Shown: one piece after another, positions 1-64,000 of the stretch
Layout of the letters: each line of letters opens with the position of its first letter
Numbering within the stretch: the first letter of the stretch is position 1
Origin: Trichostrongylus colubriformis
Lineage: Eukaryota; Nematoda; Chromadorea; Rhabditida; Trichostrongylidae
NCBI GenBank assembly: GCA_963978905.1
Contig: OZ022258.1
Location: 30,012,716-30,076,715 of the forward strand
Direction of reading: 5' to 3'
Length of the DNA stretch: 64,000 nucleotides
Translations under genes and position numbers: made by a program
Notes under the pieces: generated by a model
What the model was told of the DNA's origin: nothing
The model's database searches: none
Seen by the model: the letters and a program-made list of their open reading frames with translations, nothing else

Positions 1-3000
1 GACCCTTCCTACAACTGAACAATTACTGAACCGTAACAGGAATTCTCTGAACCCTAAAAGTCGATGTGAGCTCGACTGCAGTTTTTGCAGGTCACTCGCG
101 CTTTCTCGGGTTGGGAATCCAACTATTCGTTCTCGTTGCTGTGTTTCATCTCCTCAATTGGAACCTTATTCTATGCAGAGGAGTTTGTTGGACATATTCT
201 TTTCCTGATTGACACACCAGCAGTACCGATAGATCAGGTGAGCCTATAGCCGTTTCCAATAAAGCTCGACACTTGACAGATTACGTAAGAACGAAATGAG
301 ATGGAAGTGGAGAGGCAGCTCAGCTCTTGAATATTGGTCATACCTCTAGCTGAGCTATCTCTTTTCAAGATTTGCGGGATCGCAAGTTGTTAGGCTCAAA
401 AAGGAAGTGCCTCTTGATAGGTAACCGAATTCCACCACCCTGCTCATATACGTCCGAAAAACCGTTGGAAAGCAGTTGAGTGCACAAAGAAACGGGAGTG
501 GAGTAGGAGGAAAACACTGTTTCCGTTTGCGCTGGGTTGGTCAAGTTGGTTTGTCAATACTACAAATGACACAATGCCGTTATGGCGGCTACAATGAGCC
601 TTGTCAACGATTTTCAACACACTTTTTGTTCATTCCACGGCTAACGATGGTAGTACGAACGAAAAGGCCATTAGCGCGTTATGAATATTGAAGGCTCGTG
701 AGAGGGTAAAGTCTGGCGTAGTTCATCTCGCATTTGGATCACAGTTGGACAGCACGTCAGGGTTTTTGTGGAGAAGGATATGGTTCAATCATCAGCGCAT
801 TATTTGCATATGAAAAAGGTGGTTTCACTCAATTGCTTCACAATCATAGTTTATGACTGCAGTAAAGCTGAGCCTCCGAGCTGTAGACGACTGTTTTTTT
901 ACATGAGTTTGGGTTCGGCTCATGACTTCATTTGCCTTACGAAATGATTAGAAGGCAAGACTTGTTTGTGAAGGAAAATGTGCGGAAAATAAGTTCCTCA
1001 CTTTTTCCTTTTTTTTAATCCAGTGGCAGAGCGCGATATATACATATGATAGCAGCATTATTATATTCAATTTACGGCGAAGAGTGCTGTGGACAGCTCT
1101 TATCGATGTACTCTAGATCCATTAGATGCTACAAAAAATCAAACCACACATGTTAATCGTGGAACCCGCCTTCAGGCAGGTACATCGGTAGTTAAGGACA
1201 TTATGGCTACATAGGTGTCACAAGCCTGAGCCTAAAGCTCAGCAATTGCAAGAGCTTTAGGCTCAGGCTGAGTAGGGTGATGAGAAGGGAGGAAAGAGCC
1301 GACTAACCGTTACGACATTGCCTACATCGAGATTGCCTACATCGAGACGGCTTGTCGGCTTCCTCTACTTCTCCATTCACTCTCTTCGTTCTAACAATAA
1401 GTCATGTGTCGTCTGCCAGAGGTGCTTGGACCCTATCCATAAATGCAGACTATAGCCCAACCTTATGACCATTACTGGAAACCTCCTTACCATCGTAACG
1501 ATCAACGCTCGATCTGACGAATGCTTTCGACAGGATCAAACGCAATTTTCTGTGAGTAATAAAAGCAAGACTAATGGGGACGCAAGTTACTCTCGCCATC
1601 AGGCACCGTTGTAGTCCACTCTGGTGCTGATACTCCATATTCGTGATCGTGTAGCATTTACTGCGCAAATGCACATCCATACCTTCTTGGAGACATGAAC
1701 GTAGGACAAGAATCGGAGAAAGAGAATTCAATCGGCACAACACTTTTTAAGCACTGAGGGATCGTGGGCGCCCATCCCAGGGTTGTTGACAAGGAGGGTA
1801 CACCGGGAGTCGAGGATTCCTCGAGAGGGGGTCGTATTTGACCAAGCGGAAGAGGGAGGGGGAGGGCGATTATCTCTGCAGAGGTCTGTGATAAGCGCTA
1901 TTATGTTAACTCTCAATAAGCAGATGAAAAGCGAAGTGTATTTCGAAGCGAACTCATATGAGCAAATGTGAAGAAAGTATCTTTTCCCTTCGAATAGGAA
2001 TGCAAGCAATAAAATACATTGAAACTATACATTCCGGCAACAGTTACTGGTATTGCAGAGGTCAAAAGAAGGTGGGATTCGTACTTGGTACCGTGGAGGA
2101 GGAAGGGGGGGGGGTCGTGCTTAAGCGTCTACTTTCCTTAACACCTGGGAGTGCCCCGTTCACAAGTCACGACTTTGTGGATGGATTGCTTTTTTCCGCA
2201 AAAGAAATGTTTGACTATAAAGAAGACGAAGACCTAATGGAGTGGTGGGCATCAAGATCGACTTAATCTGCTCTCCTCTATCTACACTACCCTTCTGAAG
2301 TGTGGGATCGTGAGCGGCTTCTTGTTCAACTATAATCATCGAATGGTTAGCATATAAACGACCATCGTTACAACATTGGTCGAAGTGCGGCTCAGCCCCG
2401 TCGTTCCTTTTACATACACCTCGACCACAAATTCTCTAGGATTGGATTTACACCACTCTAATTCCAGCTCAACTTCACCCATGAAATGCGCACATCAGAT
2501 CTCTGGCTGAGATGATCATTAGCTTCTGGTTAACCAGCAATGACCCTCAGTTTTTTTTCTAGAACCCAACTAATCTTTCTTAAAGGATAATCTCGAGAAG
2601 TAAAGTGCCTTCGAGCCGCATCGTATACTTCATAAGCATTGCTCTACTTGGGGATGTTCTTCAACTAAAGATCGAATGTGCACCTTACCTGAAAAAGAAG
2701 TCCACCAGAGACAAGGCCATCACGGAATTAGAGGCCCATTGCTAAAAGACAGCATGGGCAGGGGGTATTCGTAAGTGCAACGTAAACTGCATTGCAATTT
2801 ACTATTACAATCTATGCAGGTCCGATTTGCCTTTGTAAACATCTCTCCTTCACACAGATCATGCCCTATTTTTCCAGTGACAACTCAACAAAAGCTTTTT
2901 TCCAATTCCACTTTTTATCCCAATCTTTTTCCAATACTCCGGAACTGTTGTGACGCGGTCTACTTATATTGCACGACAGTGTCATATTACTGCTGGTATG

Positions 3001-3279
3001 GTACTATGTCAAGGTTCTTGCGAGCTCTTCTGAGAAAATTACATCGTAATATAATTCGGTCTAGCGTTCTGAATAGAGCGTGTCGCAATAGTGGCAATCG
3101 GGTGCCACCGTACGCTGTGGTCGTAAGTCATGTTGGCCATTCTAACAAACGAGGTGATATTATTCTTGAAGCGGTATCAACCGCTCATATAAATTGTTAC
3201 TTGGAAAAAGATCCACGTCATATCTCTGATTCCAGGAGCTCCCAAAGCAATCACGAGAATTTTCCAAGCTCTCTCTCCT
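1..3279. other. No supported gene; repeat-like DNA
   Basis: No gene is supported here. The stretch holds a perfect palindrome (listed separately) and short open frames. The longest convincing-looking one is 1958-2266 (+, 102 codons, acidic C-terminus with no family match that I recognise). Around 1500-1540 the + strand shows a short stretch resembling a retrotransposon reverse-transcriptase motif (NAFDRIKRNFL) embedded in stop codons. This suggests an old non-LTR retrotransposon remnant, but it is too decayed to delimit. Confidence 0.4.
1224..1268. repeat. Perfect 17-bp inverted repeat
   Basis: Arms 1224-1240 and 1252-1268 are perfect reverse complements (GCCTGAGCCTAAAGCTC and its complement) around an 11-base centre. 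This could be a tiny hairpin MITE or the core of one; no target duplication is evident. Confidence 0.7.
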
Positions 3280-3420
3280 TGAAACCTCGGCATGTTGTTC
3301 AGATTATCCGTATGCTGCTTTGCCGAACGAGGTTTTTAGGTGGATCAATTTTCATGAACGGCCCAACGTTTCGACTCATTCATCGTCTTCACAGGCCTGG
3401 AAAAATGCTCGAAAATTACT
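3280..3420 (-). repeat. Relic of a Penelope-like element end with a degenerate hammerhead
   Basis: The + strand shares TTGAAACCTCGGCAT and the following layout with the left end of the intact Penelope-like copy at 21.7 kb. Read on the minus strand, 3399-3360 has flanking GGCC pairing arms, TGAAGA and GAAACGTT in the positions expected of the minimal hammerhead seen at 23.35 kb. The base corresponding to the invariant C3 is a G, so it should be inactive. Only the element end survives; no coding sequence is attached. Confidence 0.5.
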
Positions 3421-3812
3421 GACCCTTGACATATCCGATCAAGCGCCAAAAGCCCCTAGCATGCTGGACTCACTCATTCAATCTATGGAAACGTCGAATA
3501 GACGAAAGAAAGAAATCGCTGTGACGTGCTGTCAGTAGCGACATTATTCTAACCTACAAAGCGGTTCAAACAGCAGGAATTCACTTGTGATTGAAGGACA
3601 CTCATTTCTGTGGCTCATTATTGGATTCCTTACTGGTATCCAAACCCTTCTAATGCCTTTCTAGATGGAATATTTGATATTTCTATTCTGTTTTTCGTCA
3701 GAACAGAATAGAAATATGAAATACAGCGTTCTTGTTGAAAGCGGACAGCGCTTACAACAAGAGGTACACATCCACAACTTACACAAATGCGACCATGTGG
3801 AACATTCCCATG

Positions 3813-4081
3813 AATGTTTCCGGGTGTGGGCAAATATTCCAGCGAATCGCGTGGCCGCCCGCGGCGAGCAGCGTGGCGAGTGCCAGTCCAGTGGCAGAGC
3901 ATGGCAGCCTTCAAGCGAGGCAGTGTGGCACGGATGGAGGACGCAGGATGGCATGGCTGGGGAGACAGTGTGGCATGGGTGGAGTGCAGTGCAAATCGAT
4001 TCGGCAAGTCGTGCCGATGGCGCCGCGAGCGGTACGCCGCGAAGCGATTCGCTGGAATATTTGCCCACACCCAATGTTTCC
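3813..4081. mobile_element. Mutator-like MITE with 9-bp target duplication
   Basis: A 251-bp GC-rich element (3822-4072) has perfect 29-bp terminal inverted repeats (3822-3850 and 4044-4072) that begin GGGTGTGGGCAAATATTCC. It is flanked by the 9-bp direct repeat AATGTTTCC (3813-3821 and 4073-4081). Target duplications of 9-10 bp are the signature of Mutator/MULE transposition. Several overlapping long frames in this interval follow from its high GC content and are not genes. It is non-autonomous: no transposase fits. Confidence 0.85.
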
Positions 4082-5115
4082 GTCACTATTCGAAGATTCA
4101 TCAGCCGAGCAGATACTGTGGATGCAAACTATGTTAATGTCACTCCCGGGTTGTCTCGATTCTGTTCTGGAGAACTTGCGGACTAAAATTGCTCCCCAGT
4201 CTTGAGTACGTAGGTGACGTTACCTCCCGTTTCACGCTCAAAAGATGCTGCAGTTCCTTGCGAAGGCACCCACTAAAGTCAGACTCCTGCCTAATTCAGA
4301 GAAGTCTACACTGCTGTCAATTTGCAAAACAACGTGGCATACAATATGCGTCAATGAAAAAGTGCTCCACTGCGCAAAGCACGTCTCTAACTCGACTGCT
4401 ACATCTCTTTTCCTCTCAGCTGGCGAGCTGGAAATGCGCATCAAATACAGTAGCGATGGAATGTCTTCAAAGGTCTTCTATATGTATTTATTTTGCGACC
4501 GCGTCGGTCTCCTTCCAGTCAAAGAACGGGCTCTCGACTCTTGTGTTTCATCAGCAGTGCCATATCACTGCGAGTATTAGCATCAAGAAGTCAGCCACGA
4601 CACAAAGATAGATGTAGAAAGACGGCCCAGGCCTTCAATGTTGGACCTATGGAACGGTGAAAGGATGAGACCAGTTACGAGATGGATTTACCGGACAAGA
4701 GTAGCTTTCAAAACGAAACTTCTACAGGTTGAAATGAGAAAAACACGAAAGTCTATGGAATGAACAATAATGACATGGGTTCTTTATGATTACGTGAACT
4801 AAAGGAGGCGAGAATGCCTTTGGGCCTGGCGGCTGTGACCTGTCAAAAAATCGCATAGCTGGTGGAATACGACAAACGAGGAATCCACCCGAATCATGAT
4901 ACGGTGGTCAAATATAACTTTATTCGTAGCAGAACTGAAAGATAAACTAGATATTTCAGTAGGAAGTGTAGCAAAAATAGCATTGCGATTCACTCTGTAG
5001 TTCGGTAGTAGTCATAGATACAAAGCATTTGAGGAGAAAATGTGACATTGTCGCTTAGACCTATTCCTGTGAAATCTTTTTCAAGCTCCTGGAACTAATT
5101 TGTACACATTTTCAG
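4082..5115. other. No supported gene; upstream of the chemoreceptor exons
   Basis: No gene is supported here. I looked for the N-terminal (TM1-TM3) exons that the chemoreceptor at 5116 requires and found no frame with a hydrophobic segment and a donor of the right phase. Those exons are either further upstream than I can recognise or lost. Confidence 0.4.
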
Positions 5116-8100
5116 TTTTTCGGTGCGATGTTCATGGCTTGTTTTCTGGTTGAAACTATGGCCGGTATTTCTTTGGTAGTGCATCGAGTTGTTCATATTG
5201 CAACTCCATTCAAAGCTGAGCGTATATTTACACCTGTTGTGCTGAAAGTACGCCAGTATCTTTCATTACATTGAAACGTTCACGTTTGAACGAAAACCAC
5301 TAAAATTAAGAAAATGGATCAAAATCTCCGCGAGAAAACCTACTCATTTGCTTTCAGATCCATATGATTTTATTGGTTGCTTTTTTTCTCACGTTGGTTG
5401 CAGTCTTGTGTTCTCCTCTGGCAGGTGTTATGTATTGTCCTGACACAATGGACCGATACGCCGAATTTGGTCCAGTCACTGGGGCAGTTTTTGGGTTTGT
5501 GTGAATTCTTGATATTTCCAACAGTCGGGAAGATGCTTCCAAAACTAGCAACCATAGCGTTTCAAATAAGTGTTTAGGATGAATAAAATGTGTAATTATA
5601 TGGTGGGAATAAGTACGTTCACAGCTTACGCCATTATTGTTGTTGTCTTATTTGTAAGAGGGAACATCACATTCCACACTAATGCAGAACTTCGTATGAT
5701 GCTTCAGGTAAGTACGCTGTAGAGGATTCAAAACTAAAAAGGCCTCGGACCTACTTGCACTTCATACATCACGTGATTGTGAGCTAAATGTCGTTACTGT
5801 GAGGATGTGATATTAAATATGAGGAACTGTTAGCAATGATCTACTGCGCATGTACATATGTAGCTCCCAAATGAAAAGGCAATAAGCTGTGTCGTTTTTT
5901 GCAAATTCCACTTACCTTACCCAACTCTATTGTTCTATGCTAATCACATCTACGCTAATCACGCCATAGTCTCATGTATGTACTCTTTCGCCACATTTCT
6001 TTTGCATTATTGCATTTAGAGGTGACAGGTAAGCGCACTCGGCTAGTTGTTCGAAGTAGAATCGCTGTCTAACACAGTGAAGGAAACACAAAAAGGAAAG
6101 AAATAGTCTACAAGTGGGCTGCCGACACGTATAGATCCCTTACCGCGGATTGTGTGATCCTCGTCTTCTTGCACCTTCGGTCCGGTAGCATACTTCGTCT
6201 TTACGATATCCTGGACACTGAAACTCTCTCCCCTTTTACAGTCAAGTAACGTAACAAAACTATCCATTTCTTGATTCATGCGTCATGCAAGAATTGAAAT
6301 TCGCACTGCAATTCGTAGAGCAGCAATGACTCATCTCATATTTTCCTGATTTCATTTCAAAGGATAAAAAGTGTGTGAGATATAGACCAGCTCACTTTGC
6401 ACGCATCTTTGAGAAAGAATCCTAGTGGCCGAAATAAGGTGAACTATTTTGGCTAAATAAAGGCACTATGTCTACAGTAATTCTTGTAGGATAACACGAA
6501 ATCCATCTTTAACTTTATGTTTAGGTGTCTATCATGTCAACTGTGGGCGTTTTCTATTTCATTTTTTGGGAATTTCGTCATCTCGTCAAAATGGACAAAG
6601 TTGCAAGTACCATTATATACGAGAATCTTTCATTGTTTTACTACAACGCTGTTATGCTTCCGTATCTTCTTTTAAATCCGTAAGTAGTATTATTACTTGA
6701 AGTTGATGCAAAAAGCATATTGCAAGAGGCGTTTATTTGAGGAGGATAGAAAATTACTAAAAGCGAATCATTCACAGAAATGATTGCCTCCTCACTTCGG
6801 GTGAGCGATATTGCTTGAAAATGTACATGAGCAACGAAAAAGAATTGAAGTGCTTTCGAAGAAATGGCAAAAATCAAAAGCAGCATTTCATAAAATAAGC
6901 TTCAATGCTCACAGAATGTAGAGATATGAAAGGGTCTCAACTAAACAAAACGAATGAGAAAAGAATGAAAAGTAGGAGCAGGATTAAACCTAATACTTGT
7001 GGCACTGCTGCGCTTCCACGCGAAATGTAGTTGCATTGAGGCTACATACGACAATGAGATCGGTTGCGCGTTGCTGCCGATCGGTCGTGCCGATGATCCA
7101 CTCCTTTTCTGCGTGTGAGTTTTCCACTGTCCCAATATCATGTCAAATTCAAAATGGATGGATTCCATTTACTGTCAGCGATAGCTGGGACAGAATAATT
7201 CTAGTTTTGCTGCGTGTAAGCGAATGTAAAGCTAAAGGGACTATTACACCTTCGGTGCCCTGAAATATGCTATTGCAGCACAGTTCGGAGGGAGTTCCTG
7301 AAGATTCTTCAGAAGAAGAGAAGTAGGTGCAACGTTCTTCATGTGGAGATGGCCAAGAGCGATTGTACGGGACGGCGCATGACCGTTACAAAAATTGAAG
7401 GCAACCCTAAGGAAGGATGACAGTGTGGCGGAAAACAGTGTTGTCATGGATAGCAGATCGTTTTCACAACCCTTGTTTTTCTAGAAAATGAACTGTTGCG
7501 AACATATTCGTTTTTGTGAATGTCTTTGCTCTTAGCAGGGCAAGCAGCAAAAGCTGTATTACAATGGAATTTTTTAACCAACTATTATGTATGAAGAGTC
7601 TGCAACTCTCGGTTGATCGTTCGAGTTTGGAAAGATTGAGGAAGTCTTTGAGGAATCGTGTGATTGCCACTATCAAAAACCATACTACAAGAACTGAGCA
7701 CAGGGGGCACTCACCCCATCCTCATATTTGTCCCTTCGCCTATCACCTTTTTAATACAGAGTACACCCTGCCGAAAATGTTATTACAACTTTAGTAAGTG
7801 TTAGGGGCACTCCGGCATGTACAATACCCGCCCTAGGTTTTCAAGAAAAAAACAAACGCTAATCCGCGTTTTTTGAGTAACTTGCTAGTGGGCTTTCATC
7901 AGCGAGCGACGCGCGCTATAATTATGTATAATCAGAAGGCAAATCTGCCGTTAACATGCATAACTCAACAATTCACAGAGATACCATCTTATTCAACAGA
8001 GTAAAAACTGGATTTTATTCTCTATTGGTGATATATTATCATAGTATCACTTCCCCCAGTTTGCTATAGTGATCATTATCTGATTAATGATTACGAATTT

Positions 8101-8158
8101 TTTTTAATGTTTCAGCGATCCTACCCCATTCAAGGAAGGTTTGAAATGTTTTGGTTAA
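5116..8158 (+). CDS. Serpentine chemoreceptor-like 7TM gene, 3' five exons (5' incomplete)
   Basis: Five exons join in a consistent frame: 5116-5247, 5358-5494, 5578-5707, 6525-6679 and 8116-8158 (stop TAA 8156-8158). All introns are GT-AG; the acceptors read ATTTTCAG, CTTTCAG, TGTTTAG, ATGTTTAG and TGTTTCAG, and the phases match at every join. The product is about 199 residues of a multipass membrane protein. Exon 1 holds FFGAMFMACFLVETMAG followed by a basic loop (VVHRVVHIATPFKAER). Exon 2 is a strong hydrophobic helix then an extracellular loop with a Cys (MYCPD). Exon 3 holds a further helix (STFTAYAIIVVVLF). Exon 4 holds two helices and ends LPYLLLNP, resembling the TM7 end of nematode SR receptors. 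These receptors sit in sensory cilia and bind odorants or pheromones. I cannot assign the SR class. TM1 and the start codon are not visible. Exon 2's donor (GG/GTTTGT) is weaker than the others. Intron 4 is 1.4 kb with nothing recognisable in it. Confidence 0.7.
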
Positions 8159-8164
8159 CTGTAC

Positions 8165-8341
8165 TACAATTGATTCACATCCATTCCGGAAAAACAGATA
8201 GGGCGTGGCCTACGGACTTGGATGAACGTGTATCAAACTTTCTCACCCCGCCACCCACTCTCACTCTCGCCACGTACTCTCACTCTCGCCATCCACCCAA
8301 GTCCGTAGGCCACGCCCTATCTGTTTTCGCGAAATGGACTG
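8165..8341. mobile_element. TA-target MITE (Tc1/mariner type), copy 1
   Basis: A hairpin element whose arms contain ACAGATAGGGCGTGGCCTAC and its complement. The right end reads AAATGGACTGTA and the left end is degenerate. It is the same family as the better preserved copy at 50933-51087, which shows a clear TA target duplication. It starts only seven bases after the predicted stop codon of the chemoreceptor gene, so it probably lies in that gene's 3' untranslated region. Confidence 0.7.
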
Positions 8342-9965
8342 TATATATCACTCGAAGTTTTTCACTAAGCAGAAGTATGCAACGCTACTTACGCTGTCCA
8401 TTCTAGATAATACCACCGCTTTGCGGGGACCGTTTTTGAAATCTGCCTCTCTCAAACCAAGCACCTTTTCTGTCACATCGAAGATACTAACTGAAAAACA
8501 AATTTATCATTAAATGGTCTCCTTTCTTCGAAGGCTGATCTGCTTGAGCCACTACGGGGATGTTGACCGTGCACTAATGAGAAGAGGAGTACATTGAGGA
8601 GACTCAGCATCTCCGATTGTGTTGTTGAACGGAAACTGAACAGGATCTGGACTGAAAAACCCGGCCCTCCCCAAGGCTTTTATGCTGCGGCCAGAATGAC
8701 GGTGAAGAAAGGCAATTCAACCGATATATGGTTCTCATCTTGGTTTTGACTCATTTCCTGTACAGAAATTTATCATTCTGCGAGATTTCGTTTTGACATT
8801 TCCTTTCATTAGTCAGAGATTTTTCCAATATAGCAGTGTTGATCAAGGATGTTATGACATTCGTCAGGATTTTGGCATTTTATGAAATGATATGCCACAA
8901 TTAAACTCGCACGGAATAGACCTTCATTGGCACAGTGTTATTATAGTGTAGCAACCTCGCTCTCTGTTTGCAGCAAAAAGCCTTTGTCCAAAATTACCAA
9001 AATCGGTGTAACCGCAGTTTGGCTATTAAGAGTGCTGCGCTTCAGGCTGTACCATGCGATCGAGCAGTCCGCTTGCAGTTCGACTGACGATTTGATGCGC
9101 TCATCTGCGGTATACGGATGTATTACAATAACAAAAGACTTTGTTTTCATGTACATCCTCTACTGAGTTTACTAATTTCTCGGGGCATTTACCGGTTTGG
9201 GGCCGTAAGTGGTCAGAGCACATTGAGGAGAAAAAGTAACAAGCTTAAGGTGAGTTACGGTAGCGAGTACCTCTGCACATTTGTTCGTTTACCGACGCTC
9301 ATGCCAATGGACCTCTGCTCTGCACAACTTCGTGAAAGCAAATATCAAGATATAAGGAGCGATATTTCGAAAAGTCTTAACAAGCCTCCTCCTTGAAAAT
9401 CATTGTGGATTTTAAGACTTCACCGGAGGAATGTCTGCTCATTTTTGAGCTTTTGACTTGTTACCAATATTGGGACAGTAGTAAAGTAGCCGACTATATT
9501 TCACCGCTCGTGGTTTGGTCACCGCGAACTACGATTAGCTGGAAGCTCATTACTATGCTGATGCTTCTAGCCAGCATAGTGGCTTCTAGCCTATTTTTAC
9601 TTTATACACTCATTTAAACTTGTCCGAAACCTACGGCTTACTTGGGGGTAAATGTTTCTCATGACTGTCAGTTTCGGCACTGTGCAATAGCTCAACTAGT
9701 GTAAATGTATTGGGATACGAATATCGGCCTGAGACTAGGGAAGGGGAGAAGCCTCGACGTGAGTGGAACAAGATCGTGCGCAAGAACGGTTCTCTCACCC
9801 TGGCTTCTTCCTCCTTTCAAGGTTCATGCTGAGAATAACATCCTTCTGGCAGTGTTTATTATCTTTTCAAGTGCTCGCAAGTGATGGTGTGCCGCTGTCA
9901 TTTAGACATTGGACGTGAAATCATTTGTCCCCCAACCTCTGTCAACTCGTAAGGGATTTACTTAC
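8342..9965. other. No supported gene
   Basis: Frames on both strands at 8927-9166 and 9393-9617 are open but have no splice-site support or recognisable family. Downstream exons of the secreted-protein gene whose first exon is at 9966-10025 (-) should lie here, or beyond. The only candidate I can point to is a very short segment near 9800-9835 (-) between a CTCAG acceptor and a GTGAGAG donor. A stretch near 9730-9770 resembles the GGGTCAAATAAGG MITE family. Confidence 0.3.
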
Positions 9966-10025
9966 AGTACTAGCTGTAATCACATATGTGAAGATCAGCA
10001 CAAGAACAGTGAATAAGGTAGCCAT
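9966..10025 (-). CDS. First exon of a secreted protein: signal peptide
   Basis: Twenty codons run from ATG (10025-10023) to a GTAAGT donor immediately after 9966, phase 0. They encode MATLFTVLVLIFTYVITAST, a textbook signal peptide with a long hydrophobic core and small residues at the end. A TATA box (TATAAAAG on the minus strand) lies about 42 bases upstream. The combination of TATA, ATG, signal peptide and perfect donor suggests a real gene for a secreted or excretory protein. The later exons are not recognised, so the mature protein and its function are unknown. A decayed gene that has kept its first exon is the alternative. Confidence 0.55.
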
Positions 10026-10066
10026 GTTGCAGACGACCCTGAAGTGATTGCAACCACAGCTCACCA

Positions 10067-10074
10067 CTTTTATA
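10067..10074 (-). promoter_or_regulatory. TATA box of the secreted-protein gene
   Basis: TATAAAAG on the minus strand, about 42 bases upstream of the ATG at 10025. The spacing suits a short 5' untranslated region. Confidence 0.45.
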
Positions 10075-11049
10075 CGATCCCTTATCGTGCTCCTATCAAT
10101 ACCCCTAATCCTTGTCTACAAGTATGATAGTCATACATGTTCGATCACGTTTTAGAAGTGGGTGCTGGTGAAAGCGTCTATGTCATACTATAAGCCAAAA
10201 TTTTGGCTTCAACTTTCGTGAAATTTTGCTTGTCGAGGGATCGGGCTCGTCATCGACCGAGGTCACTTTTTCAGAAGGCTCTAATGAAGCTCACCCATCG
10301 GCCAGCCTAACCTGACCACAAGAGATGATCTCATATCTTTCCTCGGTTAGCCCTATGCATTTTTTGCGAAGAATAACAGAGATTTAGTGCCTTTTAAAGC
10401 CTGATCAGCAGACGAAGAACGAACACCGGCGAGGCAAATCACACTGGCCCTCCCCCCTTCCCTCCCCACCCCGACGAAATATCATTTCCTGCGGATACAA
10501 ATTTTGAGCTGAAAATACATCGCAGACATATTCGTCAGTGTATCTCATTACCTACTGAACCGACGAGGCAGAACAGAGCGCCGGAACGAAGTGACATGAT
10601 TCGTCAAGTCCTAGCTACTTGTTGCGATACTCGATTGGTAGTTTTTTTTATGGAGATAACTTTTGTAAATATCACCATGCCGAGTTTCGTTTATTGCTGT
10701 ATCGTGTTCCATTTGATGGAGCCTAGTTGTCACTAGCTCTCTGGTTGTTATATCGCCACAATCAAATATCAAGGAAAGGGGCTATGATTTTTTCGTAATT
10801 TCGAGAGTTATTTTCCCAGAGCAACCATCTCCAGGAAATGGAAGCGGAACCAATGAACAGTTTCGCGAGAACGAGCTTGCGAGGTTTTAGAACCGTGTGT
10901 CACCTCGAGAGAGGAGCTTGCCGATGGTCTGGGAGGCTCATAATTACGGCTACGAACGACACTAATTTGTGGAGAAGAAGCATACAGCGACATTGAAACA
11001 ATGTGATCTCGTTGAAGTAAATGAATAAATAAATAAATTAATGTTTTCC

Positions 11050-12010
11050 GTGTGTGTGTGTTTGTCCGTCTGTCTGTCATGAAATTCATATCTCGCATCG
11101 CAGTGAAGCTGGGACTATGAATTTTACAAGTGATGTAGGGGTGGTAAGGGAACACTAATGGTGGGGGACTGAAAATGATAGCAGCTGATAAGGGCTGATA
11201 AAGACCCTCGGAAGGCAGATGTCGCCAAATACGTTCCGCCTTTCGCATTGATTCAAGGGCGGTTATACTCACAGTGTTTTGCGGAGTGGGACGGGGACAT
11301 TAATGGTGGGTGACTCGCATTGATAACGGTTGATAATATTTGATAAGGAGCTGAGAAAGGCTAGAGGCCCCGAATCCGTTTCGTTTTTCGCATTGATCCC
11401 AGAGCGCTGACACTCACAGGTGTTTTGCGGAGTGGGACGAGGACACTAATAGTGGATGATCCAAATTGATAAGGCTAATAAGATTTGATTAGGAGCGTGA
11501 GAAGGAAAATGCCACCAAGGTCGGAACGCTTTCGCGGCTAACAGCGGAATGCTCACATTCGCAGGTATTGTAGGGTACAGGGACCTCGATGGAACTATCG
11601 GGTACAGGGACCTGAGTGATAACGGTTTACGGTGGCTGATAAGAACCGTTAGGAATTGGATGGGATGAAACATTACATCGCTTGCTACTACTATACGACC
11701 ACTTCAGCAAAAGTGTCTGATGCCAAGTGCCATTGGGTAAACATATATTGTTTATGTTCTGATATCACTGGCTGATATATTGACCGCTGACTTGCCTAGC
11801 TTTCCAAAGAATGGTACCTTTTTCTTGATACCGCGATCTACATTGATAATCATGATACAACCTATATTTGTGATAGCAAAGCAAGCGGTTCACTTGAAAT
11901 CATTTTTTAATGCGGTATTGGCAGCTTCACTGGGTGTCGACGGCTAGACTACGTAAAACTCCGAGTAGTGAAGCGTTTACGCAAACGATAAACACCAATA
12001 AGCAGGATAT
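11050..12010. repeat. Interspersed repeat, copy 1 (uninterrupted)
   Basis: A roughly 1-kb non-coding repeat. It begins after a TGTGTGTGTG tract (about 11050), continues with 'GATAACGG...GCTGATAAG' phrases, and ends near AAACGATAAACACC. The same order of phrases recurs, diverged, at 62310-63880, where another element interrupts it. It includes the internal phrases ATCCAAATTGATAA, CATTGGGTAAA and GATAGC(A/G)AAGCAAGCG in both copies. The 154-codon open frame on the minus strand (10808-11272) overlaps this repeat and is probably not a gene. Confidence 0.6.
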
Positions 12011-12519
12011 GGATCTACTATCAATGTGTGGGTGTTAGATGCTTAGCAAGTGAACAAATTGTTACCAATCGATGCAATGGAATACAAAACTATCGATATC
12101 TAAGATATCCAAACTTCCAATGATGACTGGCGGTTGGCTGGCACATGACTAAATCGGTTGGCTGGCGCACACTACTGCGCGCGATTCATGTCGATGACGT
12201 TCATCGGACCCATTTTGACTAAAGTATATTGATACCATAATGCTTTTTTATCACGCCATCTTCTCTGCTTTTTTCCAATTCAACAACTGAGCTGTGAGCA
12301 GAGGAAAGAAAATTTTCGCTCAATTCCATACACACGTTGTCGTGCCGATCAAATCCATTTTGCACAACATCGCCATGAATCGCGCGCAGGGGTGTGCGCC
12401 GGCCAAGTGGTTCGAAATGAGTAAAAAACACAGAACGACAAACAAGTGGAACAGCGAAATGAAGAATAAGCGAAAGCGCAAGGAAAAGGGTGATTACAAT
12501 CAAAATCAAGTGAATTCAC

Positions 12520-12640
12520 TTTCGACGTCTTGCAAGGTGCCGTGTGTGCACTGCGGCAACTTCAACCACTGACTTCCCACACCGTAAACCAAAATTGCCC
12601 TCCTCCCGGTGTCTTTGATTCTACTGCTCCATGCCGACCA
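12520..12640. repeat. Fragment of the CACCGGGAGG-type repeat family
   Basis: Contains ACCAAAATTGCCCTCCTCCCGGTGTC. Related phrases occur at 45715 and 50190 (opposite orientation), 56175 and 56900. It appears to be a piece of a common interspersed element. Confidence 0.5.
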
Positions 12641-15029
12641 CTTTTCACAAAGACTTCACCGTCGTCGGTCTAATGGCTGCCAAAACCTCAGTGATGTATA
12701 TAAGGCTCCAGTTATGCACGCAGGAAAACAGTAAAAGGGGTTTATGACTTCTGTGGATCGATGAAAAACGTACTCCTCCTTTTGACCCTTTGATTTAATT
12801 TTCCAGTGAAATCCCCTATATGTCTGGAATGCGACTTTTGCTGTAATCTCATCTATCCATCGAATGTCTTGGGTTTCTTCTGTCCTTAGAGTCTCGATTA
12901 AAACTACCCTGCCCATAAAACAGAGGCCTGCCAGAAAATGACTGGTAAGCCGTTAGCGGTTTTTGGTTTTCCATTTCGCAATAACTGGCGATGAACGACC
13001 CGTACAAATTGTTCAATTGCACCGATCCATTACTATTTAAGCGACTGAGAAGCCGTTAACATGTGGGTAAGATATTCGGATACACTCACTTATTATAAAT
13101 TGCTCAAGTGTTTGCCCCTTTTACATGCAAACTACTGCATGTGCGGTGCTCTGAAGATATCGCCGACTCGGTTTGGGATTGCGTTGGAACATTGTTTAGT
13201 TCATCTTGAAATCGTGAAAATCCATCTCTAATGTTCTGTTAAGTCTCCTGCTCGCCTTAGACACTATTTGGTGCGAGCAGAAACGTACTTATAAGAAACT
13301 ATAAGAACAAACTTTATCACTCTCTGAGACCTTCAAGAAAAAAGGGCTCCCTTGAGTTCCTGGCAATGGGATGAACGTCGAACCATATACCTCCGAATAG
13401 TATGTAAGAACGAGTCGCTAACCCCTTTTCTCAAGGTAGATTTTAAAAATGTTCAGCAAATTTTCGTCCCGGCAAATGGAATAGTAAATGAAGCAGAAGG
13501 AAACTTACTCTCAAAAGGATTTCATGGTCAAGTCGGCCAGTCAGTCAACGGCCAATATACGCAGTCCCTGTCTCTCGCTAAGAAATGTGGAAGTTTATTC
13601 TGTATCTCTAGCAAGATTACAAGAATGTGTCGGGGGAGAATAAATAAATATTGTCGATCTGCTCTCTCCCGTAAGCTTGAGGCGTTTCAGAAGCTTTTCC
13701 GTGGATTCAACTGTCGCATGAGTTGCCGACTTGTGTATAAGAAAGACATTTGTGTTTCACTTTCTGCTTGGATTCTCGGTTAGTTCTCAGCAAGCATTAC
13801 ATTTGCAACCAATCTCCATCTTTTTGCAGAGAGGTTACTTCTTGGATATAGTTTTTAGTGACGGCTCACTTTAATTCAGTTAGTTTGAGCAAATTTGTAA
13901 AGCACAGCAAAAAGGTTGTCCAGGTTTATCTTCTATTTTTCATTAGATCATTCAGTGGAATCATTCTCAGAAATCACTCATATAACTCTATTTCTGAGAC
14001 CATCAATATGGAACTTTTCATTTTCTGTTTCACATCATGAGAAAAGTAAGAACCTCTAGACTATTCAGTTATTGAGTTATGCTATAGGTTTTTTCCGTTT
14101 CTCATCCTATGTGTTTCACAATATTCCTCGCCTTCTTTCGACAAAATCTATCTGCATATGCTTTCGACAGAGCTTTTTTGCTATTCTACAGTACCACGTT
14201 ATTGATTTTTGAATCATTCAGCTCTTTAATATTGGCTTACAAATGCATCATTCCCCACTCATGATTCAATGTGGAGCGGAAAAGTTCAACTTTCTTAACT
14301 TCGATGTGCCAAAAGTGCAGATTTTTGCTTTTTGAAGACACAGTTCACTACAATTTGGCTATCCTAGCTCCATCTGTGAGCAAGTAGCCCTTTTCGCGAT
14401 TGAAAAGTGTGTATTTCTAAAGGGGTGCAAAGATGTGTAGGAACCGCGTACAGCTATCACATGTATGCCGGCGCTCTTCGTTTCAAGATGGGCGACACCC
14501 ACCATCGATTTGACCAGCGGAGCAACGATCGCAACTACTTGGCAGAAAAGGTTTATTCTCGGTTTTGATTAGATAAGATCGACGAAAGTGTGGTAGCAAA
14601 GGCAAGAGGAAGGTACTTTTGCTGAATTTCGGATGATAACATCAAGCAGAGAGCTTTGCAAAAGCCTGCATCTATGCCACGAACTCATCCAAGCCGAAAT
14701 CGGAAAGATTCCAATTTGTAAGACTTCTAGAGTTTTTTTTCAAATTGCCCCCTTCGCTTTCGAGCTTTTCGATATCCTCAGAAACCTGACTAAGAGCGAC
14801 GACCAACAGGAAACGATTACATACACCCTTTTTTGAAGGATGGAAGAAATCTTGTTAAATACAGAGAATAAGACAGGAACGAACTTATTGCACAAACGTT
14901 ATCAAATATAAGCGCACTACGTAATTCTAGATACCAATATCAGGTCAACTTTTCTCATGGATCCTCTCATGGTTGCTGAATGAGAACTGCCGAGTGTCGA
15001 AGCCAAACATTAATAATCTATCAATGGCT
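12641..15029. other. Unassigned open frames; no gene supported
   Basis: Two frames are long enough to mention: 12656-12916 (-, 86 codons) and 13352-13783 (+, 143 codons, Cys- and Lys-rich in its second half). Neither shows a recognisable domain, signal peptide or membrane segment. Neither has convincing splice sites at both ends. They may be exons of unknown genes or transposon debris. Confidence 0.25.
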
Positions 15030-15753
15030 AACGTCACCTCATCCACGCATCTTCAGTTCCTTTACAGAGTCGCTTCAGAACACATCTGCTTTGACAGGAT
15101 AAGCAGCTGCGCCAGAAATATCTTCCCATCGGAAGTTTTTCGGTTCATTCTAACAAGAAATCTCCGCTCTGTACACGCTGTGCGAGGCCATGGACAATGG
15201 TAGCCTCGCTCAAATCACTGCCACGGGTTCGTGATCAGCGCAGACGGCCTGAAATCCTTCGTCTAGGTTGGTTCAGCACGCTTGTTCGTTAAGCACAGCA
15301 AAAGGCTCACCACCTTCCACGAGTGATCAGCAAATGGGTAATTAAACCAATGATGCGCAGGTATACTTGTGCAAAATTGGATTATGAATTACACCTGGGC
15401 AGCGCGCTCCTGCGCGTTTATGTGGCATAGTGGTTCGTCAAAAAAGCTTCTTCTGTCTGTTCAAGGCCACCCCTACAATCTCCGTAAAAAATGCTTCTTC
15501 CGTCTATTTAAGGCCACCCCTCGAAATTCACATGAAAATTTTGAAATCATCAAAAATGTTGTGGGATTGAACGGACTCCTAACGTCACGTCATCCACGCA
15601 TCTTCAGCTCCTTTACAGAGTCGCTTCAGAACACATCTGCTTTGACAGGATAAGCAGCTGCGCCAGAAACATCTTCCCATCGGAAGTTTTTCAGTTTATT
15701 TTAACAAGAAATCTCCGCTCTGTACACGCTGTGGGAGGCCATAGACAATGGTA
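15030..15753. repeat. 173-bp direct duplication flanking an LTR-like fragment
   Basis: 15030-15202 and 15581-15753 are near-identical 173-bp segments (AACGTCAC...GACAATGGTA, a handful of mismatches). Between them, 15339-15580 is a fragment of the unit of the tandem array at 17-19 kb (GGGTAATTAAACCAATGATGC onward), with a short internal duplication of the CTTCTTCTGTCT phrase. The second copy is cut exactly where the AT-rich reverse-transcriptase sequence begins. Confidence 0.75.
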
Positions 15754-16383
15754 CATTTTCATTCAAAAAGTTGGAGTACCACAAGGAAGCAATGTTAGTC
15801 CCCTATTAGCAGATTTAACTTTGTCCTATTATAAATACGTTTACTCTCTAAAACAAATCAAAAGCACCAATTCTAACTTTAAGTTTTTTAGGTATATGGA
15901 TGACATTTTAGTTCTACACAACACAGATTCTATCACTACTCTTAACAAACTTAATATGATATACAATAATATATCAAAATTAGAAACTACACACGAAAAT
16001 GACTATAACTGTAATTATTTAGACCTAGAAATTTTAATTAAAGACAATAGGATTACTACCAAAATGTATAACAAAACAGACAATTTCGAATTCCCCATCA
16101 AAAGATTTCCTAATATATCCACTAACATTTCCTCCAAAATCAAACACAATACCATATATACAAAAAAAAACTAAGAGTAGCAAGAACCTGTACCTATCAA
16201 AAAGATTTCATAGAAAGACTACAACACACTTATAGACAATTACATAATTCTGGATATAAATTAGAAACCTTTTTAACCTGTCTTACTAAATGCCTATATC
16301 TAAATGATTTTATAAGGTACAAGTTCAAATTAGTTAACCCTAAAGAGCTTCATAACTACTTTATAACTCCTTTATCTGATTAA
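15754..16383 (+). pseudogene. Reverse-transcriptase fragment, Penelope-related (possibly Naiad-type)
   Basis: The open frame enters from the duplicated repeat and encodes GVPQGSNVSPLLADL (RT motif 4/B), then FRYMDDILVLHN (catalytic YMDD, motif C), YLDLEI and FPIKRFPNIS. It stops at 16172-16174 because an A-run is one base short. The next frame continues with the same protein type to a TAA at 16381-16383. The order of motifs resembles a family of intron-poor metazoan RT proteins that I associate with Penelope-like elements of the Naiad type, whose endonuclease lies at the N-terminus. That family assignment is from memory and uncertain. Motifs upstream of GVPQG are missing, so it is 5' truncated as well as frameshifted. 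Its A+T content is much higher than its surroundings, which supports recent arrival from a different source. Confidence 0.65.
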
Positions 16384-16916
16384 TTTTTAATGCTCTATCT
16401 GTTTAATCGGTAACACTATTAAAAAATTTTTTGTCATTAGTTATTTACACATTGTTTACGCATTGTTGCTATTACCATTAAAGCACTCACCACTCTTTGA
16501 TTCTCTGAATCCATGCTCACAAAGTTGACCGTTCCTATAAATAACTGTACATGTTGTTTATGATGATTAATATGAACTTGAAATAATGAGTGAAATGAGT
16601 CAAAGTAACTCAGAGTCGAATGACAACACTAATTGTAACATTGGTGAATAACACGTGATAACGTTCAATAGACAAAACAACTTTCATTTCTCATTTTTCA
16701 TTTACACTCATGAAGATAAGGAACGGTTGCTTTATGGTGAGTCAGTTTTTTCTCCAAACAAACAATTGCATAAGGCTAATAAAATATTTAGATCTACAAC
16801 TAACATACATAGATCCAAACATAACTTGATACTTGATTCTTTTTAATTGACTCACACTCAGTTCGATTTACATACTTTTCAGTAAATATTACAAAAAAAT
16901 TACGTAAAACATGCCT
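16384..16916. other. AT-rich 3' tail of the RT element
   Basis: A+T-rich DNA without a gene continues in composition from the RT fragment and probably forms its 3' untranslated part. A 63-codon frame at 16655-16846 has no recognisable feature. The composition changes near 16910, where the hammerhead-like structure begins. Confidence 0.4.
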
Positions 16917-17000
16917 ACCTCCCTTCCCTTACTGATGAGTACAGAGGGAGGTTATCTCTAGATTTAACCTCCGTCTAAGGGCCCGTGCGAAACGGAGGTT
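16917..17000 (+). ncRNA. Two-hairpin hammerhead-ribozyme-like motif with swapped segments
   Basis: Hairpin 1 has arms ACCTCCCT (16917-16924) and AGGGAGGT (16945-16952). Its loop reads CCCTTA-CTGATGA-GTAC (16926-16942). Hairpin 2 has arms AACCTCCGT (16966-16974) and ACGGAGGTT (16992-17000). Its loop reads C-TAAGGG-CCC-GTGC-GAA (16975-16991). The loops are complementary: CCCTTA with TAAGGG (stem I) and GTAC with GTGC (stem II, one G-U). With hairpin 2's stem as stem III, all the invariant hammerhead residues are present: CUGAUGA, GAA, A15.1-U16.1, G10.1-C11.1, and cleavage base C17 at 16975. In every known hammerhead the strand order is a circular permutation of I-core-II, II-GAAA-III, III-C-I; here the last two segments are exchanged. 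Activity is not shown. Confidence 0.6.
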
Positions 17001-17080
17001 GAACCATTTCTTTGCTCCTTCCCCCCTAAAATCTTTTTAAACATAGTTTCTTTGTTTACAATTGCTTATTTCTTCCTATA

Positions 17081-18949
17081 CATTGTTAAGAGTAATACGT
17101 GAAAACACAGCCGGCTTTTATAGAGCCCTTCGAGGTTGCTGACTGAGTTGTTGCTACAGATTCAATTTGTTGAAACAGTTTTCGAAATTCCGTAGGCACA
17201 CTTGTTTTCTCTTTTCCGGAGAGGTTTCAAAATTTTGCTGACCACAACATGAACTAGGTCATATTAAATGGACCTCAAACTTGGGTAATTAAACCAATGA
17301 TGCACAGCTATACCTGTGCGAAATTGGATTATGAATTACACCTGGACAGCGCGCTTCTGTGCGTTTATGTGGCGCAATGGTTCGTCGAAAAAGTGCTTCT
17401 TCTGTCTATTTATGGCTATCCCTCGAAATTAGCATGGAAATTTTGAAATCATCAAAAATGTTGTGGGATTGGACGGACTGCTACACATTGTTAAGAGTAG
17501 TACGTGAAAACACAGACAGCTTTTGTATAGAGCCCTTCGAGGTTGCTGACTGAGTTGTTGCAACAGTTTTCGAAATTCCGTAGGCATTCTCGTTTTCTCC
17601 TTTCCAGAAAGGTTTTCAAAATTCTGTTGACCACAACATGAATTGGATCATATTAAACGGACTTGGGTAATTAAACCAAGATGCACAGGTATACCTGGCG
17701 AAACTGGATTATGAGTTACACCAGTACAGCGCGCTTATGTGCGTTTATGTGGCGCAATGGTTCGTCGTAAAAGTGCTTCTTCTGTCTGTTTGTGGCTATC
17801 CCTCGAAATTCGCATGTAAATTTTGAAATCATCAAAACTGTTGTGGGATTGAACGGACTGCTACACATTGTTATGAGTAGTACGTGAAAACACAGACAGC
17901 TTTTGTATAGAGCCCTTCGAGGTTGCTGACTGAGTTGTTGCAACAGTTCTCGAAATTCCGAAGATATTCTCGTTTTCTCCTTTCCAGAGAGGTTTTCAAA
18001 ATTCTGTTGACCAAGTGCTATGCAGTGCAACAGTAGCGAAAGAACGGAGTGAAACGGCAAAATACCCGAGAATTAAGTTCCCCGAATGGGGTCATATTAA
18101 ACGGACTTGGGTAATTAAACCAATGATGCACAGGTATACCGGTGCGAAATTGGATTATGAATTACACCTGGACAGCGCGCTCCTGCACGCTTATGAGGCG
18201 CAATGGTTCGTCGAAAAAGTGCTTCTTCTGTCTACTTATGACTATCTCTCGAAATTCGCATGAAAATTTTGAAATCATCAAAAATGTTGTGGGATTGAAC
18301 GGACTGCTACACATTGTTATGAGTAGTACGTGAAAACACAGACAGCTTTTGTATAGAGCCCTTCGAGATTGCTGACTGAGTTGTTGCAACAGTTTTCGAA
18401 ATTCCGTAGGCATTCTCGATTTCTCCTTTCTAGAAAGGTTTTCAAAATTCTGTTGACCAAGTGCTATGCAGTGCAACAGTAGCGAAAGAACGGAGTGAAA
18501 CGGCAAAATACCCGAGAATTAAGTTCCCCGAATGGGGTCATATTAAACGGACTTGGGTAATTAAACCAATGATGCACAGGTATACCGGTGCGAAATTGGA
18601 TTATGAATTACACCTGGACAGCGCGCTCCTGCACGCTTATGTGGCGCAATGGTTCGTCGAAAAAGTGCTTCTTCTGTCTATTTATGGCTATCCCTCGAAA
18701 TTCGCATGAAAATTTTGAAATCATCAAAAATGTTGTGGGATTGGACGGACTGCTACACACTGTTAAGAGCAGTACGTGAAAACACAGACAGCTTTTGTAT
18801 AGAGCCCTTCGAGGTTGCTGACTGAGTTGTTGCAACAGTTCTCGAAATTCCGAAGATATTCTCGTTTTCTCCTTTCCAGAGAGGTTTTCAAGATTTTGTT
18901 GGCCACAACATGAATTGGTTCATATTAAGCGGACCTCAAACCTGGGAAA
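17081..18949 (-). repeat. Tandem array of LTR-like units
   Basis: Four successive units, each containing GGGTAATTAAACC (17283, 17665, 18109, 18555), are spaced 382, 444 and 446 bp apart. A partial unit precedes them from 17081. Each contains the same phrases (CACAGACAGCTTTTGTATAGAGCCC, GGTTGCTGACTGAG, GGTTTTCAAAATTCTG). The longer units differ by replacing a CACAACATGAATTGG segment with a 74-bp segment (18015-18088, 18461-18534). On the minus strand the first unit has a TATAAAA box, and 17270-17295 matches 26 of 26 bases of the 3' part of the LTR at 43.1 kb. I infer decayed LTRs arranged head to tail in minus orientation. Open frames across the array (for example 18162-18506 -) are repeat-derived, not genes. 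Confidence 0.6.
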
Positions 18950-19071
18950 GGCACGGTGCACTTTAGCACTGACAAAAACAACAACAGCCGGCCAGGCCGG
19001 CTCTTGTTTTGCATTGGAAGCCGGCGTGGCCGGCTGTTTTGGTTTTCGCCAGTGCTAAAGTGCATCGTGCC
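18950..19071. mobile_element. Foldback MITE, outer element
   Basis: Arms GGCACGGTGCACTTTAGCAC (18950 onward) and its complement (ending 19071) enclose a second hairpin made of two CCGGC/GGCCGG blocks. The element directly abuts the LTR-like array. Its right-flank sequence is split by the Mutator-like MITE at 19077, so the true inverted repeat may extend a few bases beyond the insertion. Confidence 0.7.
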
Positions 19072-19316
19072 TATCCGGGTGTATATCGCTAGGACAGAAA
19101 CGTCGCGTGGCCGTTTTCGGCACGTGACGGGATGGTGCGAGCTATGCGCGCCGTATTAGTTGAGTCCTGAAGCGATTACGCATAGAATGAGGCGTAGAGC
19201 ACTGTCATCGCTTCAAGACCCATCCAATACGGCGCGCATAGCTCGCACCATCCCGTCGCGTGCCGAACACGGCCACGCGACGGTTCTGTCCTAGCGATAT
19301 ACACCCGTGCCTATCC
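19067..19316. mobile_element. Mutator-like MITE with 10-bp target duplication
   Basis: A 230-bp element (19077-19306) has terminal inverted repeats of about 100 bp (19077-19176 and 19207-19306, a few mismatches) that begin GGGTGTATATCGCTAGGACAG. It is flanked by the perfect 10-bp direct repeat GTGCCTATCC (19067-19076, 19307-19316). Long arms with a 9-10 bp duplication indicate the Mutator superfamily. The ends start GGGTGT, like the element at 3822. No transposase is present. Confidence 0.85.
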
Positions 19317-19602
19317 AAGATGTAAGGCATCAAATTTGCGCGGAACGGCCAAGAGTGAAGTGTGCGACTGCACACTTCACCTCCGCAGTTTGCTAATGAA
19401 ATGCGTTGAGTGAAATAGAATGTTTCATGTCGTCCATTATGTTGCTGTAATCGTCATTTAAGGGGTTTCTTTCTGTTTATTTCTTGAATGTGGATTTCAC
19501 CAGAGCTAAGTATCATGTGTTGTTTGTGACTTATCAAAAGGTTTATTTATTGCTCTCGCTACATCGTTTCGTGTTCATTATGAGTGTGCGATTCCGGAGA
19601 TT

Positions 19603-19675
19603 TCTAATCCACAATATCCATTTCTGGGACACCTGGGAGTGTCAGTGCCCCAAAAAATGGGTATTGTGGATTAGA
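19603..19675. repeat. Hairpin element, 73 bp
   Basis: TCTAATCCACAATATCCATTT at 19603 and its near-perfect complement ending at 19675 form a long hairpin around CACCTGGGAGTGTCAG. It could be a small MITE or a stem-loop within a larger repeat. Confidence 0.65.
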
Positions 19676-19710
19676 AGGGCACGTCCTCGGATCTTTGGTA
19701 GGAAGGGGAA

Positions 19711-19777
19711 CTTAATTCTCGGGTATTTTGCCGTTTCACTCCGTTCTTTCGCTACTGTTGCACTGCATAGCACTTCG
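19711..19777. repeat. Inverted copy of the 74-bp variant segment of the array
   Basis: This is the reverse complement of 18015-18085 and 18461-18531 (TGCTATGCAGTGCAACAGTAG...), nearly perfect, about 1.2 kb away in opposite orientation. It indicates that the array's variant segment belongs to an element that also inserted or inverted here. Confidence 0.7.
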
Positions 19778-20327
19778 ACTTGTATGTGGTTCTGTCATGT
19801 TCGGATGTGAATTGCATATCGTGTACTTTACATTTCATTCAATCATACTATTGGGAATAATGTATATGATGTCCACATAACTTGAAGCCTTCCACTGCAT
19901 CTTACTTTCTCATTATCAGGGGTAATCCATTCGCAAAAAGCTCCATTTGTCCGTTCTTTCATGCGATTTTACTCACAGTATATGCTAAACGTAATTAGAG
20001 CCGCTATTCGGACCATTGATTCCTGACATGTCACATGTCACGAAGAAGGAAATTCAAGTGATAAATCAATAGCGTGATTATCGTCCTTTTTCGAATGCTT
20101 GTGTTGAATTGAGAGGGAACTTTTGCTTGAATACTCGTCCTGTAGTTATCTAAGGGGCCAGCCTATCAGAGAACTTTCACTTATTTTCATATAGTTCAAA
20201 GCCTAAAACATAATAAAAGCACCTTTTCCTTATTCTTTGTCATAACAGTTAAGGGGAATTTTCACTCTATGCATTTCACGATCGCTTGACTTTCGACTGC
20301 TATTAAATCTCTTTTACGAAGTATTTT

Positions 20328-20549
20328 GGGTCAAATAAGGGAGGAGGGGGGAGAGACGCAAAATTTCCACCTACGTCAAAGCTCCTTTCCCTCCCTAGAT
20401 TTAGACTGACGCAGATGAGACCTATGCTTTGACGGATTCTTTTTCATGTAGCAGGAGGGGTATCATCTTTAGCCTGAGCCTGGGGAGGGAAAAGAGCTTC
20501 GACGTCGACGCGAAGTTGCGTCTCCCCCTCCCCCGACCTTATTTGACCC
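20328..20549. mobile_element. GGGTCAAATAAGG-family MITE, copy 1
   Basis: A 222-bp hairpin with perfect 13-bp ends (GGGTCAAATAAGG and complement) and longer imperfect arms containing GAGACGCAA and AAGCTC(C)TTTCCC. Related copies lie at 27846-27952, 28738-28822 and 56502-56726. Confidence 0.75.
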
Positions 20550-20825
20550 ACATATCCGAAGCATCGGCGGCTGTGGAGCCATAGAGGCTCTGCTTGTCCT
20601 AAGTTTCCCAAGAAATCATTGAGTTATGCTGCCATTTTGTGAAATGCTACGGACTATTGTCTGCCACATTCCTTAACAGAATCGCTAATTCGAACGTGAA
20701 TGTTTTACTTATGCGTGGTATGTGTGAAAATTGATCTCGCTCGTTCCTATGTGGTGTTGATGACTCGTAGGCCGCAATCAGCCGTTGCCAACTGCGATTC
20801 TGTGGTTTTGCGTTGTCGCAGAAAG

Positions 20826-21469
20826 ATGAGCGAAGCAGCCGCTCGTGCCTCCGTTATCAAGCCTGACTCACCTCGAAAGACAAGCATGGAAGAAGACCAA
20901 GGCGGAGTCGAAGATAATGACGATCAGGTGGAAGAAGATCTTCTTGATTTTGGCGAAGAGTACGATTACCGCGACTCGAACTCCGAAGTCAAGGAAGAAT
21001 GTGCTCCGGCCGATAAAGTGGCACACGAACAGTATAGTTATCCAGAAAAACAGAGAAAAATGGAACTGGGACGACACAGGAGTCTCATCAGAGCATTTTT
21101 GGCAGGAAAAGTGATGTAACGGAGCGGAAAATAAGTTATCTGAACTCCATGAGACCAGAGGACACCTTTCTTGTGTGCTCATTTTGCCTGGCCAAAGGGT
21201 AGCATTACTCGGACTTTTCCAAGATATGTGAGCGTCCAGTCGAGGATGAGAAGGGCCCGATGTACTCTCTGTTCGACAGCCATCATGACACAAAAAATTG
21301 CTGGTGCCCAACAAGACAGTGCATGTACCGTGGGCAAAAAGACCACAATAAGGCATTGTGCACTTTGCCAGAACGCATCTGCGATTCCTATGGAGAGCTC
21401 GAGGAAATCAAGAAGGAACTTGAGTCCTTGAGGGGAGTGTACCAACGTGACCATAGCTCAGAGTACTGA
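20826..21469 (+). pseudogene. Gag-like ORF remnant of a BEL/Pao-type LTR element
   Basis: From ATG 20826 the frame encodes an acidic N-terminal part. It shifts near 21110 (the original frame ends at 21117-21119) and continues in another frame that carries one in-frame stop. The second part has CSFCLAKG...H...C and CWCPTRQCMYRGQKDHNKALC, two cysteine/histidine zinc-knuckle arrangements. These are followed by a short coiled-coil-like segment ending at TGA 21467-21469. The same order (zinc knuckles, then coiled coil, then stop) is seen in the intact LTR element's Gag at 42.1-42.5 kb. In the family, such Gag proteins package element RNA. The shift and stop make this copy non-functional. Confidence 0.55.
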
Positions 21470-21670
21470 GAGGAGCATTCCAATAGAATGATTTCAGGGT
21501 ATCCTTGAGAATGGAAGCATGATAACAGCTTTTAGAAAAATAGAACATCTCACGACATATCGGCTACCCCTCTTTTTTGTCTCTTAATGATGGTCGTTCT
21601 CTGACCGCATGAACTTTGACCCCCCCCCGCGAAGGAAATTGGCGCCAATGAACTTTGGACCCTATATGGG

Positions 21671-21680
21671 GGGTATATAA
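21671..21680 (+). promoter_or_regulatory. TATA box in a probable LTR remnant
   Basis: GGTATATAAA lies 22 bp upstream of the Penelope insertion site. Together with the LTR-like 3' motif at 23864, it suggests that the Penelope-like element landed just downstream of an LTR promoter. Confidence 0.35.
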
Positions 21681-21805
21681 ACCCTCAGGGCAAGAAGATA
21701 CACTACACTTTTAGCTCCCATGTTCTCCCTTGTTGAAACCTCGGCATAGTTGTCGATTGTTTTTCTTTTGTATGCCAACACGAGGTTAGAAGTGGAACCT
21801 GTATT

Positions 21806-21844
21806 GGCCTAACGTTTCGATCTTCTCGTCTTCTTCAGAGGCCT
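21806..21844 (-). ncRNA. Hammerhead ribozyme motif, 3' copy (weakened stem II)
   Basis: On the minus strand this reads AGGCCT-CTGAAGA-...-GAAACGTT-AGGCC. The AGGCC arms pair (stem I), the core CUGAAGA and GAAA are intact, and stem III is the minimal A-C/G-U type known from Penelope-like elements. Stem II reads GAC against ATC, so one pair is lost compared with the copy at 23350. Confidence 0.6.
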
Positions 21845-22086
21845 GAAGATGGCTCGAAGCTCTTGATTTGCAAAGTATCCGAACAAACGCCTCCTCCCCT
21901 CTAGCGTTTCCGGCGTCGTTTCGAGATCGCTCTCGGACAACCCGGTAATGAAGCAATAGACTCACCCAAGATTCCACCAGCGGAGCAGTAGCTCACGCCT
22001 CAATCACATGTGTCAGTAAAGGCGAATGAGTCTCACTTGACTCGATGTTCCTTATACGGCAGAAACTACTACCGCACACGTCGCCT

Positions 22087-23184
22087 TTACTGTAACCCGC
22101 ACTGTGATACGAAAGGCAGGAGTTCATTGCTAATCGAAAGACACTCGTTTCGGTTGTTCATTCGTGGCTTTCTTGTGGAAATCCAGAATGACTCTAACAC
22201 TTTCCGTGACGAAACTTCCGTCTCGTACGCCAAAATAGAGCACATAACATCAAAGTCGCTTCCGTTATGCTCCTCAACTTTATGCTTGCCAAGCGGGGTT
22301 GTTATAACACCACGCCTTTTCCCAGCTAGATGTTCTTTGACGCGTACAGCAAGTACCCTTCCCGTTTCTCCAATATATGTGCTATTACAAGTCCTACATT
22401 GAAGCTCATAAATAACGCAAGCCTTATCACAATCTCCTGGCTTCCCGTAAGGACAAATAATGCAGTTTTTCGTTATGCACTGCTTATCGTACAGTCTGTT
22501 GCGAACAAATTGTCGTTTGATGTTGTCGTTAGGGATATTCACTAAGACAACATCATTTTGTAACTGTGCTCGAACAATACTGCGGTTTATTGCAGCGCTA
22601 ACCCTGTCGGAGATGAACGGAATGCATAAAGGTAGTTTCCCTTGGAGTGGCGTTTGTCGTCGTTGACCAGCATATGACGTTCGTTGGTGCGGTGGTACCG
22701 CATAGCCATTTTCAGTAGCAATGCACAGAGCTAAACGTTTTGATTCCTGCCGTTCCTCACCACCAGTGCACATACTGGTTGCTGTTGCAAACATGTTCTT
22801 AATGACCGCACGTTTCACAGCAGCAGGGTGAGCAGACGTCGCATGAATCAAGATATTTTTACAGCTAGGCTTGCGGTACCACTTTACCCTGGTAATGCCA
22901 CCAAACAACTTGACCTGCGTATTAAGATATGGTAGCCACCCATGCTTTGGTACTTCCCGTGTAAGCCTAATGTACTGCGACTGCTCATTTAATAAGCGGA
23001 AACACTCGTCCATTTCGGATTGTGTTGATGTTACTATGAAGCAGTCGTCGATATATCTACAGTACAACAGAGGTAAGCGAACGAGTACTGGTTGTTCTAT
23101 TCTGCTCATGAAGCAGATCGCAAGTACAGGCGCTAGTCGTGTAAGCCTAATGTACTGCGACTGCTCATTCGCCTTTACTGACAC
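22087..23184 (-). CDS. Penelope-like RT C-terminus plus GIY-YIG endonuclease
   Basis: A 365-codon frame. The first 16 residues come from the rearranged junction; the genuine sequence starts at about residue 17. The reverse-transcriptase motif C is RYIDD (residues 43-47). After the thumb and linker come cysteines at 241, 244, 252 and 256, then VIYELQC, CNSTYIGETGR (265-276), R281 and the EH pair at 284-285, typical of the Penelope GIY-YIG domain. The family copies RNA at a nick made by this nuclease. Motifs before YIDD are absent, so at least half the protein is missing and the copy cannot move by itself. The remaining frame has no stop, which implies recent insertion. Confidence 0.85.
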   Translation of the reverse strand: MSVKANEQSQYIRLTRLAPVLAICFMSRIEQPVLVRLPLLYCRYIDDCFIVTSTQSEMDECFRLLNEQSQYIRLTREVPKHGWLPYLNTQVKLFGGITRVKWYRKPSCKNILIHATSAHPAAVKRAVIKNMFATATSMCTGGEERQESKRLALCIATENGYAVPPHQRTSYAGQRRQTPLQGKLPLCIPFISDRVSAAINRSIVRAQLQNDVVLVNIPNDNIKRQFVRNRLYDKQCITKNCIICPYGKPGDCDKACVIYELQCRTCNSTYIGETGRVLAVRVKEHLAGKRRGVITTPLGKHKVEEHNGSDFDVMCSILAYETEVSSRKVLESFWISTRKPRMNNRNECLSISNELLPFVSQCGLQ

Positions 23185-23349
23185 ATGTGATTAAGGCGTG
23201 AGCTACTGCTCCGCTGGTGGAATCTTGGGTGAGTCTATTGCTTCATTACCGGGTTGTCCGAAAGCGATCTCGAAACGACGCCGGAAACGCTAGAGGGGAG
23301 GAGGCGCTTGTTCGGATACTTTGCAAATCAAGAGCTTCGAGCCATCTTC

Positions 23350-23388
23350 AGGCCTCTGAAGAAGACGAGAAGGTCGAAACGTTAGGCC
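23350..23388 (+). ncRNA. Hammerhead ribozyme motif, inverted 5' copy
   Basis: AGGCCT (23350-23355), CTGAAGA (23356-23362), a GAC/GTC stem II closed by GAGAAG, GAAA (23376-23379), CGTT and AGGCC (23384-23388). This matches the minimal hammerhead with very short stem III described for Penelope-like elements. Stem II requires one bulged A after the core. It is antisense to the element's ORF because this end is inverted. Confidence 0.7.
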
Positions 23389-23455
23389 AATAAAGGTTCC
23401 ACTTCTAACCTCGTGTTGGCATACAAAAGAAAAACAATCGACAACTACACTTTTA

Positions 23456-24130
23456 ATTGCTCCTTTTATTTCTTTGGGCCAAGGTTTCAGAGCATTTTCT
23501 TCTTTATTATACTTCTCTTAACCTAGGCCTCCAGAGCATCTCTCCGGATGGCATTTGAGGGGAGATAGAGCATTCACAGAGCATTCCTTGTGCACTCTGC
23601 TCAGGTTATTAGTAGTATTAGTTCGTTAATATTAGTTTAGTTAGTATTAGTTTAGTATTAGTTAGTTAGTATCACTTTAGTATTAGTTAGTATTCATTAT
23701 AGGTTTAGTTTGCTAAAAAACATATTCTAAGTTCATCATGCCTTGTTGTACCAATCGTAAGAATCATTTATGAGTTACTAATGAGTTCTAAATTATTGAT
23801 TGTTAGAATGATGCGTATTTATTCGTGGTATTTACACATTTATTTTACATTCATTTGCATAAAGTTTAATTACCCAAGTTTGAGTGCCACCACTGAACCG
23901 TACGAACAGTTCCCTTGTGAGTAGAGTCTCTTCGACCTGGTATTGTTCCCTTGTGAGCAATGTTAGTACTTATAAATAAGGTGGCAGAGTAAATGATTGG
24001 AGCGATAGGTACCAGTAAAAAGAAATGTTTAGGAATAAAAGAAAAGCACTGACAATGAAACACAATATGCAAAAAAACTTCACCGGGAAGGGAAACCCTT
24101 AGCCACTATACTGCAGATCACTACCAGTGA
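23456..24130. repeat. Probable LTR remnant with TTAGT-rich stretch
   Basis: Contains a run of TTAG/TTAGT repeats (23606-23700). It also has GTTTAATTACCCAAGTTTGAG (23864-23884), which matches 21 bases of the 3' part of the LTR at 43.1 kb. Downstream, CCCTTGTGAG is repeated at 23912 and 23948. Together with the TATA box at 21671 and the Gag remnant upstream, this looks like a 3' LTR split by the Penelope insertion. No matching 5' LTR was found. Confidence 0.4.
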
Positions 24131-24164
24131 GCCCCAGTGGCCGTTGCTGGTTCAGCAACCGCCG

Positions 24165-24350
24165 GCTGATGGTAAAGTGCCTCGCCAACGAGATATCACA
24201 GTCAAGCTTTGACCGCTCCTAACCCGCTTCAAAATGGCATTTTGTAAATTTGGTTTTTACAGTTATAATAAGCACGCAGATCTCTAGCAAACCATCCGGG
24301 TCTCCTTTTAAAACTCCTTAGAATGTTGGAACCCTTCCTTTGTAAGTAGG
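24165..24350. repeat. Single arm of the TTA-target foldback family
   Basis: Diverged copy of the arm at 48195-48375 (AAAGTGCCTCGCCAA, TTTTTACAGTTATAAT, CCTTCC). The partner arm is absent. Confidence 0.55.
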
Positions 24351-27300
24351 CGTCGGATATAAATGTGTGTAGAGCACCGGTGTGATTATTACACTGCGAT
24401 CTGTCAGATACTTGTTATTATTGACCCAGCATTTCTTAACGACATACTTTTGCTCATGCGAATAATGAGTTCTGCCAGTTGTTGGTCAAGATAACCAGTA
24501 GAGTATGGCAGAGCATAGCTTCATTCAGGAAGAGCTCAAGGTGCAATTCGCAATAACCTGAGTATTCTGTTCGCTTCCGTGCGTGAAAAATCCTCCTCCG
24601 CAACTGCAGAGTGTGTGTCATTACTGAAGCGCGAGAATAAGTAATAAACTCGTACAACCCGCAGATCGCATGACGATCATCGTCTCGCAACCTCTGTCAG
24701 CTCGCCGAAGACAAAAGCGGCCTGAAGAACATCTTATTTTCAGGATTTGAGTGTTCTCTTTGATTGTTTCCTTCTTCTAACGTGTTCTTTAGCAGCCAGA
24801 CTATTTGTGGAGCGCTACACCCATGAAATCTGTCGTGAACTGTGCCTTCATTCTTGAAAAGGAAATGAATTGGTAGATATCATATCATAATTCGAATCGT
24901 TACAACAGGCTATTTTTATTGTACTTAGTAGCCACATGCTTATACCAAGCGGCCAGGAGAACTATCTGCTTATGACGAGCCCATTTGTCGACGTTATCCC
25001 AATATCATAAATTGTCTGCCTTTACGTACTATTATAGATTTCAGCAGGTTTTTGTCACGTGGCTTGGCTGTATAACACAATTGACTAGCAACATCTGATT
25101 TTATTGATTGTCTTGCATTTCTTATAGATCACTTTTTCTTCCCATTCGCGGGCGATCCCAGTGCCATCAAAGAGCAAACCTGGAAATAGGGTAGAAATCA
25201 TATAGTCGTACAATGACCGTAGCGGCTCATAAGAGCCGTGAAAAAAACTTTATTTCCGCAACTAAATCATCAAATTACCAGTTCCGCCACCATTTCGCTA
25301 CAGAACATGGAAGGTGGAAGGGCCAAATCCAACCCATAGGCAATTTGCTGTTTCATATAGGAATACCACACAGATACGAACGCCTGGGCTACAACTGAAT
25401 GATAACTGAAGTGAACCGCTGAAGCTAGGTGGGCTCAGCAATGTTGACTTGTTAGTTGCCATCACGCCTCATCAGAGACCGTAATAGTGTCGTAGAATGC
25501 AAGTGGGAAAGGCGATCCTGCGCACAGATTAATGACGGACACTGAGTACAGTCAAATTGGAAGAAAACCCAATTTGGTAGCCTCTGCCTAACGTTTTCCC
25601 TGCGCAATGAACCTTGTCTAGGTTTAGGACGTCAGCAAACTACTACAAACTCTTTTTAGTACGCGTATTTCGATGCGAAAATTTTAGCTGGCGTATTGGT
25701 CTGCTACTGTATTATTCGAATAGACTAGAAGACAACATACCATTAGCAGGACACACCAGGCAGATAGAGCTCGCATTGTCGTCCTGAAAAATATAACGTC
25801 TTGAAATTGCAAAAATTACAGCGCGAAGGCTAGCGTAGGCATTGTATTCACGGTGACTTTTATATGATTGGATCAGTCTCCCGATTGCACTTTAGAGTGC
25901 TTTGATCACCCCTTGAATATCAATATGTTTTAATCGACTTTTTCTTAAAATTTGCATTCCAAAATGGTCAGGATAATTGAATGGGACCCTTTCAAATGTG
26001 CTTGAATGCAAAATCTTTCGACAACCAAGTGTTTTCTATTATCATCCATTAACGTTCATCACTTTTAGATCGTATCTGTCGCGTGCTGCATTATCAATTT
26101 AGCCATTCAGAACGAGAGCGTATGGTAATGAAAGCGATGACCTCCCTAAAGTCCCTTATCGATGAGAACATACGTGCATAAAGGAAATCAAGAGTAGCAG
26201 GAAAGGATTCTGAGGGTGTAACCAAGGGGAAACATTTATTCAATAAAGGACTTAAAAGACGATTACCACTCTCCATTACTCTCTCATTCTGATTGGTTAG
26301 ATTGAAAACACATCATGCAGAAGAGACGATCAAAAAATAATGAAATATTTAATGGATGATAATAGGAAACATTTAGAGCTCAGAGCATATGAATAGCTTT
26401 CTTTGTGCCAGTATCCTGATTCTCGGTCTATCTCTGCAGTCAATCACATTTGAAAAAGCATCGCATTCAATTATCCTCATCATTTGGAAACACAGATTTT
26501 CACAAAACAAAAATCACAAAAAAAAATCATAATCAAAATCAAAATCACAAAATCACAAAATCACACTTTAAAGAGCAAACGTGAAAATGATACAATCACA
26601 TTGAAGTTACCGTGAATATATTGCCTTCATTAGCCTCCTCATTGTATCTTTTGCAATCCAAAACGTTATACGTTTTTCAGGACGATAATGAGAGCTCCCT
26701 GAGAAAGCTGTCCAAATGCTTGAGGAAATGGTAATCGGTGTGAATCAGGTTAGGTACCAAGTATGAAGGACGCCGCAGAGATTTGCACTCGTCTTACTCA
26801 ACATCTCAGGGTAAAGAGGTCTTAGAATCATCTAAATAAAGCAGAGAAGCTGTGCGTGTTCCTGTTTGATATATGATTTGTTTGTTTGTCGAAGTCAACT
26901 GAACTTGAAGAGGTGCACTTTTGTATCAGACATTCTTGAACACCTTAACACAATTGTCCCATATTTTTCGTGTTGTCGCCCTAATACAGACGATTTGTGG
27001 TTCCGTGTTCTGCATTATAGGATGACGAGCATGAATGAAATTACAAAAGGTTTTCAAGAAGAAAACAGTTTCGGGAGCGTGACACAATAAAAGCCATCCA
27101 TCAGTGCCGTGTTCTCGACAAATTCTCAGGTTATGGATAGTCTTATCCTTTCATTCATACATGGCTGTCAATTTATGGTAAGCACTCACTCAGAAGCATA
27201 ACCAGTAGCATTGATTGTAGTGAAAGCCTTGCAGGTAGAGCAGACAGAAGATAGGGCTGATGATGAATCAATGTTGCTGCAATGTGTTCGGTGGAGCGAG

Positions 27301-27845
27301 ACTCATGTATTTTCCATCATCAGTGGATGCGATGTGGACAAGGCTGGAGGAAAACAGAAGAATTACTGTAGAGGGAGCCCTTAAGATAATGAAGGAATTC
27401 GACCCCAACAGATACCAGCGACAATTATTGCGACAGTTAGCCAGTTAGAGTTACCGAGTAGCCAAATGACCCAATATTTATGTACACATTTATATGTATA
27501 TTATTATTTAATATTATTTATGTGCAATATTTATGTGCATGTCTTTTTTCTTAAAAAAACGGGCATCACTTCGTGGAGTTCATTGCGGATTTTTTCCTAG
27601 GAAACGGGGTCTTTTCGGCAAACTCATTGCGGGTGCTTACTAGTGGAATATGGATATTATCTTACCAGTTGTGATGTACATTGTTTTACCTGTTCATAAG
27701 TAAATCGTTACTATACCAAGATTTAAGTTGATGAAAAGAGAATAATCCGGATTTCTCGAGTAGAAAACATTGCGTTGTCACAAATATTGACATATGGGTG
27801 CCAAACTTGAAATAAAGTAAAAAAGGATATAAAACAAGAACTCGA
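24351..27845. other. No supported gene; low-complexity and unassigned frames
   Basis: No gene is supported here. An A-rich tandem of AAAATCAC-type units lies at 26500-26570. The frame 27260-27448 (+, 62 codons, ending at a TAG) has a helix-forming charged C-terminus (RLEENRRITVEGALKIMKEF) and could be a terminal exon, but it matches no family I know. A frame at 24454-24690 (-) has no support. 27470-27545 is AT-rich. Confidence 0.3.
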
Positions 27846-27952
27846 TGAGACCTATGCTTTGACAGATGCTTGCCAAGGGAGGGAAAGGAGCTCCATCGTC
27901 GACGCAAAGTTGCGTCTCCCCCTCCCCCCGTCTCCATTTGACCCCCACTTTC
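27846..27952. repeat. GGGTCAAATAAGG-family MITE, partial copy
   Basis: Right half only: GATGAGACCTATGCTTTGAC, then GACGCAAAGTTGCGTCTCCCC and a degenerate TTTGACCC end. The related half-copy at 28738-28822 is also truncated. Confidence 0.65.
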
Positions 27953-28616
27953 TACTGAAACCAATCTGTAATAAACGCAATGAATGTAAAACTTTTTATC
28001 TCATGATCTGCATTGACTTGTGTGGTTTAAATGGGATTCCGCACAAATGTCATGCAGAGTTATGTACAAAGTTTTATTTGCAGATACTTACAGACATACA
28101 ATGGAAAATATCATAAAGTATAACAGTTTACTTCATAAATAACTCCTAATGACAAATACCTGTGTGCAAGACTTTGAGATCGACATCAATGTCTTTTTTG
28201 GTGTTATCAGTATTTTATATCCTCCCTTTTTTATCGTTTTGATCCTCAATGGTGTTGGGAGTGATATCTCCCGAAGTTTAAAGTTTGTGCAGATTTTTTT
28301 ACGTTTCACCTTTCGATTCCCTCTTGCTAGATCCTGAGACTAAACATTGATGGGATAAGCTCGAGAATGCTGTTTCAAATGTTGAATATGCGAACCGCAT
28401 GAATAAGAACTCCACTGCTCTGCAGTTATAGCACGACGGACTTGTACGCATCCCATTCTCTTTCGCTGACTGCCCAATGAGCTGGCATCGGTAAAAAAAT
28501 ATGGTGTTACATTGTAGGCATATGTAGGCCTTTCAACCTTTCCAGCATTTCTCTGCTCATGTGTACCACAACCTAAATTGAAAATAATTAAGGCTATCGC
28601 TGTGTTATGAATTTCT

Positions 28617-28666
28617 CTTACAGCTATTATGCCCATCGGCCTACCGATGGGCATAATAGCTGTAAG
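28617..28666. repeat. Perfect 23-bp palindrome
   Basis: CTTACAGCTATTATGCCCATCGG (28617-28639) and its exact complement (28644-28666) are separated by four bases. No decay in either arm suggests recent origin or selection. It could be a minimal hairpin element. Confidence 0.8.
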
Positions 28667-28737
28667 GGTCAGCGGCAACACCTTTGGAGAGGTCTTGTTG
28701 TTGTAGAGATGAGAGATAATTCGAGAGGGTTTAAGAG

Positions 28738-28822
28738 ATTCTTTTTCATGTGGCAGGAAGGGATGTCAGCTTTAGCCTAAGCCTAAGAAGGAATGAGCTT
28801 CGACATCGACGCAATGTTGCAG
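28738..28822. repeat. GGGTCAAATAAGG-family MITE, truncated copy
   Basis: TTCTTTTTCATGTGGCAGGA, TTTAGCCTAAGCC and GAGCTTCGACATCGACGCAA match the right half of the copy at 20328-20549. Neither terminal 13-mer is present. Confidence 0.6.
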
Positions 28823-29379
28823 CTCGAGTAGGTCAAGAACTCTTGAAGTAGTTGTCAAAGTGGGAATGGATCGTTGAGATTACAGATGTAGGCATCGGTG
28901 TCGATATATGTGTATATGTTATGTTCAAAATTTGAGCTCAATCCATCCGGTATGAACCGAGATACGGACCCATGAACTTGTTGACGGGGGTGCTGGAGCA
29001 GTGCGGCGCTTTTCATGGCCTCCCAGCACGCAGGCGACGAAACGATGACGGCCGCCAAGTCGAGTAAGGAAGCCGCGGACAGGCGGCTACTTCGAGTTTT
29101 GAGCGTTTCCTTGAAGAGTACCGTTGAAGAAAAGCATAAGGGAAGAAGTGCAGGTTTCTCAGCAGCTAAATATCTCGCTTGCTACTGAACTTCATGTCTA
29201 GCTGGTGGCACCGTTGGATTCAGCATGTTTGATTCCTCGTACGAGTATGGGAGATTAGAAATGAGTTTTTGCTAGATGATATTGCGTAAAATGCTACGAT
29301 ATCACCTGTTCTCCCCTGTTGAAGCTCTTTCACTATTAAAATCGCTGCCTTATCTTGTCTTATCGCAACTTTCCTTTTC

Positions 29380-30050
29380 CACGTGAAAGCTACGTTGGAA
29401 ATTTGTTCGTCTAAGGCCAGATGTGATTCGGCTCTGAAGGCGCGGCTCGGCTCGGATAGAGCCCGCCTATCGCCGCGAGGATGCACTATCAAGCCGCTAG
29501 AAGGGTGCTCTGAGCCTGAGCTCTTTTCTAGGGACCTACTTGCCCAAAGAAAGTAAGACACTAATGTTATTATCGCGTGGTGTGCATTTAATGCACGCCA
29601 CCCGATAATCGGATAGTGCCTTACTTTTTTTTGAAGCATGGGTCTTGGATAACGGCCCAGACTGCACCCTTGTTGCGATTGTACGGCGCATCTTTATGGT
29701 ATTGTGTCTGCCGAACACAATCAAAAAATGTCCACCCAACAGAATGATAACTGGCTTCAAACGAACAAATTTCCTACGTGGCGCTCACACGGAGAAGAAA
29801 CCTGAGTTAAGAAAAGATGATTCATTGAAAGAGCCATATTGATTATGAAGGCAGCTTCCACATCGGAAATTCGTTCGTCTAGGGCTAGGTGTTATTCGGT
29901 TGGATGGGCGTAGCCCGGTAGTGTTCAAGTAGGCACAACATCGTGGAGTCACAGCAAAGGTGCAGTTTGAGCAGTCATCTAAGGACCTAGTCGTTCCAAG
30001 AAAGTAAGCCATTAATCTGATCGTTGCGTGGTGTGTCTTTGAGAGCTATG
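29380..30050. repeat. Two direct copies of a ~200-bp repeat plus a hairpin
   Basis: 29380-29590 and 29846-30050 share GGAAAT.TGTTCGTCTA.GGC.AG, CTA.GGACCTA, AAGAAAGTAAG and GCGTGGTGTG in the same order. Within the first, 29549-29632 folds into a hairpin with arms around GTGCATTTAATGCAC. Likely two insertions of one element. The open frame 29220-29639 (-) crosses this repeat and is not supported as a gene. Confidence 0.55.
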
Positions 30051-33000
30051 TGAACGTGAGTGGACGAGGGACCACATCTCACTGCTGATCCCGTTATTTC
30101 TTGTATAAAACTGCAAAATAGCAGAAATCTATTACTTACATTGAATCTATTACTTACACTGTTGCTTATTGTTCCATTTTATAAAAAGAGAACGCACACA
30201 TGTCATGAACCTCCCGTAAACCTACGAAAGAAAGACAAACGAAATTTCTTACTGGTATTCTTTTTTTTCGAAATGGGTCGAATGGCTGTTTTTATAAGGT
30301 GACAGCCTTCACCGGCTTGCTTATTACACAAGTCATGGTTGGTATCTTATGAGAGTTTCGAACACCGTTGAATTTGGTAACCTTAAGAGCCAATGAGGTA
30401 CAGCCTATTTTCTATTTATTCAACGGTATAATTCATGGTCAGCTTCATAGGTTTGCGCTGCAGTTTACAGGATTACGGCAAGGGGCATCTTCTTCTGTTC
30501 TGGCGACGGAACAACTAACGTGAGCAGGTCGGCAACGTTCTGTGGGTTAAAGGCTGTTTGAATGGTAGGTGGAGCTCAGCTCACTGCAAGAAACAGTTCT
30601 CTCATTTACTCAAAATTTAGGAAATCTTTATCGCGCGCACAAGGTTTTAATAACAATGATAAGTCTAATATTTCCTGCTCATGCAGAACTAATCACGGAA
30701 AAATTGCTTTCTTGGAAAATCCTAGATCATGACGGTATTTGCCGTTCCATTCCAAATGCTTTGCCATTCTGCCGTGTCTGATCCATCGATCTCGCAGCAG
30801 TTACTGAGCTCAAGAGGGTTCCCAAGGAGGTATTCATCGGCCTACCAAGGTGATATGCCACTGCATTAACCAAGCGAAATGGATATTAATACGAAGTCAA
30901 CGAGTCTATTCCGTTGCAGTTATTAGCAATTCAGTATCAGAGGACCAATAATACTTATTGGAAGCCATTTTTTATCCAACAGTTTTCGGAAACTATAAAA
31001 ACTGTGAAATGTAGAAAATAAAAGTAAGTGAGTAATGCAGTGAAGAACCCAGAATTGCACTTCCACTGGCTTGGAAATTCAACATCATTAGTAAGTTCGT
31101 ACTCGTCATCCGTGTAGTGAGGCGTTCTGAGCAGCCTTGTCGGGGATGGCGGCTGGTTTCGCTGTCCTGCCGGGAAGAGTTAACTACCTGTAGTCGCGAT
31201 GTTCGTACCCCTCTATTTGGTGCATTTTCCACCGTGGGCGTGAAATCTGCCACACGCTCTTTTTCAAATCCTCCGAGACGTGAAAATATTTGGAGGAGAC
31301 CTGGGACAGAGTAGATATACAATGAAATTTTATAGATTTTGTATTCATACGTGCCTGAACGCATGATAAAAACTATTTCTCTGATGAACTTGATCCTGCT
31401 TGCAGTGATTTTTTTATCCTCAGCATTGAGGTGCAGCCGTGGGATCTTCTTCGTGCACTTCCCCTTCTAAAGTCGAAACAGACTTCGTCATATTTCCAGT
31501 TCTGGGGTGAATAATTCCTCCACTCGCTCTGGGGGAAAAAGCGAGGAGTTTATCACATTTCCTGAATTATACCGACTAATCCAAAAATAACCTAGCTTAA
31601 CGGGGGCAATATAAGCACCACCCTTCTCCAGCCTTTCCTCGACCTGATCTTCTCCAGTGATGACTCCTGGAACTAATTCTCCTATCCATACGTGCTGATG
31701 ACTCCTTGTGCCTTCATTTCGAACTCTCGTAAAGCTCCTGTTAGGGACCCATTTATTTGCCTGGCAAGTTAGTCCCCTCCAGCTTTTTGTTTCATGATGT
31801 GCTTCTGGTATCGAATCAACACGCTAATGGAAATCTTCTCGGCCTTGTAAGGACGTGTGGTTGGCATTGAGATAGCAATCTCTCCAACGGTGAACAACCT
31901 TCCAGTACTGTTCCGTCTTCGGCAACGTCCTTTATTTTCCCCTCGCAATCAGTCTTGACACCAATGAAGATGATCTCAAATCAGCATTAGGGATATTGTC
32001 TTTATTGGAAAATTTTTAAATCTTCTAGTAAGCACATTAAGCTAAAAACTATGTGCCTCAGAAGCTTATTGATGGCGTAATCCCCGTCAAAGAGCGCACT
32101 TAGCTGTAGTGAAACGTAACGGTTAAGAGCTGACACCTTTGGATAGCAAACCCCGCCTCCAGGCGACGTGTCCTGGTTGACTATAATGAGAGCGGCTAAG
32201 GATATGGGGCAGCATCGAAGGCATTGCGGCGCACTTTCGCAGTTATAGCTTGAAGCTCACTCAATGAAATAGCTGCCGTATTTCCGAACATTCCCTTGTG
32301 TTTACTTGGCAACACGCTAATGGAAATCTCTCGGACTACCCGTCCTTGACGGAAAAGTCATCCTCGCCCAGAATAAAGGCTTCCGTTTTTTCTTCACCAT
32401 CGTATTACCAAACACCCCGACTTTCATTTCACTATAATTTTCACTATTCAACCGTGTTTCCCCTATCAATGCCTTTGAGGGAATATTGAAATAAATCACC
32501 ACAGAAGATCAGGAGAGAGTTCAAAGTTTCCCATAGCTTCGCGTTGTGAAGCTCCATATTCCAGCTGACTTTGGTTGTTGTGGTTACAACAGTCACCAGA
32601 AACAGCTAACAACTTAGAGAACGGCTAAAGGCCAAACTGGGCTTCCAAAAACACCGAATAAGTATTGTCACATGACAAAGGACGTAAACGAGAATCGAGT
32701 TGAATTTTGCATGTTAACGCTTGCCAGAAGCGAGTACCTTGATCAGTGATATTCACGGACGGAGACCATTCAGGGCACTTTTGTTGTATACCTCTTCAGT
32801 AGGCTCGCCAAAAAACTTTTTTCATTTGTTTGCTCCGTCAAGTACTACTACGCGAGAAGGGGGAACTACTTCTTACGACTACGATAGAGGTCGAAGCCCG
32901 AGGGTACAAAATTACACGTTTGGGGAGGAAACTTCATGAGGTTAGACATTGAGCGTGCCATTTCCCTGGCAGCATAAGGATGGACAGTGAAAAATACTGC

Positions 33001-33464
33001 CAAGCCCTGGAGCGATGCTGCGTGCCACTTTGCAAAAAGTATTTCTAGTGGTGAGCAATCTTTTTTAGAGGAGTGATCTCGAAATCATCAACAGATACGC
33101 TGTTAATGTGTGCAGTGTATTTTCTTTGATATGCTTTTTAAGGGCGCGGCGTCTTAGTGCAGGACGACGCACTGGCTCATGAAGGCGCGTTCACAACTTC
33201 GCGCTCGGAGCTGTGGATCTGAAAGTTCTGGAGCACCCGAGTTGCCTGATATAATCCCTATAGAACTTGCATGAGGCAACATGAAAGGGTATATTAGGTC
33301 ACAAAAGCTCGAATTTTGATCACGAAGGCTGATCGCTCATTTGAATTCGGCTATGGGAAACTAATAATTATTTTGAAGCGACGAAATGTCAAAACACTGA
33401 AAGATTTGACGAAACCAATTAAAGACTACGGGAAAACATTTACTTCCAGTGTGTGCACCAGATA
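30051..33464. other. No firm gene; one orphan signal-peptide-like frame
   Basis: No gene is firmly supported here. 31363-31470 (+) encodes a 35-residue peptide starting MIKTISLMNLILLAVIFLSS, which looks like a signal peptide, but it stops soon after and has only a weak possible donor (GTGCAG). It could be the first exon of a secreted protein or chance. Other frames (30569-30781 +, 30993-31364 -) show no recognisable feature. Confidence 0.3.
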
Positions 33465-33975
33465 TAAAGTAGCGCTCAAAAGTCTCCGGCGAAATGGTCT
33501 TTCACGCGGGTTTTTTCACTTGTAACTTTTTTGCAACTGCACCGATTTGAGAGAAATTTTAGTATGTTGTACTTGGAGACACTGCATACTTAATATACTA
33601 TTTTGGCGCGCAGCGGTGTAGGTTACGTGGTTATATGAATTTTTTTTAATTTTGACATGCCATCGCTATGCCGTCCCGCTGTGCCGCTGTCATCAAAATT
33701 TGTGTTCTTTCTACAAAATGTTAATGTTCTCTAAGGCTTGCTCTTTTTGTTTTTGTATAGAAAGCCGTTTTTCTTGATCAAGCCTCTTAGTTTTTTGGGT
33801 GGTCTTGTAGTAAATTCTTGTAAAAAATCATAAAAAGTGGCAAGCGGCGCTCAAGTAGAAGGAAATGTTGACAATAGGTTCAGGCACCACATATTAAAAT
33901 TTTGTCAAATTTGGTCAAGTAGAAAAAAAGTTATGACAAAAAAGTTTTGGCCGAAGACTTTTGAGCGCTACGGTA
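33465..33975. mobile_element. Tc1-type non-autonomous element, 507 bp
   Basis: Element 33467-33973 has ends reading (A/C)(A/C)GTAGCGCTCAAAAGTC and is flanked by TA on both sides. Inner arms contain AACTTTTTTTC and its complement. The ends and subterminal arms match the longer Tc1 relic at 43621-45103, so this is probably its internally deleted relative. Confidence 0.75.
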
Positions 33976-36900
33976 TATCCAAGAAATCCGCAAGAAACTC
34001 CACCGAGTAATTGATCGAGATGAGAGAAATATCTATGAATGGGCTAGATTTTCCAAAAAATTGAAATTGCGAAATGAAGACTGGCTTACAATAAATATTA
34101 ATAGTCTTCTAATAGTGAATTGCCAGTGAGCTTGATGCGCTCATAGTCCAGCTAAAAAACTGTTGCCCCTTCCAGAGGTGCGGATAAAAACCTCCCGTAG
34201 CTGGCGGAAACCCACCTAAGTCGATGTTAAAGTCATCCAGTCTGTTATTGAATCTGTATAAACCATATATTAATGACAATATATTGATGTCTTTTCTTTT
34301 GTTTTCTATTTATGTCCTTCTGAACTTGGGTGCTGGCATTAAACATATGCACTTCGCATAAAACTACCACGTTATCCAATTCGATCGGTACAGTGGCATA
34401 TCACCTTGGGAGGCTCATTAATACCTTGTGGGAGACCTTGACGATTTGAGTGACTGCTGCGAGATCGAGCCAGAGTAGAATGGCGATTTCACTCATGATC
34501 ATGGATTCTTTACATAAATCAGTTGTGATACAATTGGCCAAAACTTTTTTCGGATGAAGTAAGATCGTTGAAACTTACGAAAAATTTTGTAACCATTAAT
34601 CAGATGATGATTACTGTGTCAAACCTGAATACGTGGGTAGGTGCTTCACCTTTATCAAAGATTTACGAGGTGAGGTGTGGCAGGAAAGGTTGCAGTTACC
34701 GTAGTACCAGAAAATATACCAGCTTCGGGGACGGTTTATCTCATGGATTGTCAAGGCTATGGGCTAAACCATGCAGGAACTAGGAGGTCTTTGTACAACG
34801 TGTCAACGAACATCGTATAGCGAATCCGCCCTCTTATTCAAACAGCATGTAAGGAAGTATTTGAGCCAGTTTTCACGTGATAGTATCATCCGATAATGTT
34901 GATATTACTACAGGATTTCTTTCCTATTTTATTACAATTCGATATCTTGCTTTCCATACACGTAGAAGTCACAGCTGTTTCGGTTGCTGGAAGCCAGATA
35001 GCTGAGGACCATCTCGAAACGGTGACCGCCGTTTCATTCAAAGATTCTTCAGACATTTAGCGCTTACCATCGTGCTACGATCATGGCATACGCTTTGCCA
35101 TTGTGGAAGAGTCTACCTATTTGCCGATGGAACCATGATACCTATGCTATCGTGAACTGTGGCTTTATGTTGAAGCATCGCTACCATAGTGTAATCAATA
35201 ATGCGTGCAAGGACGATCTACATGTGCGTATTCATCGAGGGAAAGAAAAATGGTGTCACTGCACTTAAATGATGTCACTAAAAATTCGCGATCATCCTCA
35301 GGCTACTCATGTGCTATCTGCTGCCCACACCAAAACATTCTATACCCCCACAAGAAGGCTCCATCAAATCCAATCGGAGTAGAAGACGGGTATATGGTGC
35401 ACAAGATGAGCTTTAAAACCCATAGTAAAGCTAGTAGTTCATCTAATACAAACATCAGAACATCTAGTAAATATGACCACCAAAAAATACAATGCTTAGT
35501 AGAGTCGAGCCCGTGGCCGTTTCCCAGAACGGAAGCTATGAACCTACGGTACTTCCTATGGGCGCTGTTCCATCTGAAGCCACGCTGGAAAATTTGAGAG
35601 GTTACGCTTGCTATATTGCTTCCAGAAAAAATGATCAGAGAGCATGGAGCTGCTTTTGAAGAGGCTTTAAGGCTGTCACTCTTTTAATTGGGAAAATTTT
35701 CACAGACATTTCACGGGCTCGTACATCTCACGATACAAGTAACACACAAAGAAGCTCAAAAGCGCGGTAGAAAGAGCAGTCTTCGGTTTCGGACAAACAC
35801 ATCCCGATGCAAAACATCAAGCATGAAGGAAGTTGCTAGATATCGCATAAACCGTATGCAATTTTTATTTTCCCTGACTAATCCTCGATTCGCGTATCTC
35901 CCAGGTCTCTGGACGTTTGGAGCAGTTGGAACATCAGCGAGAGGAAAATAGAGCTTTCTAGAGGGCAACTTAGCCTCCTAAATGATAAACTGTGGGCGAA
36001 GTAATGATTATTGGTCGAACAAGGAACTTTTGCGGTTTTCAGGCATTTTTGTCGGTTAACGCACTGCGCTACTCGCCCTCCGGCATGCGCATCTTCATCG
36101 TTTCTAATGCGGTTTTCACAAATTTTTCCATTTTTCATTTCGACATCATTATATTCTACCTTTTCTATATTTCGTGTCTCGCTTCCTTGTTCGCTTTGTA
36201 TTTTAGTTATTCAGTTCTACTTTTCTTTTTTTCAGGTGACTGAAGTTGAACATTGGAACAGCGTCGGCACAAACTGTGTGCAAGCAGGTCCGCTGTCTTT
36301 TTGATTTCGTGATTTCCTCATTCGAGCTGTATTCTAAGTGTATGGATAATGTCCTATTTTTTCAGGTGACTGGAGCAAGACACTGGAAGATTCCATAAAA
36401 TGCGCTGTTGTCACTGAAACTTCTAATAGCAACCACCCATTACGAAGGTTTCTTACCTCGTTTTGATGGCGCGGGTTCCATCTCGTTTCTGTATCTTGAA
36501 GGAAGGACAATTAAGGTATTTGAAAGATCCATTCGCAGAGAGAAAGCAAAGGAAGTACATGGCAACAATGCACTTACAAGATCGAAATGGCCGTTTGCAA
36601 TGGGTTACAAATAGTCGCTGATCTCGAATCTGCTTTTCAACTTTGTGAAGCGAAGAGTTACAAGGCCCTCTTGAGATGAACGCCAGTAGAACTATATCAC
36701 AGGGAAGCAAGGTCTCAGCGACCGCTTGGCAGAAAGCTCCATAAACTGAAGACCATAGTTGGGATCACCGTGCAGATCTTTTTTCGCTTTTTGTAAAAGC
36801 TTTGGGCCACAAAACACACTCCTATTTTGATATTACCATATTTCGATGCTGCTTTTGGCGTATGAAATGGCGAAATGATGAGCCGTCGCTATCACGTCCG

Positions 36901-37405
36901 ATCGATTACTTTGAAAATGTTAGTAATTTCCTATGACTAAAAATTATCTTACTCATTCGAAAATGTGAACAATCATCCAGATTCAAAAGACTTTATACGC
37001 CATTTCTTAAAATTTAAGGCAATGTTTAAACGAGTGATGACTCACACAATTGCACATAGCATCGACTTTCCAGTTTGTACTCATGACTCTATCCTCCGCA
37101 TCCTCTCTCTTGTGTTCTTGTGATTCTATACCGTCAGATTTAGGAGATTCCCTTCATACCTGTAGTATGCTTCTGATTTTTCGAGAGCCCACACATAGGA
37201 ATTCGAGACGCCCACATAAATTTGTTTTCCGCCACATTTAGTGTTTGTGAAGCGACAGACTGACAAATCCTGTTTTATCCGTTGTGCCCATTGTGAAAAG
37301 CTTAACTTTTTCAATCATTTTGAACTGGAGTACCACAACTTCTCGCAAAATGTTGAAGTCATCCTCGTGTAAAGCACATTCGGACATGATAGTTGCGAAA
37401 AGTGC
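33976..37405. other. Unassigned region; possible exons only
   Basis: No gene is supported. Two consecutive TTTTTTCAG-GTGACTG acceptor-like blocks (about 36225-36290 and 36358-36400) look like a duplicated exon start. The second is followed by an open frame containing SKTLEDSIKCAVVTETS. The frame near 35505-35665 (+) includes GAVPSEATLENLRGYACYIAS, which looks coding but has only one candidate splice site. Nothing could be joined into a model. Confidence 0.25.
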
Positions 37406-37885
37406 TCAGCTTACCATTTCACCATATCTTATGACAAAAGCAACATCGAAATACGGTAGCAACATCAAAATAGCAGTGTGTTCTGTAGCCCAATGGTTCG
37501 ACAAAGTGCCAAAGAAGGAGTTGCACAAAGATCCAAGTCGTGGTCTTAGGGAGTTTCTGCCAGGCGCTCTCTGAGATCCCGCTTTCCTGTGATGTACTTG
37601 AGCCGGCGTTCGTCCAAAAAGGATCTTGTTGATCTGTGCTCGAAGAATCGCTTCGTAGATTTGAAAAGCAGATTCGAGATCAGCGCCCGAAAATACGTCG
37701 GACCAAGTGCATCCCAACGCAAGGGCCACTTGACTTAGGGTCCTTTCCTTGTTAGCAGCGTTATACAATCTGGCAGTAGTAACTGAGATTGTTAGTGGTA
37801 AAAGGGGGGTCGTATAAGGGTCCAGTGGAGAGGCGGGGTTGCATTGAGGCGGCCATTCCTCGACATCTGGGAATGCTGTGATCAC
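37406..37885 (-). pseudogene. Possible non-LTR retrotransposon ORF fragment
   Basis: A 159-codon frame contains WSDVFSGADLESAFQIYEAI, which resembles the linker between endonuclease and reverse transcriptase in nematode non-LTR retrotransposons (a tryptophan-rich segment, then a helix preceding the RT). No catalytic motif is included and neighbouring frames are broken. An unrelated protein is equally possible. Confidence 0.3.
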
Positions 37886-38536
37886 AAGGAAAGCGAGTCA
37901 GGTCATATCAAGAAAGACATTCGAAAACAGTGACACCATCGGCATGCAGAGTGCACATGCTTTTTTTTAACCAGCTTCACCTAAGTGATGTACTTCGCCG
38001 TCGTCCGGCACTGGAAGAAGCGGGCAACTCGTAAGGTTATCTGAACAGACTGTGGCTTAGCAAATACAGCGACGGTGACCTTCTGCAGGTGCCACTAATT
38101 ATCTATAAGTTCAAGGTTCTGTGACGCTACCTCATCGATTTTCGGTTTATGACGCGTTTCTGGCCCAATGCGTACAGCACGATCTTTTGATTGAATGAAA
38201 CTGATTGATTCATCAAACCTCTACGCACTGCATGTCCAATTTATTAGGAAATTGTATGGGAAATCATAGAGGTAATATGTTAGAATACCATAAAGCTGGA
38301 TGAAACGAATATGCAAGGCATCATCGGCAATCAGATATTTCGGAATCCAGTTGAGGTGGGTTTGCAAAACTAAAACAGGAGCACTGCAGGAAATAGATGA
38401 AGAAGCTTCACCGGAGGAGTCTTCCAAGGGATACCATTTCATATGGAGCTCCTTCAGCGGGCTGCCAATAAAGTGGCCCATCGGTGGGTATACTTCTGTC
38501 TCGCGAAAGATACCTGAAAATGCAGCGTGCACATCA
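37886..38536. other. Possible exon pieces on the minus strand
   Basis: Minus-strand frames around 38221-38532 follow a TTTTCAG acceptor and read protein-like in two frames (PTDGPLYWQPAEGAPYEMV in one, LNWIPKYLIADDALHIRF in another). The space between them is too short for an intron, so this is more likely a frameshifted pseudogene. The family is unknown. Confidence 0.25.
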
Positions 38537-39739
38537 TACAGGGTGTCCCAAAATTATGGGCGCCAAAATTAAAATAATCATCAAAGCGCCTATATTGATT
38601 TTTTAATTTTCATTCGATATATGATAGCTGCACAGGTAGGTGTACTTAAGAGCTGCATCGTCACCAGAGTGAATCCCTCAGTATACTTAGGTTGGTGAAA
38701 GCTCATCCAATGCGACCCACGATCATCCTCATGCATAAAGCAAGGAAGGCGACCAAAGACATCGCTGAATTTTTTTGTGTTTACATCAGGACGGTCATGA
38801 AAACTGAACGCCGTGCGCACCCGGATTCAACGCAATCGGCGGCACTCCATCCAAAAAATGGCCAGGAAGCTCAATGCGTCAAAGACATTAGTCGGTCGTA
38901 TTGACCAGAAGAAGCTTCATAGCAAGGCGTATCACCTACAGAAGTGCCACCTTATCTTCGGTTTCAATAGGCACAAGATAGTGAAAAAATGCAGGAAGTC
39001 GCTGGTCTGCTTTGCTCGTGACACGCAGCTTTCGATGCTTTCCTATGACAAAAATCTTTTTACGGTGGAATCCATTCTCAACTGTCGAAACGACTGTATC
39101 ATAGCGAAAAACATTGGAGAAGCTATTTCAAAAGGAAAACTTGTTAAAAAATCAGCAATGCCGGCTTCAGTACTGGTTTGGGGTGAAATCACAGCTAACA
39201 GCAAGACGCCGTTAATTTTCGTCGTTCCCGAAGTGAAGATCAACCGACGTCTATTTGAATAGCATTCTGGTAAACGTACTAAAATCCTGGGTTGAATCTC
39301 ACTTCGCAGACAGCCCTCAGCAGGACAGTGCTCCAGCTCACAGAGCCATAGTGGTCCAGGAGTAGTGAGGACGCGAGCTCCCAGACTTCATTACCGCCGA
39401 AGAGGGCCATTCTGCTCGCCAGATCTTATCCGACTCGACTTTTTGGTGTGGTCTTATATCGAGAGCAAAGCCTGTAGAGTGAGCCACCGTAATTTGGATG
39501 CCTTGTAAGTGGCCCTGGAGAAAGCTAGGGAAGGAATGGATGAGAGGTACATGCGACAAGTTCAAGAAGAGACTTCGAGTCTGTGCTCGCGTCTGCGGAG
39601 GACATTTTGATATATGACCGTTGCTTGTTATTGTACAACGTGTGAGTGAGTTAATAGAAAGGTTGAGCTAGCATTCTCTTCCATAATACTTATGCGACGT
39701 TGCAAAACATGGGAGCCCATGATTTTGGGACATCCTGTA
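38537..39739 (+). mobile_element. Full-length but dead mariner element
   Basis: Element 38539-39737 (1.2 kb, the usual mariner length) has ends reading CAGGGTGTCCCAAAATTATGGG and a TA on each side. The + frame 38813-39262 encodes the middle of a transposase (VLVWGEITANSKTPLIFV). After a stop and frame changes the sequence still shows QQDSAPAHRA, which carries the second catalytic Asp. The third Asp region is degraded and further stops follow. Transposase of this kind cuts and pastes at TA; this copy cannot. Confidence 0.8.
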
Positions 39740-40500
39740 GTACGAACTTGGTGTTTGAAGTCGAACAAGAGCGTTCTATTACATGCGGATGACACATTAC
39801 ACGGATGGGCAACTCTATTGTGGACAGTGATCCCCACGAGCATAAGCTTTTTCTGTGGATAGCACTGATGACATTCGCCACGATTATGGAAGAATCGTGG
39901 GCACTTCGTCATTGTGATTCGGTCCATTGCCATTTCGACGGCGCCGCATAATCGGTTCTCTTTCACTTATAGTAGTGTCGCACATTGGTGGAAGGCATTC
40001 AAATGAAAAGAATCGATGGGATTTCCATTTGAGGAATGCAACACTGCCATACCTCTAGCAATTTCGCTGACACTGCAGAATGCCTTGTCGGCATTTCTTA
40101 AGCACATGATCTCATTTGGGTGCTATCGAAGTTTTGCATGCTCGGAGGAAAAGACGATGGAACCATGACACCATCGCAAACTCTTTCACTAACTTCCCAA
40201 CGCCATTTTCAGTTTTCTTCGTCCGATCAGTTTTGAGAGAGTTTGGCAGTCTCATCAAACGCACAGCACACGACAATATAATCATCGTGGTCCCATTAGC
40301 GAGCAGATAGCCCCTCCCACAACGGCAAAGCGTGTGCCATCATCGCGGCGCGAACGTGGGTGCTTAACCCATAAAGTACATGTGAATAAGATGGCGGCCA
40401 CCGTCTCAAGATGGCAGACACCGCTCTTCGATTTGGCCAGCGGCAAGCGGTGGGTTTTTCGTGGATGAGAGGCATGATATCGACTGCGGTAAGAGAAGAT
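39740..40500. other. No gene seen
   Basis: Short frames only. 40379-40450 (GATGGCGGCCACC...GACACCGCTCTTCGATTTGGCCAGCGG) resembles a stretch near 14480-14520 and is likely repeat DNA. It directly precedes the LTR element's target site. Confidence 0.35.
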
Positions 40501-40505
40501 AGGAG

Positions 40506-41104
40506 TGACGGTAAACCGTCCACGATTTGTACTTGCGCATTTTTCATTTACTTACTCCTTTTTTTCACTTATTCATTTATTCATATGGTATGATTGGAAA
40601 CTTACTTTGCTTTTCTCTGAGCTTTGTCATTATTTGAACTTTTCCATTTGTTGCAATCAATGAGATACTCAGCGAGCTAGAAGCGTCGATGTTTTGATCA
40701 GAGGGCTTGATTACGGACCCTCAGCCTCGCGCTGCGGCTTCTCCGTATAAAAGGGCAGTCATTCTAGGAGGAGGCATTCTGATCGCGTACCGACCATTCG
40801 CGTTTCTTCTCGCGTAGCAGTCGGACTTTTCTACATTCTTAATGTATAGAAACTTTCCTTTTCTCAGTATTGAAGTGGTGCTTTTATACTCATATGGTGC
40901 TATGCTTTAACCTTTTGGGGTTCTGTTCAAAAAGGTTTGATTTGGGCAATTTTCACTTCTTTTAATTCGTGAACATTTGTTCGATTTTTACTTAGTTTAG
41001 AAATAAAGGTTTAATTACCCATGTTTGAGGTCCTTCTCCACCACACACACACAAATCCGCGTGGCAAAAATCAGTTGGCGAGTTTGGTGTAGAGAGGGAC
41101 TTCA
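40506..41104 (+). repeat. 5' LTR
   Basis: Starts TGACGGTAAACCGTCC and ends GAGAGGGACTTCA, giving TG...CA boundaries. It contains TATAAAA at 40746-40752 and AATAAA at 41002-41007, followed by GGTTTAATTACCC. These fit a U3 promoter and the R poly(A) signal. Confidence 0.9.
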
Positions 41105-41106
41105 AT

Positions 41107-41118
41107 TGGTGCATCGGC
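41107..41118 (+). promoter_or_regulatory. Primer-binding site for tRNA-Gly
   Basis: TGGTGCATCGGC begins two bases after the 5' LTR. It is complementary to the 3' end (GCCGATGCA plus CCA) expected for a nematode tRNA-Gly, the likely primer for minus-strand synthesis. The tRNA sequence is from memory. Confidence 0.7.
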
Positions 41119-41345
41119 TTGTTCCAAGTGGTTACACGAAGCGAACTTCAGGTTGGTTTACAACTTTAAAAGTGGCTGTCTTTGCATGCAAGCTTTGCTT
41201 GTTTTTGTACGCATTCGTTGCCAATTTCGGGAATCAATCGAGTTTGCTGGGGTGACTCATCCTTCGCGTACACCTTCTTTGTCTCGAAAAGCTCTCGCGT
41301 TGGGTCATTGAAAATCGTTATTCGGGTGTCTCAGAAACTCTCGCG

Positions 41346-42503
41346 TTGGACTATTGGGGGTTGAAACTCACCATAAAAATGACCTCACAACTTTCTTCCC
41401 ACAAAAGATTGTTAACGCGACATTGTAACAAATTGGAAACGGTACTCTCGCGTTTCAAAGAAGAGAAATCAGAGACCTTGAAGGCTTCGGACGATAACCG
41501 TACTCCGGGGTATGAAAGGAGCTCCCGGAAAAAGCTTCAAGAGGGACTTGGAGCAATTAAGGCATGCACGTCAAAAATTGAAGAGCTATGGCAAAAATAT
41601 GGATACGCGTTATCCCAGATAGACAGCCCTCAAAAAACGGAGGTTGACGATTATGAACTGTATTCCACGCAAGCCTCTTAGTGCGGCTCTCGATTACACG
41701 GTCATTTTGGAGGGAAGACTGCACGCGTACCAGTTGATCGAGCTGCGGATCGCGTGCCACAGGATCGAGCTGCGGATCGCGTGCCACAGGAACGAGCTGC
41801 TGATCGCGTGCCCCAAGATCGAGCTGCGGATCGCGTGCCACAGGATCGAGCTGCGGATCGCGTGCCACAGGAACGAGCTGCTGATCGCGTGCCCCAAGAT
41901 CGAGCTGCTGATCGCGTGCCACAGGATCGAATCGAACAGGAGGATCGTCGACACCCTCCCGTGCGGGACGAAAGAGAGCTGGAGCGAGTGATCGGGAATG
42001 TGCAGGAGGAAATCGACCACATGGAGAGAGCGATGGATAATTTCCCGTATAGGAAGAGAGAGAGCTTCTCTAGAGGAATCAGACCGTTGAACCAATGCTG
42101 CTTCTGTAGCGTGAAGGGAGAGCATTTTTCCGACTCGTGTCGAACGGTAACTGACGGACAGGACAGATGGGAGATCATGCTGGAACGCTACTTCTGCCAG
42201 TACTGTCTGAACAGATGTGGGATGTACGACCTCTGCCAATACAGATACAAGGAATGTTTTTATTGTGAGCGCGTAAGAGGCACACCCTTCGAGTACCTGA
42301 TTCCGCGTGAACCTCATCATACGGCTCTTTGTCGAGTTCCGGATCAAAGAGGAAGAGCCCGTGCGCGTATCGAGGAAGCCAGGGAGGAGCTACAACGCCT
42401 TCTAGGAGAGCTGTCATTGGCGATAGTACTGCGAAGGCGGGAAGCGGAGAGAAGGCAGGAGGAGGAGAGGCAAAGAGGACACGACGGGGCAGCCAATCGC
42501 TAG
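41346..42503 (+). pseudogene. Gag-like ORF interrupted by one amber stop
   Basis: The first part (41346-41681) is Lys/Glu-rich and helical, typical of a Gag N-terminal region, and ends at TAG 41679-41681. The same frame resumes directly, runs through a 9-residue repeat (about 41736-41935), and continues to the stop after 42503. The second part has a knuckle CCFCSVKGEHFSDSC, further paired cysteines (CQYC, CFYC), a terminal H-x4-C, and then an Arg/Glu coiled coil. Gag of this kind coats element RNA in particles. The stop may be suppressed, may separate two products, or may be a disabling mutation; the young LTRs make recent mutation or read-through both possible. Confidence 0.7.
41736..41935 (+). 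repeat. 27-bp coding minisatellite in Gag
   Basis: About seven tandem 27-bp units (GATCGAGCTGCGGATCGCGTGCCACAG and variants) encode VPQDRAADR or VPQERAADR. Units alternate in a higher-order pattern (Q-D, Q-E), which indicates duplication of blocks. The other frames through the repeat are also open, which accounts for several overlapping long frames. Confidence 0.85.
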
Positions 42504-42605
42504 AGGAGCGGAGAAGACTGGAGGGACCCCAGCAAGATAAGGATCTGTAGTAGCTTGATTGTTGCTGATTTGTTGTTAGATTGCCTTGTTTGTTGTCGGG
42601 CGGAG

Positions 42606-43203
42606 TGACGGTAAACCGTCCACGATTTGTACTTGCGCATTTTTCATTTACTTACTCCTTTTTTCACTTATTCATTTATTCATATGGTATGATTGGAAAC
42701 CTACTTTGCTTTTCTCTGAGCTTTGTCATTATTTGAACTTTTCCATTTGTTGCAATCAATGAGATACTCAGCGAGCTAGAAGCGTCGATGTTTTGATCAG
42801 AGGGCTTGATTACGGACCCTCAGCCTCGCGCTGCGGCTTCTCCGTATAAAAGGGCAGTCATTCTAGGAGGAGGCATTCTGATCGCGTACCGACCATTCGC
42901 GTTTCTTCTCGCGTAGCAATCGGACTTTTCTACATTCTTAATGTATAGAAACTTTCCTTTTCTCAGTATTGAAGTGGTGCTTTTATACTCATATGGTGCT
43001 ATGCCTTAACCTTTTGGGGTTCTGTTCAAAAAGGTTTGATTTGGGCAATTTTCACTTCTTTTAATTCGTGAACATTTGTTCGATTTTTACTTAGTTTAGA
43101 AATAAAGGTTTAATTACCCAAGTTTGAGGTCCTTCTCCACCACACACACACAAATCCGCGTGGCAAAAATCAGTTGGCGAGTTTGGTGTAGAGAGGGACT
43201 TCA
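42606..43203 (+). repeat. 3' LTR
   Basis: Near-identical to the 5' LTR, with one T fewer in the early T-run. It is preceded by GGGCGGAG, a short polypurine tract, and followed by the AGGAG target duplication. The 26 bases at 43107-43132 recur inverted at 17270-17295. Confidence 0.9.
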
Positions 43204-43618
43204 AGGAGAAAATTCCATTGCAAAACAGCCTTAATGGACGATTCATGACGTTAGAACTTGTCCGAATGCTTCTTTAAACTGTGGACTCGTAGTAGCCAAG
43301 GGTCAGAAACACTTTATTTTCTGGGTTTGCGAAAGCTTTCTTTGCACTTGAAAATGTTTTCCCTGCTTTTTCACTTTATAAAAGCCGTGTTGAGAAGGAA
43401 TTGCTGAGCTATGGTTAATTGAGGTGTAATGTGATCATTTGATCTTGCTCTTTGTATATTTCTTACGTCTGCCTTGAGCAGCGTTACATATAAATAAATA
43501 CACAGATCTTCAGCACTCTCGAAGTATTGATGGAGCGCGACGAGGCACGAAAATTATAATGAACTGTGCTTTTAAGTAAGACATGTCAGTGGAGATATTT
43601 CTATCACGCGCTGCGACC

Positions 43619-45105
43619 TACAGTAGCGCCCAAAAGTCTTCTCCCAAATGGTATTTCAGCTGTAAGTTTTTTCTACTGGACCAATCCGAGCGAAATTGTA
43701 GTATCGCTGTGACATAAAACGATAGAAGATGCGTGGTTATATAAAGTTTTTGTTATGACATCAGCTTTTTCAGGTTCCCACGCTTACTATATCTTACCGG
43801 TTTTTTTCCTACTTAAACCTATCTTTGACGCTTCATTCGGGTTGATGTCATGGTTAGTGAGTTCGAGGCAATTATCAGGAGAGCAGAAATACGCCAACAT
43901 GTACGAGAGGGAACAGTGAAGATTGAGAAATTTAAAATGAATATCAACGCTATTTCAATTTTTGTGCAGTTGCCCCATCAAACGATATCGTCGATTATGG
44001 AACGAGAGATTGAAGGCTCCACTAGCAGTGCAGAGAGAATGGGACGACTTCGATATCTTTGTTTTATGCGAGACAGATGAATCATTTGCAGCTAAAAGCC
44101 GTTCCCCTTCTCTAGGCTGTGGAAATCGTCGCTAAATTTTCGGAAGGTATGGCATTAATATCAGTCGACAGACTGTGGGGAGAGGCCTAAATAATGTTGG
44201 AATCTACGGACGACGTCCAGTGAAGTAACCTCTTATAACACCCAGGAACAGAAGAGCCACGTTGTCGGTGCGCAGCGCCAACTCACCTCGAGTTCAAGGG
44301 ATTGTGGCAAAGTACCTTTCACCGATAACAGCACGTTGAATTTGCTCATAAGCAATGAGATCTGGTATGCGAGACGCCGTTTTGGCAGTAGATTTATTCC
44401 GAAGTGCACAGAACTCACAGTCACGCATGTTGGAGGATCAGTGGCGGTGCATGAGGCATGTTCTTTGCATGGTATGGGTCCAATTTTGAACATAGACAAC
44501 GATGACAGGAGAGGCTACAGGGGAATGAGGGTGAGGGTCGTATTACCATGGGCGAGCTAAAGTATGCCTGCTGGATAGATTCTACCGCAACATATCGGCC
44601 CGAAACACACGCCAACAAAAGTGAACGAAGCCTTCCAGCTCTCAAGTGGTCAAGCCAAGCCCTGCACTCTTCCAATAGAACACCTGTGGTAAGAGCTCGA
44701 AAAGCGCTTCTCACTCTAAATTAGTAGGAACGGAGAAGAAAAATGCGCCCAACTAGTAGGAGAATAAAACACCTCGTCTCATACAGTTATTGAGAAGCTC
44801 ATGAACTCGATACCGTCCCGAGAATTCTTGGTTTTCCTATGGAATACCGGTGATTCTCACGGGTTGCTGGTTTTGTACATCAGAAGGAACCCGTTTTTCC
44901 TGACCAAGTTTCCCGTGCTTTTCGATGATTTTGTATCAAACGCTTGTAAAGATCCATGAAAAGAGTCTAACGACACCCGAGTAGTAGCAAATATTCGAGG
45001 TTGGGTGGGGCATAACATACTAAAATTCTGCCCAGTTTGGTTCAGCAGGAAAAAGGTTATGGCAAAAAAAAAGCATTTGGCTGAGGACTTTCGAGCGCTA
45101 CTGTA
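43619..45105 (+). mobile_element. Decayed Tc1-like element, 1.48 kb
   Basis: Element 43621-45103 has ends CAGTAGCGC(C/T)C(A/G)AAAGTC and flanking TA. A + frame at 43850-44080 fits the N-terminal DNA-binding part of a Tc1 transposase (HQTISSIMERE). Further on, pieces such as WYGSNF and PIEHLW-ELEKRF appear in shifting frames, the latter near the third catalytic acidic residue of Tc1 transposases. Many stops and frame changes make it inactive. Confidence 0.7.
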
Positions 45106-45247
45106 CGTAGATCTTTTGCTATAGTAGGTATAATTAAACTTTTCAATATATGGAAGCGCAAAAAGTAACAGCGTGCATGTTTGTTTCACTGCTCATTGCA
45201 TATATGTCAACTACTGGAATTGGAGACTAATTAAATTATGCACTCAC

Positions 45248-45608
45248 CCAATATGTCCATGCTTATTGTGGATGACAGCAATTCCACCTGAAACATAGTA
45301 CACCATTGAAAAGTACTATATTTAATAGTGCTCATCTATTTCAAGACTTCAAAAAATGGCACTTCCCAAGCTTTACTTTTATCTTATGGTCTTGTAGGGC
45401 TCAGTTATGTGAAAGCGATATGCAACAGTTCGACTCACCACTTCTACTTTGGCCTCCAGGTACTACATATCCGTTGCTATAGGCTGGTCCTACTGGCCTG
45501 AGGATATATCCAGCAACCGGTCCCGGTGGATATGGTGACAATGGAGGGTAAGCTGGTTGATATGAAGGCTGATAAGCCGGATAGTTGGAATTCACACAGC
45601 CACACTGT
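45248..45608 (-). CDS. Two exons of a Pro/Tyr-rich protein (partial gene)
   Basis: Exon 45439-45608 lies between a GTTTCAG acceptor and a GTGAGT donor. It encodes QCGCVNSNYPAYQPSYQPAY, then a Pro/Gly/Tyr-rich stretch to VVPGGQSRS. After a 151-base intron, exon 45248-45287 (TGTTTCAG acceptor, GTGAGT donor) continues in matching phase with GIAVIHNKHGHIG. Both phases fit, which supports a real spliced gene. The repeat-like YQPxYQPxYPP composition is seen in extracellular or cuticle-associated and low-complexity proteins, but no domain is recognisable. Earlier and later exons were not found; downstream the Tc1 relic lies 140 bases away. Confidence 0.5.
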
Positions 45609-45716
45609 CTGAAACAAACTGCTGCCTGAAACTGATAGTGCGCAAATTCATAACATATGGATTATACGCGGAAAATTTCAGCACTTGACGCGTCTCTGAA
45701 GCGGTTGAAGACACCG

Positions 45717-46142
45717 AGAGGAGGGCAGTTTTGGTTTACGGTGTGGGAGAACGGTGGCTGCAATGCACACATGGCACTTTGGCAAGGCGCGAAAGTGAAG
45801 TAATTAGGTTTTAGTTGCGATCACACTTTTTTCTTTCGCTTTCGCTTATTCTTCACTCAATTGTTTTACTTGTTTGTTGCTGTGTGTTGTTTCACTTATT
45901 TCACATCATCACAAAGGAATGAAACACACCCTAGGAGACAACAAAGTACATCTCTACAGCGGACAACTCGGAAAGTCAGTGTGATGATGCGAATGTGGTG
46001 CGAATGCACATCACAGCGCTGCGCTTTTGAATCCGGATATTTCCACCGATTATCGATCCTAACTTTGAATGTTCGTTACAAATTAATCATTACTTTGCAT
46101 CTTCCTCTTTCTTCGGATCTCTTCCGGTTCCTTTAAAGCAGA
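45717..46142. repeat. Interspersed repeat, copy 1 (pair with 50188-50650)
   Basis: Shares AGCGGACAACTCGGAAAGTCAGTGTG, ATTTTCACCGATTATCG-type and CATCTTCCTCTT.TTCGGA phrases with 50471-50650, and GGGGGCA.TTTTGG.TACG with 50195. The copies are well diverged. The small + frame at 45861-46136 lies inside and is not supported as a gene. Confidence 0.6.
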
Positions 46143-46156
46143 TAGGGCACTATTCA

Positions 46157-46898
46157 ACTATCACTACCCCAGATACCGTGAGTTGGTCAAAAAAAATTTT
46201 CGCTGAAACTTTGCCTAGACGGGTTATTTGGGGTGCTAATCACAAATATGACATTCGTTTTTGGCGTTTGCACAACTTGGTGCAATTGCACCATGTTGAT
46301 GCAACAACTCGTTTTCACCTGAATCGCTAAAATTCCGTCCAGGGTTCTTATTTGGGGTGCTGGTCACGGATATGACATCCGTTCGAAGTGCTAGCGTCGT
46401 TTAGTTCCATTATGGTGCTAATACATGTAATAGGGGCACCACACTGTTCCCGCAAGTTTTGCCTAAGCCCTGAGATGGAAGGGTACCTTTATTCCCCTTC
46501 AAGGCTTAGGCGTAAATATACATTAGAGTGTGCAATGATGGTTGTAGGGTAGTATCAGATTAAAGACGGCAGCGGAAAGATATCGCTCTCTAACTGTATA
46601 AGCACTGAGCAAAAATGAACATGACTGGCGCAATCTTGAAAGGCGCCGAAAACGGCGCTCGCGCTGAAAACCAATGTCATATTCGTGATCAGCACCCCAA
46701 ATAACCACTCTGGACAAAGTTTCACCGATTTTGGTGAAAACGAGTTGTTGCACCAACGTGGTGCAATTGCACCAAATTGGCGCAAACGCCAAAAACGGAT
46801 ATCATGTTCGTAATCAGCACCCCAAATAACCCTCCTGGGCGAAGTTTCAGCGAAAATTATTTTTTTGACCAACTCACGGTATCTGTGGTAATGATAGT
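46157..46898. mobile_element. Foldback element, ~740 bp
   Basis: Arms of about 245 bp (46157-46400 and 46650-46898) are imperfect reverse complements. They include ACCGTGAGTTGGTC, GGGTTATTTGGGGTGCT and ATATGACAT. Within the arms the segment GGGGTGCT..TCAC..ATATGACAT occurs twice on each side. Non-coding; the minus frames 46523-47079 run through it and are not genes. Confidence 0.75.
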
Positions 46899-47268
46899 GC
46901 CGCAGATAGTAATAAACGAAAACACATGAACGCACTTCGAATATGCTATCGCAGAGGCACCGGTGATGAAGCCTATTCGATGATGGTTCTGACAAGGTTA
47001 AGCATTGGTTGAATAAGCCCCAGCAAAGTTCATTGGATGGTATACGGTGAGCAGTAATCGACAAATGTCTCACAGTCATTAATAAGTAGAGATTGTCTGT
47101 CTTGCAGATGTTGACGCGAGACTTGCATTTTTCAAAAGAATTTTGCCTGCGCTATGTTTGACACTGACGGTTTCTGATTCCGGTTCATCAAACGGGTAAA
47201 TCCAACCACAGCCTACGTGAAGGTGGAACGACCACTACTCAAGAATGCTTCACAAAACGTCCAGTTTC

Positions 47269-48378
47269 TTACTAGGGAAGGTATTTTACTTCCCATGGAA
47301 CTTTGAAATGAGACCCGAGTGGATCGAAAGAGCTTCGAACGCTGATTATAACTGTGAAAACCAAAATTGCTACATAGCATTCTGAAGAGAGTTACGAGGG
47401 GTCAAAGTTTGCCTGTGACTTGCCTGTGGCATCTCAATGGCGAGGCGCTTCGTCATCAGCATGACTAGCGGTGAGCCAGTTATAACCCCCGTGGCTCAGG
47501 GGTAGTTCTCCGGTTCTGCATTCGCGAGATCGTGTGTTTGCTTCCCGCCGGTGCGGCTTTTTTTGCATTTTGTGTTTCATTGTCAGTAAGTGCTTTTCTT
47601 TCACTTCTAAACGTTTCCTTGTATGATATTCGCGCGTAGGGGGCCGAATTACCCCTCTGGGCAAATTTCCAGCCGGATACAGTTTTTGGCCCAACTTCGG
47701 AAAATTGGGGGTGGCCAGGGGTTAAGTAGGACTTTTTGAATTTCCTTCCACAAAAAATCCTGCAAGTTGAACAAGATAACCTGAACATACCTATCACACT
47801 TGCCCATCACACTAAACGCACGTAACAAGCGCCAAATAAGAGCATTTGCTGGGCAAGGGTCAACGACTACTCCTTTGTTGAATGGGTTGCCAGCCAATAG
47901 CCCATCAATTTTTCCGAGATTTGGTCAAATTCTCGAATTGGCTGAAAACTTGTCCCATTGGGTGATTTGATCCCCTGAACACGAAAATCACACTGGTTTT
48001 GCGTGAAAACGTATGGCTCACGCGCTATGGGCTCCCAAACATACCATGAAATGGTATTAATCTTTTTTTTTTAGAAAAACCGTCAAAACTTCATTCAGGT
48101 AATTGTTTGACAGATTCTGAATACAGATTTGAGATCAGCATTCAAAAGCGCGAACAATGGTATGTGTCATATTGCAAATGGCCATTTCGACAAACCGTCT
48201 GATGGCAAAGTGCCTCGCCAATGAGGTGTCACAGGCAAACTTTGACCCCTCGTAACTCGCTTCAGGATGCCATTTAGCAATTTTGGTTTTCACAGTTATA
48301 ATCAGCGTTCAAAGCTCTATCGATCCCCCTGGGTCCCATTTCAAAGTTCCATGGGAAGTAAAATACCTTCCCTAGTTA
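47269..48378. mobile_element. PIF/Harbinger-type foldback element with TTA duplication
   Basis: Element 47272-48375 begins CTAGGGAAGGTATTTTACTT and ends with the complement. Arms are about 185 bp. Both sides carry TTA (47269-47271, 48376-48378), the usual PIF/Harbinger target duplication. The interior holds a tRNA-like segment and a stretch ending in a T-run but no transposase. Confidence 0.7.
47486..47567 (+). ncRNA. tRNA-like / pol III promoter remnant
   Basis: CCCCGTGGCTCAGGGGTAG contains a good A box (TGGCTCAGGGG, 47492-47502). About 40 bases on there is a degenerate B box (GTTTGCTTCCC), then a TTTTTTTT terminator. The anticodon arm does not fold well, so a tRNA-derived SINE or tRNA pseudogene is more likely than a working tRNA. 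Confidence 0.3.
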
Positions 48379-49712
48379 GTACGGTCCCGTAAACACATTT
48401 GTATAGCTGAAACGATGATGTTCCTCAACGTATGAGCTATCAGGGCAGAAAATTCGCGTTGCTACAGTCGGTACTCGATGCAATAGGTACGAGATGTATT
48501 GGTCGGGTCGTAAAAGGATAAAGGGGTCCGACGCCTTATTTTTCACATGGTCGTTTTAGGACCCATCTAATACAGCGTTCTCATCGCACCCTTTGCTTCG
48601 TGCAGTAAATGAAAAAAGACCGTGTTGAAAGCAGACTAATGCTTATGGCAGAAATTAGCATGGTCTTCGAATGGGGAGTTCTCACATTCTCTTTCGATGA
48701 AGTGTCTTTCTTCCATATTGAACTAAACATTTTCCCATCATTTCACTTTGTACAAATTCGAAATCTTTGCGAACTACCTGCAACCACATCCAAAGAACAG
48801 AGCATCTGAAGATTGACAGGCATAAAGGAGAATAGAAAGGGAAATGGGCAAAGTCGCTCGCATCATCTGAAATGACTTTACCTGGGAGCATGACTAGTTA
48901 TACAACTGAGAGAGGAAACAGTTTCGAAACCACGATCATAATGCACTATGACGCTGTAAGCCAAAACTCTGAAGTGAAATCATCGCTCCCGAATTGGATA
49001 AGGGATGAAAGCGATACGCTGGATCACAAAAGGTCGGATGTGAAACAATACGATTAACGGAACCGAGAGACGACGCGCACATCACTCTTCGGTCTGTGGT
49101 CCCCTATACGACTGTATGGGCTATCCACCACTGCAAAGATGCAGTTCAAGATCTAAGATCGAACAAATTCGCGTAATTTGTCTACGCAGTCAACAGATAG
49201 TGAAAAGGTCGAGGAACTGATCAACAGAAACAAGCCAAGCGATTCGATGGTTCGATCCATAAGGTCCCTGCGCTAATTATTTGAGCTTTCACACATGTTT
49301 TAGGAGCATATGTGTTAATTCATTACACTTAAACTTCTTTCACCTTATCTGGCTCCTTAATCCGGTTCAGTAATATCGGCATCGAGACGCGAACCTGAAT
49401 GGCACTGATTATGATAGCTGCTGATTACCTCCGCAGTCCACTTTGTGAAAGTTGTTACAAGTATGCTGAGTTGGGGGATCCGTCCAAATTCTCTGGAGAA
49501 GTAAAGCGCAATGTAATAGCCAGACGAGACAATCTCTTGATCATTAGATTGCTAGTTCTTTCGATACGCAATTTTTATGAACTTCTCTGAATGTTCATCC
49601 ATCAGGCGAGCTGTCTAAAAACTGTATGGGAATAAGAACAGGACGATGTCCCTATGACGAAAGTCTGAATTTTCTGTATTTTCTCTTTTTCAATGGCTAG
49701 CGTGTTTCCTTA
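48379..49712. other. No gene seen
   Basis: Short frames without motifs. GGTTCGATCC near 49250 matches a tRNA B box and an A-box-like TAGTGAAAAGG precedes it, but no cloverleaf forms. Confidence 0.35.
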
Positions 49713-50187
49713 GGCACTATTTACCCAAAGCTACCCCACTACCTCTCCAACCGATGTGGTCGAAGAGGTGATTTTTGGAGAACCCTTCAATTTAGCTGCA
49801 AACTTTCACCCAGGGATATTTCGACCCGTAGAACATCAATATGACATTCGGTTGGCGCGAGACCGCTTGGCGCCCGCGCCACAGGCGCCGGCGCCAAAAT
49901 GGGGTGAATCATCGAACTCGCTCAAAATTTGTCCCAAGCGGTATTTTCACCAGTAAAACACGAATATGACATCCGTTTGGCAAGAAACCTTGGCCAAAAT
50001 GGAGTGACGTCGGCGCTATGGCGCAGGCGCCAAGCAGTTTCGCGCTAAACGAATGTCATATTCGCGTTCTACGGGTCGAATTACCCCCGGGTAGAGGTTT
50101 GCAGCCAAGTCGGAAAGTTTTCCAAAAATCACCTTCTCGACCACATCGGTTGGAGAGGTAGTGGGGTAGCTCTGGCTTAATAATGCC
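49713..50187. mobile_element. Foldback element, 475 bp
   Basis: Arms of about 150 bp start GGCACTATT..CC..AGCTACCCC and include AACCGATGTGGTCGA, CTACGGGTCGAA and ATATGACATTCG. The centre has alternating GGCGCC-rich palindromes. It shares ATATGACATTCG-type subterminal phrases with the element at 46157 and abuts the repeat copy at 50188. Confidence 0.75.
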
Positions 50188-50650
50188 AAAACACCAGAAG
50201 GGGGGCAATTTTGGCCTACGCTAGAACAGACGTAATTGGGACGAGATTAAGTGGCCGCCATTGCACAAACTTGCCAATACGCCTTGGCATGGTGCCAATG
50301 TGCAATGGCACCATGCTTCTAATATAAAGTTATTTTTTCCTTTTACTTATTCCTTTGTTCTTTCTTGTATTGTTACTAGATGTTCCTACATGAATGGTAA
50401 TGTAGTTGGGAATGGCTACTCCACTGCGCTGGAAGTCAGGTGCTACAACTAACGTTGGCCCGTGGCCCCGCCTACAGCGGACAACTCGGAAAGTCAGTGT
50501 GTTGATGCGAATGCGAATACACTCCACAGCGTCCCGCTCTTGATTCCGGTTTTTTCACCGATTATCGCTTCTAACCTTTAGTGTTCGTTACAAAATGCTC
50601 AATTCTTTGCATCTTCCTCTTGTTTCGGAACCCTTCCGGTTCCCTTAGAC
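50188..50650. repeat. Interspersed repeat, copy 2
   Basis: Diverged copy of 45717-46142: GGGGGCAATTTTGGCCTACG at the left, then GGACAACTCGGAAAGTCAGTGTG at 50479 and GATTCCGGTTTTTTCACCGATTATCG downstream. The start carries the CACCAGAAGGGGG phrase shared with 12600 and 56900. Confidence 0.6.
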
Positions 50651-50930
50651 TAGCGGCTCGACTACGTGCTTCCTCTCCAGTACCACACCACGACGACTTC
50701 TATAGTGCCACAATCCCGGGTAAAGTCGAAGACTTACCAGCCGATAGTACGTTGTTCGGTCTTGAGCACAGACTTTGATCATTTCGAACTATTTCAGCTC
50801 TTTCAGCTTTTAGCTCAAGCTTGAGCCTATCGCTTTTAAATTTTGGGATCTTGTTTTGTGGATTTGAAACTATCACCTGCTTCAAATGATTAACTTTTCG
50901 AAATCACAGCAAATAGTACATGTACGCATG

Positions 50931-51089
50931 TACAGTCCATTTTGGGAAAACTGACGGGGCGTGTCCCACGGACTTAGATGAACGTGTATCAAACTCTTTC
51001 AACTCTCTCACCCCGCCACACACTCTCACTCTGGCCATCCACCCAAATCCGCAGGACCCGCCCCGTCAGTTTTTCCGAAATGGACTGTA
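50931..51089. mobile_element. TA-target MITE (Tc1/mariner type), copy 2
   Basis: A 155-bp element (50933-51087) begins CAGTCCATTTTGGGAAAACTG and ends with a near-perfect complement. TA flanks both ends. Its interior (GATGAACGTGTATCAAACT, CCCGCCAC.CACTCTCACTCT) matches the copy at 8165-8341. Confidence 0.85.
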
Positions 51090-53324
51090 CACACATTGTC
51101 TGTTGATCGCATTCACCATTCATTAATGATTTTTAACAGATGTGGCGCACCCTGGTGATGGTTTGACAATTACGCAAAGATATGAGGTTCCCAGCGATGA
51201 AGTGAAGATAAGTGCTCCTACGCAATGCATCATTGCATGAACTGTTATAGGCAGTTCAAGGAATCGATTGCAACCACAGGTAAGAGCTATCGTGTAATCG
51301 TTCCGAAACACGCTTGCATCCATTCCCATTTGCTTACACCATAGCTGATCACATTTGCTTACACCATAGCAAGTCAGCTTGCGGCAGCTGCCTTTCAGCT
51401 TTTCCCCGCTTTCAGTAACTGCTCAGACTAAGAGATGTGGCTGCTTTGAAATCGCTTAGTACAGACTACCATCTCTTGTTGAAATGTCCTTAATGAGGGA
51501 GGGAATGAAGAATGACATCACGAGGATAAGTTTGCAGCAACGAATCTCCTCAGCAATCACGAGACCATCCGGCTGCTTGCGCATGTACACTGACCTTTCC
51601 TCATGGCACTTTCCTATTTTTGTTAAATACTAATGATACAAATGAATCTCTAAGTTTTGTGAAGTGCGGAAGGTTAACATCGGTAGAATGAAAAAAGAAA
51701 CTTTATGTCGAGAAGATATTACACTTATTCCCTACTTTATGGAGCGTACATTTGTATCAGTGGGACCTCCGAGAAGAAATGGCGCCTCACACTGTCATCA
51801 CTGTCCAAAAGTCAAGGATACGTAGCGAAAGTGTTCGTGAAAAAGCGAGCCTAGCAGCGCAGCTTCACCTTTTGCAGGGATGTGTCTGTGTAGTGGACCT
51901 CATGGACGAGATATAAGATGTTATTTGATGGCTGGGACAGCGAGGCATCGAGGTGTAGAAGGAGGGTCAGGGAAGCGGCAATCGATGCAGCCACAGCAGA
52001 TGCTGCTCCTCTCCCCTCATCACTCTTTCCCTATGCAAAGATTCTTCTTAACATTTCTGCAAGCGAGGTTTTCTCTATACTATTAATAGATACATACAAA
52101 AATGTGATTTTGCGAACTGACATCGACTTCTGCGGTCTTATCTCTTTGTAAATTATAGTGTTGTATTCAGATAATATGAATAACTGCACAGGCAACTACT
52201 CCGCTCGATTGCGTAGTCGAACGAAGCAGCCCGTTTACACCTCGGACAAACGGGCTAAATTCACACAGCGAGAAAACAAGAAGTAATTTTTTGCTGTTAA
52301 CTTCACCTTCTCAAAAATTAGTGATTGGCTCGTACAAAACAATATCTAGTATTCCTTCAGTTACTCTCCTGCAATACTCCTTCACCTACTCCATTTATTG
52401 GTTCGCTTAACTATCCTGCTCTTGATTTTCTTTGGGTTTTTCAACCAGCTATACTATAAATATAGTAACTAATTAGCAGGGAAGCTACCTAAATTATGTG
52501 GCCATCAACATTATTGGGGTTGCAATGAGTACTGTGGGGGCCGAAGTACTGCGATGGTTGCTGTTTATAACATTAAAGGCTCTTCAGTGGTTGTCTGTTT
52601 ATTTAATAGGTGTTAAATGAAGAACCATACGAGCATGACCACTCCTGATGGTATGCCTCGATTCTTGTTACGATCACTCTTCTGGCCCTATCAGCGGTCA
52701 TGGTTTCCGGAGAGACCTGTGACTTGGTTTTTTTTTCAAATTTTATTACAATTTTCCAGTATAGCAGATCACTGCCTGTCACTCCATTATCGAAGGCATC
52801 GCGATCGATCCGTTAAATAATGTTTAGCTAACGATAAGTTATAGACCAAAAGACCTAGCTTGAATTTGTTTAAATTGTGGCTTGTTTCCTAAAGCCTTTT
52901 CATCGACTGTTGTTCCTTTGGCTTTACCATTTTAATAAATTTCCATTGAAAAAGTATCGTTTCCGAAACTGGATCAATCGCTGATGTAAGTTCTTCTGTG
53001 TCAGATATCCTGCGAGTTTGCAGCTGCAGAAACGTTTTTTTTATGCCCTGAGAGCACTTAGATACACACTTCTCACTTTATTTTTTCGCTCAGGTGTACA
53101 AAGCAGCAGCATCTTGAGCCTCACTGATAAGTAGCAACTAGTGGCTCCTGCTATGAAAAATTGGATTAGCCGCTTCTATCACTCCAAATATCCGGCATAT
53201 CTCCTCAGCTTCTGCCAGGAAAGCTATTGTAGTGGGAACGTCGTGTCATGGAGTTGGCACTCTGAAACCTTGAACCACGTTTCGGTGTTAGCAGCCTCCA
53301 TCATAAGCGCAGCTTATGCCGAAA
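51090..53324. other. No gene seen
   Basis: Open frames at 51880-52151 and 52617-52820 have no domain, signal peptide or splice support. Composition and lack of motifs suggest intergenic or intronic DNA. Confidence 0.35.
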
Positions 53325-54157
53325 TATTAGGTTGTCCTAAAAGTCTTGTAGGATTTTTTCGATCATCACTTTTTACTATTTTTTCCAACAAAGGCCAATC
53401 AGGCAACAACGTATTCACCATTGTTATCGTCATGGGTTCTGAGAGTCAAAGAAGTCAGCGATCGTCTTTGTAAGCATGTCATAATCAGCGAATTTTCTCT
53501 TGGCCAGGAAGGATTTAAGAGGATGGGTGAGGTGATGATCAGGAGGAGCAATGTCTGGAGAGTATGGCGGGTGGGGCAGCACATCTCAGCCGGGCTCCTG
53601 TAGCCTGGCCTGGGTACACTTCGCGACGTATGGGTGGGCGTTGTCATGAAGGAGGGTGACCGCGGACCTTCTCAGGCGCTTTACTCGAATAGCCATGGCG
53701 ATCTGCTGGAGCTGGTAGGTGTATGCGGAACCGGGTACTGTCTCGCCTTGTGCCAGCACCTCATAAAAAAGCATTCCTTCAGCGTCGCAGAAGTAGCACA
53801 ATCCTGAGCGGGGCTTGTCTTCTATAATATGTCAATCTCGCCGTTGCTGAAGCTGATGAGCCAGCGGCGCACGGTCACATAGCTCACACATCCCTTGCCC
53901 AATGCAGCGTTGATGGAATCGCGAGCTTCCGTCATTTGCTGCCCCAAGACCACTCATACTAGATGACACCGCGTGTTGGGTGGTATCGACTACGGACACT
54001 GTAGCTCTCTCCACGCAATCTGGTGGGTCAATATATATTTTACTAGAAAGCTTAGAGAACGTTCTACCATATTCCTGAACCGCCTAGACCTGCCTCTAAG
54101 TAAACAAAAGTTATTGATTTTTTGGAAAAATCCTACGACTTTTGGGACAACCTGATA
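53325..54157 (-). mobile_element. Internally deleted mariner element, minus strand
   Basis: Element 53327-54155 (829 bp) has ends TTAGGTTGTCCTAAAAGTC and TCAGGTTGTCCCAAAAGTC, with TA on both sides. On the minus strand, pieces of transposase appear in order but in different frames: HQRCIGQGMCELC and neighbours (53950-53830), then GMLFYEVLAQGETVPGSAYT and VTLLHDNAHPYVA (53770-53620, with the second catalytic Asp), then PHPPYSPDIAPPD (about 53580-53540, third catalytic region). At about 0.8 kb against the usual 1.3 kb, several hundred bases are missing. Inactive. Confidence 0.85.
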
Positions 54158-54479
54158 CTTGACCACACCACGCCATGTTGTTCTTCCAATAGCACCGCCT
54201 CATGCTACTATGAGATTAACTTTGATAATTCCAGAAAATTTGTAGTTATTCGGTTAACAACATGACTAGGGTACGCTTCTTTAAACATAAGCTCGTTACA
54301 CTGTAGTCTTAACGTTGCTCTTGGATCTTATAGAAGAGGATGTCTGAACTTGTGCTCGAGTAGATTTCATGGTACAAGCACATCCTAAAAACTCTCTGAT
54401 CATTAGAGATACCGAGTGGAATCAGATCTCATTCCATTCGTGATGTACACCAAAGCTTCCACGTTGAATAATTTATCAG

Positions 54480-54900
54480 TGAAGAGCGGAAAGATAATCA
54501 GGGATAATTAAAGGGAGCGGGAGTGATAAGGAGAGTGTGGAAACTGGGAATACGTGCCCTCTGAAACAAACCTTCAACTCTAGGAGAGATGGTGTGTAGC
54601 GGAACTCATATTGAAATAGTGCTGATTCGGGTCTTATCACGCTCCCGCAGCACGGTGTGTTGTTTTCCAGCTCATCAGCCGGGCGAGTTGCCGGCGAGGG
54701 CGGGACAACAACCGCGGCCCGCTGATTTAGCTTCTCTGTCCGTCTGCAGTCTATCCCTGCTAGTGACGCAGAGTGGCGAGAGATGAGAGAGATTTTCAGG
54801 TTCCCGTTTCTCACTTTCCTCGCAAGTCTACTTGTTCTTTATCTACTATTACATTGGTGATCACCGCTACATTCATATCCTATAATCTGCCGAATTTGCC
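54480..54900. repeat. Interspersed repeat, three-copy family (copy 1)
   Basis: Shares TTATCACGCTCCCGCAGCAC, GTCTGCAGTCTATCC, GGTTCCCG..CTC and TCATAT.C.A.AATCTGCC-type phrases with 60160-60530 and 61040-61360. The copies are strongly diverged. Open frames here are not supported as genes. Confidence 0.5.
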
Positions 54901-55136
54901 CCTTCAGGTGCCTTTCAAGGTTTTACAGTACTTTAGGAGCCCTTGTATGTAGGGTTGTAGAGTTGTAGAGACTCTTAAACAATTTGGAAAAATCCTTCAA
55001 GTCTGCTGGTACACCTAATATTTGATGATCTTTCCATATTCAGCCCAAACTACCCTTATCAATGCCTCCAACCACTCTAATTTAAGTATTTTGAATTTGT
55101 GATAAAGTGTGATTTCCTATGACTTTTTCTCATCAG

Positions 55137-55685
55137 GTGGATTCGATTTGTCACTGTGCTTGGATACATTTTCTTCGTATCCCTTCCCGCAGTATCACTT
55201 AGCGTCTACTATATCTACGTTTGGGATCCCGGATATATCAAAAAGGCAAGCCTTATTATTTACAAACATTTCCATAACATTTTGCTTTACTCTTACTCGT
55301 TTCAGTTTCCTCCAGAGATTATCAACAATTCATTACCAGTTCACAAGGCACCCATTATATCAATTCGGCCAGAGAGGGAAACTGATCCCGCGATCGTGCC
55401 ATCGGTGACTCATGCACACCAGAAAGATGGAGTATCGAATCCTAAGCCAATGGCGTTTGAATCTCCACACACACCGGATTTAGCGGCAATACTGGCAGAA
55501 GGTATGTTGATTTACGCACTACTCCGTAGAGGTCAACATCAAACCAAGGGAACATCTTATACTCGCCCACATTCCAAGACCGTTGCAATCCTCACACAGC
55601 TGTGCGTACACAATGGCGTCCAGATTTTCGCAACAAGTATTGGAAGAGCTTTACAAATGTACCACTCAATGGGAGCCGACTCTAG
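55137..55685 (+). CDS. InaF-motif membrane protein, 3' exons
   Basis: The exon from 55137 (acceptor CATCAG; phase leaves G to complete a Lys codon) encodes WIRFVTVLGYIFFVSLPAV, then SLSVYYIYVWDPGYIKK. This is the InaF motif, a single membrane helix starting KW(I/V)R and ending YY...W.P, known from Drosophila INAF (a TRP-channel accessory factor) and vertebrate INAFM1/2. Then either a 60-base GC-AG intron (55246-55305) or in-frame read-through leads to 55306-55501, a soluble tail rich in Pro, Glu and His. Donor GTATGT at 55502 and acceptor CACACAG give the last exon 55600-55685, encoding AVRTQWRPDFRNKYW and ending at TAG 55683-55685. All phases fit. The N-terminal exon lies upstream and was not identified. 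In the family the protein sits in the plasma membrane and supports channel function; that role here is inferred. Confidence 0.8.
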
Positions 55686-55829
55686 TTCTGATACTCGCTC
55701 ACTTCGCCGTGCTCTAGGAATATAGCGGAAAACTCATGCATCAGGAGCTGCTCGATTGGAATTCGAAACGAAGTTTCTGCCCTGGAATGTTTCTTTAGAT
55801 CTGTGTTGAGATCTATCTCCATCTGGATC

Positions 55830-57303
55830 TATTGGGTTGGAGAATAAGTCCCCGCCGTTTTTTTATCCCCCTTTTTCACATTGTTCCCATTATCTTTCGA
55901 CAGAGCTTATATATGCTTTCGATAGAGCTTTTTTTGCTCTACAAGACGATACCACTCTTCTTTTGTATCCTCTCAAATTTTAGCATGTAGGAATAAGTTT
56001 TTGCCTATTTTTCAATTCCAATTTGCGTAATGAAAACAAATTTTTCAGCACAGTGGTCTCTATCATTCGATAGAGCTCTTTTCGTTCAACAAAACAGTTT
56101 TTGTTAGAACTGTTACTGTTAGAACTGTTCACGGTTTTTGTTAGAACTAATTTTTGCCATTTTTTAGAACGCTTAAAGGCACCGGGAGGGGGCAAGGGCA
56201 GAATAACGTTTACGAAAACAATGGCGTCTGAAAACAAACATATGGGTTCGGTAGATACAATGTGTAACGAAACCGGCTTTGAAAAACGCGCCACAGGGCG
56301 CTATTTTCCCCCAGGGCGTGCTTCCGTCCGAACTGCAAGCTCCCGTGGCCGAGCCACGCTTCGTTCATTTTAAAGCTTGTCTTCAGCCTGATGTAACCTT
56401 ATTTTAGAATATTTCCTCCTTACTATTTTCTAGTGACATATTTCACTTGTTTACTTATGGATCTTCTTAATTGTGCATTTCTACACCTGAAAATCTCAGA
56501 AGGGTCAAGTAAAGACGGGGGGAGACGCAACTTTGCGTCGACGTCGAAGCTCCTTTCCCTTACTAGGCTTAGGCTAAAACTGATATCCCCTCCTCCCACA
56601 TTAAAAAGCATCTGTCAAAGCATTGGTCTCATCTGCTTTAGCCTAACCCTAGGAAGGGAAAGAAGCTTTGACGTGGGTGAAAACTTTGCGTCTCCCCACC
56701 CCCCCCCCCCCGACTTTATTTGACCCGTAAGTACATCTAGAAACAATATAAGAAAGAACAAAGTTAAAACTAAAAGGAAAAACAAATCTATATTAAAACC
56801 ATCTTCTTTTGGCACCATGCCAAGGCGTCAAATTGGCGAGTTTGTGCAATGGCGGCCACTCAAGCTCGTCCACACTACGTCTGTCCTACCGTAAGCCAAA
56901 ATTACCCCCTCCTGGTGTCTTTAAAAGTAGGCGAAATCGAGCATTTTCTACTTCATCTGTCGAAAATGCTCGATTTCGCCTACTTTTAAGCGTTCTAAAA
57001 AATGGCAAAAATTAGTTCTAACAAAAACCGTAAACGTTGTTTTGTAATGCGAAAAGAACTCTGTCGAATGATAGAGACCACTGTGCTAAAAAATTTGTTT
57101 TCATTACGCAATTTTGAATTGAAAAACAGGTAAAAACTTATTCCTACATGCTAAAATTTGAGAGGATACAAAAGAAGAGTGGTATCGTCTTGTAGAGCAA
57201 AAAAAGCTCTATCGGAAGCATATATAAGCTCTGTCGAAAGATAATGGGAACAATGTGAAAAGGGGGGATAAAAAACGGCGGGGACTTATTCCCCAACCCA
57301 ATA
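55830..57303. mobile_element. Long-TIR element with mariner-like ends
   Basis: Element 55832-57301 has ends TTGGGTTGG(A/G)GAATAAGTCC and TA on each side. Arms of about 315-345 bp (55832-56177 and 56988-57301) remain highly similar: GCTCTACAAGACGATACCAC, TTTTTGCCATTTTTTAGAACG. The interior carries the GGGTCAAATAAGG MITE at 56502 and a separate hairpin at 56928-56989 (GTAGGCGAAATCGAGCATTTT). No transposase is present. It lies 145 bp past the InaF stop codon. Confidence 0.8.
56502..56726. mobile_element. GGGTCAAATAAGG-family MITE, copy inside the long-TIR element
   Basis: A 225-bp hairpin with ends GGGTCAAGTAAAG and CTTTATTTGACCC. Both arms contain GACGCAA.TTTGCGTC-type and GAAGCT.CTTTCCC phrases, and a run of about 14 C follows on the right. 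It is nested in the element at 55832-57301. Confidence 0.75.
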
Positions 57304-59906
57304 TTTCCATTACCCAATAGTAGTACTGACAAATAAGCAGCACTCGATGCATGAATTTTCCGCCATATTTCTGGAGCTGTTCAATTCATCTTCCTGACAG
57401 CTAAGGCTCACATGGAGAAGTGACCCTGCGTCAATATCCGCGAGTGTGCCTCACAGCGACAATAGCGAATCACCCAGGACGCCAAGCACCGCACTACTAC
57501 GACCAAAAATGTGGCATGCGAACATCTTGCCACAATCGCGGGTTGGAACAACGGACCTTCCAAGGAGCAGATGGCGATTTACACTCCACTTTTTGAATAA
57601 ATATAAGCGTCGAGAAGCATTGGTGGGAAAATAAGTTTCATTGTGCATCTGACAGAGAAGCAAGGGTTGTGCGGTAACAAATGACGGCCTTATCACTAAC
57701 TGAATTGGTACTGAAAGCTATCACAATCACGGCCTCGACTGCTTCTCTTCTGCTCGACTGTTCCATAACATTCACTTTTGATAGATAGGAAGTACTGACA
57801 TTGATATCGGCGAGCTCCCGCAAGTTGTAAGGAAGAATTCCCCTCAGGTGCTCTTCTTGTCCTAAATAGAGCAAACACTCCCTATAAGCGTTAATGCGCT
57901 TCATCACTGCCCAATGCCTTGGACAAGAAGTGTTCTCCTTACCATAACATTTATTCATTAGGTTTCTCTCTCTGCGTATTTCTCCTATAGGCTGACTCAA
58001 GAAAAGGATGAAAACTTTCTGTCTCTTCCCTTTTCCACCATATTCGTTTCTCTTTCTTAATTACTTTTTACATCAACATTTCATGTTGAAATCAAAAGTA
58101 AAGATCAGGTGTATCTGCGGTGTTCGGATTACAGTGCCGGTGCGATCTTGTTCTTTCTGTGTACAGATAGGCACGAGGAACGCGGTATCCAGTACTCTCG
58201 AAAGATGGACCTTCGCTTCTGAGTAGCACTAGTTGTTCACCTGTCATTTGCCTGAGGCATCAACCTGCAGCTACTTACACATGTACTTATCATAAGCGTT
58301 TTCTCTGGGAGATGTTTCCGATCTCACACTGCGCCTTATACCTCACCTTTCATGCTACTCTCCCAATAAATGAATATTTCATTTTCCTAATCGCGTTCGA
58401 ATCTGATGGTCTATGTCTGAATGGATGTCTTTGTCAGTGCAGCCTTAAAAAGTATCTGTTTCTTCCAGGTATAAGATCGATGGAATCATCAGCCGAAGTC
58501 GTCCATAGTTCCACAGGAGAGTGACTGCTGGAGGATTCCGAATAAGTTCTTTCTCAGAGTTCACCTGCCATACTTCACACATGATACTATGATACTTGTA
58601 AATGTCAGCTTTCTTATGTTGAAATGACATCAACAATCCCTCACATTCCCTGTAACTTGGTAACTGGAGGCATTTGCCCTCTCGGTGCTTTGTAGATATA
58701 CGTACAGTCGCATTCTGTAAACTCTTGAATTTATTCTTCGAACACGTAACGACTTTGAAAAAAAAAATTTTTCGGAATAAAAAACATCAACATCAGTTGT
58801 ATAATATAATATTTCTTGCAAGCGCTTTAAATGATTCGTCTACCCGTATGCAACTGAAAAAATAAAGCAAATCATTTGAAATGGCAGGTACACGAGATAG
58901 AAGCTTTCACTTTAGAAAATGGATAGGGAGTTGGATACATGAATAAACAAGTATATGTTTTAGAATAAATACCTTGATAGTAGAATCATATTAGAGAGTG
59001 CCCAATTCGACTTTGTCACCCACAATATATACTACAGCTATTGACAATCTTCGTGCAACCGCATTAGCTCGAAACGGCTCCAGAATCACCTTCAGTCCAA
59101 GAAACACCACGAGGAGTGGCTCCCGTGTTCAGGGGGTGGGGGTGGGGGATGGGGAGATGTGCGAACTATGAGTGGAGACTTGGAATTCAAATCGTTGTGG
59201 GGCAAAGTTTGCGGTAAATGACGCGCTTTCATTCCTTAACAAACTCCTTCAAGCTGAATTTCTTGATAAGGGTGCTTCTTCATGGGAGGAACAAGGATAT
59301 GATGACCCACGATCGGTCGTTGCTAGCTCCTCCACGAATGAGCATTTGGCTTGCTGTGCATGACCGCCACACATCATAGATTCGCGTGGCTTTGAAGAGG
59401 TGAATGGAGTAGGTCGCACAAGAAAAATGTTCACCGGTGGGGTGAATCAGAGTACCATTTCCCCGGTTTCTGGACATTTCATTTCGCTCTGTTAACAGCT
59501 GCGTACTGTCACCTGTGCTCTTAGACTCCATACTCGGTCGGATTACTCCTCGTGTTGCTTTTGGCTCTGAGGGATCATTGAAAATGAGGCGAGTGGAACA
59601 GCAATGGCAAGCTTGGAGGTAGCTGTGAGCACCAAACAGTCAATTTCTTCATTAATTGTTCGGAAGCGAAAGAGTAAGCGCAGTCAGCTAGTGCTTCATG
59701 AAGCCTCCAGTAAACCACGACGCTTCTAAGGCCGATAGAAATGTTTGATTAGGCGATCTCGAGTGCGTTGAAAAATCAGTGCTAAAATAATCACAGTGCT
59801 GCCTAATGGCAATTCAGTGCATTGATTTATTATACTTTGGGGTGACCTAAGCTTATATTTGATACTTGAACTACTACTATTCGAATAATGACCAACCCAG
59901 GTGCTG
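57304..59906. other. Unassigned frames; possible minus-strand exons
   Basis: The frame 57638-58000 (-, 120 codons) contains NKCYGKENTSCPRHWAVMKR and a polar helical tail and may be a coding exon after a TGAGTCAG acceptor. 58445-58636 (-) contains CEVWQVNSEKELIRNPPAV and could be an upstream exon of the same gene, but no donor allows a join. The family is unknown in both. 59157-59420 (+) has an open frame without support. Confidence 0.3.
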
Positions 59907-60618
59907 TGAACCCGTCGAGGTCACTCACGTAGCGCTATAATGGATACAGTTTCTTGTGTGTCATTATTCAAAACGCCTTCAGACGAATTCAATTTTTCCG
60001 AAGCTTGGAGTTTCCGCCTCAACGTTCACAATCGATTCGCCCGTCATTTGATAGTTCTCGATCAGAGTCATTCGTCTTGAAATCAGCTTATGGGTCCACA
60101 ATTGAGCTGAAATAGGAGAACCACTACATTAAGACTGACAAGAAAGGAATGGGTACACATGTTCTCTGAAGACAAACATTTCACTTCAGATGAGGCGGTG
60201 GTGACGAACTCGCACTCAAAAAGCGCGTAGGTATTATTACGATCCCGGCAGCACTGGTTGTCGTGATGCCGTTTATCCACCGATAAAGTAGTCAGCGGGA
60301 CCGGGACAACGTTTAAGGCCAGTTTATTCAGCCCGTAGCCCGTCTGCAATCTACTCCACCGGCAGGTGGCGCAGAAAGGCGCGAAAGGCAAGGAGTGATG
60401 AAGGTGGAGGGGGGGTGGGGACTCGGGATTCCTATTCTTGAGTTTTGCTCCGTTTCATTTCGTTCGTTCTCTTATGTTGCACTGTTGAGCATCCCTACTT
60501 TCATATTCCACAAGCTGCCAAATTGAGCCCTGAACCCGTCGAGGTCACTCACGTAGCGCTATAATGGATACAGTTTCTTGTGTGTCATTGTTCAAAACGC
60601 CTTCAGACGAATTCAATT
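59907..60618. repeat. 88-bp direct repeat around a 536-bp spacer
   Basis: 59907-59994 and 60531-60618 (TGAACCCGTCGAGGTCACTC...GAATTCAATT) differ at a single base. The spacer contains copy 2 of the three-copy interspersed repeat. Such high identity beside a strongly decayed repeat suggests a recent local duplication. Confidence 0.85.
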
Positions 60619-61360
60619 ATGGCGTCTTGTGCTGCTCATGACGGAAAAGCCTCTTGCTTTCCATGGCCTGGTGATGTAGCGCGCGGCATCAGTGATAGCT
60701 GTAGGGTCAAGTAGAAGTCCCACTTCTAGGGGCTCGTCATTTCTTTGACTTTTTCTTCACTATTCCAACATCTATGGTGCTAAGGCAGGGTTTTTGCAGC
60801 GCTTGTCTGCAATTCGCATAACCTCGTCAGTCATACCAAACCCCATCTAATCAAGAAGGTGTAGCGGCGTTCCAAAGCCTTCCGGCGGCTTTTCCTACTT
60901 AGACGGCGTCATCTTATGTTACCTCTTTCATTTCCCTGAAACCCAAACATTCTTCGAACCCCTCAATTCCCACGCCTTCGAAGACACAGTGCAGGATAAG
61001 GAGAAAGTGAGAATTGGGAAGGCATGTTCTTCGAAAACAAGCATTTCAGCTCAGAAAAAGTGATGAGTGCTGAAACCTACGCTGAAAAAACGGGGTCTGG
61101 GGTCTCACCACGCTCCCGCGACACTGCAAATATCGCTGCCAAACATCCGCCAGAGAATTGCCTGTAGTTCAGGACAATGCGTATGGTCGGCTGACTCAGT
61201 CTCTCGCGCGTCTGCATATACACTACAGGTTAGTGATTAGAGGGTTGCGAAAGGGGAACGAGTGAGAAGAAGGTTCTCGCGTTTTATTTCTTGGTTTCGT
61301 CTACGTTCTATTTCGTTCCTTTACATTGTTACACTGCTGAGCACCTCTACGCCACGACTG
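60160..61360. repeat. Interspersed repeat, copies 2 and 3
   Basis: 60160-60530 and 61040-61360 align loosely with 54480-54900: (T/C)CACG(C/A)TCCCG, CGTCTGCA.T.TAC, TCGTTC..T..TGTT.CACTG.TGAGCA. The region between (60619-61040) shows nothing recognisable. Confidence 0.45.
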
Positions 61361-61376
61361 GTTGGTTACAATTGGT

Positions 61377-61758
61377 TCAAGACTGTAAGGCATGAAAAGA
61401 TATGCTCTTGTTCCATGTCCGCTTTAACTCACATAGAAAATGATACATCTCCTTCCTTAGCAGTGGCTGGCATGTGACGTAGATGGGTAGTCTGAGACAA
61501 GATGCGATGACAGTGAGAAGTGAAAGGATGGCTACTGAGAGCACATAAAATGGGAGATATCTGAAACAAGCTGATCATGATGGCAGGAACTCCTGTGGTA
61601 GGCTGAAAGCTCACCTTTGGAAAAGGCTATCTCTGTCGAGATACTCCCAGATTGTGATGATTACCGACAGCAGGTTACTCATCAGATACGTGCAAACGAT
61701 TATAATGAGTGTGCGTGTGGCGGCGCGGATTCGAGCCTCAAATATACGGAGTATTTTG
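61377..61758 (-). CDS. Rhodopsin-like 7TM receptor, TM6-TM7 exons
   Basis: Exon 61615-61758 encodes a basic loop (KILRIFEARIRAATRT) and a hydrophobic helix (LIIIVCTYLMSNLLSVIITI), fitting the TM6 entrance and TM6 of a peptide-type GPCR. A 54-base intron (GTGAGC...GTTTCAG) leads in phase to exon 61560-61377. That exon holds LPFYVLSVAILSLLTVIASC, then LRLPIYVTCQPLLRKEMYHFL, a TM7 with a membrane-proximal basic segment. The usual NPxxY at the end of TM7 is replaced by RLPIY. The exon may end at a GTGAGT donor after 61433, or run to the in-frame TGA at 61379-61377, giving a short tail. Exons for TM1-TM5 should lie at higher coordinates but were not found within the window. The ligand is unknown. 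Confidence 0.7.
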
Positions 61759-61797
61759 CTCGGTTAAAAAGGCTTATAGTAAAAAAACCTTTTTCAG

Positions 61798-61946
61798 TTT
61801 GAAACTCTGCTTGTCTTCGACGAGTGCATTGGCTTTCGACAAGCTTGAGTGCGCCTGTAGCCTGCAAATTGAAGAGCTTAAAACCACAGCCTATGGAATT
61901 ATGCCGCTTTATCGAACTATGTTAATTATGACTTCATGGCTCATGT
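61798..61946 (+). other. Possible exon on the opposite strand
   Basis: Between TTTTTCAG (ending 61797) and GTAAGTG there is an open stretch encoding LCLSSTSALAFDKLECACS and a Leu/Met-rich end. Splice signals are good but no family is recognised. It lies opposite and upstream of the receptor exons, so it would belong to another gene or be chance. Confidence 0.25.
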
Positions 61947-62045
61947 AAGTGTTCAACTAGCATGGAGGACTTGAAGACACATTTCGCGTTAATCAGATAG
62001 GTCGACTGACTTCTTGGAGCGGCAGATCTTTGGGTAACCAGTCAC

Positions 62046-62226
62046 GCTGCACCTTTTTCGCCTCCTCTCGGTGCGTTATCACGAAGCTACACCTGCTCGA
62101 ACCCACACCGACGCCGCCCATTTTGCTCAGTTGACCAATAAGCAATTCAAGAGGGTGGCGCCAGAATGAGTGCGAGCAGGTGTAGCGCCGGGACAGCGCA
62201 CAGCGGCGACGCGAAAAAGGTGCAGC
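62046..62226. mobile_element. Hairpin MITE, 181 bp
   Basis: Ends GCTGCACCTTTTTCGC and the complement. Inner arms GCTACACCTGCTCG and CGAGCAGGTGTAGC pair again around a GACGCCGCCC centre. No clear target duplication. Confidence 0.7.
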
Positions 62227-62309
62227 CTCATCTAGACTTAGATTATCGACATCTGATAGTTTGAACACTAAATACTCGAAAATGAATATCCTACTATATA
62301 TAATCGGCT

Positions 62310-63880
62310 AAGTGTGTCTGCTGGTGTGCGCGTGTGTGTTTGACCGGAAATTCATAACTCGCGTCGCAGTAAAGATGGGATCCTGGTGTTTAGATATGAT
62401 ATAGGGGGTTGTAAGGGGATCTCAATGGTGGTGGACCGAAAGTGATAGCAGGATAAGGGCCGATAAGGAGCTTCGAAAGAGGAATGTCGCCAAATTTGTT
62501 TCAGCTTTCGGGTCGATCCTAGTTGCCGACACTGGGTCGCTGGTTATTGGTACGACCACACCTTTTTAGCAGCTAATTACTTTTGCCTCGCACATGAGGT
62601 GCGAAGTGACCCCAATTAGCTGCGAGAACTCACGAGTCATCGTGTTGCACACATTGATCCATTAACCGAGTAAAAATCCACTTATTGAAATAGAGATTAA
62701 CTGCTATTATGCAAATTAAAATAAACATAAATTTATTATGAGCATATGAGACTCGTACAGCTTTACTAGTCACAAATCTGGACGTACGCCTGCAGTATGA
62801 GGTGTTAAGTTTGGTCTAAAGTCTCTCCTCAAAACCTCAAAATGCCTTGAAAGACCAATACTAATGAGTCAAGTCGCCAGAGGATAAGTAGCGAGTGCTT
62901 CGTTTGCAAGGAGATTATCTTCTTACGATTAGCTAACTCGCTGTCATAGGTATTGCAGAAGAAAGGCTTTTCTTCATTGGCCATCTCATTCCATTTCAAA
63001 ACGTGTCATATTTTGTTTCTAATGTAAATGTGCATTTAGAAGTTCCATCGGATGTCAGGGTTTATTGCCATCACCAATTCCGCTCTTCGTGAATAGTGTT
63101 TAAGACGACCATGTTTCAAAAAGTTTGTGAATTTGTGAAGTGCTTTGTCAAGAAAATTGCCCCATTTATATTGCTTGTTTAATTTGTTTTTACTCATTTT
63201 ATGGATCAATGTGGCCAACATGATCATCTGTGAGTTCTCGCATCTAATTGGGGTCACCTCGCACCGCATGTGCGAAGCAACAGTAATTAGCTGCGAAAAA
63301 GGCGGGGTCGTACCAATAACCACCTTCCCGTCACTCAATGGTGGGTGATCCAAATTGATAACGGTTGGTAAGATTCGATAAGGAACGTCAAAAGGCTAAT
63401 GCCGCTAAATCCGGTTCACTCTTGGCTAACAGGAGAATGATCATAGTCAGGTATTACAGGGTGTGGGAAGCTTGATAGTGACTTTCGAAACTGAAAAAGG
63501 CTCACGGGGCTGATAAGAGCCATTAGGATAAGGGGAAGGGATAAAACCCGGTACACTGCTTACTATCACTATACGACTGCTGTAGTAAATGCGTTTCGTT
63601 TGATGCACAGTAACATTGGGTAAAGATATTTTGATTATGTTCCGATATCTGCTGCCGATGCATCGACAGCCGAATTGCCTAGCGTTCCAAATAATGGTGC
63701 ATGTCTTTTGATACGGTGATTAAAAGCGATCTTGCTTTATGATAGCGAAGCAAGCGATTCATTCTTTCATGCGGTGCCAGCAACAATATTGGGTATCTAC
63801 CGCTAGACTGTGTAGAATTCCAAATAGTGGTGCATGTTTACAAAAACGATAAGCATCGATAACTGGCATACGAATCTACC
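62310..63880. repeat. Interspersed repeat, copy 2 (interrupted)
   Basis: Diverged copy of 11050-12010. The left part is 62310-62541 and the right part 63322-63880; the middle is occupied by the inverted-repeat element below. Shared phrases include CGTGTGTGTTTG, GGTGGGTGATCCAAATTGATAACGG, AACATTGGGTAAA and AAACGATAA. Confidence 0.6.
62542..63321. mobile_element. Inverted-repeat element inserted in the repeat
   Basis: Arms of 92 bp (62542-62633 and 63230-63321) begin GGTTATTGGTACGACC and include AGCAGCTAATTACT, CACATG(A/C)GGTGCGA and CCCAATTAG.TGCGAGAACTCAC. The interior has no transposase. It interrupts the repeat described above, whose uninterrupted form is at 11.0-12.0 kb. Confidence 0.8.
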
Positions 63881-64000
63881 ACCTATATGGAGGATGCTCA
63901 GCAAAAAGTCAACATCGACCGTTCCCCCATTACATAACTCTGTTGAGGTAGATAAATAATGAACAATTCGCGCAGTACTGTGCGATAGCCCAACTGGTAA

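Follow-up and report, generated by a model that had tools for sequence, protein, structure and literature searches.

The interval from 16917 to 17003 of a 64,000-nt stretch of Trichostrongylus colubriformis DNA (contig OZ022258.1; the whole stretch is referred to hereafter as the window) raises the question of whether two neighboring hairpins make up a hammerhead ribozyme and, if they do, what carries it and what it might do there. All of the invariant hammerhead residues are present in this interval on the + strand, to which every coordinate in the next paragraph refers, in three blocks that occur in the order C, S, G. A first-pass annotation, made from the letters of the sequence, had listed these residues and its coordinates proved correct to the base.

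The first hairpin is built on a helix of 9 bp, ending in a U-G pair, between 16917-16925 and 16944-16952 (9 of 9 positions paired). We call it the tying helix; it joins stems I and II at their distal ends. Its loop holds the 5' strand of stem I (CCCUUA, 16926-16931), the catalytic core CUGAUGA (block C, 16932-16938) and the 5' strand of stem II (GUAC, 16939-16942; GCAC is commoner among the copies read). Stem III forms the stem of the second hairpin and measures 12 bp (16963-16974 with 16992-17003) when the A15.1-U16.1 pair is counted. Its 5' arm is the 3' strand of stem III (block S, 16963-16974) and is closed by U16.1. There follow C17 (16975), the 3' strand of stem I (UAAGGG, 16976-16981, forming 6 bp with 16926-16931), a linker of three nucleotides from stem I to stem II (CCC, 16982-16984), the 3' strand of stem II (GUGC, 16985-16988, forming 4 bp with 16939-16942, one of them U-G), the core GAAA that includes A15.1 (block G, 16989-16992) and the 5' strand of stem III (16993-17003). 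Cleavage is predicted after C17 by analogy with hammerhead numbering. CUGANGA, GAAA, U16.1 and H17 are therefore all complete in the window copy, and stems I, II and III are 6, 4 and 12 bp long. The lengths first proposed were 6, 4 and 9 bp for these stems, of which the first two stand, and 8 bp for the stem of the first hairpin, which exists but is one pair longer.

The order of the blocks agrees with the earlier statement that the arrangement is not a circular permutation of the type I, II or III hammerhead, and the coordinates bear out the picture of two hairpins with pairing loops in which stems I and II are tied together at both ends. The claim that this is a new hammerhead topology was mistaken. 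The topology is already known, because it was described and named type CSG by Eckert et al. in 2023 from two metagenomic sequences (PMC10085705). According to the accessible part of that paper, both examples were cleaved in vitro at the predicted site, at 0.004 and 0.026 per minute, CSG-1 and CSG-2 are exclusively metagenomic, and the evidence for the biological relevance of type CSG was called weaker, with few covariation events. Compared by description with CSG-1 and CSG-2 as given there, the window motif shares the C-S-G order, the full set of conserved core residues, the pseudoknotting of the stems and a helix uniting stems I and II; unlike them, it is repeated as a family within the genome of a nematode and lies inside a Penelope-like element. 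The type-SGC RNAs (HRIMA-1 and its variants), as presented in the same portion of the paper, have the same two hairpins, a linker that is typically 3 nt and a helix between stems I and II, and the HRIMA-1 motif has a fixed stem I sequence, as is the case here (PMC10085705). In type SGC, however, the S-G hairpin comes first and the C hairpin second, and those RNAs are mainly from metatranscriptomes. For one type-SGC RNA it is reported there that disruption of any one of the four helices reduced cleavage to a trace at most and that compensation restored it (PMC10085705). In the literature searched, which was mostly non-subscription, the only papers listed for noncircular hammerhead permutations were PMC10085705 and two on RNA-superposition software.

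Stems I and II are short, which favors a chance resemblance of two unrelated hairpins. We compared the site with simulated sequence. A loose search that allowed all six block orders found four sites in the window, the CSG site with 22 stem pairs and three others with 11, 8 and 8. Among 17,790 first-order Markov windows, 9 sites had at least 22 stem pairs over all six orders. When the tying helix was counted too, the window site had 31 pairs, whereas the most at any CSG site in 22,640 simulated windows was 27; none of these windows reached the observed pairing, consistent with the expectation of the first-pass annotation that a chance match would be very unlikely. In addition, many genomic copies retain the motif, as does a second family with flanks that look different by eye. 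The simulations and the genomic copies together refute a chance origin, to which we assign a negligible probability.

Plain-hairpin folding was better than that of shuffled sequences on both strands (z = -3.24 on the + strand and -2.57 on the - strand), so folding energy alone cannot pick the + strand; it is the core residues that do so. The minimum-energy fold consists of the two hairpins without the loop-loop stems, pairs that the program is unable to represent. Such a fold might be expected if the hairpins served some other purpose, as a protein-binding structure or one that primes reverse transcription, with the hammerhead match being secondary. The location of the motif near the 3' end of its element would fit this, as would the almost invariant sequence of stem I, which could be a binding site. 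We consider this explanation very improbable, because it does not predict that CUGANGA, GAAA, U16.1-C17 and exact loop complementarity should occur together. RNAalifold favors a shifted pairing, in which the stem I strand is set against the 3' arm of the tying helix; this is possibly an inactive alternative fold. Between 16920 and 16930 CCCTT is present twice in tandem, and the second copy, which is the stem I strand, can pair with the 3' arm of the tying helix.

Other genomic copies that keep the core and the loop complementarity, for which the first-pass annotation had suggested a search, are present in number. The genome searched comprised 331 Mb in 52 contigs. The C-block pattern CTGATGAGTACAGAGGGAGG gave 195 matches (97 + 98) with up to two mismatches and the S-G pattern TAAGGGNNNGTGCGAAACGGAGGTT gave 253 (135 + 118) at the same threshold, with 0 matches for each of the reversed controls. 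A pattern across both arms of stem III gave 149 matches with up to one mismatch and 0 for its control. The genome contains well over a hundred copies of the host element and its ribozyme.

To the window copy we aligned 30 of the 48 loci L004 to L051, for a total of 31 copies. The loci left out were L004, which is the window itself, L047, whose first half is rearranged, eight near-duplicates of L008 (L010, L011, L016, L017, L024, L025, L031 and L044) and eight that were damaged or lacked one half (L005, L009, L012, L018, L026, L028, L043 and L048). Standard pairs were found in 90.1% of the pair cells of the 31 aligned copies, a percentage that is raised by the omission of damaged copies and in a set that favors conserved C blocks because the loci were found by the C-block pattern; when partners were slid by 1-3 columns the value was 35.7-52.9%. 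Cells changed on both sides numbered 25, compared to a mean of 9.0 in shuffled alignments, and 0 of 500 shuffles were as high. There were 11 pairs with a double change; the shuffled mean was 6.4, 4 of 500 shuffles were as high, and a slide of -1 gave 8. Further pair types came to 33, compared to a shuffled mean of 29.3, and 21 of 500 shuffles reached that number. By these last two measures covariation is not striking. Double changes were located in stem III (6 of 12 pairs) and the tying helix (4 of 9 pairs), while stems I and II were nearly invariant, the former having a single double change and the latter lacking any. Because stems I and II scarcely vary, covariation backs stem III and the tying helix, and the case for stems I and II is made by their conservation and their exact place beside the core. 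In the second family (L020, L035 and L037) the flanks are different by eye and stem III has another sequence, yet the pairing is kept; in L020 and L035 stem III carries four double changes relative to the first family with pairing maintained.

The motif is part of the 3' region of a repeated Penelope-like retrotransposon. A 5'-truncated copy of this element occupies 15752-17074 of the window on the + strand, as delimited by tblastn with the open reading frame (ORF) of the L025 unit and by a flanking repeat. It matches residues 781-918 and 915-989 of the L025 ORF in two frames at 85% identity, and its 3' end, placed by eye from the flanks of other copies and the flanking repeat, is about 100 nt past the predicted cut. 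The first of the two frames (15755-16171, + strand) is a reverse transcriptase fragment; the ORF that encloses it gave an RVT_1 match of 1.4e-8 (35.2 bits, cut-off 29.6), and its relatives include proteins of Cooperia oncophora and Ancylostoma ceylanicum (three of six matches). The ORF of the L025 unit was just below the RVT_1 cut-off (27.3 bits, 3.5e-6).

Complete units were found on contig C7, where five C-block matches are 6182-6185 nt apart, which indicates head-to-tail units of about 6.18 kb. In this array 300 nt are identical between two units at a spacing of 6184 nt; the first unit is without its 5' part, and the full units after it hardly differ in the parts compared. The unit of the L025 array contains an open frame of 989 residues, with an N-terminal region followed by the reverse transcriptase. 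The stop codon precedes the ribozyme by about 0.67 kb, and the unit junction follows it by about 130 nt. Pfam reported no GIY-YIG domain in the L025 ORF, but its N-terminal region aligns with the GIY-YIG domains of relatives. Six relatives were scanned and PF01541 was found near the N-terminus in two of them, P0011 and P0026, at the region to which L025 aligns. An endonuclease before the reverse transcriptase is thus seen by Pfam in P0026 and by alignment only in L025, an order as in the Naiad/Chlamys group of Penelope-like elements with an N-terminal endonuclease, to which the element may belong. No reverse transcriptase was present in the 2.2 kb upstream of one copy of the second family.

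The state of the window copy, which is 5'-truncated and has a frame break in the reverse transcriptase, would suit a degenerate relic, that is, a ribozyme that worked in an ancestor and is now an inactive passenger in the 3' region of the element. So would the 23 that differ from CUGANGA, UC and GAAA among 62 distinct sequences with both halves recognizable; the other 39 have this core. A core residue has been lost in 10 of the 31 aligned copies. A full core (with any permitted base at position 17) together with 6 of 6 pairs in stem I and 4 of 4 in stem II is found in 28 of the 62. Against decay, the core and all of the stems are intact in the window copy, two copies of the L025 array share their ribozyme sequence with the intact L008 in a unit that has the 989-residue open frame, and the pairing of stem III has been maintained while its sequence changed between the two families. 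We therefore consider a relic unlikely. The motif is very probably a type-CSG, noncircularly permuted hammerhead ribozyme that a nematode Penelope-like element carries in its 3' untranslated region.

By analogy with the published noncircular hammerheads, it would most likely act by self-cleavage, trimming or separating the transcripts of the element. The element transcript would fold as two hairpins, and the first loop (stem I strand, CUGAUGA, stem II strand) would pair with the second (stem I strand, CCC, stem II strand). This loop-loop pairing would close the hammerhead core and allow a cut after C17 (16975). Changing the conserved G in CUGAUGA is reported to prevent cleavage. Head-to-tail transcripts would be divided by the cut into unit RNAs of about 6.18 kb, whereas in single copies the cut would remove the last 100-130 nt or so together with any read-through.

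To look for traces of cleavage in the worm, the 5' ends of inserted copies were considered. In the first 30 exact S-G copies, homology ended within 3 nt of the predicted cut in two (L081 and L091) and further upstream in 28. There were 18 copies with a base other than C at position 17; 16 of these were read and four start at the cut (L091, L100, L138 and L143). L147, another copy with a non-C base, likewise lacks upstream homology, although its downstream match is short. All nine copies that have C at position 17 without a preceding T were read, and three of them (L148, L153 and L154) had no clear upstream homology. A comparison pattern set 3 nt upstream of the cut had seven matches, of which only L110 was read. 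With these patterns, which catch unequal fractions of copies, there was no clear excess of element 5' ends at the predicted cut, either among the exact S-G copies or with the variant and comparison patterns, and the argument was dropped. A T is present two bases before the predicted cut in five of five of the non-C copies named above (L091, L100, L138, L143 and L147, the last with its short match), perhaps as a result of target preference.

The 28 copies that continue upstream of the cut argue that the usual template for reverse transcription is not a linear RNA cut at that site. One reading of these data is that tandem transcripts are cut by the hammerhead, the unit RNAs are re-joined into circles, and the reverse transcriptase copies round the circle from the 3' tail. 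This would explain why insertions read through an intact cut site in most cases examined, and also why, in the one array, a 5'-truncated first unit is followed by near-identical full units. A multimeric transcript that stays uncut accounts for these observations too, and we put forward the circular route as a speculation that is probably wrong. If it were true, the element would be an autonomous retrotransposon that moves via ribozyme-made circular RNA.

Hammerheads are reported to be regular in Penelope-like elements (PMC6155905 and PMC11167929, from the accessible parts of each), where they are described as usually minimal, without helix III (PMC6155905). As in those elements, including PAc (PMC11167929), the hammerhead of T. 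colubriformis lies inside an element that forms head-to-tail arrays. It differs from the minimal forms as described there in its 12-bp stem III and its CSG order, and it follows the reading frame, whereas in PAc the motif and the beginning of the reading frame overlap (PMC11167929). In the part of the PAc study available, hammerhead mutants had no effect on insertion in vitro and no cleavage by the PAc ribozyme was seen in the absence of added protein (PMC11167929). An earlier report of a CSG hammerhead in a Penelope-like element was not among the papers listed from the literature searched, outside of which lie most subscription journals, and no paper that treats Penelope-like elements, hammerheads and Ancylostoma together was listed. 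What is new is that the CSG topology has its home in a nematode's Penelope-like retrotransposon, within the 3' part of the element. A nematode genome assembled in long contigs gives the CSG permutation a natural home, a large set of natural variants and a candidate role. It also shows that hammerheads in Penelope-like elements extend beyond the minimal form of earlier descriptions, and their value to these elements becomes a question that can be tested directly.

Standard models missed the motif, which is unsurprising given its permuted and pseudoknotted order. No Rfam hammerhead model matched the window at its gathering score, and the ten Rfam matches to 14500-20500 at E values up to 10 included no hammerhead. 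A search of the whole genome with RF00163 gave no match, but 73 of 46,992 candidates were scored and the model was silent in all 14 controls as well. In viral contigs, the pattern of stem I plus core had 0 matches; a second pattern picked out nine viral stretches, and a scan of prokaryote genomes another ten. Neither these 19 stretches nor the viral contigs L001-L003 contained a CSG site with at least 4, 3 and 4 bp in stems I, II and III, respectively. Minimal sites of other orders in L161 (GCS, 4/4/4) and L174 (CGS, 4/3/4) were taken for chance. Relatives of the reverse transcriptase are present in L001-L003 (37-39% over residues 3-55).

The sequence around the window copy is itself repetitive. 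A 175-nt direct repeat (15028-15202 and 15579-15753, 95% alike) adjoins the 5' end of the retroelement copy, and a tandem array with spacings of 446 and 380 bp flanks it on both sides (15335-15581 and 17076-18905). Within this array of spliced-leader-like repeats, 17206-17295 on the - strand gave a sub-threshold match to the Rfam SL1 model (34.5 bits, gathering score 75). At L061 (G000:C3:5108000-5116400) a ribozyme copy has a 3' flank that matches that of the window copy, namely the SL1-like repeat; either the locus has been duplicated or the element has inserted twice at one place. A second Penelope-like fragment (22087-23190, - strand) has its reverse transcriptase before GIY-YIG and lies mostly between 284-nt arms that are 98% complementary (21747-22030 and 23164-23447). 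Finally, 40560-42958 looks like an LTR-type element: a pair of direct repeats, each of 300 nt and 99% alike, is separated by 2.1 kb and encloses an 81/27-bp tandem repeat that sits inside open frames (41736-41930).
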